Below are positions 1 through 49,371 of a DNA stretch of 49,371 nucleotides, in pieces (the first letter of the stretch is position 1; every line of letters begins with the position of its first letter). The notes below the pieces were generated by a model. The model had not been told where the DNA came from, searched no databases, and was given only the letters and a program-made list of their open reading frames with translations. Both the position numbers and the translations under genes were made by a program. Origin of the DNA: Chromatiaceae bacterium (GTDB lineage Bacteria > Pseudomonadota > Gammaproteobacteria > Chromatiales > Chromatiaceae); the NCBI GenBank assembly GCA_013426805.1, contig JACDZG010000050.1:1-49371 (forward strand), in the 5' to 3' direction.

Positions 1-2
1 AC

Positions 3-62
3 ACAAACTTCGACCTGAAGCGCGGGGAGGGGCCGGTCTACTCTCCCGGACCGCCCGCCTGA
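3..62 (+). CDS. C-terminal tail of an unidentified protein (partial)
   Basis: An open frame enters from the left edge and reads 19 codons to a TGA at 60-62, ending in a Pro/Gly-rich tail (…VYSPGPPA). It would converge on the CoA-transferase gene, whose stop lies 15 bases further on. The fragment is too short to identify. It is called because it reads in from the edge, has a plausible hydrophilic tail and stops just before the converging gene. It could be chance. Confidence 0.3.
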   Translation, partial: TNFDLKRGEGPVYSPGPPA

Positions 63-77
63 CCCGGCCCGCGCGGT

Positions 78-2012
78 TTACCCAGGCGCGTCGTTGGTCG
101 GCACGGCCAGAGTCTGGCCGCGCTTCAGGCGCAGGAAAGCGCTCGTGGTGTAGCGGGTGATGTCGGCATAGAAACGCTCATACAGGTCCGCCGTCATGGC
201 GTGGTAGGCGGCCTCCAGGTCGGGTGGAATGCTCAGGTGATCGCGGTTGACGATCGCGTGCACCCGATGATTCATGGGCGTCAGGAGGGTGCTCACGGCG
301 GCCTGCAGCGCGTCGATGTCCGCCTGAGTCTTGATGGCCAACCGTTCCAGGTCGATGAAGAACAGGTGCCCGTGTGGCGCGTAGGCCAGGCGCTCGGTGA
401 GTGGAACCGCGTGCTGGTCGGTGCGAATCCCCATCGGTTCGGGTCGGAAGATGCGCGCGTCCATCAGCCGGGGCGGCTGATTGATGATGGGTGTGAAGTC
501 CATCCGCGCCAGGATATCGCGTTCGAGGTCCAACCCCGGGGCGATCTCGATCAATTCCAGTCCGTCCGGGCGCAGGCGCAAGACGCAGCGTTCGGTCACA
601 TAAAGCACCGGTTGGCCCTTGGCCGCGGCATGGGATCCGCTGTAGGTGCGGTGTTCCACTTGTTGGACGAACTTGGACGCGTGGCTCTCCTCGTCGATGT
701 GGAGTTGCCCGTCCGCGACTTCGTAGCGGCACTTGCCGGCGCTGAAGGTCCCGACGAAGATCAGGGTCCGGGCGCGCTGGCTGATATTGATGAAGCCCCC
801 GGCCCCGGCCAGCTTGGGCCCGAATTTGCTGACGTTGACATTGCCCTCGCGGTCGACCTGGGCCAGACCAAGACAGGCCAGATCCAGCCCCCCGCCGTCA
901 TAAAAGTCGAACTGGGAGGGTTGATCGATGATCGCCTGGGCGTTGGTGGCGGCGCCGAAGTTGAGCCCCCCGGCAGGCAGCCCGCCGATGGTTCCGGGTT
1001 CGGTAGTCAGGGTCAACAGTTCGAGGATGCGCTCCTCGTTGGCGACACTGGCCACCCCCTCGGGCATGCCGATCCCCAAGTTGACGACGCTGTTGGGCTT
1101 GAGTTCGCAGGCGGCGCGCCGGGCGATGATCTTGCGGGCGCCCATGGGCATGGCGGCGATCGACTGCATCGGCACCCGGACCTCGCTGCCGAAGGCGGCG
1201 TTGTAGGGGGTGGCGAAGGTCTGCCAATGGTGCTCCGCGGCCGGCGCGACCACGACGCAGTCCACCAGGATGCCGGGGATTTTGACCGCCTTGGCCGGCA
1301 GCGTGCCGCGCGCGGCGAGCCGCTCGACCTGGACGATGACCAGGCCACCCGAGTTGTGGGCGGCGCCGGCGATGGCCAGTGCCTCCAGGAACAGGGCCTC
1401 CTTCTCCATCGTGATATTGCCGTCGGCGTCGCCGGTGGTGCCGCGCAGCAGCGCGACATTCACCGGCCGGCTCGGGTAGAACAGGTACTCTTCACCGTGG
1501 ATGCTCATCAGTTCCACGAGGTCCTGCGTGGTGCGGGTATTGAGCTTGCCGCCGCCGTTGCGGGGGTCGACGAACGTGCCGAGGCCGATCCGGGAGATCA
1601 CCCCCGGACGCTTGCCGGCCACCTCCCGGAACCAGTGCGAGATGACGCCCTGGGGCAGATTGTAGGCCTCCACCTGGTTTGCCGCGGCCAGTCGGCCGAG
1701 CTTGGGGGCCAGTCCCCAATGGCCGCCGATGACACGCCGCAGCAGGCCGGGATGGGCCAGATGGTTGAGCCCGCGCTCGCCGCCGTCGCCCTGCCCGGCG
1801 GCGTAGATCAGGGTCAGATCGCGCGGCTCGTCGGTTTCCAGGAAGCGTTCCTCCAGGGCGACGGCCAGACCCTCGGCGAAACCGATGCCGACGAATCCGC
1901 CGGTCGCCAGGGTGTCGCCGGTCCGGATCAGACGGACCGCCGCGCGCGCCGTGACCACCTTGCCCATACCGTCGAGGTCCGGGGATTGCAATGCCGGGTG
2001 TGTCGTGCTCAT
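78..2012 (-). CDS. Acyl-CoA:acetate/3-ketoacid CoA-transferase (YdiF type)
   Basis: A 644-residue single-chain class I CoA-transferase that would move CoA between a short-chain acyl-CoA and a free acid in the cytoplasm. The alpha-like half (about 15-280) has a Gly-rich [14 protein letters not shown] stretch. The beta-like half (about 295-520) has [17 protein letters not shown] and [14 protein letters not shown]. Glu338 in the latter sits where YdiF-family enzymes carry the catalytic glutamate. About 110 residues follow the core (from …[10 protein letters not shown]), longer than I expect for YdiF. The ATG at 2012 was chosen because GGAGACGGAGC lies just upstream; an in-frame ATG at 2096 lacks this and adds a low-complexity leader. 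The gene diverges from the MCE gene across about 165 bases. The substrate cannot be read from sequence. Confidence 0.88.
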
Positions 2013-2177
2013 GCTCCGTCTCCGCGCTGGGCGCAAGGCCGTTGATGTGGTGTGCGTGGGCGAAGGATGCTGCCGGGCGGCGCGGCTGTCCAGCACCGGC
2101 GCACCGAAGCCGGCCGCCGCCCGGGCAATTTCGGTTACTCTGCGCGCACCTGTTCAATAGTCCGTGAGCCCGCCGCG

Positions 2178-3266
2178 ATGAGCCGCCTGGAACGACTCTA
2201 TTCGCCCCCGGAGATCGGCGCACCCGGCAAGCGCCAGGCGCGCGGGCGCCGCCGCGACCTCCTTTACTCGGGGCTGTTCGTCATCGCCATGGCGGCCATC
2301 GCCATCGCCGCACTGGCCTTGGTGATGCCCGGGTTCTTTGGCGGAACCTATCGGCTGCAGGCCTATTTTCTGGAGGCGCAGGGACTCACCGAGGGCATCC
2401 AGGTGATCCAGGAAGGCTATGTCATCGGTATCGTGGAGAGCGTCTCCCCGCTCTTTCCGGGGCGGGACGCCGCGGCGGATCACTGCCCGGCACCGCCGAC
2501 GGGCGCGTCGCGCTCCCCGGCCCTGCCGTGTTTCCGCGCCTCACTGCGCATCAAGAACGACTGGCCGGTGCCGGTCGACAGCCTGGCCCGGATCGGTGCG
2601 GCCGGTCTGCTCCAGGGCGATGCCGTCAAGATCCATCCCGGCGCCTCGCCGTCCCTGCTGGCCAACGGCGCCATCATTGATGCCGAGGGCCGGGAGGCGG
2701 ATTTGCTGGCCAAGCTGAGTGAGCTGACGGATGGGCTCGCTCTGGTGGTCACGGAGACCATCGCCCCGGCGCTTGCCAGCATCAAGGCCCAGATCCAGAC
2801 CATTGAGGCCCTGCTTGGTACCGGTGCGGATCAGGAGGGTAACCGCGAGCGCCTGGCCGGCGCCTTCGCGAGCCTGCAGCGCTTGAGCGCGGCCATGGAG
2901 TCGGCGGTGGACCCGAAAAAGATCGCGGCGATTCTGGACTCGGTCGAGCAGATGTCCCGGCATCTGAGCGAGGTCTCGGGGACGCTCGGCGGCAGCACGG
3001 AGGCGGTCACGGGCGCGGTGCGGCACTATGGCGAACTGGCACAGGAGATCCGGGGGGTCGTGCGCGACAACAAGCCGGCCCTGCAACGCTCACTGGACGA
3101 TACCCAATTTCTGTTGCAGGAGGTCTCTGCCGCCTTGACTCCGATCCTCAGCAATATCGACGACATGAGTCACAATCTGTCGGCCCTCGCGCGCGAATTG
3201 CGGCGCGATCCGGCCACCCTCATCAAGGGCCGTGAGGTCAAGGAACAGGCGCCGTGGTTCAAATGA
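2178..3266 (+). CDS. MCE (MlaD/PqiB-like) family protein, inner-membrane anchored
   Basis: A 362-residue protein with a basic N-terminus, one membrane segment (about 28-52) and a single MCE domain (about 57-155, with the typical GLTEGIQVIQEGYVIGIVESV stretch split here as GLTEGIQV and GYVIGIVESV). A long helical, Leu/Ala-rich periplasmic region follows. MCE proteins form rings or tubes that carry lipids between inner and outer membranes. The MCE domain has an insertion of about 25 residues rich in Pro, Ala and Cys (SPLFPGRDAA…). The ATG at 2178 is preferred over in-frame upstream starts because the membrane anchor then lies near the N-terminus; its Shine-Dalgarno is weak. It overlaps the next lipoprotein gene by ATGA. 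No MlaE-type permease or MlaF-type ATPase is next to it. Confidence 0.82.
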   Translation: MSRLERLYSPPEIGAPGKRQARGRRRDLLYSGLFVIAMAAIAIAALALVMPGFFGGTYRLQAYFLEAQGLTEGIQVIQEGYVIGIVESVSPLFPGRDAAADHCPAPPTGASRSPALPCFRASLRIKNDWPVPVDSLARIGAAGLLQGDAVKIHPGASPSLLANGAIIDAEGREADLLAKLSELTDGLALVVTETIAPALASIKAQIQTIEALLGTGADQEGNRERLAGAFASLQRLSAAMESAVDPKKIAAILDSVEQMSRHLSEVSGTLGGSTEAVTGAVRHYGELAQEIRGVVRDNKPALQRSLDDTQFLLQEVSAALTPILSNIDDMSHNLSALARELRRDPATLIKGREVKEQAPWFK

Positions 3267-3895
3267 TCAGGGCGGGCATCGGGATCGCCCTGCTGTTCGC
3301 CCTGGCGGGCCTCGTCGGGTGCGGCACATCCGGTCCGATCAAGTCCGATCGGTTCTTCCGCCTGGACCCGGCGGTGCTGGAGGGACCGGCGGGCGCCCCG
3401 GTTCCGGCGATCCTCATGGTGCACGACCTGGCGGCCCGCGGCTTCTTGGGGAGTCGCGCCATCCCTTTCCGCACCCGTGAGGATCCCCTGGTCGCTCAGC
3501 GCTACGACGATCTGCTGTGGGAGGAGCCGCCCGCGCGGGCCTTGGCGCGCGCGCTGGTGACCGCGCTGCGGGCGGCGCGGGTCTTCGAGTTCGTCGTGGT
3601 GTCGGCCGAGCGGGCACGCGCGGACTATCTGCTGGGCGGTGAGTTGGAACGCTTCGAGCATCTGCCGACCGATCAGCCGCCGCGGGTGGCGGCGACCTTC
3701 CAGCTGGCCCTGGTGCGGGCGGATGACCGTAGCGTCGTCGCGACCCGGGACTACCGCGGCGAGGAGCCGGTCGACGCCGCCACGCCGGACGCCATGATCG
3801 CGGCCTTCAACCGGCTGAGCGCCCGGTTGGCGGCCGCGGTGGTGCGCGATCTCCAGTCCGTCAAACCGCGCCTGCACGGAGCGGCGCGGCCGTGA
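3263..3895 (+). CDS. PqiC/YmbA-like ABC-transport auxiliary lipoprotein
   Basis: A 210-residue outer-membrane-type lipoprotein. The signal peptide MIRAGIGIALLFALAGLVGC ends in a lipobox (LVGC), and the mature part starts at Cys20. It matches the ABC-type transport auxiliary lipoproteins encoded after MCE genes, which are thought to dock the MCE conduit at the outer membrane. Supporting patches are FFRLDPA near the N-terminus and a C-terminal region with FNRLSARLAAAVVRDL. The ATG at 3263 overlaps the stop of the MCE gene (ATGA), so translation is probably coupled. An in-frame GTG at 3254 would add three residues and is less likely. Confidence 0.8.
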   Translation: MIRAGIGIALLFALAGLVGCGTSGPIKSDRFFRLDPAVLEGPAGAPVPAILMVHDLAARGFLGSRAIPFRTREDPLVAQRYDDLLWEEPPARALARALVTALRAARVFEFVVVSAERARADYLLGGELERFEHLPTDQPPRVAATFQLALVRADDRSVVATRDYRGEEPVDAATPDAMIAAFNRLSARLAAAVVRDLQSVKPRLHGAARP

Positions 3896-3925
3896 GGGGA
3901 GCGGCCAGCGGCCAGCCATCACCCC

Positions 3926-5275
3926 ATGACTGAGCCGCTGCATCCCAACCGCTTCGCCGGCCTCGATCCGGCGGGTCTGGAGCACATGCTGGTCGCCTGG
4001 CGACAACTCGCCATCCCGGGACCGCTGCCCGCCTACCAGTTGCGCGGTGTCGAACTGACCCATCCGGACCCGCGCGTCCGCTTCGCCCGGCGGATCGTGG
4101 CGTGCATGCCCTGTGCCGACGGACGCGATACCCTGGCGCTGGTGGACAAGGCGTCGCCGCATAGTCTCTTCGATTTGATGCTGACCGAGGTCTCGGCCGT
4201 TGCCAAATCCACGCCGGTTGACGTCGCCGCGGCCACCGGCCGCGCGCTCTGGCGAACCGGCGGCAACTTCGTGCGATTCTGCTCGCAGTCGCGGGTGGTG
4301 GAGGACTTCGGGCTTGCGGGCGGCGAGTTGCACCTGGCCTTGAACTGCGATCCGCACACTGTCGACCGGGAGAGCGTACAGGCCGCCAAGCAGTTCCATT
4401 TGCACTTGCTCTGCTGGACGCCGGCCGCCCTGGCGCCCCTGGCCGGTGCCGAACCACTGGCGCGCGGGCGCGACGCGCGGCTGCGCCGTCAGGCCCTGGA
4501 CCCGATCAGCTTCCTGGGCGCGCGCCTGATCTGCGATGCGCTGTCCGCGCTGGACCTGGGCCTTCCCGGGGCGGGGCTGTTGCCTCCCGACGACCCGGCC
4601 GTCATTGTCGGCAAGCGCCCGCTGGGCTGCGTGATCAGGCTCCCCGGCTGGTCGGTGCTGGGTGGGCCGGACTTCGAGGTGCTGATCCGCCGCATCCATG
4701 TCCGACTCGCGACGCTGGCGGCCGACCTGCTCGAGTGTTTCACCGGTGAGCGGGAGCCGCCGCCGCCCTGGCAGCGCCACCCCTTACTGCCGCGGCGCGA
4801 GATCAGCGCGCGTATCCTCGCCGGCCCTTTCACTTCAGGTGTTCGGGACGGGCTCGAGTGCCTGGCCGCGGCTTTGCGTCCGCTCGCGCCGCGCACGGCC
4901 GCCCGGCTGGCGCGCGCATCCCCGGCGGTGCGGACGCACCTGATGACCCTCAACCATCCCGCCTATGCGCTGAATCTCCATGCTCCCCGCTGCCGGTCGC
5001 CCGCCCACGGTCTTGCCGAGGCGCCGGTGGTTCATCTCATCATTCAGCCCCGCTTGTTCTCCGGGATCGGCGGGGCCGGATTGCTGACCTTGGGCGGTGT
5101 GCCCAGCGTGCGCATTCTGCGCGGTCAGGGGACCTTCAGCTTGGCGCAATGGCAGCAGCGGGCCCGCTTCCAGCGCGCCTTCGCCTGTTTCAATCGGGAT
5201 GCGCCGGGCGCGGATGCGGTCACCGCTGCCCTGCCGATCCGCCGTTTTGTCGATTTCGAACGAGGATGGGTGTGA
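3926..5275 (+). CDS. Unrecognised 449-residue protein, third gene of the MCE cluster
   Basis: I do not recognise this family. It is a soluble-looking protein with no signal peptide or membrane segment. It starts 30 bases after the PqiC-like gene in the same direction, so it is probably co-transcribed. Features to note are RIVACMPCADGRDTLALVDKAS near residue 55-75 (written across VACMPCADGRD), a RALWRTGGNFVRFCSQSRVVED block around 108-130 (key residues W, GG, NF, CSQS), and AAKQFHLHLLCW around 152-165. The FHLHLLCW pattern loosely recalls the His-x-His signatures of nucleotidyl transferases of the HIT/GalT fold, but that is a guess. The C-terminal half holds several short hydrophobic strands (VVHLIIQPRLFSG). 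Codon use matches its neighbours. Confidence 0.7.
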   Translation: MTEPLHPNRFAGLDPAGLEHMLVAWRQLAIPGPLPAYQLRGVELTHPDPRVRFARRIVACMPCADGRDTLALVDKASPHSLFDLMLTEVSAVAKSTPVDVAAATGRALWRTGGNFVRFCSQSRVVEDFGLAGGELHLALNCDPHTVDRESVQAAKQFHLHLLCWTPAALAPLAGAEPLARGRDARLRRQALDPISFLGARLICDALSALDLGLPGAGLLPPDDPAVIVGKRPLGCVIRLPGWSVLGGPDFEVLIRRIHVRLATLAADLLECFTGEREPPPPWQRHPLLPRREISARILAGPFTSGVRDGLECLAAALRPLAPRTAARLARASPAVRTHLMTLNHPAYALNLHAPRCRSPAHGLAEAPVVHLIIQPRLFSGIGGAGLLTLGGVPSVRILRGQGTFSLAQWQQRARFQRAFACFNRDAPGADAVTAALPIRRFVDFERGWV

Positions 5276-5315
5276 GCGAATGCCGAATCTAGGCAGACCC
5301 TTTGCGCCGCCCCGA

Positions 5316-5669
5316 TCAGGACTTGTTGGTTTTTGCGCTCTTCGCGTTCGGCTTAACCGCCTTGGAATCGGTCTTGGCGTTCTTTGGCTCGGGTTTGGCG
5401 GCTTTGTTATTGGTCTTTGCGTTCTTTGGTTCGGGTTTAGCCGTCTTGGTATCGGCTTTGACGTTCTTTGCGTCGGGTTTGGCTGTCTTAGAGTCGGTCT
5501 TGGTGTTCTTTGGCGGGGGTTTGGCCGTCTTGGTATCGGCGTTGGCAATCTTTGCCTCGGGTTTCGCTGCCTTGGGATCGGTCTTGGCGATCTTCGCGGC
5601 GGGCTTGGTCGCCTTGGACTCGGTCTTGACGCTCTTTGGCTCTGATTTGGCAGTCTTGGCGTCGCTCTT
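5316..5669 (-). repeat. 42-bp tandem repeats encoding eight 14-residue units
   Basis: The 3' end of the lipoprotein gene consists of eight consecutive, non-identical 42-base units and a 5-codon remnant. The protein consensus is K-x-D-x-K-x-A-K-P-x-x-K-x-x. Units keep the Lys positions while Ala/Thr/Pro/Asn vary, so the array is diverged rather than freshly duplicated. It may vary in copy number between strains by slippage. Confidence 0.85.
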
Positions 5670-6719
5670 AGCGGTTTTTGTGCCAGGCGTTGCCGGTTTC
5701 GACGCGACCTTCGTGGTCTGCGCCGCTGGTATTGCGGTCCGCGGCTCGGCTTTGGCGGCCTTTGCCGCGGGCGCCGCGGTCTTCGCCGGGGTCTTGGCAG
5801 TCGTTGCCGCGGGTTTGGCGACTTTGGCTTCCTGCGGTACGGTCGTCGGCTCAGGTACCGGCTGCGGCAGCGGCATCGCGCGCGCCACGGGCACCGGGGT
5901 GGGGGCGGCCATCAGGTCGCTGCCGGCGAGCGCACTGCTGCCGTCAACCACCGGTGCCGGGGTTGAGGTCGACCACTGCAATCCCGAGGAGGCTGGAGTC
6001 GTGGGTTCCGGCGTGGGGGTGAGCGACGCCGGGGCGCGCTCAGGTGCCGACGCCGCTTCCGTCGGGGTGCGCTCCACCACGGCCGTCGGCACGTCGGTGC
6101 TCTCGGATGCGCTTGCTCCTGAAGTCGTCGTCGCCGCGACAGTTTCACCCCATGCCTGCACCAGCGGGTTGTTCTCCACGGCGGTATTGGGAACCGGGTC
6201 GGACTTCGGGGAGAGGGTCGGCATCGCGTTGGCCACCCGCTGCCGGTTTGCCGTCCAGTTCGAACGAAGTGATTCGAGTGATTGCGTGAGCGCGTCCCGG
6301 TAGTTCTCGGTGTAGTCGATCCGTTTGGGTGCTTTTTCGCCCGGAGGTTGGCTGATCAGGGCGGCGCCCAAGGCGACAGTCACTCCGCCGGACTGCTCAA
6401 TGAACGCTGATGTCACCTCGATGACCGGCGGTACGCTGCTCGTGGCCGGCGCGAGGGCGAGTGCCGACGGTGAGGACGGGTCGACGGGGCGCTGCATGAC
6501 CAGCCGATCATCTCTGGACTGGACGATGCTCCAGCCCTTGGTCCGTGCCGCACCCATGGCCAGGCCCTTGACCTCAGCGCGGTTGGCTCCGGGGAAGAAC
6601 AACTGTGGACGGTTGGTCGCATCAAAGCCATCGGACACCAACTGGTTCCCGGCGCAACCGGACAGTAACCCGATGCCGAGCAGGCACCAACCAAGAATCG
6701 CAAACGAACGCCCCTTCAC
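5316..6719 (-). CDS. Lipoprotein with Lys/Ala/Pro-rich repeat tail
   Basis: A 467-residue predicted lipoprotein. The signal peptide MKGRSFAILGWCLLGIGLLS is followed directly by Cys (lipobox LLSGC). A small globular region (about 22-165) contains AARTKGWSIVQSRDDRLVMQ. A Ser/Thr/Pro/Ala-rich linker (about 190-300) follows, then a Lys/Ala/Pro-rich tail whose last 117 residues are eight 14-residue repeats plus a partial one. The strongly basic, extended tail resembles histone-H1-like or peptidoglycan/LPS-binding tails, but its role is unknown. The GTG at 6719 was chosen because TGGAGGTCAAC lies immediately upstream; the in-frame ATG at 6755 has no such site and would bury the signal peptide. Function unknown; cell-envelope role inferred from the lipobox. 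Confidence 0.75.
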   Translation of the reverse strand: MKGRSFAILGWCLLGIGLLSGCAGNQLVSDGFDATNRPQLFFPGANRAEVKGLAMGAARTKGWSIVQSRDDRLVMQRPVDPSSPSALALAPATSSVPPVIEVTSAFIEQSGGVTVALGAALISQPPGEKAPKRIDYTENYRDALTQSLESLRSNWTANRQRVANAMPTLSPKSDPVPNTAVENNPLVQAWGETVAATTTSGASASESTDVPTAVVERTPTEAASAPERAPASLTPTPEPTTPASSGLQWSTSTPAPVVDGSSALAGSDLMAAPTPVPVARAMPLPQPVPEPTTVPQEAKVAKPAATTAKTPAKTAAPAAKAAKAEPRTAIPAAQTTKVASKPATPGTKTAKSDAKTAKSEPKSVKTESKATKPAAKIAKTDPKAAKPEAKIANADTKTAKPPPKNTKTDSKTAKPDAKNVKADTKTAKPEPKNAKTNNKAAKPEPKNAKTDSKAVKPNAKSAKTNKS

Positions 6720-6868
6720 GTTGACCTCCAACCGAACAACACGCGTAATAAACACAGGCGACCGTAAGGATGTTCGCCAAGATATTGAATTTTATCACAG
6801 CGGGTGCGATTGCACGCGACAAAGAACACCCGGTGGCAGCCGCGGGTATTCGGGAGTCGCGCCGCGGG

Positions 6869-7825
6869 CTAGATGCTCGCGGGGGCATCTCCCGCCAGGC
6901 CCTGCTCGATGCGTCGGCGGCCGAAGGCGTCGTCGCGCTCGATGTAGCGCAGGGCCGAGGCGGGGTCTTTCCACCCGACATACTCCATCAGGTCCTTGAC
7001 GTCCCATTGATGGGCGCTGGCCCAGGTGGCGAAACCGCGCCGCAGCGAGTGGCCGCTGTAGCGGTCGGGTTCGGGCACGCCGGCCGCGGCGAAGCAGTGG
7101 CGCAACACCGGTACCAGGCTATTCGGGTGCAAGGACGTCGGGCCCAGGTGACCATGCGCGTCGATGCGCCGAAAGACCGGTCCGTCGGTCAGTTGCGCCG
7201 CCTCGATCCACGCCGCATAGGCCTGCACCGGGCACAGGCGCGACAAGGCGGGGACTTTGAAGGCGGTGCCCGCTGAGCCGCGATCCGTCTTGGTGCGGGT
7301 CAGATAGAGTGTCAGTCCCTCGCCGGGCACCGCCGTGATGTCCTGGATGCACAGCCGGCTCAGCTCGTCGCTGCGAAAAGCCCGCCAGAATCCGAGCAGA
7401 ATCAGCGCGCGGTCACGCAGCGCCCGCAACTGAGCGGCGCGCGCCGACGCGTCGGCCGTACGCAGGATCTCCGCGGCGAGCCAGGCGTCGATGCGCGTCA
7501 GTTCCGCCAGCGGCAGCGGCAGCGCGCGCTGCTCGCGGGCCGGGTGCAAGGCCCCGATCCCTTTCAGTACCTGGCGCACCAGCGGCGCCTTGGTGGGATC
7601 GGCAAAGCCCTGATCGCGATGCCACTGCGCAAGCGCGGCCAGCCGCAGCTTCAGTGTGTTGAGCGCCAGCGACTCGGCATGTGCGGCCAGATACCGGGCC
7701 ACCGCCTCGGCGGTCGCCGGGAGGAAGCCGCCCCAGGTCTCTTCAAAGTGACGGACAGCCGACGCGTAACTGCGGCGGGTGTGCTCACGCTCTGCCGCCG
7801 CGACATAACGCTCAAGGTCAGCCAT
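6869..7825 (-). CDS. Tyrosine recombinase (phage-integrase family)
   Basis: A 318-residue site-specific recombinase. The N-terminal SAM-like core-binding domain covers about 1-100 and the catalytic domain about 105-305. The catalytic set is visible: Arg151 (FRSDEL), Lys179 (TRTKTD), His259 and Arg262 (SGHSLRRGFA), Trp285 (VGWKD, in the position often held by His) and nucleophile Tyr294 (LRYIE). Length is normal for the family. GAGG lies about 8 bases before the ATG. It is divergent from the kfrA-like gene, with 161 bases between the starts, and sits at the left border of the BREX operon. It probably mobilises or once mobilised this island, but I cannot identify att sites. Confidence 0.9.
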   Translation of the reverse strand: MADLERYVAAAEREHTRRSYASAVRHFEETWGGFLPATAEAVARYLAAHAESLALNTLKLRLAALAQWHRDQGFADPTKAPLVRQVLKGIGALHPAREQRALPLPLAELTRIDAWLAAEILRTADASARAAQLRALRDRALILLGFWRAFRSDELSRLCIQDITAVPGEGLTLYLTRTKTDRGSAGTAFKVPALSRLCPVQAYAAWIEAAQLTDGPVFRRIDAHGHLGPTSLHPNSLVPVLRHCFAAAGVPEPDRYSGHSLRRGFATWASAHQWDVKDLMEYVGWKDPASALRYIERDDAFGRRRIEQGLAGDAPASI

Positions 7826-7951
7826 GGGTGGTCCTCAGAACAATCGGTCGGCGTATCGCTCGATGATCAATGCAATGAGCGGAGATTATCGCATGTTATC
7901 CGCCGACCAGGGCCGACGCTCGGACCCTGGCATGATAGACTGTAATTCGCC

Positions 7952-7964
7952 CGTATGTACTACG
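7952..7964. promoter_or_regulatory. Small inverted repeat between the divergent integrase and kfrA-like genes
   Basis: CGTA-TGTAC-TACG is a 4+5+4 dyad about 25 bases before the kfrA-like start, next to a TATGAT hexamer (7966-7971) and followed by GGAGGT at 7978. KfrA proteins typically bind operators in their own promoters, so this is a candidate autoregulatory site. The dyad is short, and no good -35 box pairs with the hexamer. Confidence 0.25.
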
Positions 7965-7986
7965 GTATGATGTTTCCGGAGGTCCG

Positions 7987-9051
7987 ATGGCGCGCGCGGG
8001 TATTTCGAAATTTCGGGTACAGCAGGCCCGCGATGCGCTGGTCGCCCGCGGTGAAAACCCCTCGATCGACGCGGTTCGGGTGGAGCTGGGCAACACCGGC
8101 TCCAAGAGCACACTGCACCGCTATCTCCAGGAGTTGGCCCGGGAAGACGGCACGCGCCTCGACGACGAGCCCTTGCTGAGTGAGACCCTGCGCACCACCG
8201 TCGCGGGGCTGGCCCGGCAACTGCTGGACGAAGCCCGCGCCGTGGTGGCCGCGGCGGAGACGCGCCATACCACCGAGGCAAGCGCGCAACGCACCGAGAT
8301 CGCCCGGCTGGCGCAGGCGCTCGGCGACATCCAGGCGCAGGCCGGGCACCTCGCCGCCGCACTGGACGCCGAGCGCGAGGCGCACGCGGCGACTCAAGGG
8401 GCCTTGCAGCAGGAGCGTATCCGCAGCGCGACGACCGCGAACGAAAACGCGGCACTCACCGTGCGGCTGGAAGAGCATGCACGGCACAGCGCCGCCCTGG
8501 AAGAGCAACACCGACATGCGCGCGATGCCCTGGAGCATTACCGGCAATCGGTGAAAGATCAACGCGATCTGGACCAGCGCCGCCACGAGACCCAGGTCCA
8601 GCAGGTCCAGGCCGAGCTGCGCCAGCTCGCTCAGACCCTGGTCGCCAAGCAGGACGCCGTGACCCGGCTCAGCCAGGACGCCGCCCGGCTGTCCGCCGAG
8701 CTCGCCGAGTCGCGTCGGGAGTTGCGCGAGACCCACGAGACCCTGCGCGTGACCCGGCAGACCCGCGACGATCTCGTCGCCAGCCAGGCGCGACGGGAAG
8801 CCGAACAAGCCGCGCTGGCCGAGCAGCTGACGGTTGCCGAGGCGGCGCGCGCGGCGCTGGTCGCCGAGGAGCGCGCGCTACGGCAGGCCCTGGCGACGCA
8901 GGAGGGAATCGCGTGCGGGCTCCAGGCCCGGCTCGCGGCGCAGGAATCACTGTACGGCGACCTGGCGCGGCGGCTCGACGCGCTCGACCTGCGATCCGCG
9001 GCGGAGCCCCCGGCGTCGCCTCCTTCGAGTGAATCTCCGGCAGGCTGCTGA
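7987..9051 (+). CDS. KfrA-like DNA-binding coiled-coil protein
   Basis: A 354-residue protein. Residues 1-110 match the KfrA N-terminal DNA-binding domain (plasmid replication region DNA-binding N-term; FRVQQARDALVARGENPSID and STLHRYLQEL). The rest is an almost uninterrupted Glu/Arg/Ala-rich coiled coil to about residue 335. KfrA of IncP plasmids is a transcriptional autorepressor with a possible role in plasmid stability or nucleoid-like structure. Similar genes are found beside integrases on chromosomal islands. GGAGGT precedes the ATG closely. The 3' end meets the brxA-like gene tail to tail with 10 bases between stops. Confidence 0.82.
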   Translation: MARAGISKFRVQQARDALVARGENPSIDAVRVELGNTGSKSTLHRYLQELAREDGTRLDDEPLLSETLRTTVAGLARQLLDEARAVVAAAETRHTTEASAQRTEIARLAQALGDIQAQAGHLAAALDAEREAHAATQGALQQERIRSATTANENAALTVRLEEHARHSAALEEQHRHARDALEHYRQSVKDQRDLDQRRHETQVQQVQAELRQLAQTLVAKQDAVTRLSQDAARLSAELAESRRELRETHETLRVTRQTRDDLVASQARREAEQAALAEQLTVAEAARAALVAEERALRQALATQEGIACGLQARLAAQESLYGDLARRLDALDLRSAAEPPASPPSSESPAGC

Positions 9052-9061
9052 CCTGGGCCAA

Positions 9062-9784
9062 TCACCGAAGCATCACAAGCGGTGAGCCGGACCCCTCGGA
9101 GCGCAGTTCCAACACCGGGCTGCGCGACACGACGAGGGTGAGCGAGTGTTCCAACCGGAACGGGTAGAGCACGGCCGCGGACGCAAGCCCGGAAACGCTG
9201 ATGGCACGGCCGGTGGAGCGGATGGCGGCCTCGATGAGCCAGGCGATCAACGCCTCGTTGGTCATGGCCGTGGGCGGCTTGCGGATCACACGTCGCCCCT
9301 TGTCGACCCGCTCGCAGGTGCCCCAACTCGCCTGGGTCTGGAGAACCCGGTTGGCGGCGCGCCGGGTGACTTCACCCTCGCCGTAGGTCTCGGTCAGGCG
9401 GCGATGAATCTCGGCGGCGGTGCAGTCACCCTGGATGGTCGTGAGTCGGCCCACCAATTCGGCGACCTTGCCGAAGAAGGGATAGGCGGCGATGGCCATC
9501 CCCCAACAGAGGGCTGGGACGGGCACCGCGGGGAACTCATGCCGGATGCCGATGCCACGCTCGGCAAAGGCCATCAGCTCGGCGCGCGGGTTGAGCCATA
9601 GTCCATTCATAACGCTACGGGTATTCCGCTTAGACGGCCGCCCGAACCCCGCGGCATCGAACAGTGCGTCGATCGCCTCAGGGTCCTGAGCCCCACCGCG
9701 CACCTCGAGTGCGCACGTCGCCCAGTCGAGCGGAATGAAGCGATCGAAACCGATCCGGGGCGCGGTGGCCGGCGTAATGTTCAA
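9062..9784 (-). CDS. BrxA-like protein, last gene of the BREX operon
   Basis: A 240-residue cytoplasmic protein. I name it by position more than by motif: in the BREX type 3 order brxA follows pglZ. The central part has a helix-rich AAYPFFGKVAELVGRL segment followed by a basic winged-helix-like stretch (AAEIHRRLTETYGEGEVTRR, key residues RR, YG, RR). This is compatible with the small nucleic-acid-binding BrxA family. The start is a TTG at 9784 that overlaps the pglZ stop (TTGA), so it is probably translationally coupled. It could instead be an unrelated DNA-binding accessory protein. Confidence 0.55.
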   Translation of the reverse strand: MNITPATAPRIGFDRFIPLDWATCALEVRGGAQDPEAIDALFDAAGFGRPSKRNTRSVMNGLWLNPRAELMAFAERGIGIRHEFPAVPVPALCWGMAIAAYPFFGKVAELVGRLTTIQGDCTAAEIHRRLTETYGEGEVTRRAANRVLQTQASWGTCERVDKGRRVIRKPPTAMTNEALIAWLIEAAIRSTGRAISVSGLASAAVLYPFRLEHSLTLVVSRSPVLELRSEGSGSPLVMLR

Positions 9785-11787
9785 CGCCCGTCACTCACGT
9801 TCACGAAGGGGACGATCACCTCTTCGATCGAGCAGCCGCCGTGCGACACCAGCGCTTCACCGGGCGTGACGAAGGCGGTCCGGCCAGCGGCGAACAACGG
9901 CAGGAAGTCGCGAGGCCAAGCCGGAACCTCAAGGCTGAAGGTTCCGGGGAACTGCCCCGCGGACTCGGCCCGTAACAGCGCGCTCCGGTAGACCCGCACC
10001 CGTTCGCCGCGGGTCTCAGCGATCACCCCCTGATTCGGCCGCCCGATCCCGACGGCTTCGCAATTGCCATGATCGGCGGTCAAGTAGACCTGGAAGCCCT
10101 GGTCGAGCAACAGCGCAAAAAGCCCATCGACGAAGCCGGACTCGCACCAACTCGCGATCTGGCTCGCGATCCCCCGTTTGCCCAGGATGGCCCCATGCAC
10201 GATCTCATCAATGGTATCGACGACGATTCCCGCCACCTGGACGCCCGGGTTCGCCAGGGCGACCCCCAACGCGTCGAGCTGCTCGACGTGGCGAACGCTC
10301 TTGCGGTAGAGCACCTCACCTGGGCGCAATCCCTGGTCCTGCCAGAAGCGGGACCACAGGGCTGGCTCCCGGTGGGTGGTTTCCAGCGAGTCCGCAAATT
10401 CTCGGGGCCGTAACCCGGCGAACAGGGCTTGCCGAGAGATGGCGGTCAGGGTTGGCAGCCAGGCGAAGCAGGCCCCTTCCGCAAACGCGAACCGCGGTGC
10501 CCGTGCCGTGACCGCCTCGCGGATTTGGACCCACTGGTCCAGGGCCAGCCCATCGAACACCAGCAGCGCCACCCGTGGCTCCCCGGCGTTGCGGCGCAGG
10601 GCCAGGAAGCGCGGGATCTGGTGCACCATGGCTGGCGCATTCGCCATCGGCAGTGACGGCAGGTCCGCATAGTGTTCGGTCATCCAGGCCAGCAGACGTT
10701 CATCCGCGAGGCGCTGCAACTGCGAAACCTCTGCCCTGAGCCCCTGGGCGCGGGCGGTATCAAGGCTGTGGAAACGCGCGAGGGCCTCGCCGAACCGTCG
10801 CGCGAAAGCCCCCCAGTCCCGGTGCGTGGCCTCTGTGGTCGGCAGTGTCTCGACCAGGGCCTTCAAGCCGTCCACGACCAGATTGCGCAGTGCGGCGGGG
10901 TCCTTGACGATCCCAATCGCGATGCTTTTCGAGACAGTGGCCGGCAGGTCGACGGGAAAATAGTGAACGGCCAGGGGATGAAGGGTCCCGTCCAGGAACA
11001 TCGCATCAACCAGGCCCCGAATATCCGGATGAACGAATGGAATGTCGATCCTGACCCCGTGCCCCGGCAGCGTTGCCTCCGCGATGCGCGAGCCGGTGAT
11101 TCCTAAGTCCTTCAGGTACCGATACCAGGCATCCTGAACACATCGGAGTGTGCTCGCCTTCGATGACAATAGCTCGCTGATCGGCAAGCCTGTGAAGGCG
11201 TCATTGGCCTTGATGATCCGGGCCATGTGCTCAATGAGGACCGGGGGCAGTACCAGACCCCGGTGATGCAGCCGCAGTAATTCCCGCCAGAGGTCATCCA
11301 AGCGGCTGATCAGGTGCGGGGCGAGGCGGAACGCATGGGTCAGGATGAAGTCCATGGTCGCCGCCTCACCGAGCGGCTGGGAAGCATGTTTGGCGTGCGC
11401 ATCGAACAATGCGTCCAGATGCTCCGCGGCCACTTGCCTGACGACGCCGTAGCCTAAAGAAGGAAACAGGTTCGCCAGGCTCAGGTGAACCGTCCGCGCC
11501 TGACGCAGATAATCCCAGGGCAGCGCGTCCGGCTCCGCGCAACGCAGATGCAACACCAGGCTCAAGGCCCGCCCATCCTCACCGCGGTCCCATGCCTGCC
11601 GATAGTGCTCCTCGTAGTCGGCCCGAAAGGCTATCGGGTCCTCGAAGGACAGCACCTCAAACCCCCGAGCGCGCAACCCGGCCAGTATCCGCTCATCCAA
11701 TAGCACCGCGTCGGGGTCCGCTGCGATCCACAGACGAGCCAGGTCGGACGGAAACTCACCGAGGATGCGATCGACCCAGGCGCTCAT
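9781..11787 (-). CDS. pglZ: BREX phosphatase-like protein PglZ
   Basis: A 668-residue PglZ protein, the signature component of all BREX systems, with an alkaline-phosphatase-superfamily fold in its C-terminal half. Expected metal-site residues are visible: Asp412 in LLVFDGLALDQW, Thr in LPTLTAISRQALF (about 446-448), Asp572/His573 in LTADHGN, and His649 in VSHGGCSIEEVIVPF. The N-terminal half opens with WVDRILGEFP…RLWIAADPD, as in type 3 PglZ. The ATG at 11787 overlaps the stop of the preceding gene (ATGA). A longer frame start at 11838 was rejected because the extra 17 residues lie inside the upstream gene. PglZ likely works with the methyltransferase and BrxC ATPase in self-marking and phage exclusion. 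Confidence 0.93.
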   Translation of the reverse strand: MSAWVDRILGEFPSDLARLWIAADPDAVLLDERILAGLRARGFEVLSFEDPIAFRADYEEHYRQAWDRGEDGRALSLVLHLRCAEPDALPWDYLRQARTVHLSLANLFPSLGYGVVRQVAAEHLDALFDAHAKHASQPLGEAATMDFILTHAFRLAPHLISRLDDLWRELLRLHHRGLVLPPVLIEHMARIIKANDAFTGLPISELLSSKASTLRCVQDAWYRYLKDLGITGSRIAEATLPGHGVRIDIPFVHPDIRGLVDAMFLDGTLHPLAVHYFPVDLPATVSKSIAIGIVKDPAALRNLVVDGLKALVETLPTTEATHRDWGAFARRFGEALARFHSLDTARAQGLRAEVSQLQRLADERLLAWMTEHYADLPSLPMANAPAMVHQIPRFLALRRNAGEPRVALLVFDGLALDQWVQIREAVTARAPRFAFAEGACFAWLPTLTAISRQALFAGLRPREFADSLETTHREPALWSRFWQDQGLRPGEVLYRKSVRHVEQLDALGVALANPGVQVAGIVVDTIDEIVHGAILGKRGIASQIASWCESGFVDGLFALLLDQGFQVYLTADHGNCEAVGIGRPNQGVIAETRGERVRVYRSALLRAESAGQFPGTFSLEVPAWPRDFLPLFAAGRTAFVTPGEALVSHGGCSIEEVIVPFVNVSDGR

Positions 11788-12402
11788 GGTGGAAACCAGC
11801 CCTGCAAAATACCGACGATCCGCTCGAACGAGGGACATTTCCGGAGACCTTTGATGCTGGCCTGCCGACCAATCTCCTCGAAGTCGCGCGGCGAGATGGT
11901 GCGGCGCAGGTGCTCGCGCATGAGGTACTCAAACAGCTCTTTTGGCTGCTCCTGCTTCAATGTCTCCAGCGGCTTACCCCGCTTGAGCGCAAAGGCTTGC
12001 AGGCAGGGACCGATCGCGTCCGCCGTCACTCCGCAATGCTTGGCCAGTGCTGCCTCGCAATACCACAGCCAGACCTCGACCTCGGGGACCAAGGCGGTCG
12101 TGGCACTTCGCCCGGACCAGGAGTAGCTGTCGAGCCGCGCTTGAACCTCTATCTCAAGTTCTTGCGCAGACATCCGATGCTCGCGACCGCAACCGGCGAA
12201 ATCCCAAAGCAACAGCGCCTTGTCCACCCTTCTTCATCCGGGCCAGTTCAGCGCCGCTTTGCACCATCCCGGCATCGCGCTGGGGGTGGCGCTCGACATC
12301 GAAGGCGATGGCGCGGATGCCAAGCGCATCAGGCCGTCCGAGCACTGCGCGCATCAGGCCCAGGGCATCGGCGTCCGCTGTGTAGACCAGTAAATCCTTC
12401 AT
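11784..12402 (-). pseudogene. Small partner gene of the AAA ATPase, interrupted by a frameshift
   Basis: Two frames join into one protein of about 205 residues. The first (12402 down to about 12230) gives MKDLLVYTADADALGLMRAV… to …GAELARMKK. The second (from about 12227 to 11784) gives DKALLLWDFAGCGREH… to …GILQGWFPP. Removing one G from the AAGAAGGGTGGAC run restores KKVDKALLLWDF, so a single-base insertion breaks the gene, unless it is a sequence error or a programmed shift. The family is not recognised. Short proteins in this position after an OLD/ABC-like AAA ATPase are often nuclease or Toprim-like partners, and the acidic VYTADAD and LLWDFAG patches would fit. The start is 11 bases after the AAA stop and the end overlaps pglZ by ATGA. 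Confidence 0.65.
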
Positions 12403-12413
12403 TGTCTTGGTCG

Positions 12414-13721
12414 TTATTCCAAGAGTCCGGCGGCGAATACCACCCCTAGATCGGGTATGCCGTCCCACTCCTTTAGCATCGGATGCTTGGGGCCGGGGGT
12501 TACATGAGTCCCGGACTGGTCGCGCGAGAAGCAGAGCAAGGACTCGATGCCGCATTGCTGCACCACAAACGGTGAATGTGTGGCGAGTAACGTCTGTCCG
12601 CCCGGAATGGTCGACAGCGAGCGCAGGATGATCTCCAGGGCCTTGGGGTGGACCCCGTTCTCCGGTTCCTCGACCATGTAGAGCGCAGACTCAGCGGGGA
12701 GAAATGCGGGCAGGGTCAAGGCCAACATGCGCAGGGTGCCATCGCTCAAGAGCCAGCTCGGCACATCCAGGCCATTCTCGTAGCGTAGTACCAGAAACTC
12801 GGCGTTATCGGCCTGGCGCCGGTCCCAGCCGATATTGACCAGATCGGGCAAGGCGTAACGCAGATGCTCCACCCAACGGGCGACCGCCGAGCTTGGAGTT
12901 GCCCAGCGGGGTCCAGTTTCGCCATTGGTGCCCAGCAACCGACCAACCACACGGGCCATATTGGTACCGTCCAGATCCAGGTCAGTGCCCCGTGTCGCCG
13001 GGCACGGCAGCCGCATCGCCTGGCTGTTGAGCTGGATATAGCGCACCCCCTGCATCAAGAAGCGACGTACCGCGTTGGCCGTTGCGTAGCGTTCCTCGTC
13101 CGGGGGGGTGAGGGCCAGGGTCAACTTATCGAGCCCGAAGTTGAAAGAATCCTGATAGCTGCTCGTTTCACGCGAATAGTAGTCCGTGCCCTTCGACGTC
13201 TTTCCAAGCAAACGCTTGGGTTTGACGGATGGGCTGAAGCGCAGTTCCCCGCTCTTGGGCAACCGCGCCTTGGAGTATTGACGCAGGGCCTCGTCCTCGA
13301 TGCAGACGCCGAGCTTGGCGTCCTGCCGAATGGCGAGGCGATATTGCAGCAGACTGTCCGAGAGTGCGGGTAACTCAGCAGACAGGTCGAGCCACAGTTC
13401 GATCTCGACCGAGCCGCCCAAGCGCATCCACGTCAGGTCTTTGAAATCCGCGATGCCGCGCGACTCCGCTGCCGCACCAGGCCCATGGGCCAAACAGTCG
13501 CGAACGAAGTCAATGGCATCGAGCACCGTTGTCTTGCCGACCCCATTGGGTCCTACTAGAACCTGAAAACGGGAAAGCGGCAACGCCGCTCCCACGAGAG
13601 GATCGACAGGAAAGTGAAATTGCACCACCCCTGGACGGGCGGGCAATCTAGGGGCGTTTAACCTAGGGGCGTCCAACGATCGAACGCCCTTGAAGTTGCG
13701 CAGTGTCATCCCAGTAATCAT
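12414..13721 (-). CDS. AAA/ABC-like ATPase between methyltransferase and pglZ
   Basis: A 435-residue ATPase of the AAA_15/AAA_21 (OLD/RecF-like) kind. Walker A is GPNGVGKT (57-64). An ABC-type signature stretch is present as LLSDGTLRML, Walker B as MVEEPENGVHPKALE, and the switch His as LATHSPFVVQ. No nuclease (Toprim) domain is fused; the small gene that follows is its probable partner. It overlaps the methyltransferase stop by ATGA and so belongs to the BREX operon. In standard type 3 loci this interval carries the helicase brxHII, which is absent here. Its role is inferred to be accessory defence. Confidence 0.85.
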   Translation of the reverse strand: MITGMTLRNFKGVRSLDAPRLNAPRLPARPGVVQFHFPVDPLVGAALPLSRFQVLVGPNGVGKTTVLDAIDFVRDCLAHGPGAAAESRGIADFKDLTWMRLGGSVEIELWLDLSAELPALSDSLLQYRLAIRQDAKLGVCIEDEALRQYSKARLPKSGELRFSPSVKPKRLLGKTSKGTDYYSRETSSYQDSFNFGLDKLTLALTPPDEERYATANAVRRFLMQGVRYIQLNSQAMRLPCPATRGTDLDLDGTNMARVVGRLLGTNGETGPRWATPSSAVARWVEHLRYALPDLVNIGWDRRQADNAEFLVLRYENGLDVPSWLLSDGTLRMLALTLPAFLPAESALYMVEEPENGVHPKALEIILRSLSTIPGGQTLLATHSPFVVQQCGIESLLCFSRDQSGTHVTPGPKHPMLKEWDGIPDLGVVFAAGLLE

Positions 13722-16525
13722 GTCTCGGACTCCAAGCGGGTTAGGGCCTGGTCGTACCAGAGCAGCAGCTTCTCATCTTCTTGCAGGGCGTCCTCGGGAA
13801 CTTTTTGGGAAATAGCAATGATGGTCGCATAGTCCTTGTTCCCCCACGCGTGCTTGAAACCGGCCCGCATGGCTTCCAACCGGAAGACTTTCAAGCGGCG
13901 GCCGGTAAACGCACGATAGGTCTCGAATTCCTTTAGCAATGCGCGTTCCCGAACCATTTCCAAGTCGCGCGCCTTGTTTGGATCAGGCACATACCATCGA
14001 TCGGTAGCCTTGGCCTTGAGGCGTGGGTCTGATTTTTCCAGATTACGCAGGTCTGGCCAATTGGTCGACAGATAGCTATGAATTTGCGGCGGTACCTCGT
14101 GAGAATCGCTGGTGTTGCGGTCGTAACAGAGGAAATTGCCTTCTAATAGCTGCGATAGTTCTGGTTTCGCCTCATGTTTCTTCCAACCGGCGCCGAGTTG
14201 TTTCAGAAACTCAGGGTGAACTTCCTGGTAGTTTGATGGCTTCTTCTTGAGGAAGTCCGACAACCAGTCGATGGCTGAGCGCTCGTCAGCAATGAACATT
14301 TCCATTTGGGGGGCACGTGCGACTTGCAGGCGCTTTTTATCATATTCTGTTACCTGCTCGGGCAAGAAAACCATTCCGTCCCGCTCTGCAAAGCGTTGTG
14401 CTAAACCAGCCTGAAATTCCAGACTAGAAAGCGGCACCGGAAAATTATGTCGCACAAACCAGGCCACCAGTCGGTCAAAGATGATACGAGGATCGCGCTC
14501 TGCGATGAATTCAATTTGATCACCCTTCATCTTGACCGAAGGTAAGTATCTCAGATGTGTGCGAACGAAATCCCATGCAGAATCCTCATTGCCTCCGACG
14601 TTAGTGAGTCGATCTTCCAAGCCGCCATTCGGCTTATAGGCAGAAATAACCAGATCTTGTTTGACGGCAGTAGGCGTGGTGACGGCCTTAAAACCATGTT
14701 GTTTTTTATCGAGGGCTGAAACATTCGCCACAACAAACCCGGCTTCCTGCAATGCAGTCTGAATGGCGTTCCATACAGAAGCTTGAGTATTTGAGAATTC
14801 AACGGTCATCCATCGACCCGGTTTCAAGAGGCGATAAGCCTCCTGAAAACATTTTGTCATTAACTTTCGATAGGTATCAAGGCTCTTTCCTTGCTCTTTG
14901 TTCTCGATGGCTTCACTTTGGCTATTGGTTACTACTCTTAGCCATGATTCCCATAAAAAATTAAGCTCCGAATACCATAGATTGGCGCCAAATGGCGGAT
15001 CAAAAAACAGATAATCAATACTATTAGGCGCTCCTCGGATATCATCCGCTGAGCCGGTCAGTATAAGTGGGTGACTATTAGATGCAGAAATTGCGGCTCC
15101 GCGTATTGTCGCAGCGATTCTGTTTTCAAAAATATTAAGCCAATTCTGTTCTCCAGAGATTGATGGTACATACAATGTGCCCGCTGTATGCGGCTTCATC
15201 GGCCCCGTATCCTTTTGTATCCATCGCAGCGGCAAGAATCGCGCTGTCTTCAAACCAACGGTATAGCCGCCAAGTATAGCGAGTCGAGTTAATGGAGTCG
15301 TGCTATGATCGTATAAAGCTGAAAAAACAGCAAGACTTCTTGGCGTGAAGAAATGGTGTGTGTGAGTTATTCCAATTGGGTCGTTTCGCCGCGACTCTCC
15401 TCCTTCGATCATTCTGGCTGATGAAAACCAATAGTCGACCGTCATGGAGTCAATTTTCTCCAACAGCGACTTATCAAATTGGTCTGGAAACTTCTCGAAG
15501 CGAGTTTTCCCAACCGTGTAATTTAAGAGCACGGGAACCTGTTTTGCCTGCTTAACAAAATCCTGGATCGAGGAATCAAACTTTGTCAATAAAGCTTGTT
15601 CTAAGCTACGTTTTGTAAGCTCCTTGGAACAATGCGGACACAAGAACCGCTCCCGAACCGCGCCACCGATTTTATCTACTGCCACATTCCAAAATATCAT
15701 CTCGCCCGCACAATGAGGACAAACGAAAACATCAGACCATACGGTATAGTTTACTTTACCCTTTGTCTTTCCGTCAGAATGAATTGTCTCATACATCCAG
15801 CCGTATTCCTTATCGACTGCGGTTAGTATTTTTTGCGCTTCCTTCTTGAACGCGTAGGTGTCTGTAGGTGTATTGTAATTATAGGCAATAAATGTCGCTG
15901 TTGGAGATAGGTCATTTAGGATCGCGTAGCGCACACCGAGCTTGGAAAACGGCTTCCAAATGACGCGCCCATCCTGTTGCTCCTGCGTCAGGATTGTTCC
16001 ATCAGCCTCGACACGGTAACCCAGAGACTGCAATACTTTACGGTCACCGCAAAGCTGAGCTGCGACACCGGTCATACCTGTGCCACAAAACCCATCAAAA
16101 ACCACATCTCCCGGTTGAGTGTAATGCAGGATGTAACGCATGATGGCTTTATGCGGTACCTTGGTGTGATAGCTGTGAGCGTTGTAGATCGGATCGTTTT
16201 TTCCTTCACTTACGTCTGCCGCGAACGGTTCCTTGTCGTATGGAACCAGTGGATCATACGGTGTGCCGTAATGCTGAATGAAGTCCTCAATGAAAGGATT
16301 CGGACAAGCGGTGTAATACGGGGGATCCGATAGGGCAAGGATGTCTTCATCCGTTCCAGTTGGAAATCCTTCAATGTTGCGAAATGCTGGGTCTTTCAGC
16401 TTGTCGCGAAGGCGAGCCATATAGTGCTCACGACGTGCCTCGTCGCTCGGAAATGTCTGGCCGAAGCAGTCAACCGGTCCGGACAACTTCGGCTCGTCCG
16501 GAAAAAGTGAAAGAGATGTTTTCAT
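13718..16525 (-). CDS. pglXI: PglXI-type adenine-specific DNA methyltransferase
   Basis: A 935-residue N6/N4-type DNA methyltransferase, the modification enzyme of the BREX type 3 backbone. SDPPYYTACPNP (66-77) and a second DPPF in YLFFDPPFGANLWY (about 510) are motif IV-like. VFDGFCGTGMTG (142-153) is the AdoMet-binding motif I. Two CxxC pairs (VCPHCAGEM and LCPHCSKEL, about 270-310) should form a zinc ribbon. Base composition is visibly more A/T-rich than the flanking genes from about 14.0 to 16.5 kb, suggesting recent acquisition. It starts 26 bases after the AlbA_2-like gene. Its first 30 residues closely resemble a gene remnant at 18393-18503. Confidence 0.88.
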   Translation of the reverse strand: MKTSLSLFPDEPKLSGPVDCFGQTFPSDEARREHYMARLRDKLKDPAFRNIEGFPTGTDEDILALSDPPYYTACPNPFIEDFIQHYGTPYDPLVPYDKEPFAADVSEGKNDPIYNAHSYHTKVPHKAIMRYILHYTQPGDVVFDGFCGTGMTGVAAQLCGDRKVLQSLGYRVEADGTILTQEQQDGRVIWKPFSKLGVRYAILNDLSPTATFIAYNYNTPTDTYAFKKEAQKILTAVDKEYGWMYETIHSDGKTKGKVNYTVWSDVFVCPHCAGEMIFWNVAVDKIGGAVRERFLCPHCSKELTKRSLEQALLTKFDSSIQDFVKQAKQVPVLLNYTVGKTRFEKFPDQFDKSLLEKIDSMTVDYWFSSARMIEGGESRRNDPIGITHTHHFFTPRSLAVFSALYDHSTTPLTRLAILGGYTVGLKTARFLPLRWIQKDTGPMKPHTAGTLYVPSISGEQNWLNIFENRIAATIRGAAISASNSHPLILTGSADDIRGAPNSIDYLFFDPPFGANLWYSELNFLWESWLRVVTNSQSEAIENKEQGKSLDTYRKLMTKCFQEAYRLLKPGRWMTVEFSNTQASVWNAIQTALQEAGFVVANVSALDKKQHGFKAVTTPTAVKQDLVISAYKPNGGLEDRLTNVGGNEDSAWDFVRTHLRYLPSVKMKGDQIEFIAERDPRIIFDRLVAWFVRHNFPVPLSSLEFQAGLAQRFAERDGMVFLPEQVTEYDKKRLQVARAPQMEMFIADERSAIDWLSDFLKKKPSNYQEVHPEFLKQLGAGWKKHEAKPELSQLLEGNFLCYDRNTSDSHEVPPQIHSYLSTNWPDLRNLEKSDPRLKAKATDRWYVPDPNKARDLEMVRERALLKEFETYRAFTGRRLKVFRLEAMRAGFKHAWGNKDYATIIAISQKVPEDALQEDEKLLLWYDQALTRLESET

Positions 16526-16551
16526 TATTCAGCTTCCTGTTCTGTTATGGC

Positions 16552-18396
16552 CTATTTCTGCCCATACATGGCTCTTAGCTTTATTCCGGTTTCCGTCAGC
16601 ACATACTGCTGTCTGGATGAGGTCGGCTTATCCGGCACGGTCATGCGTAGCACGCCACCCGCCAGCAGCGGCTCCAGATGATGGGCCTTGAAGTGGGGCC
16701 GTTGTTTATAGCCGCTGATGGCAAGCAGTTCGTTGAGTGTGCGCGGGGTGTCAGCGTGTTCGACAATCACCCACTGGACGGCGCTCAACTGTACAAGCCT
16801 GGGCACTTGTTCGGTGACATCGGCCGCAACTTGTACGGTGACTTGTTCAGTCGCGTTTCCACTGGTGTCTTTCGTCGTAAGAGGCTGTTCTTGTAATGTT
16901 TTTGCGGCTCCCGCCGACGAGAATCTGACGCGCAGATGTTCCGCAAGAAAGAACAGGGAGCCGCCTTCGCTGGCCGGTGCCAGAAGGGCTTGTACAGTCA
17001 ACCGCTGAACAAGTCCCCGTGCTCCCGGTCCGTTCAGGCCAGTAAGCGCCTTGACATCGGCCAAGTCGATCTGGCCCTTGCGGGTGAGGTAGGCGAAAAC
17101 AGCGGCTTCCTGCTCCGACAGGTTCACCCCCAAGCTGGCTTGGGCAAGGAGTTGGGCCTCGGTGAGCAGCCGGTCCTTGGGTAGGATGAGCCGGAAGGTC
17201 TTCTCCACCTTGTCGTTCTCGATGATCGGTGGGACGTTGCCGAGCCGGCGCCAACCCTCAAAGATGGCGCCCATGCCTGAGCCGGCTTGATCGGACAACC
17301 CGATACGACGGAATGCTGCAACGATGCTGGGGTTCCGCACGGGTTTCTGACCCGGGTCGATCAGTTGTTCCCGCGAAGCAAAGGCGTCGCCGGGATTGAA
17401 GAGTTCGGACTGGTCGCGAAAAAACAGAATCGTTGGCCAGCGTGTCTGGTCGCCGACATCCTGATGGATGAGCAGGTTGATGGTGGCCTCGCGGAAGGAA
17501 ACATAATCCGGCGGGTCGTCCGCGCGACGCAGGCTGCCGGGGTCGATCGCGAAGGGATGGTCAGCATGGCGGGTGTAGAAGTTGACCACCGCTTGCCAGG
17601 TCTTGATGAGGTTTTCTTCCGGCACGGGCGTCATGCGGTCCGCCCAGCGAGCCTGGGCGGAATAGTTCGCCTTGGCTTCGCGGTAGACCTGAAAATCGAC
17701 GATCGGCCTTTTGAGGATTTGGCGGAAGGCCGCGTCAGTGCCGAAAATCAGGATACCTGCGCGCGTGGGAATCAACTGATGCTGCTGGTCGGCAACGCAA
17801 GCCATCTGTTGCAAAAACGCGATGTCCGAGATCTGCTCGTAGCGACCGGGATGGCGTTCTGAATGGCGTTGCCGGTACCAGCGAACCGTTGTTTCGTCGA
17901 AACAGTGCTCGACGTTAAAATCAGGCAACAGATCGCTGTCGTAGGGCGAACTGGAAGCATCGCGAATAAAGCGGATCAGCTCTTCGCCGGTGCAGGTATC
18001 ATCCCTGCCACCACGACGGATATAGGTCTTTGTTGGGTTACCATCTAAGAACACCGGCTTCTCGCCTCGCTGTGCTTCAGGTACATAGAAAACCATAACG
18101 GTCTTCTCATCAAGGGGATGCACCTGGCCCTCGATGGGGAGAAAAACGCTGATCTTATTGCGGTCACGTACTTGGCCGAGAAAATCGTTCTGAACCTTAT
18201 CGACGTCGATTACACCGGATATCGCGAATTGGCTGTTTTCCTGCCTGACACCAAAGACGAGGTGCCCACCCACCGTGTTAGCAAAGGCGCTGACCGTGGA
18301 CAACGCATCTTTAGGAACCGCATAGGATGCTTCCTTGAATTCGATATCGTTCCATTCGATTGAGCGCAGGCGCGTGAGGAGTTCATCGCGATTCAT
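16552..18396 (-). CDS. AlbA_2 / HATPase-like regulator (RecG-related ATP-binding protein)
   Basis: A 614-residue protein with the AlbA_2 (Schlafen AlbA) domain at about 10-145 (EWNDIEFKEA, FANTVGGHLVFGV). A GHKL-like C-terminal ATPase region lies at about 300-420 (FREATINLLIHQDV, NPSIVAAFRRIGL, GSGMGAIFEGWRR). Winged-helix segments follow to the end. Such proteins are annotated as ATP-binding or transcriptional regulators and are frequent in defence islands. The start overlaps an upstream 36-codon remnant by ATGA. Its last 30 residues closely match the product of a second remnant at 18500-18604, which shows that another copy of this gene once existed here. Its exact role in BREX is unknown. 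Confidence 0.85.
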   Translation of the reverse strand: MNRDELLTRLRSIEWNDIEFKEASYAVPKDALSTVSAFANTVGGHLVFGVRQENSQFAISGVIDVDKVQNDFLGQVRDRNKISVFLPIEGQVHPLDEKTVMVFYVPEAQRGEKPVFLDGNPTKTYIRRGGRDDTCTGEELIRFIRDASSSPYDSDLLPDFNVEHCFDETTVRWYRQRHSERHPGRYEQISDIAFLQQMACVADQQHQLIPTRAGILIFGTDAAFRQILKRPIVDFQVYREAKANYSAQARWADRMTPVPEENLIKTWQAVVNFYTRHADHPFAIDPGSLRRADDPPDYVSFREATINLLIHQDVGDQTRWPTILFFRDQSELFNPGDAFASREQLIDPGQKPVRNPSIVAAFRRIGLSDQAGSGMGAIFEGWRRLGNVPPIIENDKVEKTFRLILPKDRLLTEAQLLAQASLGVNLSEQEAAVFAYLTRKGQIDLADVKALTGLNGPGARGLVQRLTVQALLAPASEGGSLFFLAEHLRVRFSSAGAAKTLQEQPLTTKDTSGNATEQVTVQVAADVTEQVPRLVQLSAVQWVIVEHADTPRTLNELLAISGYKQRPHFKAHHLEPLLAGGVLRMTVPDKPTSSRQQYVLTETGIKLRAMYGQK

Positions 18397-18503
18397 GCTG
18401 TCTCCATCCGTTTCCGACGCACCGCGTCGCTCGGGAAGGTCTGGCCCAGGCAGTCGACCGGACCGCTGGCCGCGGCAGTCTGACCATCAAACAGGTCGTT
18501 CAT
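18393..18503 (-). pseudogene. 5' remnant of a second PglXI-like methyltransferase gene
   Basis: A 36-codon frame whose product contains SGPVDCLGQTFPSDAVRR. The intact methyltransferase begins with SGPVDCFGQTFPSDEARR at the same distance from its start, so 15 of 18 residues agree. The DNA after this point is the AlbA_2-like gene, so the remaining methyltransferase sequence is lost. The ATG overlaps the stop of the preceding remnant and the TGA overlaps the next ATG, so the fragment is still set up for coupled translation. Seen directly in the sequence; the interpretation as a truncated gene is strong. Confidence 0.8.
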
Positions 18504-18604
18504 GGGGCCGTATCCTTCTGTTGTTGCCCGGCGAGCAAGGCTGTCCCGCGCTCGGGCAGTTGGTAGCGCTGCTTGCTGGAGCGGGGTTTATCGGGCGGGG
18601 TCAT
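18500..18604 (-). pseudogene. 3' remnant of a second AlbA_2-like gene
   Basis: A 34-codon frame encoding MTPPDKPRSSKQRYQLPERG and a short tail. The intact AlbA_2-like protein ends with MTVPDKPTSSRQQYVLTETG and a similar tail; about 17 of 30 aligned residues are identical. It therefore is the diverged C-terminal end of another copy, fused directly behind the HEPN gene. It begins in an ATGA overlap with the HEPN stop and ends in an ATGA overlap with the methyltransferase remnant. With that remnant it reproduces the AlbA_2-to-methyltransferase junction found intact at 16525-16552. Confidence 0.78.
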
Positions 18605-18993
18605 GACAGCCGCTTGATCTCCTGCTCAGCCCAGTCTTTGAGCGTCTCGACCAAGACCGCAGTCTCCGACTCGTCGATCAGGGGAACCGGGCAAGCTTCA
18701 TAGCGGAATCGCACCGCGTAGTTGTTCAGCAGGCGCAGTGCGTCTCTGGCGGCAGGGACTTGGATCTGGCGACTCCCGCATAATGAGAACAACACGGCAA
18801 GGTCGTGGGTGCGCTCGAATATTAGTCCATGCATCACCAACACGGCCTTGAGGAACTTCTCGCAGGCTTGTTGCGCATGAAAGCCCATCACCTCTTCCGG
18901 CGCCTCACCCGATTCCCGCAAGAGCCGTAGCGTCAGCCGATCGCGCAGCCCTGCTGCCAACATGGCCTCGGCCTGTTCTTTATTGGCGTTCAT
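18601..18993 (-). CDS. HEPN-domain protein of an MNT-HEPN pair
   Basis: A 130-residue HEPN-domain protein (PF05168-like; GFHAQQACEKFLKAVLVMHG and FERTHDLAVLFSLC). MNT-HEPN pairs act as toxin-antitoxin modules in which the nucleotidyltransferase modifies the HEPN protein. I do not see the RX4-6H ribonuclease motif of HepT toxins, so this HEPN may be catalytically inactive or of a different subgroup. The ATG at 18993 overlaps the MNT gene by 14 bases. The stop overlaps the following remnant by ATGA, so the pair is wired into the BREX operon. Confidence 0.8.
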   Translation of the reverse strand: MNANKEQAEAMLAAGLRDRLTLRLLRESGEAPEEVMGFHAQQACEKFLKAVLVMHGLIFERTHDLAVLFSLCGSRQIQVPAARDALRLLNNYAVRFRYEACPVPLIDESETAVLVETLKDWAEQEIKRLS

Positions 18994-19300
18994 AGAGAAC
19001 CTTACCTTCCCGTGCCGCCCAGTAAACCGGTGTGGTCCACCAGTCTCGCCGTTTCTCGAACTCACTCTGGGAGAACAGCAGCAGGTCGACACCGACGCCA
19101 AGCCCGTCCAGGGCACCATGCAGACGCAGATATTCCTGTGTGTAATCGGGTATCTCCCGTTCGACGACGAGTAGATCCAGATCCGAGCCTTCATCGGCAT
19201 CGCCGCGGCCATAAGAGCCGAAGACGATGACCTTGAGTGGCTCACGGGCAGTGGCGGCTATCCGCTGGACTGCTTCATTGATCGCGGCTTCGGTCAACAT
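18980..19300 (-). CDS. MNT-type minimal nucleotidyltransferase
   Basis: A 106-residue nucleotidyltransferase of the MNT/MntA type. The catalytic signature GS-x10-DxD is complete: Gly28-Ser29 (FGSYGRGD) and Asp40-Leu-Asp42 (SDLDLLVV). The protein probably adenylylates its HEPN partner to neutralise it. GAGGA lies 7 bases before the ATG at 19300; a GTG three bases earlier is possible but too close to that site. The region just upstream is a palindromic repeat element rather than a promoter I can recognise. Confidence 0.85.
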   Translation of the reverse strand: MLTEAAINEAVQRIAATAREPLKVIVFGSYGRGDADEGSDLDLLVVEREIPDYTQEYLRLHGALDGLGVGVDLLLFSQSEFEKRRDWWTTPVYWAAREGKVLYERQ

Positions 19301-19340
19301 CACTCTGTCCTCTGTATTGCGGAGTGGCCAGTTGTAGCTG

Positions 19341-19388
19341 TCGGGTTAGCCCGACGCCCGGATGGTGGATGCGCTGCGCTTATCCACC
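19341..19388. repeat. Double palindromic interspersed element
   Basis: Two hairpins lie side by side: TCGGG-TTAG-CCCGA (19341-19354) and a 25-base palindrome with GGTGGAT…ATCCACC arms around a GCGC-rich centre (19364-19388). The second matches the GTGGAT/GCGCAGCGC motif I know as a widely dispersed repeat in proteobacterial genomes. It separates the truncated DUF4276 gene from the MNT-HEPN pair and may mark a deletion or insertion endpoint. It could also attenuate transcription. Confidence 0.65.
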
Positions 19389-19417
19389 CTACGGAAGGAT
19401 CGATGTGGCCCTGCAAG

Positions 19418-19651
19418 TCAAAGCCCCATGCGACGCTTGAGCTCGTCGATAAATCGCTCGGCCCAACCGGAGGCGTCGATGACGGCAATACAGAAAGACT
19501 CGTAAGCTTTGTCCCGACTGCCCCGGGCCTTGATGACAGGGCGAGCCGTCACGCCGGCCTTGGTGAGGAAGGTCCTCAGGCCCTCACGGCAGGCCGCGCG
19601 CAGATGATTGGTGTCGCCGCCGCCCTCGACAAATACGGTGACATCTACCAT
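19418..19651 (-). CDS. DUF4276-like protein, C-terminally truncated
   Basis: A 77-residue protein opening with VDVTVFVEGGGDTNHLRAAC and continuing through GSRDKAYESFC, as at the N-terminus of DUF4276 proteins. Full family members are roughly twice or more this length. Here similarity stops after about residue 60 and an unrelated-looking WAERFIDELKRRMGL tail runs to the stop, so the 3' part seems lost. The gene start overlaps the end of the AAA ATPase gene by 7 bases, the usual ATPase-DUF4276 pairing. The truncated end lies about 30 bases from the palindromic element. Confidence 0.6.
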   Translation of the reverse strand: MVDVTVFVEGGGDTNHLRAACREGLRTFLTKAGVTARPVIKARGSRDKAYESFCIAVIDASGWAERFIDELKRRMGL

Positions 19652-20558
19652 CGTGTCCCTCCAAGGTCGCCGCTCATCCACAACTCGCCGAGGCGGTATT
19701 TTTCCAGCCAAGGTTTCAGTTCGTCCGCTTTAAGCCTCTTCAGCCTGGTGCCATTCTCGTCCTTCTCGGCGACCAGTACATTCTCCGGTTCATCGTGCAT
19801 GCAGTCTACCAACACATCGGAATGCGTGGTAACAATGAGCTGGCAGCGCTCCGCTGCCTCCTTCAGCAGGTCGGCGACCGTGGGCAGGATATCGGGGTGC
19901 AGGCCAAGCTCCGGCTCCTCAATGCAGATGAGGGGCGGCGGCTTGGGGTGGCAGAGGATAGCGAGCAGGCACAGATAACGCAGGGTGCCATCCGAAAGGC
20001 GCGCCGCCGGGATGATCCGATCGCCCTCCTGAATAAAGACCTGGACGCTGCCGCCCTCGATCTGAATACCGTAGTCATCGATGGCGTCGTAAAGCTTGCG
20101 CAGGGCCGCCAGCACGCGGGCTTTGACTGCCGGTTCACGTTGGAAGCTTCGGCCCGTCCGGGTTGGTAGCTGTAGTAGGGAGAGGGTGGGGGTGCCCCGT
20201 CTTTCCTACCGCTGCCTTCAATGATTTCCGCGACCAACGCGAATTGCTGTCCGGTTTCAGTGAAGGCGAGGTCATGGCGCAGATTGTGTGGTCCTCCTGG
20301 GTACGCGATTTCGACGTCGAGATTCGCGACACGGGCTCCCGTGGGTCCCTTCCAGAGCCATTCGCGCACGCCGCCGCCTTCGCGGATCGGCTTCTGCAAG
20401 TCCCGCGGTGCGTTGCGCAGCAGGTCGAAGGCTTCGAGCAGGTTGGACTTACCGGAGCCGTTCGGGCCTATCACCAGATTAAGTGGGCGTAACGGCGTTG
20501 CCTCCGTACTGGTTCCGAAGCTCAAGAAGCGGTCGAGTCTGATGGCATGGATCAACAT
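19645..20558 (-). pseudogene. AAA ATPase partner of DUF4276, interrupted by a frameshift
   Basis: Two frames join into one ATPase of about 304 residues. The first has MLIHAIRLDRFLSFG and Walker A GPNGSGKS (31-38). The second has LVLAALRKLYDAIDDYG-type sequence, a signature LSDGTLRYLCLL, Walker B ICIEEPELGLHPD and switch His VTTHSDVLVD. The frames must switch near 20150-20165, where reading frame 2 gives GRSFQREPAVKARVLAAL. The length of the joined gene (914 bases) implies one missing base. This is either true decay or a sequencing error. It starts 13 bases after brxC, inside the BREX operon. Confidence 0.72.
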
Positions 20559-20571
20559 TGGATGGTCCCGT

Positions 20572-23500
20572 TTACTCCAACACAAACCGCAGCTTGCCGG
20601 CGTCCTTGCCCTTGCAGCGGTCATTGATGAAGGTCTCGAAGCGCTTGCGCAGTTCGTCCGGAGTGGCCGGCGAGCCGCCCGCCAGTAGCGCCTGCTTGAT
20701 GTCTTCGCCGGTCACGGTCACTGGTTCCAAACCCGATAGGGCCTCTTGGACCGCACCCACGAACCCCGGGGGGATAGGCTCCGGTAGGACTTGGGCGTCG
20801 AGAAATGCCTCGATGGTGTGGCGGTCGGCTGGCTTGAGAAGGCTGAAGTTGGCCTGGATGATCGGGTCGTCCAGGTTGTCGAGCAGGGTCCGCTGCCAGG
20901 CAGAGAGTAGACGATCCAGGTCATCGTCGAGCTTGGTCAGGGCATTGGCGGCGGGACCGAAGGCGAGCGATTCATTAGCCGGTTTGAAGCTGCAATGGGG
21001 GCAGATGGGGCTTGCGACCAGTTCGGACTCGGTGAGCTGGTAGCAACTCTTGAGATTCGCCAGCCGATCCTCGAAGGCCGCAAGCTGGCTGGTCGGCATC
21101 AGTGAGATTTCCGCCAAGGCGCGCAGGGCGACCAGTCGGGGGTCTTTGCGTAGGGCGGTCTTGGTCTTATCTTCAGCGACACCCAGGCGCGCCTTGCTGT
21201 GGCTCGTGATATAGGCGTTGACATAGTCCTTTTTCAACTTTGCGAGGGCGTGGCGGCAGTCGGCGGCGATCTGACCGCTGGTGCTGCCGGACTTGATCGC
21301 ATCGGGAGTCTTACCGCGGGCGCCGCTAAGCTTGGCGATGGTTGCGGCCCGATCGGCCTGGGCCTGCGCGATCCATGGGTGGTCGCCCGGTAGAACGATC
21401 TCGGCCTGGGACAGATACGCGGCCGTGGGACCGAGTTCGGCGACCAGCGCCAGCAGGGTCTCGCCGGCGGAGAGCACCTCCAGGTTCTGCTGCTGGGCTG
21501 CGATGTCTTCCAAACCAATGCGCAGGTTCTTGAGCTTGCCGACGGTGTTGTAGGGCGAGAGGGCCTCGGTGAAGGTCTTGAGTGCGTCGAGTCGCGTGCG
21601 CCAGTCGCGTAGCTCCTCATCGCGCAGCAGTGACTGGCCCCAGAAGGCCAGGCGGCCCGGCATATCGGTCGTCGCCTTGAGGCCGCGGTTGACCAGCTCG
21701 CCGACGCCCTGTTGCAACTGTTTGACGGGCTCCTCTGAGCCTTGGGTCGCCAGTTGGGCCAATCCGGGTGACAGGCCCAGCAGTTCGAACAGCGCCCGCA
21801 GGACCTCCACGTCGAGTGCTTTCGGGGCCTCGATGTGCTTGAACGCCTTCAGTTCGTCGAGCGAATGCTCGGCCAGTTGGGCGAGTTTGCCGGAGTCGAT
21901 CTTGTCGCCGGTGATGGCGAGCACGCAGTGACCGCTGTAGACCAGGGCGCCCAGGACGACCGCGAACAGGTCCGGCTCCAGGCGGAACCGGGCGGGGGCG
22001 AAGTGCTCGGCTCCGTAGGCGCCGGTCAACAGCTCGCCGCGATTGAGCACTTGGCCATGACCCTTGGCCTTGAGGCGGGCCAGCACCTCCTGGGCGTAGG
22101 GCGAGCGAGCAGCGTCGATGCGGTCACCGTCGAGCATTGCCAAGGCATCCAGGATCGCCACGGCGTCTTTGGTACGCGGGCCGCCGGCCAGCCACCGCAA
22201 CGCGCTCACCACGAGCTGCTTGCGGTTGGTCTCGGTAACGAGCAGCGAGAAGGTCGGATACTCGGGGGCGAGGTCGGCAAACTGTTGGCCGAATGCGAGC
22301 CCGGAGGTCACATTGACGATATCGCGGAAGTTGATGCGGTCATCGGCCCCCAGGCGGGCCTTGTCGCGCATTGAAACCCCGCGCACCCAGTCCGCAAGGG
22401 GCTTGGTCTTGCCGGCGTGGGTGACTTCCAGGGCGGTCATCTGCTTTTCCTGGAGCCACTTGCTCATGGCCTTCAGGGCATCCTGGCTCTTTCCGAGATA
22501 GATGGTCTTTGGGTTGCCGCTGGCCGTGGAGGCGAGATCAAGGGCCGCGGCATAGGTGGCCAGGTGGTGCTTGAGGTCGTCGTCGAGCCCATTGAGGCGG
22601 AAGAACACCTCGTCCGCCAGGTGTTCGTCGCGAAAGCGCGGCGCGTCGAAGGGCTGGATGAAGTAGATGTAGAAGTCCCGCGGCGGCTGCGCCGTGGGGC
22701 GATCATTGGGGGCGCCGAAGAAGAGATAACCAACGCGCTCGACCCGCCGCTCCTGCCATTCGATCTGATACTGCCAGATCTGGAAGCCGGAGACGTAGGT
22801 GGTCTCGTCGGTGCGCTCCATGAGCTGGCGCACCGCGCTGAAGTAGGCTCGATCCAGCGCATCGTCGGACAGGGCATCGGCGCGCTTTTCGATCTGCGCG
22901 TCGTAGTCGATGTCTTTCTTGAGATCGAGGTAATACTGATCGGTGCCTGGCGCCTTGGAAATGAACTGTCCGTTGACGGTCTTCAGGGTCTCGCGGAGCA
23001 CCGTCTGGACCAGTGAGAGGAGATCGGCTGCCGGGTCGCCGCCCATGTCCTCGATGCCCGGCTGGTACAAACACAGGGTATCGCGTAATTCCTCAGCCGT
23101 TGGCCCGATGGGAATATAGATGTCGCCGCCGGTGGTCAGCCGGTGGACCGACAGTGCGGCGATCAGGCGTAGGGCCATGGGCTTGTAGGTCGGGCGGGCA
23201 AAGGCTTGTTGGACCCGTCCGGACAGCACCTCGGAGACCTTGACCACGGGACCGATGGCGGGGTCGGCACGCAGTACCGAGTTGGCCGTGACGGTGTCCC
23301 AGAAGCGGTCATACCCGAGCAGTCCAGGTCGATCGACGGGGACCTCATCCGCAAGCATGGCCTGTATCTGATCACGGATGGTAACGAGCGCGCCGCGCTT
23401 TTCGGCGAAAATCAGACGCTCGAAGGTGCCGATGTAGTCCGGATGCACCGGGAACAAGCGGACGTACTCATCCATCCGCTCGTTCATAGTGCCGTAGCAG

Positions 23501-24333
23501 CGAGCGAAGGGCCGCAGATAGGTGCGAATCTTGTCCTGCTGGTCGGCGGACTTTTTCAGCAGTCGTTCCGCGACCACGAAACTCACATCCTGGCGCGCGA
23601 GCAGCACTTGGGTGAATCGGTCTTTCACCCGTCGCAGGCTGTCTGCGACATGCAGGAAACGGCTGCTGTCGAAGACCGCTTCCTGGACGCCGGCCACGAA
23701 GCGAAAGCGCAGATGCTTGCAGACCTCACCGATCTCGCGCAGGAAGGACAGCTCGAGCACCAGGTCGTGGTCCTTGCGCGAGCGCAGATACTCCAAGAAT
23801 TCGTCAACCACCAGCAGGACGCCCTGGCCCGGATAGCGCTCGTCGAAGGCTGCCATCATCGCCTCGAAGGCGGCCTTGTTGTTGACTACAAGGTCTGCGG
23901 ACGGGAAGCGGTAGTCCACGCCGATCCGCTTGAGCAGGGACTCCAACTCGCCGGTCACGATCCGGCGCAGCGACAGTTCGCTTACAACCTCGGTGCGGTG
24001 GACTTGGAACCGGCCGGCAATCGCGCCGGCCGCCGCGGCGACCTTGGGATGACGCAGCATCGACAGGTAGCTGGCGTCTTCCGCCACCAGCGAGAGCACC
24101 GACATCAGGTGTGATTTGCCGGTGCCGTAGTTGCCGACGACGAGCACGCCCTTGTGGTCGACGGACTCGTCGAAGGAGAGTTGCGGGATCATGGCACCTG
24201 CGATGCGCTCGGCCATGTCGTCGGAGATAACGTAGGTCGAGACCAGCTTTTGCCCCTCGTCGGCACGGTTCGCGTCAAGCAGTTGGATGACCGATTCAAT
24301 CGGCTCGAATTGGATGAGATCCCCGTAGCGCAT
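20572..24333 (-). CDS. brxC: BREX large ATPase BrxC (type 3 form)
   Basis: A 1253-residue P-loop ATPase, the conserved BrxC of BREX. Walker A is GNYGTGKS (67-74) and Walker B is LLVVDEFLEYL (about 173-183). A single CxxC pair (SPICPHCSFKP) lies near residue 1115. Length is as expected for the type 3 protein. AGGA lies 5 bases before the ATG. It follows brxF with an 18-base gap, the type 3 order. BrxC is thought to be an AAA+ motor that couples recognition of foreign DNA to the methyltransferase/PglZ complex. The gene appears intact. Confidence 0.9.
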   Translation of the reverse strand: MRYGDLIQFEPIESVIQLLDANRADEGQKLVSTYVISDDMAERIAGAMIPQLSFDESVDHKGVLVVGNYGTGKSHLMSVLSLVAEDASYLSMLRHPKVAAAAGAIAGRFQVHRTEVVSELSLRRIVTGELESLLKRIGVDYRFPSADLVVNNKAAFEAMMAAFDERYPGQGVLLVVDEFLEYLRSRKDHDLVLELSFLREIGEVCKHLRFRFVAGVQEAVFDSSRFLHVADSLRRVKDRFTQVLLARQDVSFVVAERLLKKSADQQDKIRTYLRPFARCYGTMNERMDEYVRLFPVHPDYIGTFERLIFAEKRGALVTIRDQIQAMLADEVPVDRPGLLGYDRFWDTVTANSVLRADPAIGPVVKVSEVLSGRVQQAFARPTYKPMALRLIAALSVHRLTTGGDIYIPIGPTAEELRDTLCLYQPGIEDMGGDPAADLLSLVQTVLRETLKTVNGQFISKAPGTDQYYLDLKKDIDYDAQIEKRADALSDDALDRAYFSAVRQLMERTDETTYVSGFQIWQYQIEWQERRVERVGYLFFGAPNDRPTAQPPRDFYIYFIQPFDAPRFRDEHLADEVFFRLNGLDDDLKHHLATYAAALDLASTASGNPKTIYLGKSQDALKAMSKWLQEKQMTALEVTHAGKTKPLADWVRGVSMRDKARLGADDRINFRDIVNVTSGLAFGQQFADLAPEYPTFSLLVTETNRKQLVVSALRWLAGGPRTKDAVAILDALAMLDGDRIDAARSPYAQEVLARLKAKGHGQVLNRGELLTGAYGAEHFAPARFRLEPDLFAVVLGALVYSGHCVLAITGDKIDSGKLAQLAEHSLDELKAFKHIEAPKALDVEVLRALFELLGLSPGLAQLATQGSEEPVKQLQQGVGELVNRGLKATTDMPGRLAFWGQSLLRDEELRDWRTRLDALKTFTEALSPYNTVGKLKNLRIGLEDIAAQQQNLEVLSAGETLLALVAELGPTAAYLSQAEIVLPGDHPWIAQAQADRAATIAKLSGARGKTPDAIKSGSTSGQIAADCRHALAKLKKDYVNAYITSHSKARLGVAEDKTKTALRKDPRLVALRALAEISLMPTSQLAAFEDRLANLKSCYQLTESELVASPICPHCSFKPANESLAFGPAANALTKLDDDLDRLLSAWQRTLLDNLDDPIIQANFSLLKPADRHTIEAFLDAQVLPEPIPPGFVGAVQEALSGLEPVTVTGEDIKQALLAGGSPATPDELRKRFETFINDRCKGKDAGKLRFVLE

Positions 24334-24351
24334 GCGTTCCTGTCTCTTTCT

Positions 24352-24852
24352 CTATTGTTCGAGGTCGAGCGCAACCAAACCATCAAGGCTATAGTCACGA
24401 TATTCCGCGTGCCCCATCTCCGCATAGGTCAGCCGCGGCCCGTTGCCGCCGTGCCGCAACGCGGACGGCCAGACCGCGACGACTCGCCGGCCCTGAGCTT
24501 GGCGCTTGAGCAGATCAAGCGGATTGAGAGCGAGTGAGGCATCGAACAGGAGTTCGATGTTGTCGATCAGCAGGAGATCGCCGCGGCAGTGGGGTTTCGC
24601 GATCTCGCGCAGGAGGTTGCCCGCCTGGAGTTGGCGCTCGCGGTACGGCAGCGCGGCGAGCCGTCGGCCCAACGTCGCGCCCACATTCAGCGGCGAGGCC
24701 CCGGTGCGGTCGCCGAAGGCCCGCAGCAGTGCGGTCTTGCCGCTTCCGGGCGGCCCGATTAGCAGGACAAGCTTGCTGTGCAGGGCGGCGAGATCGTCGA
24801 CCAGCCGTTCCAAGTGCGCGAGCATGCTTGATCGTGAGGATATCGCCTTCAC
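24352..24852 (-). CDS. brxF: BREX type 3 P-loop protein BrxF
   Basis: A 166-residue small ATPase. Walker A is LIGPPGSGKTALLR (about 31-44) and Walker B is DLLLIDNIELLFD. The family BrxF is specific to BREX type 3 and is its first gene, which fits its position here. The start is uncertain: a GTG at 24852 has AAGG 6 bases upstream, while an ATG at 24825 would give a protein nine residues shorter but has no clear ribosome site. It diverges from the DMT transporter gene across about 280 bases, where the operon promoter must lie. Confidence 0.88.
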   Translation of the reverse strand: MKAISSRSSMLAHLERLVDDLAALHSKLVLLIGPPGSGKTALLRAFGDRTGASPLNVGATLGRRLAALPYRERQLQAGNLLREIAKPHCRGDLLLIDNIELLFDASLALNPLDLLKRQAQGRRVVAVWPSALRHGGNGPRLTYAEMGHAEYRDYSLDGLVALDLEQ

Positions 24853-24896
24853 CGGGCCTTATGGGCATCAGGGAGACCACATTGGCCCCAGGCGTC

Positions 24897-24926
24897 AGGA
24901 TAGTGCAGATTTTGCCAAACTCACAA
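24897..24926 (-). promoter_or_regulatory. Candidate promoter of the BREX operon
   Basis: On the minus strand TTGTGA (24926-24921) and TATCCT (24902-24897) are separated by 18 bases, each 4 of 6 to the sigma-70 consensus. Transcription would start about 40 bases before brxF. A CGATC-6-GATCG inverted repeat (24930-24945) sits just upstream and could be a regulator site. Based on pattern only. Confidence 0.3.
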
Positions 24927-25135
24927 TGTCGATCTCGTATGATCGGTTGTGCGAAACCCCTTCCAGAGCGACCTTGACAAGGATGTTTCGGGAGGCCTGA
25001 GCCTGGGGAGATCTGCGTTGTTCAGGTTGAGTGATCCTGATCGACGCGTCAGACTGACCGACTTGTCCGCGGCACGGGCACCGAATCCGAATCCGTACCC
25101 ATTCCCCGCGTCACCGAGCCCTGCACGCCCGCGCC

Positions 25136-26035
25136 ATGGATCTCTTCCCCTTCGTCCACCTCTGGGTCCTGTTCGCCCTGGCCTCGGCCTTCTTTCATGC
25201 CTCGCGGCTGGCGGTCACCAAGCATCTCAGTCTCAGTTTTTCAACCGAGGCGCTGACCTTCTACGTCAACGTGGCAAGCCTGGTCGTGACCTTGCCGCTG
25301 GTGATCTGGTATCACGATTTCCCTTACGAGAACTCTGACTATCTGCTTGCGGTGGCGGCGGGCGGGGTCCTGTCCGGGCTGGGCGGGTGGGCGCTCAACG
25401 CGGCCCTGCATCGGACCGAGGTCTCGCTGGTCGGGCCGGTGATGACCCTGACGCCGGGCTTCGCCATCGTCATCGAATGGTTTCTGACCGGCGCTCTGCC
25501 GGGGCGGATCGGGCTGCTTGGCGTCGCCATGCTGGTGGCGGGGGGCTATATCCTGAGCCTGGGTGAGCATGAGCCGCGCTGGTATCTCCCGTTCAAGCGG
25601 CTGTGGCTGGAGCCCGGCAGCATCCTGGCGATGGTGGCCGCGGCGTGCTTCGCGGCGGCCAGCGTGTTCGGCCGGATCGGCATCCAGTTGAGCGACCCGC
25701 TCTCCTTCTCGGTGATGGTGGCGATGATCAATCCGCTGCTTCTTTGGGTGTTGTTCACCCTGCGGGATCACCGATTCCATACCCGGCTGATCACCCCGGA
25801 GGTGCGTCGGCAGCTGCGTCCGCTGCTCCTGCTCGGGGTCCTGTTCGCGCTGATGCGGATCGCCGACCAGATCGCGCTCGGTTTGACGCTGGCGTCCTAC
25901 GCGATGGCGGTGAAGCGGACCGCCGGGGTGTTCTCGGTCTTCCTCGGGCGCTGGTTCTTCAACGAAGGGCATCTGGCGCCGAAGCTGCTGGGTGCGCTGA
26001 TCATGCTGCTCGGGGTCTTGGCCTTGACCCAGTAG
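25136..26035 (+). CDS. EamA/DMT-superfamily membrane transporter
   Basis: A 299-residue integral membrane protein of the drug/metabolite transporter superfamily. About ten hydrophobic segments are arranged as two EamA-like halves (about 5-145 and 160-298). The second half ends with the usual Gly/Leu-rich helix (LGALIMLLGVLALTQ). The substrate is not predictable. The ATG at 25136 begins the first hydrophobic segment directly. The gene converges on rnfE with only 21 bases between stops. Confidence 0.85.
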   Translation: MDLFPFVHLWVLFALASAFFHASRLAVTKHLSLSFSTEALTFYVNVASLVVTLPLVIWYHDFPYENSDYLLAVAAGGVLSGLGGWALNAALHRTEVSLVGPVMTLTPGFAIVIEWFLTGALPGRIGLLGVAMLVAGGYILSLGEHEPRWYLPFKRLWLEPGSILAMVAAACFAAASVFGRIGIQLSDPLSFSVMVAMINPLLLWVLFTLRDHRFHTRLITPEVRRQLRPLLLLGVLFALMRIADQIALGLTLASYAMAVKRTAGVFSVFLGRWFFNEGHLAPKLLGALIMLLGVLALTQ

Positions 26036-26056
26036 CGACAGGCGATTTCCGTCAGA

Positions 26057-26782
26057 TCATGCACCATCGCGCAGCGACACGGCTGGCTGAAGGGGCCTGT
26101 CCTGAGCACCGCGCGCCTCACGCAGACGAATCAGGCGTTCTTTTAAGTGCCGGCCAAGGACGTTTTTCAGCGCGATCAAGAGGCCCAGCCCGATGAAGCC
26201 CCCGGGCGGCAGCATGGCGATGAGTGCCCCGTGGTAGCCGTCGCCCAGGCTGAAGCTCAAGCCTTTCGCCCAGTCCCCGAGCAGCAGGTGCGACTGATAG
26301 AAGAGGGTGCCCTGTCCGATCAGTTCGCGCAGGCCCCCGAGGGTCACGAGGACCAGGGTTGAGCCGAGTCCCATGGCGACGCCGTCCAGGAAGGCGCGGT
26401 CCACGCGGTGCTTGGAGGCGAAGGCCTCGGCCCGGCCGATGATGATGCAGTTGACCACGATCAGCGAGATGAAGAGTCCCAGGATCTGATAGAGGTCGAA
26501 GAACCAGGCCTGCATGGTCAACTCGACCAGGGTCACGAAAGACGCGATGACGACGACATAGATCGGGATGCGGATTTCCGGGCGCAGCAGATGACGGATG
26601 AGCGAGACACTGACGTTGGAGGCCGTCAGGACGCAGGTGGTCGCGATCCCCATGCCCAGCCCATTGGTGGCCGAGGTGGTGGTCGCGAGCAAGGGGCAGA
26701 GTCCGAGCAGCGCGACCAGGGATTGGTTGTTGCTCCAAAGCCCGTCACGAATGATCCGCCGATAACTTGGTGGTGTTGCCAT
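26057..26782 (-). CDS. rnfE: Rnf electron-transport complex subunit RnfE
   Basis: A 241-residue six-helix membrane subunit. Conserved WSNNQSLVALLGLCPLLATT lies at the N-terminus, GLGMGIATT follows, and GALIAMLPPGGFIGLGLLIA is near the end. With RnfA it forms the membrane core that links electron flow to ion movement. The start codon overlaps the rnfG stop by one base (TGATG). The C-terminus has about 25 residues beyond the last helix, hydrophilic and poorly conserved. Last gene of the operon; no rnfH follows. Confidence 0.95.
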   Translation of the reverse strand: MATPPSYRRIIRDGLWSNNQSLVALLGLCPLLATTTSATNGLGMGIATTCVLTASNVSVSLIRHLLRPEIRIPIYVVVIASFVTLVELTMQAWFFDLYQILGLFISLIVVNCIIIGRAEAFASKHRVDRAFLDGVAMGLGSTLVLVTLGGLRELIGQGTLFYQSHLLLGDWAKGLSFSLGDGYHGALIAMLPPGGFIGLGLLIALKNVLGRHLKERLIRLREARGAQDRPLQPAVSLRDGA

Positions 26783-27426
26783 CAGGATGACTCCTTCGCG
26801 TGCCGCGGTGTGACCGGCGGTTCGCTGTAGAGCCGCGGGCCTTGTGACTGGACATAGCCGAGTGCGTTCTTCACTGTTTTGACGATCGACCGCGGGGTGA
26901 TGGTCGCCCCGGTGAACTGGTCGAAGGCGCCGCCGTCGCGCTCGACGGCCCAGCGCTCGGGTGTCGGTTGCTCCAGCGACGTGCCGTTGAATCCGTAGAT
27001 CCAATCCGATCGACCCTCCTCGATCTTGTCGCCCAGACCCGGGGTCTCATGGTGCGCCAGCACCCTGACCCCGCCGATGCGCCCGTCGGGCAAAACCGAG
27101 ATCAACAGCTTGATCGGGCCGGCATAGCCGCGGGGGACCACCGGGTCGAGGATCAGTGCCACCGGCGCACCATCGCGGCGGACCCGATAGACGCGGGTCA
27201 CCGGGCTCCCCAGCAGCGCGGGGTCGCTGACCTCGATCCGGTCCGCCAGCGGGTCATTGTTCCCGCCGCTCGGGACGATGGCCTCCAGTTTGCGCTGCAT
27301 CGCCAGCCGCTGGTTGGCGAGGATGCGCTCCGCCATGGCGGTGTTGGTGACCGCCACCATGCTGACCCCGGCGACCGCGAACCCGGCGAGTACCAGGGAA
27401 GCGAGTAAAATAGGCTTTGGATTCAT
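26782..27426 (-). CDS. rnfG: Rnf complex FMN-binding subunit RnfG
   Basis: A 214-residue periplasmic-facing subunit with one N-terminal membrane helix (about 5-30). The flavin attachment site is GATITPRSIVKTV in TGATITPRS, where the Thr takes covalently bound FMN. ETPGLGDKIEE is also typical. The ATG overlaps the rnfD stop (ATGA). It passes electrons between RnfC/B and the membrane core. Confidence 0.95.
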   Translation of the reverse strand: MNPKPILLASLVLAGFAVAGVSMVAVTNTAMAERILANQRLAMQRKLEAIVPSGGNNDPLADRIEVSDPALLGSPVTRVYRVRRDGAPVALILDPVVPRGYAGPIKLLISVLPDGRIGGVRVLAHHETPGLGDKIEEGRSDWIYGFNGTSLEQPTPERWAVERDGGAFDQFTGATITPRSIVKTVKNALGYVQSQGPRLYSEPPVTPRHAKESS

Positions 27427-28490
27427 GACTTACGGCCGTGACCGAAGACGCTGGGCTGGGTGTAGTGGTCGATGGTGGGGGCGGCGATGTTGAGCAACAG
27501 GACCGAGAAGGCGACCGCATCCGGATACCCGCCCCAGGTGCGGATCACGAAGACCAGCACACCGATCATGGCCCCGAAGATCAACTGGCCGCGCGGCGTG
27601 GTGCTGGCGGTCACCGGGTCGGTAGCGATGAAGAATGCGCCCAGCATGGCGGCGCCGCTCCACAGATGAAAGGCCGGGTCCGGATAGTGCTGGGGGTCGA
27701 TCAGCCGGAACAGCCCGGCCAGCAGCAGCAGAGAACCGAGCATGGCGACCGGGATCCGCCAGGTGATCACCCGCCGCCACAGGAGATAAAGCCCGCCGGC
27801 CAGGAAGGCACTGCTCACCCATTCCCAGCCGCGGCCGCCCAGGCTGCCCCACCAGGGTGCGCCGCGAATCGCATCCATCACCTGATGCTCGCGCAGTTGG
27901 GTGCGCAGGGCCTCCAACGGCGTGGCGGCCGACAAGGCGTCCCAGGAGAGGTCCGGCGGCAGCGCGCCGAACAGAATCAGGCGCCAGGACTCCGCCAACG
28001 TCAGGTGGTGCTGCGTCAACAGGTGCGGCGCGAGCCAGTTGGTCATTTCCAGCGGGTAGGCGATGAGCAGGAAGACATAGGCTGCCATCGCCGGGTTGAA
28101 GGGGTTGTAGCCCAGACCGCCATAGAGTTGCTTGACCAGCAGGATGGCGAAGACCATGCCGAGCAGCGTCAGCCACCAGGGCAGGGTCGGCGGGATGGCG
28201 CAGGCGAACAGGACCGCCGTCACCACCGCGCTGTAGTCTCCCAGCGTCGGCAACACCGGGCGGCGGCGCAGTCGCAGCACCAGGGCCTCGGCGGCCGTCG
28301 CGAACAGGATCGCGAGCACGCAGTTGATCAGCAGACCCCAGCCGAAGAACCAGGTCACGACCAGCACGCCGGGGATCAGGGCCAGGAGCACCTGGAGCAT
28401 CACCTGATCGACCCGGTTGGCGCGCGGGCCGTGCGGCGATGAGAGGACCGCGGCGGGCGGCGGGCGGCTGTGTGCGTTCTCTGGGGCCAT
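27423..28490 (-). CDS. rnfD: Rnf complex membrane FMN subunit RnfD
   Basis: A 355-residue NqrB/RnfD-family membrane protein with about ten hydrophobic segments. The conserved YNPFNPAM and FFIATDPVTASTTPRGQL segments are present; the Thr-rich stretch is where RnfD binds FMN covalently. The first 25 residues are Pro-rich and outside the core. The ATG at 28490 has no strong ribosome site; it lies 48 bases after rnfC. Confidence 0.95.
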   Translation of the reverse strand: MAPENAHSRPPPAAVLSSPHGPRANRVDQVMLQVLLALIPGVLVVTWFFGWGLLINCVLAILFATAAEALVLRLRRRPVLPTLGDYSAVVTAVLFACAIPPTLPWWLTLLGMVFAILLVKQLYGGLGYNPFNPAMAAYVFLLIAYPLEMTNWLAPHLLTQHHLTLAESWRLILFGALPPDLSWDALSAATPLEALRTQLREHQVMDAIRGAPWWGSLGGRGWEWVSSAFLAGGLYLLWRRVITWRIPVAMLGSLLLLAGLFRLIDPQHYPDPAFHLWSGAAMLGAFFIATDPVTASTTPRGQLIFGAMIGVLVFVIRTWGGYPDAVAFSVLLLNIAAPTIDHYTQPSVFGHGRKS

Positions 28491-28538
28491 GGTTCTGGTC
28501 TATCGGTCGGTAGCGGGCGCGCGGCGGCGAACCGGGGG

Positions 28539-30146
28539 TCAGCCCTGGTCAACGGGTTCGGTGCTGGACTGGGCTGCCGCTTTCTTGGCCGCGGCCCGTT
28601 GTTTGGCGGCCTCGATCAGCGCGCGCCGCGCGTCCAGGTCGCCGTCTGCGACGCCGCCAGGGACGGCCGCCGCGGTCGTTTCATCCAGTATCTCCCGCTT
28701 CTTGCGCAATTTGGACTGACGCTCCTGCTCCAATCGCGCCTGGCGGGCCTGCCGGGCCTGATGGCGGGCGCGGGCCTGATCGGCCTTGCGGCGTTCCTCC
28801 TCCTGCGCCCAGACCGCGTTCTTGGCGAACCGATAATACTGGACCAGCGGGATATGGCTGGGACAGACTTGGGCGCAACAGCCGCATTCGATGCAGTCGA
28901 ACAGGTTGTAAGCCTGGGCCCGATCGAAGGCCTTGGCGCGGGCGTGCCAATAGAGTTGCTGCGGCAGCAGCCGCACCGGGCACACCTCGGCGCAGCGTCC
29001 GCAGCGGATGCAGGCCAGGGCCGGGCCGGGGTCGGGGGCCTCGGCCGCGGTCAGGGCGAGCAGGCAGTTGAACGCCTTGGTGACCGGGATTTCCAGGTCG
29101 CTGAGCGTGAAACCCATCATGGGGCCGCCGCACAGCAGTCGCCGCGGCACCTCACGAAAGCCGCCGCAGTATGCGAGCAGATGAGACAGCGGCGTACCGA
29201 TGGGGACCGTCAGGTTGCCCGGCCGGGCCACCGCCCGTCCGGTGACCGTGACCACGCGCGCGATCAGCGGCCGACCCAGCAGGACCGCATCGGCCACCGC
29301 CGCCGTCGTGGCCACGTTCTGGCAGGCGACCCCGATCTGGGCGGGGAGGCCGCGGGTCGGAACCTCCCGTCCGGTGAGGATGCGGATCAACTGGCGCTCG
29401 CCGCCGCTCGGGTAGAGGGTCGGTACTGGAATGATCCGGATGTGCGTGTCCGGGCCGGTGTCGGCCAGGGCCGCGGACAGGGCGGCGATGGCCGCGGGTT
29501 TGTTGTCCTCGATGCCGATCAGCACCCGCTCGGCCCCCAACAGCGTGCGGATGATCCGTGCGCCCTCCAGGACCTGGACGGACCGCTCGCGCATCAGCCG
29601 GTCGTCGCAAGTGATGTAGGGCTCGCACTCGGCGCCGTTGATGATCAGGGTTTCGATATGCCGCTCGGATCTGAGCTTGACGCTGGTCGGGAAGGCACCG
29701 CCGCCGAGCCCCACCACGCCGGCCCAGTGCACCCGCTCGCGCAGCAGCGCCGGGTCCAGGTGCCTGTAGTCGGTCAGGGGCGCGGGCAGCGGCGCCCAGG
29801 CGTCTTGTCCGTCGGTCGCGATCACGACACAGGGTGCGGGCAGTCCCGATGGATGCGGGATCAGTCGCTCCTCGATGGCGATCACCGTGCCGGAGCTGGA
29901 GGCATGCACGGCGGCGCTGACATAGCCGTCCGCCGTGCCGATCACCTGACCCTTGCCCACCTGGTCGCCGACCCGCACACCGGGTCGGGCCGGGGCGCCG
30001 ATGTGTTGCCGCAACGGAATGATGAGCAGCGGCGGCAGGGGCAGTAGTTCGATGGGCTGGTCGCTGGACAGCGCCTTCTCATCGGGCAGGTGAAGCCCGC
30101 CATGAAAGGTCCAGAGCTGCGGGGTCGGTAGGTCGGGACGGCTCAT
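28539..30146 (-). CDS. rnfC: Rnf complex NADH/ferredoxin-side subunit RnfC
   Basis: A 535-residue peripheral subunit. The N-terminal HGGLHLPDEKALS and flavin/NADH-binding core (GVVGLGGGAFPTSVKL, NGAECEPYITCDDRLM) are followed by two 4Fe-4S motifs (CIRCGRCAEVCP and CIECGCCAQVCP, about 375-430). A charged Ala/Arg/Lys-rich C-terminal tail (about 455-535) is shorter than in E. coli RsxC. The ATG at 30146 starts the conserved region; it lies 4 bases after rnfB, so coupling is likely. Confidence 0.95.
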   Translation of the reverse strand: MSRPDLPTPQLWTFHGGLHLPDEKALSSDQPIELLPLPPLLIIPLRQHIGAPARPGVRVGDQVGKGQVIGTADGYVSAAVHASSSGTVIAIEERLIPHPSGLPAPCVVIATDGQDAWAPLPAPLTDYRHLDPALLRERVHWAGVVGLGGGAFPTSVKLRSERHIETLIINGAECEPYITCDDRLMRERSVQVLEGARIIRTLLGAERVLIGIEDNKPAAIAALSAALADTGPDTHIRIIPVPTLYPSGGERQLIRILTGREVPTRGLPAQIGVACQNVATTAAVADAVLLGRPLIARVVTVTGRAVARPGNLTVPIGTPLSHLLAYCGGFREVPRRLLCGGPMMGFTLSDLEIPVTKAFNCLLALTAAEAPDPGPALACIRCGRCAEVCPVRLLPQQLYWHARAKAFDRAQAYNLFDCIECGCCAQVCPSHIPLVQYYRFAKNAVWAQEEERRKADQARARHQARQARQARLEQERQSKLRKKREILDETTAAAVPGGVADGDLDARRALIEAAKQRAAAKKAAAQSSTEPVDQG

Positions 30147-30150
30147 CCGC

Positions 30151-30690
30151 TCAGGCTGCCAGCCGCTGGTTCGGGGCCGGCCAGCGCCAGTGGGCGATAT
30201 CGGTACCCACCGGGACCATGCGGATACAGGCCACCGGGCAGGGCGCCACGCACAGTCCGCAGCCGGTGCACTCGGCGGCGATAACGCCATGCAACTGCTT
30301 GGGCGCTCCCAGGATGGCGTCGACCGGGCAGGCCTGGAGGCACAGGGTACAGCCGATACAAGCCTGATCATCGATCAGGGCAACCGTGGGTGCCTGTACC
30401 CCGGCCTCCAGCGGTTCGGGTTCGCGGCCGAGCAGATCAGCCAGGGCGCGGGCTGTCGTCTCGCCGCCGGGGACGCACTTGTTGAGCGTAGCGGTGCCCT
30501 GAGCCACCGCCTCGGCATAGGGGCGGCAGCCCGCAAACCCACACTGACCGCACTGCGACTGGGGAAGCAGGGCGTCCACCTGGTCGGCCACCGGATCGCC
30601 TTCGACCCGAAAGCGGATGGCGGAATAGCCGAGCAGCAAGCCCAAGACGGCAGCCAGCGCGGTCATGGCGAGGATGGCGGTCAGCACCAC
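30151..30690 (-). CDS. rnfB: Rnf complex iron-sulfur subunit RnfB
   Basis: A 179-residue ferredoxin-like subunit. An N-terminal membrane helix (about 1-26) is followed by a [15 protein letters not shown] cluster domain with a further Cys in LNKCVPGG. Two 4Fe-4S motifs come next ([12 protein letters not shown] and [12 protein letters not shown]). It accepts or donates electrons to soluble ferredoxin or flavodoxin. The start is GTG at 30690, 10 bases after rnfA. Length and motif order are standard. Confidence 0.95.
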
Positions 30691-30700
30691 GGACCGCTCC

Positions 30701-31282
30701 TCACTCCGTGACCAGGCCGGCGAAGCCCATGAAGGCGAGCGACATCAGGCCGGCCGTGATCAGCGCGACCGCGCTGCCCTGGAAGGGTTGGGGCACGTCC
30801 GCTACCGCGACCCGTTCGCGGATGCCGGCGAACAGGATCAGCACCAGCGAGAAGCCGACCGCGGCGCCGAACCCGAAGACGGCGGACTCCGCCAGCGTGT
30901 GCGCCTCCTGGGTATTGAGGATGGCGACACCGAGCACGGCACAATTGGTGGTGATCAGCGGCAGGAAGATCCCCAGCACCTGATAGAGGACCGGGCTCTC
31001 GCGGTGCATGACTGTCTCGGTGAACTGCACCACCGCCGCGATCACCAGGATGAAGGCGATGGTGCGCAGGTATTCGATCTCCAGCGGCGTCAACACATAG
31101 GTGTTGACCAGCCAGGTGCAGACCGATGACAGGGTCATGACGAAGGTGGTGGCCAGGCCCATGCCGAGCGCCGTCTCGAATCGCTTGGAGACACCCATGA
31201 AGGGGCACAGGCCGAGAAACTTGACCAGCACGAAGTTGTTGACCAGCACCGTGCTGATCAGGATCAGGGCGTACTCTGTCAT
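30701..31282 (-). CDS. rnfA: Rnf complex membrane subunit RnfA
   Basis: A 193-residue six-helix membrane subunit. It begins [20 protein letters not shown] and continues [13 protein letters not shown], both diagnostic. The ATG at 31282 is the conserved start; in-frame sequence upstream is non-coding in character. First gene of rnfABCDGE, 121 bases downstream of the FAD oxidoreductase gene on the same strand. In N2-fixing phototrophs Rnf uses the ion gradient to make reduced ferredoxin for nitrogenase. Confidence 0.95.
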
Positions 31283-31403
31283 GCGGCGTCTGCTGGACTG
31301 GCGGTTGTGTTGCGTGTGAAGCGCTCGGCCCCGAACCGGAGGTCCGGGCCATGAACCGCCGGGAGCATACGCGAGCCGACGCATCGGCTACAACTGTGCG
31401 CGC

Positions 31404-32741
31404 TCAGGGTTTCTGGACCGCGTTCCCGCTGAGGGTCGGCGGGGCGCTCGGCAGTCGCAGCCCGGCGGTGCTGTGCGCGGCCACCCGGCCGAGCAGTGAC
31501 CGTGCGACATCGGCTCCCGCCCGGCGGCCGGAGTGTAGCGCCCATTGAATCGAGGGGGCGCTGCGGTATTCACCGCACACCCAGAGCCAATCGGCGACGC
31601 GTTGCCCGGCGTCGCCCGGATAGGGGACCGGCGGCGTCTGGAGCGGCAGGGCCTGCGGTATCCGGTACACGGCAAGCCGCTCCCAGCCCCGCACCTGATC
31701 GCCGAACCAGCCGGCGAGTTCGCGGCGCAGGATGGTTTCCAATGTGTCCGGGTTGTGTTCCGCTCCGTGGCAATTGACGCTCACCAGCGTTTGACCCGCC
31801 GGGGCGTAATAGCCGGATAGGTTGCTCGGGCACAGCAGGCTGTTGATGTGTCCGTGGCCCTCGCCGTTGAGGACCAGGTAAGGCCCTTCGATGGGCGGCC
31901 GCACGGCCGCGAAATAGACACAAGTGGTCCCGCGGCTCGCGGTGGCCGCCGTGGGGGCGTCGGATGGATGGAGCAGGCGCGCGGCCGCGGGTGCGCTGGT
32001 GGCGATCACCAGGGCGCGGGCGCGCAGGTGCTCGCCGGAGGCCAGTGTGACCGCCCGCTCGGTGATGCTGTCGACACGACACCCGGTGCGGACTTGGGCA
32101 CGGGTCAGCCGCGCGGCGAGTTGCGCCGGAATCTCGCCCATGCCGCGGGCCGGCAGTGCGGTATCCCCGAGGGCGAAGGCACGGAAGACGAATTCGAAGG
32201 CGCGCGACGAGACCGCCAGCTCCGGGTCGAAGAACACCCCACTGAAGAACGGCTTGAAGAAGCGATCGATGATCCGCGCCGAGAAGCCCAGGGCGCGCAG
32301 GTCGGCGCAGGCCTGGGTCTCCGGGCGGTTGTAGAGCGCTTCCAGGTCGCCGCGCAGGCAGCGATGCCGCAGCCTCAGCAGCCGTAACTTATCCGCCAGC
32401 GTGCCGACCGGCGAGACCAGCATCTCCGGTAGCCGCAGCGGTCGCCGCCAGACATCGCTCACTCGCAGCAAGCGCCCGCCGACGCGCACCAGCGCACCCG
32501 GATAGAAGGGCCGCAGATCGAGCCGGTCGTAATCGAGCAGGTGCCGCGCATCCGGATACCAGGTCTGCAGTACCTGAAACCCGCGGTCGAGCAGGAATCC
32601 CTGGCGCTGGTCGGTACGGATGCGCCCGCCGATGCCGTCGGACGCCTCCAGCACCAGGGGTTCGAGGCCGTTGTCCCGCAGCGTCGCGGCGCAGGCCAGG
32701 CCGGACAAGCCGGCGCCGATTATGATGACATCCGCGTTCAT
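31404..32741 (-). CDS. FAD-dependent oxidoreductase (amine oxidase/phytoene desaturase-like)
   Basis: A 445-residue flavoprotein. The N-terminal dinucleotide fold is ADVIIIGAGLSGLACAATL, with the Glu of VLEASDGIGGRIRTD binding ribose. The C-terminal FAD stretch is WVCGEYRSAPSIQWALHSG (about 395-415). The substrate is unknown; the family includes carotenoid and amine oxidases. The ATG at 32741 lies 26 bases after fpr, so the two form an operon upstream of rnfA. A role in redox or pigment metabolism is inference. Confidence 0.85.
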   Translation of the reverse strand: MNADVIIIGAGLSGLACAATLRDNGLEPLVLEASDGIGGRIRTDQRQGFLLDRGFQVLQTWYPDARHLLDYDRLDLRPFYPGALVRVGGRLLRVSDVWRRPLRLPEMLVSPVGTLADKLRLLRLRHRCLRGDLEALYNRPETQACADLRALGFSARIIDRFFKPFFSGVFFDPELAVSSRAFEFVFRAFALGDTALPARGMGEIPAQLAARLTRAQVRTGCRVDSITERAVTLASGEHLRARALVIATSAPAAARLLHPSDAPTAATASRGTTCVYFAAVRPPIEGPYLVLNGEGHGHINSLLCPSNLSGYYAPAGQTLVSVNCHGAEHNPDTLETILRRELAGWFGDQVRGWERLAVYRIPQALPLQTPPVPYPGDAGQRVADWLWVCGEYRSAPSIQWALHSGRRAGADVARSLLGRVAAHSTAGLRLPSAPPTLSGNAVQKP

Positions 32742-32767
32742 GGCCCGGTCACGCCCTGCGCTTGCGA

Positions 32768-33511
32768 TTAGTGATACTGCTCGGCGGAGTAATGGCCTGG
32801 GGCATGGCGGCGGTGGCGAACCAGCCCGCGCGCCTCCAGGATCTGCTTGGCATCTTTGATCATCGCGGAGTTGCCGCACAGCATGACGTGGCTGGACTCC
32901 GGATCGATCCGGGCGGCCGCCCGCTCTTCCAGCGCGCCGCTGGTCAGCAGGTCGGTGATGCGCCCGTGCAGGGCGTGCGCCTGCGTTTCCCGACTGATCA
33001 CCGGGATCAGGCTGAATTGCGGCCCGCGCTGGGCCGCGATCGACGCCAGGGTCTCACCATAGACCAGATCGGCGGCGGCCCGAACGCCATGGACCAGAAT
33101 AACGCGTTTGAAGTGCTCCCAGGGGGCCGTCGTGCGCAGCATCGACAGGTAAACCCCGATCGCCGTCCCGGTGGCGAGTAGCCACAGGGTGTTGGTGGGC
33201 TGCACCGACTCCAGGGTGAATATGCCCCCGGCCTGGGCCGCGACCCACACCGGGTCGCCGATCTTTAGTTCCGACAGGCGCGGCGTGAGCGGTCCTCCCG
33301 GCACCTCGTTGAAGAGGATCTCCAAGGGGCGGTCCTGGGGTGCGTTGACCAGTGAGTAGGGCCGTCCCACGCGATCAGTGCCGATATCCAGGGCGATTTT
33401 CGTGTACTGACCTGCCGTGAAATCCGCCATCGGGGCGTCGACCTGTAGGCTGTAAAGCCCGTCGATCCAAATGTGTTTGCCGACGACCGTGCCTTTGACC
33501 CATTCGCTCAT
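32768..33511 (-). CDS. fpr: Ferredoxin-NADP reductase
   Basis: A 247-residue Fpr-type flavoenzyme exchanging electrons between NADPH and ferredoxin/flavodoxin. The FAD-binding motif is RPYSLVNAPQ (about 60-70) and the NADP site is LLATGTAIGVYLSML (about 110-125). The C-terminus ends HYSAEQYH, with an aromatic near the end as in bacterial Fpr. The ATG at 33511 starts the conserved N-terminus. It fits with neighbouring rnf genes in supplying low-potential electrons. Confidence 0.9.
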   Translation of the reverse strand: MSEWVKGTVVGKHIWIDGLYSLQVDAPMADFTAGQYTKIALDIGTDRVGRPYSLVNAPQDRPLEILFNEVPGGPLTPRLSELKIGDPVWVAAQAGGIFTLESVQPTNTLWLLATGTAIGVYLSMLRTTAPWEHFKRVILVHGVRAAADLVYGETLASIAAQRGPQFSLIPVISRETQAHALHGRITDLLTSGALEERAAARIDPESSHVMLCGNSAMIKDAKQILEARGLVRHRRHAPGHYSAEQYH

Positions 33512-33724
33512 TTTTGTTCCGTTCACATCGGGGAGTTGCTGATTATAAGGGGTTGCGGGGCGCGCCGATCCGATGCACCCCGCCATCCGCGACATTGGTC
33601 CTCCGGCATCCGCATTCAAACCACCGGCACCCCTGGCCGCGGCAAGGCGGGGACTGGTTGCATTCCGCAGTGAGCGCACTATCTCCCAAGCCCGCTTCCT
33701 GTCCCTTATAACCGGAGATTCGAC

Positions 33725-34264
33725 GTGAAAACAGCTTTACTCGCCCTCAGCCTTGCCGCGGTCAGCGCCGGCGCCGACCCCACACCCTGTCCGCCCTTGC
33801 TGGACGTCACCTTGCGCCGGCTGGCGGGGGATGAGCAGGTGAACCTTTGCGAGACCTACCGCGGTCAGGTGATCCTGGTCGTCAACACCGCCAGTAAATG
33901 CGGCTTTACCTCCCAGTACGAGGGACTCGAGGCACTCTACCGCAAATACAAGGATCAGGGATTCGTCGTGCTGGGCTTCCCGTCCAATGATTTTATGAGT
34001 CAGGAGCCGGGGAGCGAAGAGGAAATTCAGAAATTCTGCCGCCTGACCTACGCGGTCGAGTTCCCGATGTTCGAGAAGGTCAGCGTCACCAAGGGTAGCG
34101 CGACCCCCCTATTCGAGCGACTCGCCGCTGCCGGGGCCCCTTACCCCAAGTGGAACTTCTACAAATACCTGATCGATCGTCAGGGAAATCTGGTCGATCA
34201 CTACGTGAGTTTCACCGCGCCGGACGGCGGGAAGATCGAGAAGGCGATCGAAAAACTGCTCTGA
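33725..34264 (+). CDS. Glutathione peroxidase family protein, probably exported
   Basis: A 179-residue Cys-type glutathione/thioredoxin peroxidase. Residues 1-17 form a short signal peptide (MKTALLALSLAAVSAGA). Peroxidatic Cys59 lies in NTASKCGFTSQY. The Gln of FPSNDFMSQEPG and the WNF of YPKWNFYKYL complete the catalytic set. A second Cys in EIQKFCRLTY could resolve the sulfenic acid. It is likely periplasmic. It is divergent from fpr across about 210 bases and 15 bases before the PEP-CTERM-like gene. Confidence 0.9.
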   Translation: MKTALLALSLAAVSAGADPTPCPPLLDVTLRRLAGDEQVNLCETYRGQVILVVNTASKCGFTSQYEGLEALYRKYKDQGFVVLGFPSNDFMSQEPGSEEEIQKFCRLTYAVEFPMFEKVSVTKGSATPLFERLAAAGAPYPKWNFYKYLIDRQGNLVDHYVSFTAPDGGKIEKAIEKLL

Positions 34265-34279
34265 GGTCACCGCGATCTC

Positions 34280-34969
34280 ATGGCCGGTGACCGCTTGCCT
34301 GGTAAGCGCTGTGGCAGTTTGCAGGTGCTCGGTGTCTGGCTCGCGTGCAGCCTGCTTGTCTGCGCGATGCCGCTCGCCGCCGGACTCCTGACGACGGAGC
34401 GGACCTTGGCCAATTTCACCTTCGTCGGTGACGACTTGGAGTATTCGCCCGACCCGGGGAGCTACGCCTTGCCCGTCGACAGCGCCGTGGCCGACCCGGG
34501 CCTGGGCGAAGGCAGTGCGGATTCGGCGCATGAGCCCTTGCGGGGCTCCCTGCATCTTGGTGTCAAGACCGATCGCTTTGGTGACTTCCGTGGTGCGGAC
34601 TTCAATGCCTTCGGCAGCCTGCCGGCCTTGGCGGCCCGTCCGGAAGTTGAATTACTCAACGGCTCGGTGAAATCAACGGGTCCGGGCACCCGGCTTGGCG
34701 GTCTGGAGTGCCCGTTCGAGCGGGATCGGATCAGCGGCCCACTGGTCGGCCAATACCGTCTCGTCGGCATTTTTACCTTGGCGGCCGGTGTCGACGAAGT
34801 GACCTGGGTCCAGGGCTTCGCGGACGGCGCCGCGGCCCTGCGTGTGCTCAGTGCCGAGGACGCGGGTACCGGATCGCAAGGAGCGATCAAGGCCATCCCG
34901 GCGCCGGCCACACTCGGGCTTCTGGCCGCGGGCCTGTTCCTGCTGTGGCGGCGTCGCCGCGTCAAGTAA
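34280..34969 (+). CDS. PEP-CTERM-like exported protein
   Basis: A 229-residue secreted protein with an N-terminal signal (hydrophobic about 15-35). The C-terminus, IPAPATLGLLAAGLFLLWRR, then further basic residues, has the layout of a PEP-CTERM sorting signal: motif, hydrophobic helix, Arg cluster. The canonical PEP is replaced by PAP. Such proteins are processed by exosortase and delivered to the surface or exopolysaccharide matrix. No exosortase gene is in the window. The middle is an unrecognised Gly/Asp-rich domain. It converges with the DUF2721 gene. Confidence 0.75.
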   Translation: MAGDRLPGKRCGSLQVLGVWLACSLLVCAMPLAAGLLTTERTLANFTFVGDDLEYSPDPGSYALPVDSAVADPGLGEGSADSAHEPLRGSLHLGVKTDRFGDFRGADFNAFGSLPALAARPEVELLNGSVKSTGPGTRLGGLECPFERDRISGPLVGQYRLVGIFTLAAGVDEVTWVQGFADGAAALRVLSAEDAGTGSQGAIKAIPAPATLGLLAAGLFLLWRRRRVK

Positions 34970-34983
34970 CGAGGACCGGCGCG

Positions 34984-35421
34984 CTAACGCGGCCCGAAGC
35001 GTAAACCGGCAGTGGCGACCAGAATCTCCCGCAACAACAGGATCAGCGCGGCAATCAAGGTCAACATGGCGGCGACGAACAGGCTCGCGACGACCGGTGA
35101 GGTTTCGAAAGAAAACAACGCACTGAGAAACAGGACCGCGATCACCGCCGAGATCAGCAGGGCGGTGGTAGTGCATAGTCCGATGGCCAGACTGATGATC
35201 TGTGCCCGCCGCGACAAGGCCGCCAGTTCTTCATGGAGCGGGCCTGGGGGAAGCGGCTGGGCCATCACCTGTTCTTCGATCACGCGGGCGCGATCGACCA
35301 CGCGCGCCAGGCGGGCCGCCATGACCCCGAGGATCGCCGCGATCCCCGAGAGCAGGAAGACCGGTGCGACCGAGAGCTGAATGACGTGGGCGATGGCTGA
35401 AATCGTTGGTTCTGTCGGCAT
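34984..35421 (-). CDS. DUF2721 membrane protein
   Basis: A 145-residue protein with three hydrophobic helices (about 10-35, 70-95, 100-128). The DUF2721 pattern AHVIQLSVAPVFLLSGI and NRLARI-like ARLARVVDRAR is present. The function of the family is unknown. The ATG at 35421 has AAAGA about 8 bases upstream; another in-frame ATG at 35445 would add eight residues. Confidence 0.82.
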   Translation of the reverse strand: MPTEPTISAIAHVIQLSVAPVFLLSGIAAILGVMAARLARVVDRARVIEEQVMAQPLPPGPLHEELAALSRRAQIISLAIGLCTTTALLISAVIAVLFLSALFSFETSPVVASLFVAAMLTLIAALILLLREILVATAGLRFGPR

Positions 35422-35482
35422 AGGGTCTTTGAATCGGTAAGTCATTGAACGGCGGCGTGGGCTGAACCGATGCGTGCCGCGT

Positions 35483-35536
35483 TATATAGCCATCGGACGT
35501 GATAACCGGACGTAGGGGCGGGTTTCAAACCCGCCT
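35483..35536. repeat. Interspersed palindromic repeat, copy 1
   Basis: A roughly 54-base element beginning TATAGCC and ending in the palindrome GGCGGGTTTCAAACCCGCC (35517-35535, nine-base arms). It matches the element at 44266-44322 with only a few differences. It lies in the gap upstream of the DUF2721 gene. Confidence 0.8.
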
Positions 35537-35607
35537 CCACACCGCGGGTCTGTCCGGATATCAGGTAGGAAGACCATACCTTGAGTCGCGCAAGACCACC
35601 CCCGCCA

Positions 35608-35626
35608 TTCCGGCAGGATGCCGGAA
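35608..35626. repeat. Short hairpin repeat downstream of cowN
   Basis: TTCCGGCA-GGA-TGCCGGAA, a perfect 8-base stem with a 3-base loop. Such TTCCGGCA…TGCCGGAA hairpins are common dispersed repeats in proteobacteria. It lies about 65 bases after the cowN stop and could also act as a transcript-end structure, though no T-run follows. Confidence 0.55.
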
Positions 35627-35689
35627 ACCAGGGCCAGGGATGGGAACGCTCAGCCAGTGCTGATCGACGAGACCAAACGGAACGGCCTG

Positions 35690-35989
35690 CTAACAGCATT
35701 CGATCTCGATTGATTCGAGCATGGTGGCCAGGTCCGCCTCGTCCCAGCGCTCCAACAGGTCGCGCAGATCGTTGAGGTGGCAGTGGATATGGTAAAGCGC
35801 ATCATGATGGGTCGGCCCCTGGGTGCCGTCCAGTTTGGCGGCGAAATAATCCCAGAACGGTTCTTGCCGTCCGTCTTTGGCCATCGCAGTACGCAAAGTG
35901 TCGACAAATTGCTGCGATTTGGCGTCGCAGTCCAGGCCGAGGAAGCTGACGTAACGATCAAGGGTGGGGCTGTCGGTCGGTTCAGTCAT
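35690..35989 (-). CDS. cowN: N2-fixation sustaining protein CowN
   Basis: A 99-residue small soluble protein matching CowN: DRYVSFLGLDCDAKSQQFVD at the N-terminus, EPFWDYFAAKL in the middle and HIHCHLNDLRDLLE with a Cys-Cys end. CowN protects nitrogenase from inhibition by CO and is found in diazotrophs. Its presence is the best single clue to the organism's metabolism. It stands alone, with flanking repeats. Confidence 0.9.
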   Translation of the reverse strand: MTEPTDSPTLDRYVSFLGLDCDAKSQQFVDTLRTAMAKDGRQEPFWDYFAAKLDGTQGPTHHDALYHIHCHLNDLRDLLERWDEADLATMLESIEIECC

Positions 35990-36105
35990 CGTGGTCAGTC
36001 GGGGTCAATCAGGGTCATTGGGGGTTGGCGGGGCGTCAGCCGTTCGTTTCGGTTGATTGGGCGTCGGCGCTGCTCAGGTTTGGGTCATCGAACCGCAGTG
36101 TGACA

Positions 36106-36765
36106 TCAAACGCCAGCCTCCAAAAAGCTGAAATAGCCGCTGCGATCGAAGATGATATGGTCGAGTAACTCGATCCCGAGCACGGCGCCCGCCGCCCGGA
36201 TCTGCCGCGTGGCGTCGATGTCCGCCGCCGATGGAGTGACGCCGCCCTCCGGGTGGTTATGGGCCAGGATCAGCCCCGACGCGCGATCCGCCACCGCGTC
36301 GGCAAACACCTCGCGCGGGTGGACCGGGCTGCGGTCGATGAGTCCGATGGAAATCACCCGCACATTCAAGACCTCGTTGGCGCCGTTGATGGTAACGGCC
36401 AGCAGGTGCTCTTGCCGCCGGTCGGCATAATGCCGAATTAGCGGCAGCACATCGGCCGGTGTCCCGATCTTGATCCCTGCGGGCTTGATCCGCCGCCGGG
36501 CGAACTCGATGGCGGCGAGGATCAACGTGGCCTTGGCCTCACCTACGCCCGGCAATCCGGTCAGATCCTCCACCCGGACCTCCAGACCGCGGTCGTCCAT
36601 CACTCGCGCCAGGCGCCTCGCCAGGGTCATCACATCGACCCCAGCCGTGCCCTTGCCGAGCAGCACGGCCAGCAACTCCTGATCGCTCAGTGCCGCGGCA
36701 CCCCGGGCGAGCAACTTTTCCCGCGGCCGGTCGGCCTTCGGGATCTGACCGATGGTCCGCCCCAT
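36106..36765 (-). CDS. radC: RadC-family JAB-domain protein
   Basis: A 219-residue RadC protein. An N-terminal helix-hairpin-helix region (LTGLPGVGEAKATLI, about 68-83) is followed by the JAMM metalloprotease-like domain with HNHPEGGVTPSAADID (about 169-184; His, His, Ser, Asp ligands all present). The true role of RadC is unclear; the old DNA-repair name came from a misassigned mutation. The ATG lies 4 bases after hsdR, so it ends the restriction operon. Confidence 0.92.
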   Translation of the reverse strand: MGRTIGQIPKADRPREKLLARGAAALSDQELLAVLLGKGTAGVDVMTLARRLARVMDDRGLEVRVEDLTGLPGVGEAKATLILAAIEFARRRIKPAGIKIGTPADVLPLIRHYADRRQEHLLAVTINGANEVLNVRVISIGLIDRSPVHPREVFADAVADRASGLILAHNHPEGGVTPSAADIDATRQIRAAGAVLGIELLDHIIFDRSGYFSFLEAGV

Positions 36766-36769
36766 GGCG

Positions 36770-39706
36770 TCAGGCCGCCAGCGCGAGGTGGTGCCGGATG
36801 ACCGTCACCGCCATGATGTCGAAGATGGCCCCGGTGTCCGTGTATTTCCGGTCCGCCAGTTCGTCGTAGCGTCCGCGCAGCGCATAGGCGTCCTGGATGC
36901 GTCCATTGACTTGCCCCTGGTAGGACCCCTCCAGATAGACCAGGTCCTGGCGGTGGGTGAGCACCGTCTCCCGAATCTCCGCGTCCCCGGTTTTTTCCTG
37001 AGTGACCTCCTTGATGCACAGGGCCTCCTCGTCGGAGATCGCGAATTGCCCGCGGATCGCGTCGATCATATCCTGTACCGACACCTTTGGGACTGTTGGC
37101 CCTGCGCCCGGAGTCCCCTGGCCGGGCCTGAGCCGGATCTGGCCGGGGCGGTTGACCTCCCCCTGATACTGCACTGCCGCTTTGACGACCTCCGTCGCCC
37201 GAATTTGGCGCATCAACTCGGACACCGGCCCGTCCTTGATGAGTTGCGGCCCCACCAGTTCCGCGAAGGCGACGAACGCGCCGAGTTCCGGCGGATAGGT
37301 GAAGAAACAGGTCAGGAAATGATAGCTGCGGACCAGGCGGGCGAGCAGATAGACAAACGCCTTGCGCTCGTCCGCCCCGGCGAGCCGGTCCTGAAAGCGT
37401 TTGCGCAGCCCGTTCACGGTGAACTGGATCTGGGCATCGCTGCCCGTCGCCAGCAGCTTGACCAACGCGCCCGCATCCTCCTGGTTGAAGACGCCGAACG
37501 CCAGGGCTTGCCGATGCAGGCGCACGCACGCCTGTTCATCCGGCGCATCCGGCTGGAAGGGCGTCCCCTGCCGGTACTTCGCGAAGGCGTTCAGGATCGC
37601 CTGGGCATTATTGGTGAAGTCCACCACCACCACCGTTTGCTTGTCCGCGTGGCAGCGGTTCAGGCGCGACAAGGTTTGTACCGCATTGCGGTCCATCACC
37701 GGTTTGTCCAGGAACATCCCGGCCAACAATGGTTGATCGAAGCCGGTCTGGAACTTGTTGGCGACCACCATCAAGCGGTAGTCGTCGCCCTCGAACCGGT
37801 CCTCGATCTGCTCGCCGTCCTTGAGCTCGTTGACCGCGTGCTCGCTGATCGCCTGATTGGTCTGCGGATGGGTGAAGTCCGAGAAGGCATAAAGCACCTG
37901 GTAGTCCGCCCCGCGTTCCCTGAGCTTCTCCTTGATGATCTCGAAATAACGCAGCCCGGCCACCCGTGAACTGGTCACGATCATCGCATTGGCCCGCCCC
38001 TGGATGAGCGGCTTGATGCTCGCGTCGAAGATGCGCAGCATGACCTCGGCCTTGTACTGGATCAGTCCCTCGTCCTGGAAGGCGACGTTCTTCAGCGCCT
38101 TGGCGACCACGCCCTTGGGGTACAGCCGCTCCTGATAGGGGTCGGGCACATAGCGGCAGTGCAGGTGGTACAGGGTCTTGTAGGAGAGAATCGCCGTGGC
38201 CACGTCCAGGATATACCCCTCGCTGATCGCCTCCGCCTCCGTATAGGTGTCGAAGGGGGCACCGAACAAGGTCAGCGTGGCCGGTGCGGGGGTGGCGGTG
38301 AAGGCGACGAAGAGTTGGTTACCGTCATGCTCGCGGATGATCCGCGCGATCTGTGCCTCCGCGTCGTCGCCCGCTGCCGCCGGATCGGCGGCGTCGTCCA
38401 AGTCCGGTTCATCCGGATTGCGGAAGGGGATCCGGATCGCCACGCCCATCCTCCCCTCCTGCGACCGGTGCGCCTCGTCGATCAGAAAGGCGACCCGTAG
38501 CGACTTCAGCGCCGGGTCGTCGCGGATACGGTCCAGGATCCAGGCGAACTTCTGCTGGGTGGTCACGACAATGGGCCGGCGCTTGGCGAGGAAACGCGGC
38601 AGATCCTCAGCCTTGCGCGCCAGGCCTATCAGGTCGGTGAGGTGGGTGAAGTTCGCCAACTCATCCTTGATGTTCTTGTCCAGGGTCTTGCGGTCGGTGA
38701 GGATAAAGACGAGATCCACCAGTTTCTCGTTGCTGCCCGGCCGGAACAGACTGTGCAGCCGGTCCGCCAGCCAGCAGATCGTCAGGGTCTTGCCGCTGCC
38801 GGCGGAGTGCTGGATCAGGAACTTGCCGCCGATCTCACCGGTTGCGATGAACCGCTCTACCACCGCGTCCGCCACCCGGCGCACGGTGCGACTCTGGTGA
38901 TAGCGCGGAAACAGGGTGAAGGCGGGTCGCGCGGGCCGATCCGCGGCGGCCTCGCGCGCCGGGGCATAGACCAGGAAAAAGGACAGGGCCTCCAGCAGGT
39001 GTTCCCGTGACAGGACCTCCCGATACAGGAACTCCACCGGGTACTCTCCTGGCGTCTGTGGCTGATTGGTCAGCCCCGTGTTGAACCAACGGAAGTTCTC
39101 CGCCCGGCGCGGATCGGTCGCGGCCATGACCTCACTGGTGTCGGCGGCCAGATAGAGGAAGGGATGGCGGAAGATCTTCAGACGGTGATCACGGGCCGCA
39201 AACTGCGCTACCGCGTTATGGACGTTCTGGTTCTTCTCGTGCTTCACCTCCAGGTCCACGATGGGCAGGCCGTTGAGAAAAAAAACGAAATCGATCTCTT
39301 GGCTCCTGTCACCAAAGTAATAGTGCGGGCGGAAGGCGATGCGGTTCTGCGGGTAGTTGAGCATCGCATCGCTCTCGCTGGAGCGGGGCTTGGGATAGTA
39401 GAGCCGCAGCCTGAGGCCCCGTACCGGCAGTCCATGGCGGATCAGCACCCACAGCGGTGTATGCGTCAGTTCCGAGTGCAGTGCGCGAAAGACCTCGCCG
39501 CGGACGTCGCTGCCATAGTCCTCCGCCAAGCGTTTCAGCGTATCCGCCTGGGTATCGGTAAGGAAGGACCACAGATGATCCTCCGCGATGCCGTGCCCGG
39601 TGTCCGTGATCTCAGACTGATTGAGCACCGCGTACCCGTGCACGCGGACCAGGAAGGCCGCGATGTGGTCCTGAAAGGCCAGTTCCGGCGGCTTCTTCTT
39701 GGTCAC
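36770..39706 (-). CDS. hsdR: Type I restriction enzyme R subunit HsdR
   Basis: A 978-residue restriction and translocation subunit. The N-terminal nuclease has Asp139 and Glu153-x-Lys155 (EIDFVFF, DLEVKHEK). The helicase motor has Walker A QHSAGSGKT (about 299-307), the FLIDEAHRSQEG DEAH box and a FTATPA motif. A C-terminal helical domain binds the core enzyme. Start is a GTG at 39706, three bases after the DUF1016 stop. The gene is intact. Confidence 0.93.
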   Translation of the reverse strand: MTKKKPPELAFQDHIAAFLVRVHGYAVLNQSEITDTGHGIAEDHLWSFLTDTQADTLKRLAEDYGSDVRGEVFRALHSELTHTPLWVLIRHGLPVRGLRLRLYYPKPRSSESDAMLNYPQNRIAFRPHYYFGDRSQEIDFVFFLNGLPIVDLEVKHEKNQNVHNAVAQFAARDHRLKIFRHPFLYLAADTSEVMAATDPRRAENFRWFNTGLTNQPQTPGEYPVEFLYREVLSREHLLEALSFFLVYAPAREAAADRPARPAFTLFPRYHQSRTVRRVADAVVERFIATGEIGGKFLIQHSAGSGKTLTICWLADRLHSLFRPGSNEKLVDLVFILTDRKTLDKNIKDELANFTHLTDLIGLARKAEDLPRFLAKRRPIVVTTQQKFAWILDRIRDDPALKSLRVAFLIDEAHRSQEGRMGVAIRIPFRNPDEPDLDDAADPAAAGDDAEAQIARIIREHDGNQLFVAFTATPAPATLTLFGAPFDTYTEAEAISEGYILDVATAILSYKTLYHLHCRYVPDPYQERLYPKGVVAKALKNVAFQDEGLIQYKAEVMLRIFDASIKPLIQGRANAMIVTSSRVAGLRYFEIIKEKLRERGADYQVLYAFSDFTHPQTNQAISEHAVNELKDGEQIEDRFEGDDYRLMVVANKFQTGFDQPLLAGMFLDKPVMDRNAVQTLSRLNRCHADKQTVVVVDFTNNAQAILNAFAKYRQGTPFQPDAPDEQACVRLHRQALAFGVFNQEDAGALVKLLATGSDAQIQFTVNGLRKRFQDRLAGADERKAFVYLLARLVRSYHFLTCFFTYPPELGAFVAFAELVGPQLIKDGPVSELMRQIRATEVVKAAVQYQGEVNRPGQIRLRPGQGTPGAGPTVPKVSVQDMIDAIRGQFAISDEEALCIKEVTQEKTGDAEIRETVLTHRQDLVYLEGSYQGQVNGRIQDAYALRGRYDELADRKYTDTGAIFDIMAVTVIRHHLALAA

Positions 39707-39709
39707 TGC

Positions 39710-40777
39710 CTAGTCCTCGGATTGCTCAAGGCGCGCCCTGGCCAGGCGGATGGCGTCGTGGAACCTGCGCTCCAACTCCGCGCGCGGCAGGTCCTGGGTC
39801 CAGTAACTCGCAACATGGATATCGCCGCCGGTCAGCCCCATCAGTTCCATGTGTTCCTGGCTCTTACCCGCGCACAGGATGATTCCCAATGGTTCGGCCT
39901 CCCCTGGCTCGACCGCGTGACGCTTGAGCCAGCCCAGGTAGAGCTCCATCTGACCCTTGTCGGCGGCCTCGAATTCGCCGATCTTCAGGTCCATCGCGAT
40001 CAGCCGACGCAGCTTGCGGTGATAAAAGAGCAAATCCAGGTAATAGTCACGGGCATCGATCTGCATCCGCTGCTGCCGGGCAACGAAGCAGAAGCCGACC
40101 CCGAGTTCCAGGATGAACGCCTCGATCTCGCGCAGGATCGCCACCTCCAGGTCCTTCTCCGCGTAGGTGTCCTTGAGGCCCAGAAAATCCAGGATATAGG
40201 GGTCGCGAAAGACCAAATCGGGCGTGAGCCGGTCTTCCTCCCGCAGCGCCTTGATCTCCTGTTCGATCAGCGCCGCGGGTTTGCGGGAGAGGACGGTGCG
40301 CTCGAACAACATCGACTGAATTTTTTTCTCGAGGGCGCGCGTGCTCCAACGCTCGACCCGGCACATCTCGGCGTAGAAGTCCCGTTTCACCGGGTCATCA
40401 AGGGCGATAATGGCACGGAAGTGGGTCCAGCCCAATTGTGTCCGCAGTGCGGACACAATCTCGGCATCAGGGAAGACCTCGGCGAAGCGGATCATGCGGA
40501 ACAGGTTGCGCGGTCCGAATCCCCGCCCGAACTCCAGCCCCAATTGTCTCCCCAGTGCGGAGACAATCTCCTGTCCGTACTCGGCGCGTTGCTGCCCCAA
40601 GATGTCCTCGCGAATTCGCCGGCCGATGTGCCAGTAAAGCGTCACCAACCCGGAATCCACCGCGCGGGCGACGCTGATCCGTGCTTGGAGGATCAACTCG
40701 CGCAGATCGCCGAGCAGGGGCCGTGGTGGGGTAACGGCACCTGATTGTTCCAGATCGCTGCCGGGTGTTCGGGTCAT
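39710..40777 (-). CDS. DUF1016 / YhcG-type PD-(D/E)XK nuclease
   Basis: A 355-residue protein. The N-terminal DUF1016 region (about 15-160; YWHIGRRIREDILGQQRAEYG, key residues WHIGRRI) is followed by a C-terminal PD-(D/E)XK nuclease (about 190-330) with YYLDLLFYHRKLRRLIAMDLK, where Asp and Asp-x-Lys form the catalytic core. Such nucleases are often found inside type I restriction loci and may add to cleavage or be prophage-derived. The ATG at 40777 overlaps the hsdS stop (ATGA). Two near-identical DNA hairpins lie within the gene. Confidence 0.88.
   Translation of the reverse strand: MTRTPGSDLEQSGAVTPPRPLLGDLRELILQARISVARAVDSGLVTLYWHIGRRIREDILGQQRAEYGQEIVSALGRQLGLEFGRGFGPRNLFRMIRFAEVFPDAEIVSALRTQLGWTHFRAIIALDDPVKRDFYAEMCRVERWSTRALEKKIQSMLFERTVLSRKPAALIEQEIKALREEDRLTPDLVFRDPYILDFLGLKDTYAEKDLEVAILREIEAFILELGVGFCFVARQQRMQIDARDYYLDLLFYHRKLRRLIAMDLKIGEFEAADKGQMELYLGWLKRHAVEPGEAEPLGIILCAGKSQEHMELMGLTGGDIHVASYWTQDLPRAELERRFHDAIRLARARLEQSED
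40435..40459. repeat. Hairpin within the DUF1016 gene, copy A
   Basis: A 25-base palindrome with 11-base arms (ATTGTGTCCGC / GCGGACACAAT) and a 3-base loop. It encodes EIVSALRTQLG on the minus strand. It is related to copy B, 108 bases (36 codons) away. Confidence 0.8.
40543..40567. repeat. Hairpin within the DUF1016 gene, copy B
   Basis: A 25-base imperfect palindrome with 9-base arms (ATTGTCTCC / GGAGACAAT). It encodes EIVSALGRQLG on the minus strand, in the same reading frame as copy A. Confidence 0.78.
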
Positions 40778-42117
40778 GCCGCTGTCTCGCAATCACGTGA
40801 ATCGGCGGCGGCCGGATCTCCGCCGGATGTGACGCGCCGCAGGTCCGCCTCCGTGATTCGCCGCTGGCCGGTGACGCATTCGTGGATCAGGGATTTGCGG
40901 TAGGCGGCGAGGGTGGCGATTTGCTGCTCTATGATTGAGGCCACGTCTGCGATTCCCGCAAGCCTGGAATCCAGAAACGCGACGATTGCATCCTGTTCTT
41001 GGATCGGCGGCAGCGGAATCAACATGCGTCCATATCTGGTCGAGTTCAGATTAGACTGCTGGACCGACGGAATCGCCAGCTTTCGTGCGAAGGCCAGAAA
41101 TCCGGGGCTGTTAACCAAATAATTCAGATAGTACGGATTCGCCCGATGGTTGGTGCGGATGCGAACGAGATAAGATGCAAAGGTAACGGCACAGTCCCGG
41201 CTCTTGCGGAAAATCGCAGCTTTCCCCACCTGGTCTGGACTGTTCGTCCTATTATAGAGTATGTCCCCGGTCTGCAGGAGCAGATCTGCGGAAACAGACT
41301 CAACAAAATCGAGGTTGGTGAAGCGAATCTCACCCCGTTGAATATGTCCCATCTTAAGGACCGGAAACTGACCTTCTTGTGCGGTTTTCTCGGAAATGCC
41401 GTAGTCGATGCGCGCTACTACCCGCTTGATCTGGCAGACCTTCCAGTGATCCGGCACGGAGTCGATCCAATCCTCATCAATCCGCCGTAGCGGGATTCCA
41501 GGCTCAATGCCTCGTGTCACGGCAGATTCGATAAGGCTTTCTCGCATTAGGTCTAAGGCGGCGATTTGGCTGCGTTTTGCACTCGCTGCGGTATCTAATG
41601 CCGTGCAACTGGAATCTAGGTAGGCACCAATCCGCTTCTGTTCGGATGGAGGCGCCAGTGTAGTTGGGAAGGCGCTGAAATCCTTCTCTGAAACGGCGGG
41701 ATAACCCACGCCAGTTGCATGGGCCTCGAAATATTGACGGGCGTACTCCGATACGAGGGTGTAGTAGGCAAATTTAGGCCAAAGACGATCCTGCCGGGGC
41801 TCGACGACATTAAATCCGGTTGAGCAAATGAGGTCAGCAAGCGTACCTGCTATGTGCGCGGCGGCTTGCAGGTTCGGTCTAACCGAGGAGATGATGGTGC
41901 TGTCGGGAGCGACGCGCCGACGCGCCCGTGATGGGGCGTCCTCGTAGCGCAAACGTTCGATAGCGGACTGATCAACGATTCCATGATAGTCCACATTGGA
42001 AATCTCGAGATAGTTAAATTCATAATCTAGATCGGTGTTTGCCAGTAATGCGGATGCATTGATTGCCGCAATGTCTTTCAGCCGGTCATGGCCCCAACCT
42101 GGAGGTAAGGGGGTCAT
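40774..42117 (-). CDS. hsdS: Type I restriction specificity subunit HsdS
   Basis: A 447-residue specificity subunit with two target-recognition domains (about 1-190 and 215-400). Each is followed by a conserved helical spacer (PPSEQKRIGAYLDSSCTALD and PPIQEQDAIVAFLDSRLAGI). The two recognition domains set the two halves of a bipartite site that cannot be read here. Base composition is more A/T-rich than in hsdM and hsdR, as expected for a fast-changing specificity gene. The ATG overlaps the hsdM stop (ATGA). Confidence 0.92.
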   Translation of the reverse strand: MTPLPPGWGHDRLKDIAAINASALLANTDLDYEFNYLEISNVDYHGIVDQSAIERLRYEDAPSRARRRVAPDSTIISSVRPNLQAAAHIAGTLADLICSTGFNVVEPRQDRLWPKFAYYTLVSEYARQYFEAHATGVGYPAVSEKDFSAFPTTLAPPSEQKRIGAYLDSSCTALDTAASAKRSQIAALDLMRESLIESAVTRGIEPGIPLRRIDEDWIDSVPDHWKVCQIKRVVARIDYGISEKTAQEGQFPVLKMGHIQRGEIRFTNLDFVESVSADLLLQTGDILYNRTNSPDQVGKAAIFRKSRDCAVTFASYLVRIRTNHRANPYYLNYLVNSPGFLAFARKLAIPSVQQSNLNSTRYGRMLIPLPPIQEQDAIVAFLDSRLAGIADVASIIEQQIATLAAYRKSLIHECVTGQRRITEADLRRVTSGGDPAAADSRDCETAA

Positions 42118-44216
42118 TCTGCCAGCCCCGCCAACATCGTCTCCGCCGCCCGCTCCAACCGCCAAAACTCCGCCAACAACTGCGCCGCGGGCGGCGGAGC
42201 GGCATAGCGGTAGAAATACTTGTTGGGCAGGATCTCATACCCAAGCTGTGGGCTGTCCTTCCAGCGGATGATGGGTTTGGCGATCTCGCGTTCCAGGAAG
42301 GCGGGGATGTCTTCGCCGAATGGGATGTATTCGTCGTCCTTGACGTAATGACGGTGGGTCCATTCGACCTCGGTCCGCAGCGCGGCCAGGAAGGTGCGAA
42401 CCGCGCGGTTGTTTGCCGCGGTGTCGGTCTGGGTTTGCGTCAATGCGGCGATCTCGGCAGCGAAGGCGCGCCGGGCGGCGTTTTCGAACACCTGGGGAAA
42501 GCTGTCGGCGGGGGCGAGGGTGAAGGCGATGGTTCGCCACTCAGCGTCGGTCGGGACCGCATCCACCTTCACCGCGTCAGGTCTGCGCAGACGGATCCGG
42601 AAGGACAGGTCGCTATCGTAGAACTCCTGTTCCTTCTTGATGTTGGCCGGCGTGAAGGCCTTCTCATAGGGCTCGGTGACGATGGCCGGCTGGTCCTGCG
42701 CATCGGTCTGCCAGAAGACGACCGCCACCTTGTGGTAGGCGAAGGCCCGTTCGGTCGGCGTATTGGCGAAGAGCCGGACATCGGGGTCCGTGTAGCCCGG
42801 TGCCCAGCCGTCCCGATAGCGCGCCTCGATCCATTGACGGTGGGCCTCGGTCATCCGGTTGCGCTTGTTGCTGAACGCCTTGGGTTCCTTCTCGAACTGC
42901 TGACGGGCGTCGATGATCATGACGCGCCCCTGGTGGTCCGCGGGTTTGGCGGTCCGCAGCAGCCAGATATAGGTGAAGATGCCGGTGTTGTAGAAGAGTT
43001 GGTCCGGCAGCATCACGATGGCATCGAGCCAGTCGTGCTCCAGGATCCAGCGGCGAATCTCGCTTTCGCCGGAACCGCAGTCGCCGTTGGAGAGTGGCGA
43101 GCCGTTGAAAACGATGGCGATGCGGCTGCCGCCATTTTCGGGCGCCCTCTGCTTGGCCAGCATGGTCTGGAGGAAGAGCAGGGCGCCGTCGTTGATGCGC
43201 GGCATCCCGGCGCGGTAGCGGGTGGTGCGCAGCCGCTTGGCCGCGTCCTCATAGCCGTCTTTGCCGCCCCAGGTGACGCCGAACGGCGGGTTGCTGAGCA
43301 TATAGTCGAAGCGGTAGCGGGACTCGGGGAGTTGATCGCCCGGCTCCTTGACGTTGGGTACGTGGGGGATCAGTGAGTTGCCGTAGAACACATGCGCCTC
43401 CCGGTCGCCCTTGAGCAGCAGGTCGGCCTTGCAGATGGCGTAGTTGGCGGGCTGGAGTTCCTGGCCGTTGATGGTGACGAAACCCTCGACTCCAGCTCGC
43501 TCCTGATCGGTCGCGGCGCGGTCGAACAGGTGCTCTTTGGCCACGGAGAGCATGCCGCCGGTGCCGCAGGCCGGGTCATAGATCGAGAGGTGCCGGTCGG
43601 GGATGGGGATCTCCAGTAACTCCACCATCAGCCGGACGATCTCGCGCGGCGTGAAGTGGTCGCCCGCTTCCTCCCCGGCCTCTTCCGAGAAGCGCCGCAG
43701 CAGTTCCTCGTAGACATAGCCCATCTCCAGGTTGGAGAGGTGCTCGGGGCCTAAAGGCTCGTCCTTGTACTGGTTGAGGATGGGGGCGAGCCGATTGCGC
43801 TTGACCATCTCGCCGATGATGGCGCGGTAGTTGAAGTGCTCGATGATCTCCTGGACGTTTTCGGAAAACCCATTGATATATTTTCGGTAGTTTGCTTCCA
43901 GCAGGGTGTGGTCTTCCTCGTAGACCCGGCGTAGGGTCCAATCGGTCTGGTTGGAGAAGGGCGCGGTGCCGGTCTCCATGCCCTTGACCAGCTGAGCGAG
44001 TGCCGTGTCGTCGATCTCCGGCCGTTTGGCACGGACCTCCGTCTTTTTGTCTTCGCGCCAGCGGATCAGCACGCACTCCAGCCGACGGATGACGATGATC
44101 GGCAGGATCACGCCCTGGTATTCATAGGCTTTGAACTTGCCCCGCAGGCGCACGGCGGATTTCCAGATCTCGGCGGCCAGGTTGTCGAGCCGGGGCTTGT
44201 TGAGGGTGATGGACAT
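42114..44216 (-). CDS. hsdM: Type I restriction N6-adenine methyltransferase HsdM
   Basis: A 700-residue modification subunit. The N-terminal helical domain (about 1-160) is followed by the methyltransferase core, with AdoMet motif I DPACGTGG (214-221) and catalytic NPPF (309-312). The C-terminal part (about 500-700) is longer than in the shortest HsdM proteins and ends in a helical segment. First gene of hsdM-hsdS-DUF1016-hsdR-radC. The ribosome site before the ATG is weak. Confidence 0.93.
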   Translation of the reverse strand: MSITLNKPRLDNLAAEIWKSAVRLRGKFKAYEYQGVILPIIVIRRLECVLIRWREDKKTEVRAKRPEIDDTALAQLVKGMETGTAPFSNQTDWTLRRVYEEDHTLLEANYRKYINGFSENVQEIIEHFNYRAIIGEMVKRNRLAPILNQYKDEPLGPEHLSNLEMGYVYEELLRRFSEEAGEEAGDHFTPREIVRLMVELLEIPIPDRHLSIYDPACGTGGMLSVAKEHLFDRAATDQERAGVEGFVTINGQELQPANYAICKADLLLKGDREAHVFYGNSLIPHVPNVKEPGDQLPESRYRFDYMLSNPPFGVTWGGKDGYEDAAKRLRTTRYRAGMPRINDGALLFLQTMLAKQRAPENGGSRIAIVFNGSPLSNGDCGSGESEIRRWILEHDWLDAIVMLPDQLFYNTGIFTYIWLLRTAKPADHQGRVMIIDARQQFEKEPKAFSNKRNRMTEAHRQWIEARYRDGWAPGYTDPDVRLFANTPTERAFAYHKVAVVFWQTDAQDQPAIVTEPYEKAFTPANIKKEQEFYDSDLSFRIRLRRPDAVKVDAVPTDAEWRTIAFTLAPADSFPQVFENAARRAFAAEIAALTQTQTDTAANNRAVRTFLAALRTEVEWTHRHYVKDDEYIPFGEDIPAFLEREIAKPIIRWKDSPQLGYEILPNKYFYRYAAPPPAAQLLAEFWRLERAAETMLAGLAE

Positions 44217-44265
44217 GGGGACGGCGGCGCTCCTGCACGGGTACTGGCTTGTCAGTCTCGTGGGG

Positions 44266-44322
44266 ATTATAGCCGTCGGACGTTATAGCCGGACAAGGGG
44301 CGGGTTTGAAACCCGCCCCTAC
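44266..44322. repeat. Interspersed palindromic repeat, copy 2
   Basis: Same element as at 35483-35536: ATTATAGCC start, shared TCGGACGT and CCGGAC blocks, ending in a 25-base palindrome (44296-44320, 12-base arms AGGGGCGGGTTT around one G). It lies just upstream of hsdM. The hairpin is more complete than in copy 1. Confidence 0.82.
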
Positions 44323-44399
44323 AAGGGTAACTCGCTTTAGGCGATTCCCAGGAACATAGATCCAGACTGCGCATGCCTCAAAAGCCGCAAGGGGCTGGA

Positions 44400-44419
44400 G
44401 GGGCGACTAAAGTCGCCCC
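44400..44419. repeat. GC-rich hairpin after the Pro-rich gene
   Basis: GGGGCGACT-AA-AGTCGCCCC, a perfect 9-base stem. It lies 14 bases beyond the stop of the Pro-rich gene. It could end transcription, but no T-run follows on either strand, so it may be another dispersed repeat. Confidence 0.55.
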
Positions 44420-44432
44420 GACATGTGGCGCC

Positions 44433-45269
44433 TTAGCGGGTGGTCCCCGGCGGGTACGGCTGCTGCTGGGGGACGCCTGGGTAAGCCGGATACGGGGGCA
44501 CATAGCCGGGCGGGTACTGCCCGGCGCCGTAACCGCCTGGGTAGCCTTGCTGATACCCTGGTCCGTACCGGTTCGGATAGGCGCCCGGATAGCTGCCGGG
44601 ATAGCCCTGTGGATAGCCGGGCTGCGCCATGTCCGGCCGGCCCGGATAGCGCGCCGGGGGACCGGCGGGGACGGGCGCGGCGGGTGGCGGGCCGGCCGGC
44701 CGGGCCGGGGCCGCGGGGGTGACGGCCGGCGGAGTGTCGCGGTTCGGCACGGCGGCTGTCGGGGGCGCTGTGGGGCCGGCAGGTCTCGTGCCGAGGTCGG
44801 TCGGGCGTGTCGGGGCTGGTGTTGTGCCGACCGCCGACGGCCGGGCGCTTTGCGGGCCGGCCTGGGACGCTGGTGCGGCTGCCGGTGCGGTCGTGGCAGG
44901 CGGCTGCTGCGCCACGGGCGCGGCGTTTGGCGGCGTCCGGCCGGGTGCGCTCCCCGCGGTCGCCGGTGCGGGCTTGACCGGTGCCTGGGCTTGAGTCTGC
45001 TGTGGCACCGGAGGCGGCGCTTTCGCGGCTTGCTCCGGGGCGGCCGGTTGGGGTGTCGGTGCTGCCGGCGGTTTCGGCGGGGTCACGGTGACCAGCCCGA
45101 TCGGGGCGAGCCGCTGCGCCTGGGTCGCGTCAGGCGGCGCGGAGCGCGGAGCCGGATGAGACCAGACATAGTAAATGCCGAAGGCGGCTGCCAACACGAC
45201 CAACCAGACGAAGTACTGGCCGATGTCGATGGGCTGCCGCTGGTTACGAACGTCCTCGGGAGGGAACAT
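44433..45269 (-). CDS. Membrane-anchored Pro/Ala- and Pro/Gly/Tyr-rich protein
   Basis: A 278-residue protein. A short cytoplasmic N-terminus is followed by one membrane helix (about 17-38; GQYFVWLVVLAAAFGIYYVW). A Pro/Ala/Thr-rich extended region (about 40-200) leads to a C-terminal Pro-Gly-Tyr tract (about 205-270) with repeated YPG/GYP units. It looks like a periplasm-spanning or surface-contact stalk; the function is unknown. The ATG at 45269 is preferred over one six bases earlier because AAGGAG is then 6 bases upstream. Confidence 0.75.
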   Translation of the reverse strand: MFPPEDVRNQRQPIDIGQYFVWLVVLAAAFGIYYVWSHPAPRSAPPDATQAQRLAPIGLVTVTPPKPPAAPTPQPAAPEQAAKAPPPVPQQTQAQAPVKPAPATAGSAPGRTPPNAAPVAQQPPATTAPAAAPASQAGPQSARPSAVGTTPAPTRPTDLGTRPAGPTAPPTAAVPNRDTPPAVTPAAPARPAGPPPAAPVPAGPPARYPGRPDMAQPGYPQGYPGSYPGAYPNRYGPGYQQGYPGGYGAGQYPPGYVPPYPAYPGVPQQQPYPPGTTR

Positions 45270-45566
45270 TAGCATCTCCTTCTAAGAATAGAGCCGTAAT
45301 CCTACCGCATTGCGGTGCCGAGGCGCATCGGCGTGACACGCACGCGCGCGCCGATACCCGATCCACGGGCGTTCCGGCGCGCCCTGACGGCGCGCCATGA
45401 CGGTGCGCCCCCGCTGCCGCTGGTCGATGCCGATCGCTGTTTCCATCACGCGCACCTGTTGACCCGCATCGCCGGCCGCCCAACAATCCCCCACCCAGAC
45501 CAGGATTGATCCGTCCAAGCAAACGGGGCCGCCCCCCGTGTCATCCAAACGAAGAGGTAATCTCTC

Positions 45567-46679
45567 ATGCAGCCCATCCCCATCGGCCAGGTTCAGTTGC
45601 GGTTCGGCCAGGCCATCGACGCCGCCTCCATTCCCGGCCAGGTTTCGGCTATCGCCTTGGATGACGGCGGTCATCTGTGGTTTGGTGCCGACCCGTTGGA
45701 CGGCCTCCTCCGGTTGGTTCCCAAGGCCGCCGGCGACCAGCCCGCCAAGCGGGGGGCCTCGTCCGCGCCGCCCGGTTGGACTGACCCGAGCGCGCTGGAC
45801 CTTGCGACGATGCTCGATCTGCCGAATCCGGGGGAGTCCATGGACCTGACCGGCCTGGCCTGCGCCGGCGAGCTGCTGTGGTTCATCGGGTCCCATGCCG
45901 GCGCGCGTTTGCGCCCGGACCCCGCGTTGAGCGATGCGCAGAACCTGGAGCGTTTGACCTGGATCGAGCCGATCCATCGGCGCGCCTGCCTGGGCTGTGC
46001 CCAAGTCAGGGCCGACCGCCTGCCCGAGCCGCGTGACTTGGCCCTGCTGCCCATCGAGGACGGCGGTAATGCGCTCACCCGCGCCCTGGCCGAGGACCCG
46101 CACCTGGCCGCCTATTTCGCCCCCGGCCCCATCCCGATGGCCGAGAACGGTCTGGAACTGGCGGGGCTCGGGTGCCGTGCCGGGCGGTTGTGGATCGGTT
46201 TCAGCGGACCGGTGTTGGGCGGCTTCGCGGTGGTGCTGGAGGTGCAGCCGCGGGTGGAGAGTCCCTGTGTGCTGCGCCTCACGCCTATCGGTCTGGAAGG
46301 TCGTCCCTATCGCAAATATCTGGTGGACCTGGGTGGTCGCGGCGTCCAGGGGCTGCGCTGGCAGGGCGACAGCCTGCTGATCCTGTCCGGGCCGGTCACT
46401 GATCCAGCCGCTGATGCCGCGGCCGGGCAGCCGGGCCTCTATCGGCTGCGCGGGGCCGCCCAACTGAGTGCCGACAGCCTGACGCTTGCCGACGATCCGC
46501 GCCTGACGCTCCTCCAGCCGCTGACCGGCAGCCTGCAGGGCGACCGTCCGCGGGCCATGGAGCGCTATGACGGACTGGGCCGGCCTGGGGTCATGGTCGT
46601 CTCCAGCACTTTGCACACCAGCCGTTGGGGTGCGGCGGATGGGTTGTCGGCGGAGGTCTTTCCGCTGCCGGATCGCTGA
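45567..46679 (+). CDS. DUF3616 domain protein
   Basis: A 370-residue soluble protein, probably a beta-propeller. It matches DUF3616 by GLACAGELLWFIGSHAGAR-type sequence (key LLWFIGSH) near residue 100-115, LELAGLGCRAGRLWIGF and GVQGLRWQGDSLLILSGP. The family function is unknown. GAGGTAA lies about 8 bases before the ATG. The 297-base gap upstream holds this site but no gene I trust. Confidence 0.82.
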   Translation: MQPIPIGQVQLRFGQAIDAASIPGQVSAIALDDGGHLWFGADPLDGLLRLVPKAAGDQPAKRGASSAPPGWTDPSALDLATMLDLPNPGESMDLTGLACAGELLWFIGSHAGARLRPDPALSDAQNLERLTWIEPIHRRACLGCAQVRADRLPEPRDLALLPIEDGGNALTRALAEDPHLAAYFAPGPIPMAENGLELAGLGCRAGRLWIGFSGPVLGGFAVVLEVQPRVESPCVLRLTPIGLEGRPYRKYLVDLGGRGVQGLRWQGDSLLILSGPVTDPAADAAAGQPGLYRLRGAAQLSADSLTLADDPRLTLLQPLTGSLQGDRPRAMERYDGLGRPGVMVVSSTLHTSRWGAADGLSAEVFPLPDR

Positions 46680-46899
46680 GTCCGGAATGGTGTTACTGGG
46701 CCGCCGGCTGGTCGGCTTGACCGCGCGCCGGAGGCCCGGTCAACGCCGCACTCCTATCGAGTTCGCAACAAGCACGGACCGGCAAGATAAGACGGAATGC
46801 CCAACTGTGTCACATCCGCGCTGTCGACGGGAAACTTGGTGGGGATGCGTGGGTCATAATGACGTACAATGAACGCATCATCCGTACCGGAGCACGGCC

Positions 46900-47169
46900 A
46901 TGCCTTCTACCCAGCAATCGACTGAATCCGCCCGCATCAACCTGCGCACCAGCCCTGAGGCCAAGGCACTGATCGAGCGCGCCGCGGCGCTGATGGGAAC
47001 GACCCTGTCCGGGTTCATGATTCAAAACGCGTATGAAGCAGCCAGCCGAATCGTGGCCGACAACGAGACCCTGGTGCTGTCCCACCAGGCGTTCGCGGCC
47101 TTCATTACGGCCGGCGAAGACCCGTCCGAGCCAAATGATGCACTGCGCGCATTGATGGCGCGGCGCTGA
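46900..47169 (+). CDS. DUF1778 (TacA-like) antitoxin
   Basis: An 89-residue ribbon-helix-helix antitoxin (RINLRTSPEAKALIERAAAL and GFMIQNAYEAASRIV). It precedes a GNAT toxin with no gap, the standard TacA-TacT order, and would bind the toxin and repress the operon. A TACAAT hexamer at about 46865 may be the -10 box, but I find no good -35. Confidence 0.88.
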   Translation: MPSTQQSTESARINLRTSPEAKALIERAAALMGTTLSGFMIQNAYEAASRIVADNETLVLSHQAFAAFITAGEDPSEPNDALRALMARR

Positions 47170-47661
47170 ATGCCTGCCCGGATCGAACTCCTCTCAGATC
47201 GTCATCGTCGTGAAGGATTTGATTGCGGAGAGCCCGCGCTCAATGGATTCCTGGTCCGTCTGGCGGGCCAGCAACAGCGGCGCGGTATCGGCAAGACCTA
47301 TGTGGCCTTGGCGGCGGATGGGGAGACAGTGGCCGGCTTCGTCACCCTGAGCGCCGGTCAGGTGGCAACCGCGGGGATGCCGAATGCGCGGACGCTCCCC
47401 CAGTGTCCGGTGCCGGTGCTGCGTATCGGCCGTCTGGCGGTGGATCGTGGCGCGCAGGGCCAAGGCGTCGGGCAGGATTTGCTCGCGTTTGCGTTACAGC
47501 TCGCCCTGAGCCTCTCCCGGCAGATTGGACTCTACGCCGTGGTCGTCGATGCCAAACATGAGCGGGCCGCTGGTTTCTATCGCAGGCTGGGATTCGAGGC
47601 GACGCTTGACAATGCCTTATGTCTCTATCTGCCGTTATCACTGCTTGCAAAAACGCTGTAG
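47170..47661 (+). CDS. GNAT-family toxin (TacT-like)
   Basis: A 163-residue N-acetyltransferase of the TacT/AtaT type, which poisons translation by acetylating aminoacyl-tRNA. The acetyl-CoA-binding loop is RLAVDRGAQGQGVGQDLL (about 91-108), and the FYRRLGFEA near the end is typical of the fold. The ATG follows the antitoxin stop directly (TGAATG). Full length. Confidence 0.88.
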   Translation: MPARIELLSDRHRREGFDCGEPALNGFLVRLAGQQQRRGIGKTYVALAADGETVAGFVTLSAGQVATAGMPNARTLPQCPVPVLRIGRLAVDRGAQGQGVGQDLLAFALQLALSLSRQIGLYAVVVDAKHERAAGFYRRLGFEATLDNALCLYLPLSLLAKTL

Positions 47662-47738
47662 TTGTTTGGGTTGGGCCGCGCGGATGTTCGCCGACACCCA
47701 CGCTTGGCCCCCACTCCCGCTTCCGGTACCCTGCCGGG

Positions 47739-49371
47739 ATGCGCCTGGAAAAGATCAAGCTCGCCGGTTTCAAATCATTCGTCGACCCTACTACGGCCCA
47801 TTTCCCGAGTAATCTGGTAGGGGTTGTCGGTCCCAACGGCTGCGGCAAGTCCAATGTCATCGACGCCGTGCGCTGGGTGATGGGCGAATCGTCCGCCAAG
47901 ATGCTGCGCGGCGAGTCGATGGCGGATGTCATTTTCAACGGCAGCACCGGCCGTAAGCCGGTGGGCATGGCGAGCATCGAGCTGGTCTTCGACAACGCCG
48001 ACGGGCGGGCCGGGGGGGAGTACGCCGCCTTCAACCAGATCGCGGTCAAGCGGCAGGTGTCCCGCGACGGCCAGTCCGGCTATTTTCTGAACGGCAGCCG
48101 CTGCCGTCGCCGCGACATCCAAGATCTCTTCCTGGGCACCGGTCTGGGGCCGCGGTCCTACGCCATCATCGAACAGGGGATGATCTCGCGCATCATCGAG
48201 GCGCGCCCGGAGGATTTGCGCCTGTTTCTGGAGGAGGCCGCCGGCATCTCCAAATACAAGGAGCGGCGCAAAGAGACCGAAGGGCGCATGCGCAGCACCC
48301 GCGAGAACCTGGAACGGCTCGACGACCTGCGCGATGAAGTGGGCAAGCAGTTGCTGCATCTGGAGCGCCAAGCCGATACCGCCGCCCGTTACACCGCGTA
48401 TCGGGCCGAGGAGCGGCGGCTCGACCAAGAACTCAAGGCCCTGCGCTGGCGTGCCCTGGACGCGGAACTCGAAGCGCAGGACCGGCGGCTCGGCGCGCTG
48501 GAAACCGATCAGGCCGCGGCGCTCGCCCGCCAGCGCCGCCTCGAGGCCGACATCGAGGACCGCCGCACCGCTTACACGGGCGCGTCCGAGACGTTCAACC
48601 AAATTCAGGGCCGTTTCTACGCGGTGGGCGCGGAGATCGCCCGCGCCGAACAGGCCATCCAGTTCGCCAACGAGTCGCGCGGACGCCGCGAGGCCGAACT
48701 GGTGCGCCTGGATCAGGAGTTGTCCGACGCCGCCCATCATCTGGAACGCGATCAGACCCGGCTCGCCGAGATCGATGAGTCGCTGACGCGGGACGAGCCC
48801 CTGCTGGCCGTCGCCGAGGCGGAACTTGCGGCCGCCGCCGCCGCGGTAGCGCTGGCCGAGGATCAACAGGCGCAGTGGGAGTCTGAATGGGACCGTTTCA
48901 ATCAGGAAGCCGCCGGCCCCGGCCAGCAGGCCCAGGTGGCGCGCGCTCAGATCAACGCCCTGGAACAGCGTCTGACCCGCGACCGGGAGCGGCTGCGGCG
49001 CAGTGACGAAGACGCCGGCCGGCTCGACCTGGCGGGGGCTGCGGCGCGCATCGCCGAACTGGTTGAGCAGGAGGCCGGGATTGCGGAACAGGTGGCCGAG
49101 CTGGAAGACGGCCAACAGGCCAACGCGGCGGAGCTGGCCGCGCGTGAGACGGCGCTGCGCGGCCTGACGGTCGCGTTGGACGACATCCGGACCGCGCTGC
49201 AACAGGCCAAGGGCCGGCGGGCCTCGCTCACCGCCTTGCAGGAGGCCGCCCGTGCCGACGCCGATCAGGGCGTGACCGCCTGGCTGGCGGCCAACGGGCT
49301 GGCGCAGGCGCCGCGGCTGGTGGATCGGCTCGAGGTCGCCGAGGGTTGGGAGTGGGCGGTGGAGACGGCCC
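47739..49371 (+). CDS. smc: Chromosome segregation protein SMC, 5' part
   Basis: The N-terminal 544 residues of SMC, cut by the right edge. It begins MRLEKIKLAGFKSFVDPTTA with Walker A GPNGCGKS (31-38). The FLEEAAGISKYKERR segment ends the head, and a long coiled coil starts at about residue 170. The hinge (GVTAWLAANGLAQAPRLVDR) begins near 510. SMC compacts and segregates chromosomes in complex with ScpA/ScpB. No in-frame stop is seen to the end. Confidence 0.95.
   Translation, partial: MRLEKIKLAGFKSFVDPTTAHFPSNLVGVVGPNGCGKSNVIDAVRWVMGESSAKMLRGESMADVIFNGSTGRKPVGMASIELVFDNADGRAGGEYAAFNQIAVKRQVSRDGQSGYFLNGSRCRRRDIQDLFLGTGLGPRSYAIIEQGMISRIIEARPEDLRLFLEEAAGISKYKERRKETEGRMRSTRENLERLDDLRDEVGKQLLHLERQADTAARYTAYRAEERRLDQELKALRWRALDAELEAQDRRLGALETDQAAALARQRRLEADIEDRRTAYTGASETFNQIQGRFYAVGAEIARAEQAIQFANESRGRREAELVRLDQELSDAAHHLERDQTRLAEIDESLTRDEPLLAVAEAELAAAAAAVALAEDQQAQWESEWDRFNQEAAGPGQQAQVARAQINALEQRLTRDRERLRRSDEDAGRLDLAGAAARIAELVEQEAGIAEQVAELEDGQQANAAELAARETALRGLTVALDDIRTALQQAKGRRASLTALQEAARADADQGVTAWLAANGLAQAPRLVDRLEVAEGWEWAVETA

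Follow-up and report, generated by a model that had tools for sequence, protein, structure and literature searches.

Two short frames in a BREX type 3 operon of a Chromatiaceae bacterium: probable scar of an AlbA_2–PglXI exchange

The window, that is the whole stretch of 49,371 nt analysed (contig C304 of a genome of 7.6 Mb in 349 contigs; estimated contamination of the assembly 4%), contains a BREX type 3 operon on the minus strand. This assignment rests on five genes, BrxF, BrxC, PglXI, PglZ and BrxA (PADLOC E-values 7.2e-38, 0, 0, 1.3e-229 and 6e-54, respectively). The gene order is BrxF, BrxC, a decayed AAA_21 gene with DUF4276, MNT, HEPN, two short frames, AlbA_2, PglXI, a second AAA_21 gene, PglZ and BrxA. 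Backbone genes brxF and brxC occupy 24352–24852 and 20572–24333, and 20572–25000 is 94% identical in DNA to the genus relative G002. They are followed by an AAA_21 ATPase gene decayed into two frames (19645–20624; Pfam AAA_21 on both), a DUF4276 remnant (19418–19711; DNA homology to G005, ending at ~19422), a dispersed repeat of ~36 bp present in many copies in this and related genomes (19360–19396), an MNT nucleotidyltransferase gene (18980–19303, ATG at 19300; Pfam NTP_transf_2, 9.2e-11) and an apparently full-length HEPN gene (18601–18993; Pfam HEPN, 1.2e-14 in a scan of 18601–18990, start codon excluded). Beyond the two short frames lie the AlbA_2 gene (16552–18396; Pfam SLFN_AlbA_2, HATPase_c_4 and Fic-like_C winged helix), the methyltransferase gene pglXI (13718–16525) and, 3' of it, an AAA_21 ATPase gene (12414–13721) that is resident by DNA homology to genus relatives (80–82% to G002 and G005 over 12893–13586). 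The last-named gene also matches PADLOC HEC-01A (9.5e-39), and a 147-aa frame at 11784–12227, overlapping the start of pglZ, gives a weak HEC-01B match (8.4e-4).

An earlier note on this DNA had taken the short frames for a diverged copy of an AlbA_2–methyltransferase junction, and the features from which it argued were all recovered. Frame 1 (18500–18604, 34 codons) and frame 2 (18393–18503, 36 codons) are on the minus strand, with ATGA overlaps between the HEPN stop and the frame 1 start (18601–18604), between the two frames (18500–18503) and between frame 2 and AlbA_2 (18393–18396). Frame 1 agrees with AlbA_2 residues 585–614 at 17 of 30 positions and frame 2 with PglXI residues 15–33 at 15 of 19. 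Their scores, 74 and 85, were each reached by 0 of 2000 shuffles, the best of which gave 41 and 49, respectively. No match of frame 2 to the present PglXI was found beyond those 19 positions, and frame 1 covers just the last 16 positions of the Pfam Fic-like_C profile. The present AlbA_2/PglXI junction (16525–16552) is a 26-nt gap with no ATGA overlap.

PglXI was searched against 142 related genomes and the DNA of the scar against 146 genomes of the family (cut-off E 0.001). Positions 18415–18604 were 83% identical to G002 and G001, and 18427–18604 were 83% identical to G005 (E 2.6e-46 to 7.9e-52 for the three). Of the 146 genomes, 11 gave a match: besides the own genome and these three, seven matched weakly (E 4e-7 to 7.6e-4, 25–58 nt); a further relative, G006, is absent from the eleven and may not belong to the 146. 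A prime marks here the versions of the two genes found in these relatives. Both are whole in G002 (AlbA_2', 605 aa; PglXI', 925 aa); in G006 the AlbA_2 ORF has 606 aa and its stop overlaps the start of pglXI' by ATGA, pglXI' itself being split over contigs. The remnants are closer to the relatives than to the present pair: frame 1 is 74–79% identical to its counterparts in G001, G002, G005 and G006 vs 57% to the present AlbA_2, and frame 2 is 71–87% identical over 31 residues to the pglXI' starts of G001, G002 and G005, against the 15 of 19 residues of the present PglXI. Over 90 nt, frame 2 differs at 9 positions from G001 and G002 and at 21 from G005. With these DNA and protein matches in genus relatives, the frames are identified as the junction scar of another AlbA_2–PglXI pair, frame 1 being the last 34 residues of AlbA_2' and frame 2 the first ~30 codons of pglXI' followed by 6 codons of junction or incoming origin.

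When the own genome was probed with PglXI' of G002, two places were hit, the present PglXI (55%) and the scar (81%, residues 1–32, E 3.3e-10); no relocated copy of the lost pglXI' was detected elsewhere in that genome at E 0.001. Probing with AlbA_2' of G002 gave the tail at 18500–18610 (68%, E 1.7e-8), the present AlbA_2 (47%) and distant family members (≤34%). No match to the scar plus MNT–HEPN region was found among plasmid records. The frame 1 end that gives ATGA is common to the window, G005 and G006, the end in G001 and G002 being two nt longer; since G006 has it too, it does not single out a G005-like ancestor.

The DNA between brxC and the scar is stratified. In G001 and G005 an AAA_21–DUF4276 pair stands in place of the AlbA_2' body and the AlbA_2' tail is kept: in G001 it is fused in frame to DUF4276 (322 aa, Pfam DUF4276 and Fic-like_C; L060 7282–8250), and DUF4276 of G005 is cut short by a frameshift, stopping at an ATGA, so that the 34-codon frame 1 stands on its own. 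Of the short frames as independent genes free of the adjoining large ones, G005 offers half an example: its frame 1, with no AlbA_2 body, can be taken for an ATG frame of 34 codons in its own right, but a full pglXI' follows it. The decayed AAA_21 and DUF4276 copies of the window are 83.5–87% identical in DNA to those of G005 and G001. The AAA_21 gene (83.5% to G005, where it is a 409-aa ORF) lacks ~250 nt (239 nt unmatched vs 489 in G005), and the DUF4276 remnant lacks ~400 nt inside; a Pfam match to DUF4276 was obtained for the homologues in G005 and G001 and none for the fragment in the window. Since these remnants lie in the window and the pair is joined to the tail in G001 and G005, the immediate ancestor was probably AAA_21–DUF4276–tail–pglXI', without a whole AlbA_2'. 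The description of the lost module as an AlbA_2–methyltransferase pair thus holds for its ends, which are those of such a pair, but the AlbA_2' body had probably gone earlier, to AAA_21–DUF4276. Homology to the relatives is interrupted from ~19420 to 18605 by MNT–HEPN, preceded by the 36-bp repeat; MNT-homologous DNA occurs elsewhere in G007 (72%) and G001 (73%), and the length of HEPN appears natural by comparison with one homologue in G007, which ends at a similar length. MNT–HEPN is a separate, later arrival, so that debris of more than one event is layered in the slot.

The slot between brxC and pglXI was surveyed in 39 sequences, of which 33 had clean ends (L044, L051, L055, L056, L062 and L063 were dropped; several short-flank loci, among them G035, G017, G028, G009 and G044, are outside the survey). 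Nine of the 33 slots were empty (≤111 nt), and nine, the window included, held a full-length relative of this AlbA_2. A stranded AlbA_2 tail was present in four (the window, L033, G005 and, as a fusion, G001); a stranded pglXI start was seen in the window only, and in none of seven further loci (L125–L131; L132 repeats the L080 slot). Among 20 proteins, mostly from slots, that were scanned with Pfam, 7 had no family, and the others include Phd/YefM, PemK, DUF2806 and HATPase. At L037:8895–9158 a second brxC 3' end (87-codon frame, DUF6079 match) lies between two cargo genes and is an independent exchange scar; L061 gave a weak second BrxC-end match (32%, E 5e-4). In L033 the AlbA_2 tail is a 170-aa frame (9483–9995), ATGA-linked to a 260-aa gene with no Pfam match and placed after AAA_21. 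In the BREX-3 locus L125 (G570:C27:5500–25400) one full-length PglXI gene precedes brxC and another follows it. That the space between brxC and pglXI is a repeatedly used exchange slot, in which cargo and target specificity are swapped together via the conserved brxC and pglXI ends, with the AlbA_2 winged-helix tail as a reusable joint (fused or translation-coupled in at least four loci), is a tentative and rather unlikely generalisation.

The persistence of the tail might be explained by a function of its own, the winged-helix tail of AlbA_2' being kept as a small part that binds DNA or acts as an adaptor next to the methyltransferase, with new cargo fitted to this tail. The tail does outlast the AlbA_2 body in G001 (in the DUF4276 fusion), G005, L033 and the window. 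In G005, however, it is affected by a frameshift, in the window 34 residues of it are left, the nine empty slots indicate that systems manage without it, and crossovers on the pglXI side would leave tails in any case; this explanation was judged improbable.

Still less probable is a functional relay, proposed in the earlier note, in which the ATGA overlaps would carry ribosomes from HEPN to the new AlbA_2. Both frames are open, overlaps are found at all three joints, and an AlbA_2 tail is also kept as an ATGA-linked frame after different cargo in G005 and L033. The overlaps have, however, an ordinary origin: that between frames 1 and 2 is the AlbA_2'/pglXI' overlap, as in G006, and that between HEPN and frame 1 coincides to the base with where DUF4276 overlaps frame 1 in G005. 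AlbA_2 has its own GGAG 5 nt before the start, and a second pglXI start was absent from the 32 other slots and the seven further loci. Changes private to the window fell on codon positions 1, 2 and 3 in the numbers 3, 4 and 5 for frame 1 and 1, 1 and 3 for frame 2; the 7 of 12 at positions 1–2 in frame 1 are near the neutral value of 8, and the 2 of 5 in frame 2 are compatible with constraint, such counts being a weak test of the relay given short frames with few sites and some changes that may predate the scar. The relay thus found little support, and present-day translation of the mini-ORFs is probably incidental.

The composition of the genes differs along the operon (GC/GC3: PglXI 48.5%/0.50; AlbA_2 57.3%/0.67; BrxC 63.5%/0.82; scars 64–65%/0.73–0.74). 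In the BrxC tree (29 rows) the window falls within the genus (100/100) as the sister of G002 (100/99); the nearest BrxC outside the genus comes from Thiohalocapsa, by which the organism is probably a purple sulfur bacterium. In the PglXI tree, which has 28 rows and leaves out the contig-split gene of G006, its sister is L031, from Candidatus Accumulibacter (100/100), and a 100/100 split separates it from G001, G002 and G005. Judged by these two trees, the incoming gene is phylogenetically foreign and the backbone is resident. Since the Chromatiaceae loci L032 and L033 fall in the PglXI group of the window, the donor may have been close to the family. The present AlbA_2 has its best match, 73%, in L036 and is 45% identical to those of G002 and G006. 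By BrxC the window stands nearest to G002, by cargo layout nearest to G001 and G005, and frame 2 has more in common with G001 and G002 than with G005, so that the resident ancestor was itself a mosaic. A tandem duplication of the own AlbA_2–PglXI module with decay of one copy would account for the resemblance of the remnants to the present pair (17 of 30 and 15 of 19 positions), and G570 has two PglXI genes in one locus, but the remnants are closer to G001, G002, G005 and G006 and the present PglXI belongs to another clade; with this tree and these DNA identities self-duplication was rejected as scarcely credible. Chance similarity, suggested by the shortness of the frames, is practically nil in view of the DNA E of ~1e-51, the matching genomic position and order and the shuffling result.

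Replacement of the resident pglXI' by a foreign AlbA_2–PglXI module is the preferred reading, and it is considered very likely. Before its last codons, PglXI was closer to L031 than to G002 and G005 in 15 of 16 amino acid windows of 60 columns, the exception standing at 36 vs 35%; by DNA, the sole near-level window was that of columns 240–300. The last 9 codons of pglXI are 96% identical to G005 and 79% to G002, and 54–71% to four donor-like genes. A homologous crossover was likely at the shared stretch LLLWYDQALTR just before these 9 codons; by these identities, the right crossover zone is the conserved pglXI 3' end, the last ~18 codons (13718–13778), and pglXI is foreign except for its last codons. 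The earlier note had left open whether the present module replaced the older one or was inserted next to it; with the right crossover in the pglXI 3' end, replacement of pglXI' stood and the side-by-side insertion did not.

On the left side, homology to pglXI' ends at 18415 and homology to brxC–AlbA_2 junctions ends at 18406 in L036, L043, L046 and L058; in two of the six alignments upstream of or near the AlbA_2 start it falls short of 18406 (L035 at 18399; L042 at 18387, inside AlbA_2). The left joint apparently lies within 8 nt, 18407–18414, placed by the ends of local alignments and less certain than the right one; it is without long homology. The bases beside the AlbA_2 start resemble the brxC stop plus AlbA_2 start of other loci. 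This points to a brxC end as the place where the incoming DNA started; the likeness of 18397–18406 to a brxC end may instead reflect a shared ribosome-binding site.

The two frames can with good confidence be regarded as dead sequence from a gene exchange in the variable brxC–pglXI slot of this BREX-3 operon, and the following history is proposed from the sequence comparisons. The AlbA_2' body would have been lost to the AAA_21–DUF4276 pair with the AlbA_2' tail and pglXI' kept, and MNT–HEPN would have taken the place of the DNA that linked DUF4276 with the tail. Incoming DNA starting near a brxC 3' end would have recombined by homology at the conserved pglXI 3' end and, on the left, through a short or non-homologous joint just inside pglXI', so that the new AlbA_2 came to follow the stump. 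The MNT–HEPN and PglXI events may have occurred in either order.

Xenologous replacement of specificity genes is known in defence operons, e.g. restriction-modification loci. As there, a foreign specificity gene is found in a backbone that follows the genus, with a crossover in conserved sequence; here, in contrast, the left joint lies inside the first codons of the old gene, and these codons remain upstream of the incoming DNA. Replacement of a gene within a defence operon is a known kind of event, here resolved nearly to the base. Five backbone genes are common to this locus and BREX type 3, and the brxC–pglXI slot differs in its layered, partly dead cargo. In a literature search, exchange scars in BREX loci were unnamed in the titles and abstract openings among the matches listed. 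The auxiliary effectors of BREX loci include, in the part of the paper by Rakesh and Krishnan (2026, PMC12839542) considered here, Schlafen with minimal histidine kinase and wHTH, HEPN/MNT and OLD-ABC ATPases; the same gene classes occur in the present operon, where we infer the AAA_21 genes to be OLD-like. The same part of that paper covers neighbourhoods and effector classes, and exchange scars and crossover points are unmentioned in it. The locus offers a near-nucleotide record of a BREX methyltransferase exchange, with earlier states persisting in sister genomes, and makes it possible to test for changes of methylation motif in BREX type 3 through the exchange of modules; footprints of this sort (stranded AlbA_2 tails or pglXI starts, second brxC ends) could be sought in other defence loci to gauge how much their cargo turns over.

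PglXI is thought to be the gene that sets the DNA target of BREX. The PADLOC match to PglXI is full-length. Columns 300–540 of its alignment, the most diverged part, show 20–35% amino acid identity to G002 and G005 vs 44–71% in the other 60-column windows before the last, and correspond roughly to the expected place of the target-recognition insert, the type 3 methyltransferase being described with a large central insert in the part of PMC12839542 considered. The exchange would have brought another version of this insert and probably another methylation motif; a change of motif is predicted as likely from the alignment. The donor-like genes are also diverged in these columns (L031, 36–76%; the other three, 16–62%, apart from 72% outside the stretch), so the stretch is variable in general. 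As a separate observation, the PglXI gene at L054:11500–12765 is interrupted, near query residue 520, by ~1.3 kb with many stops.
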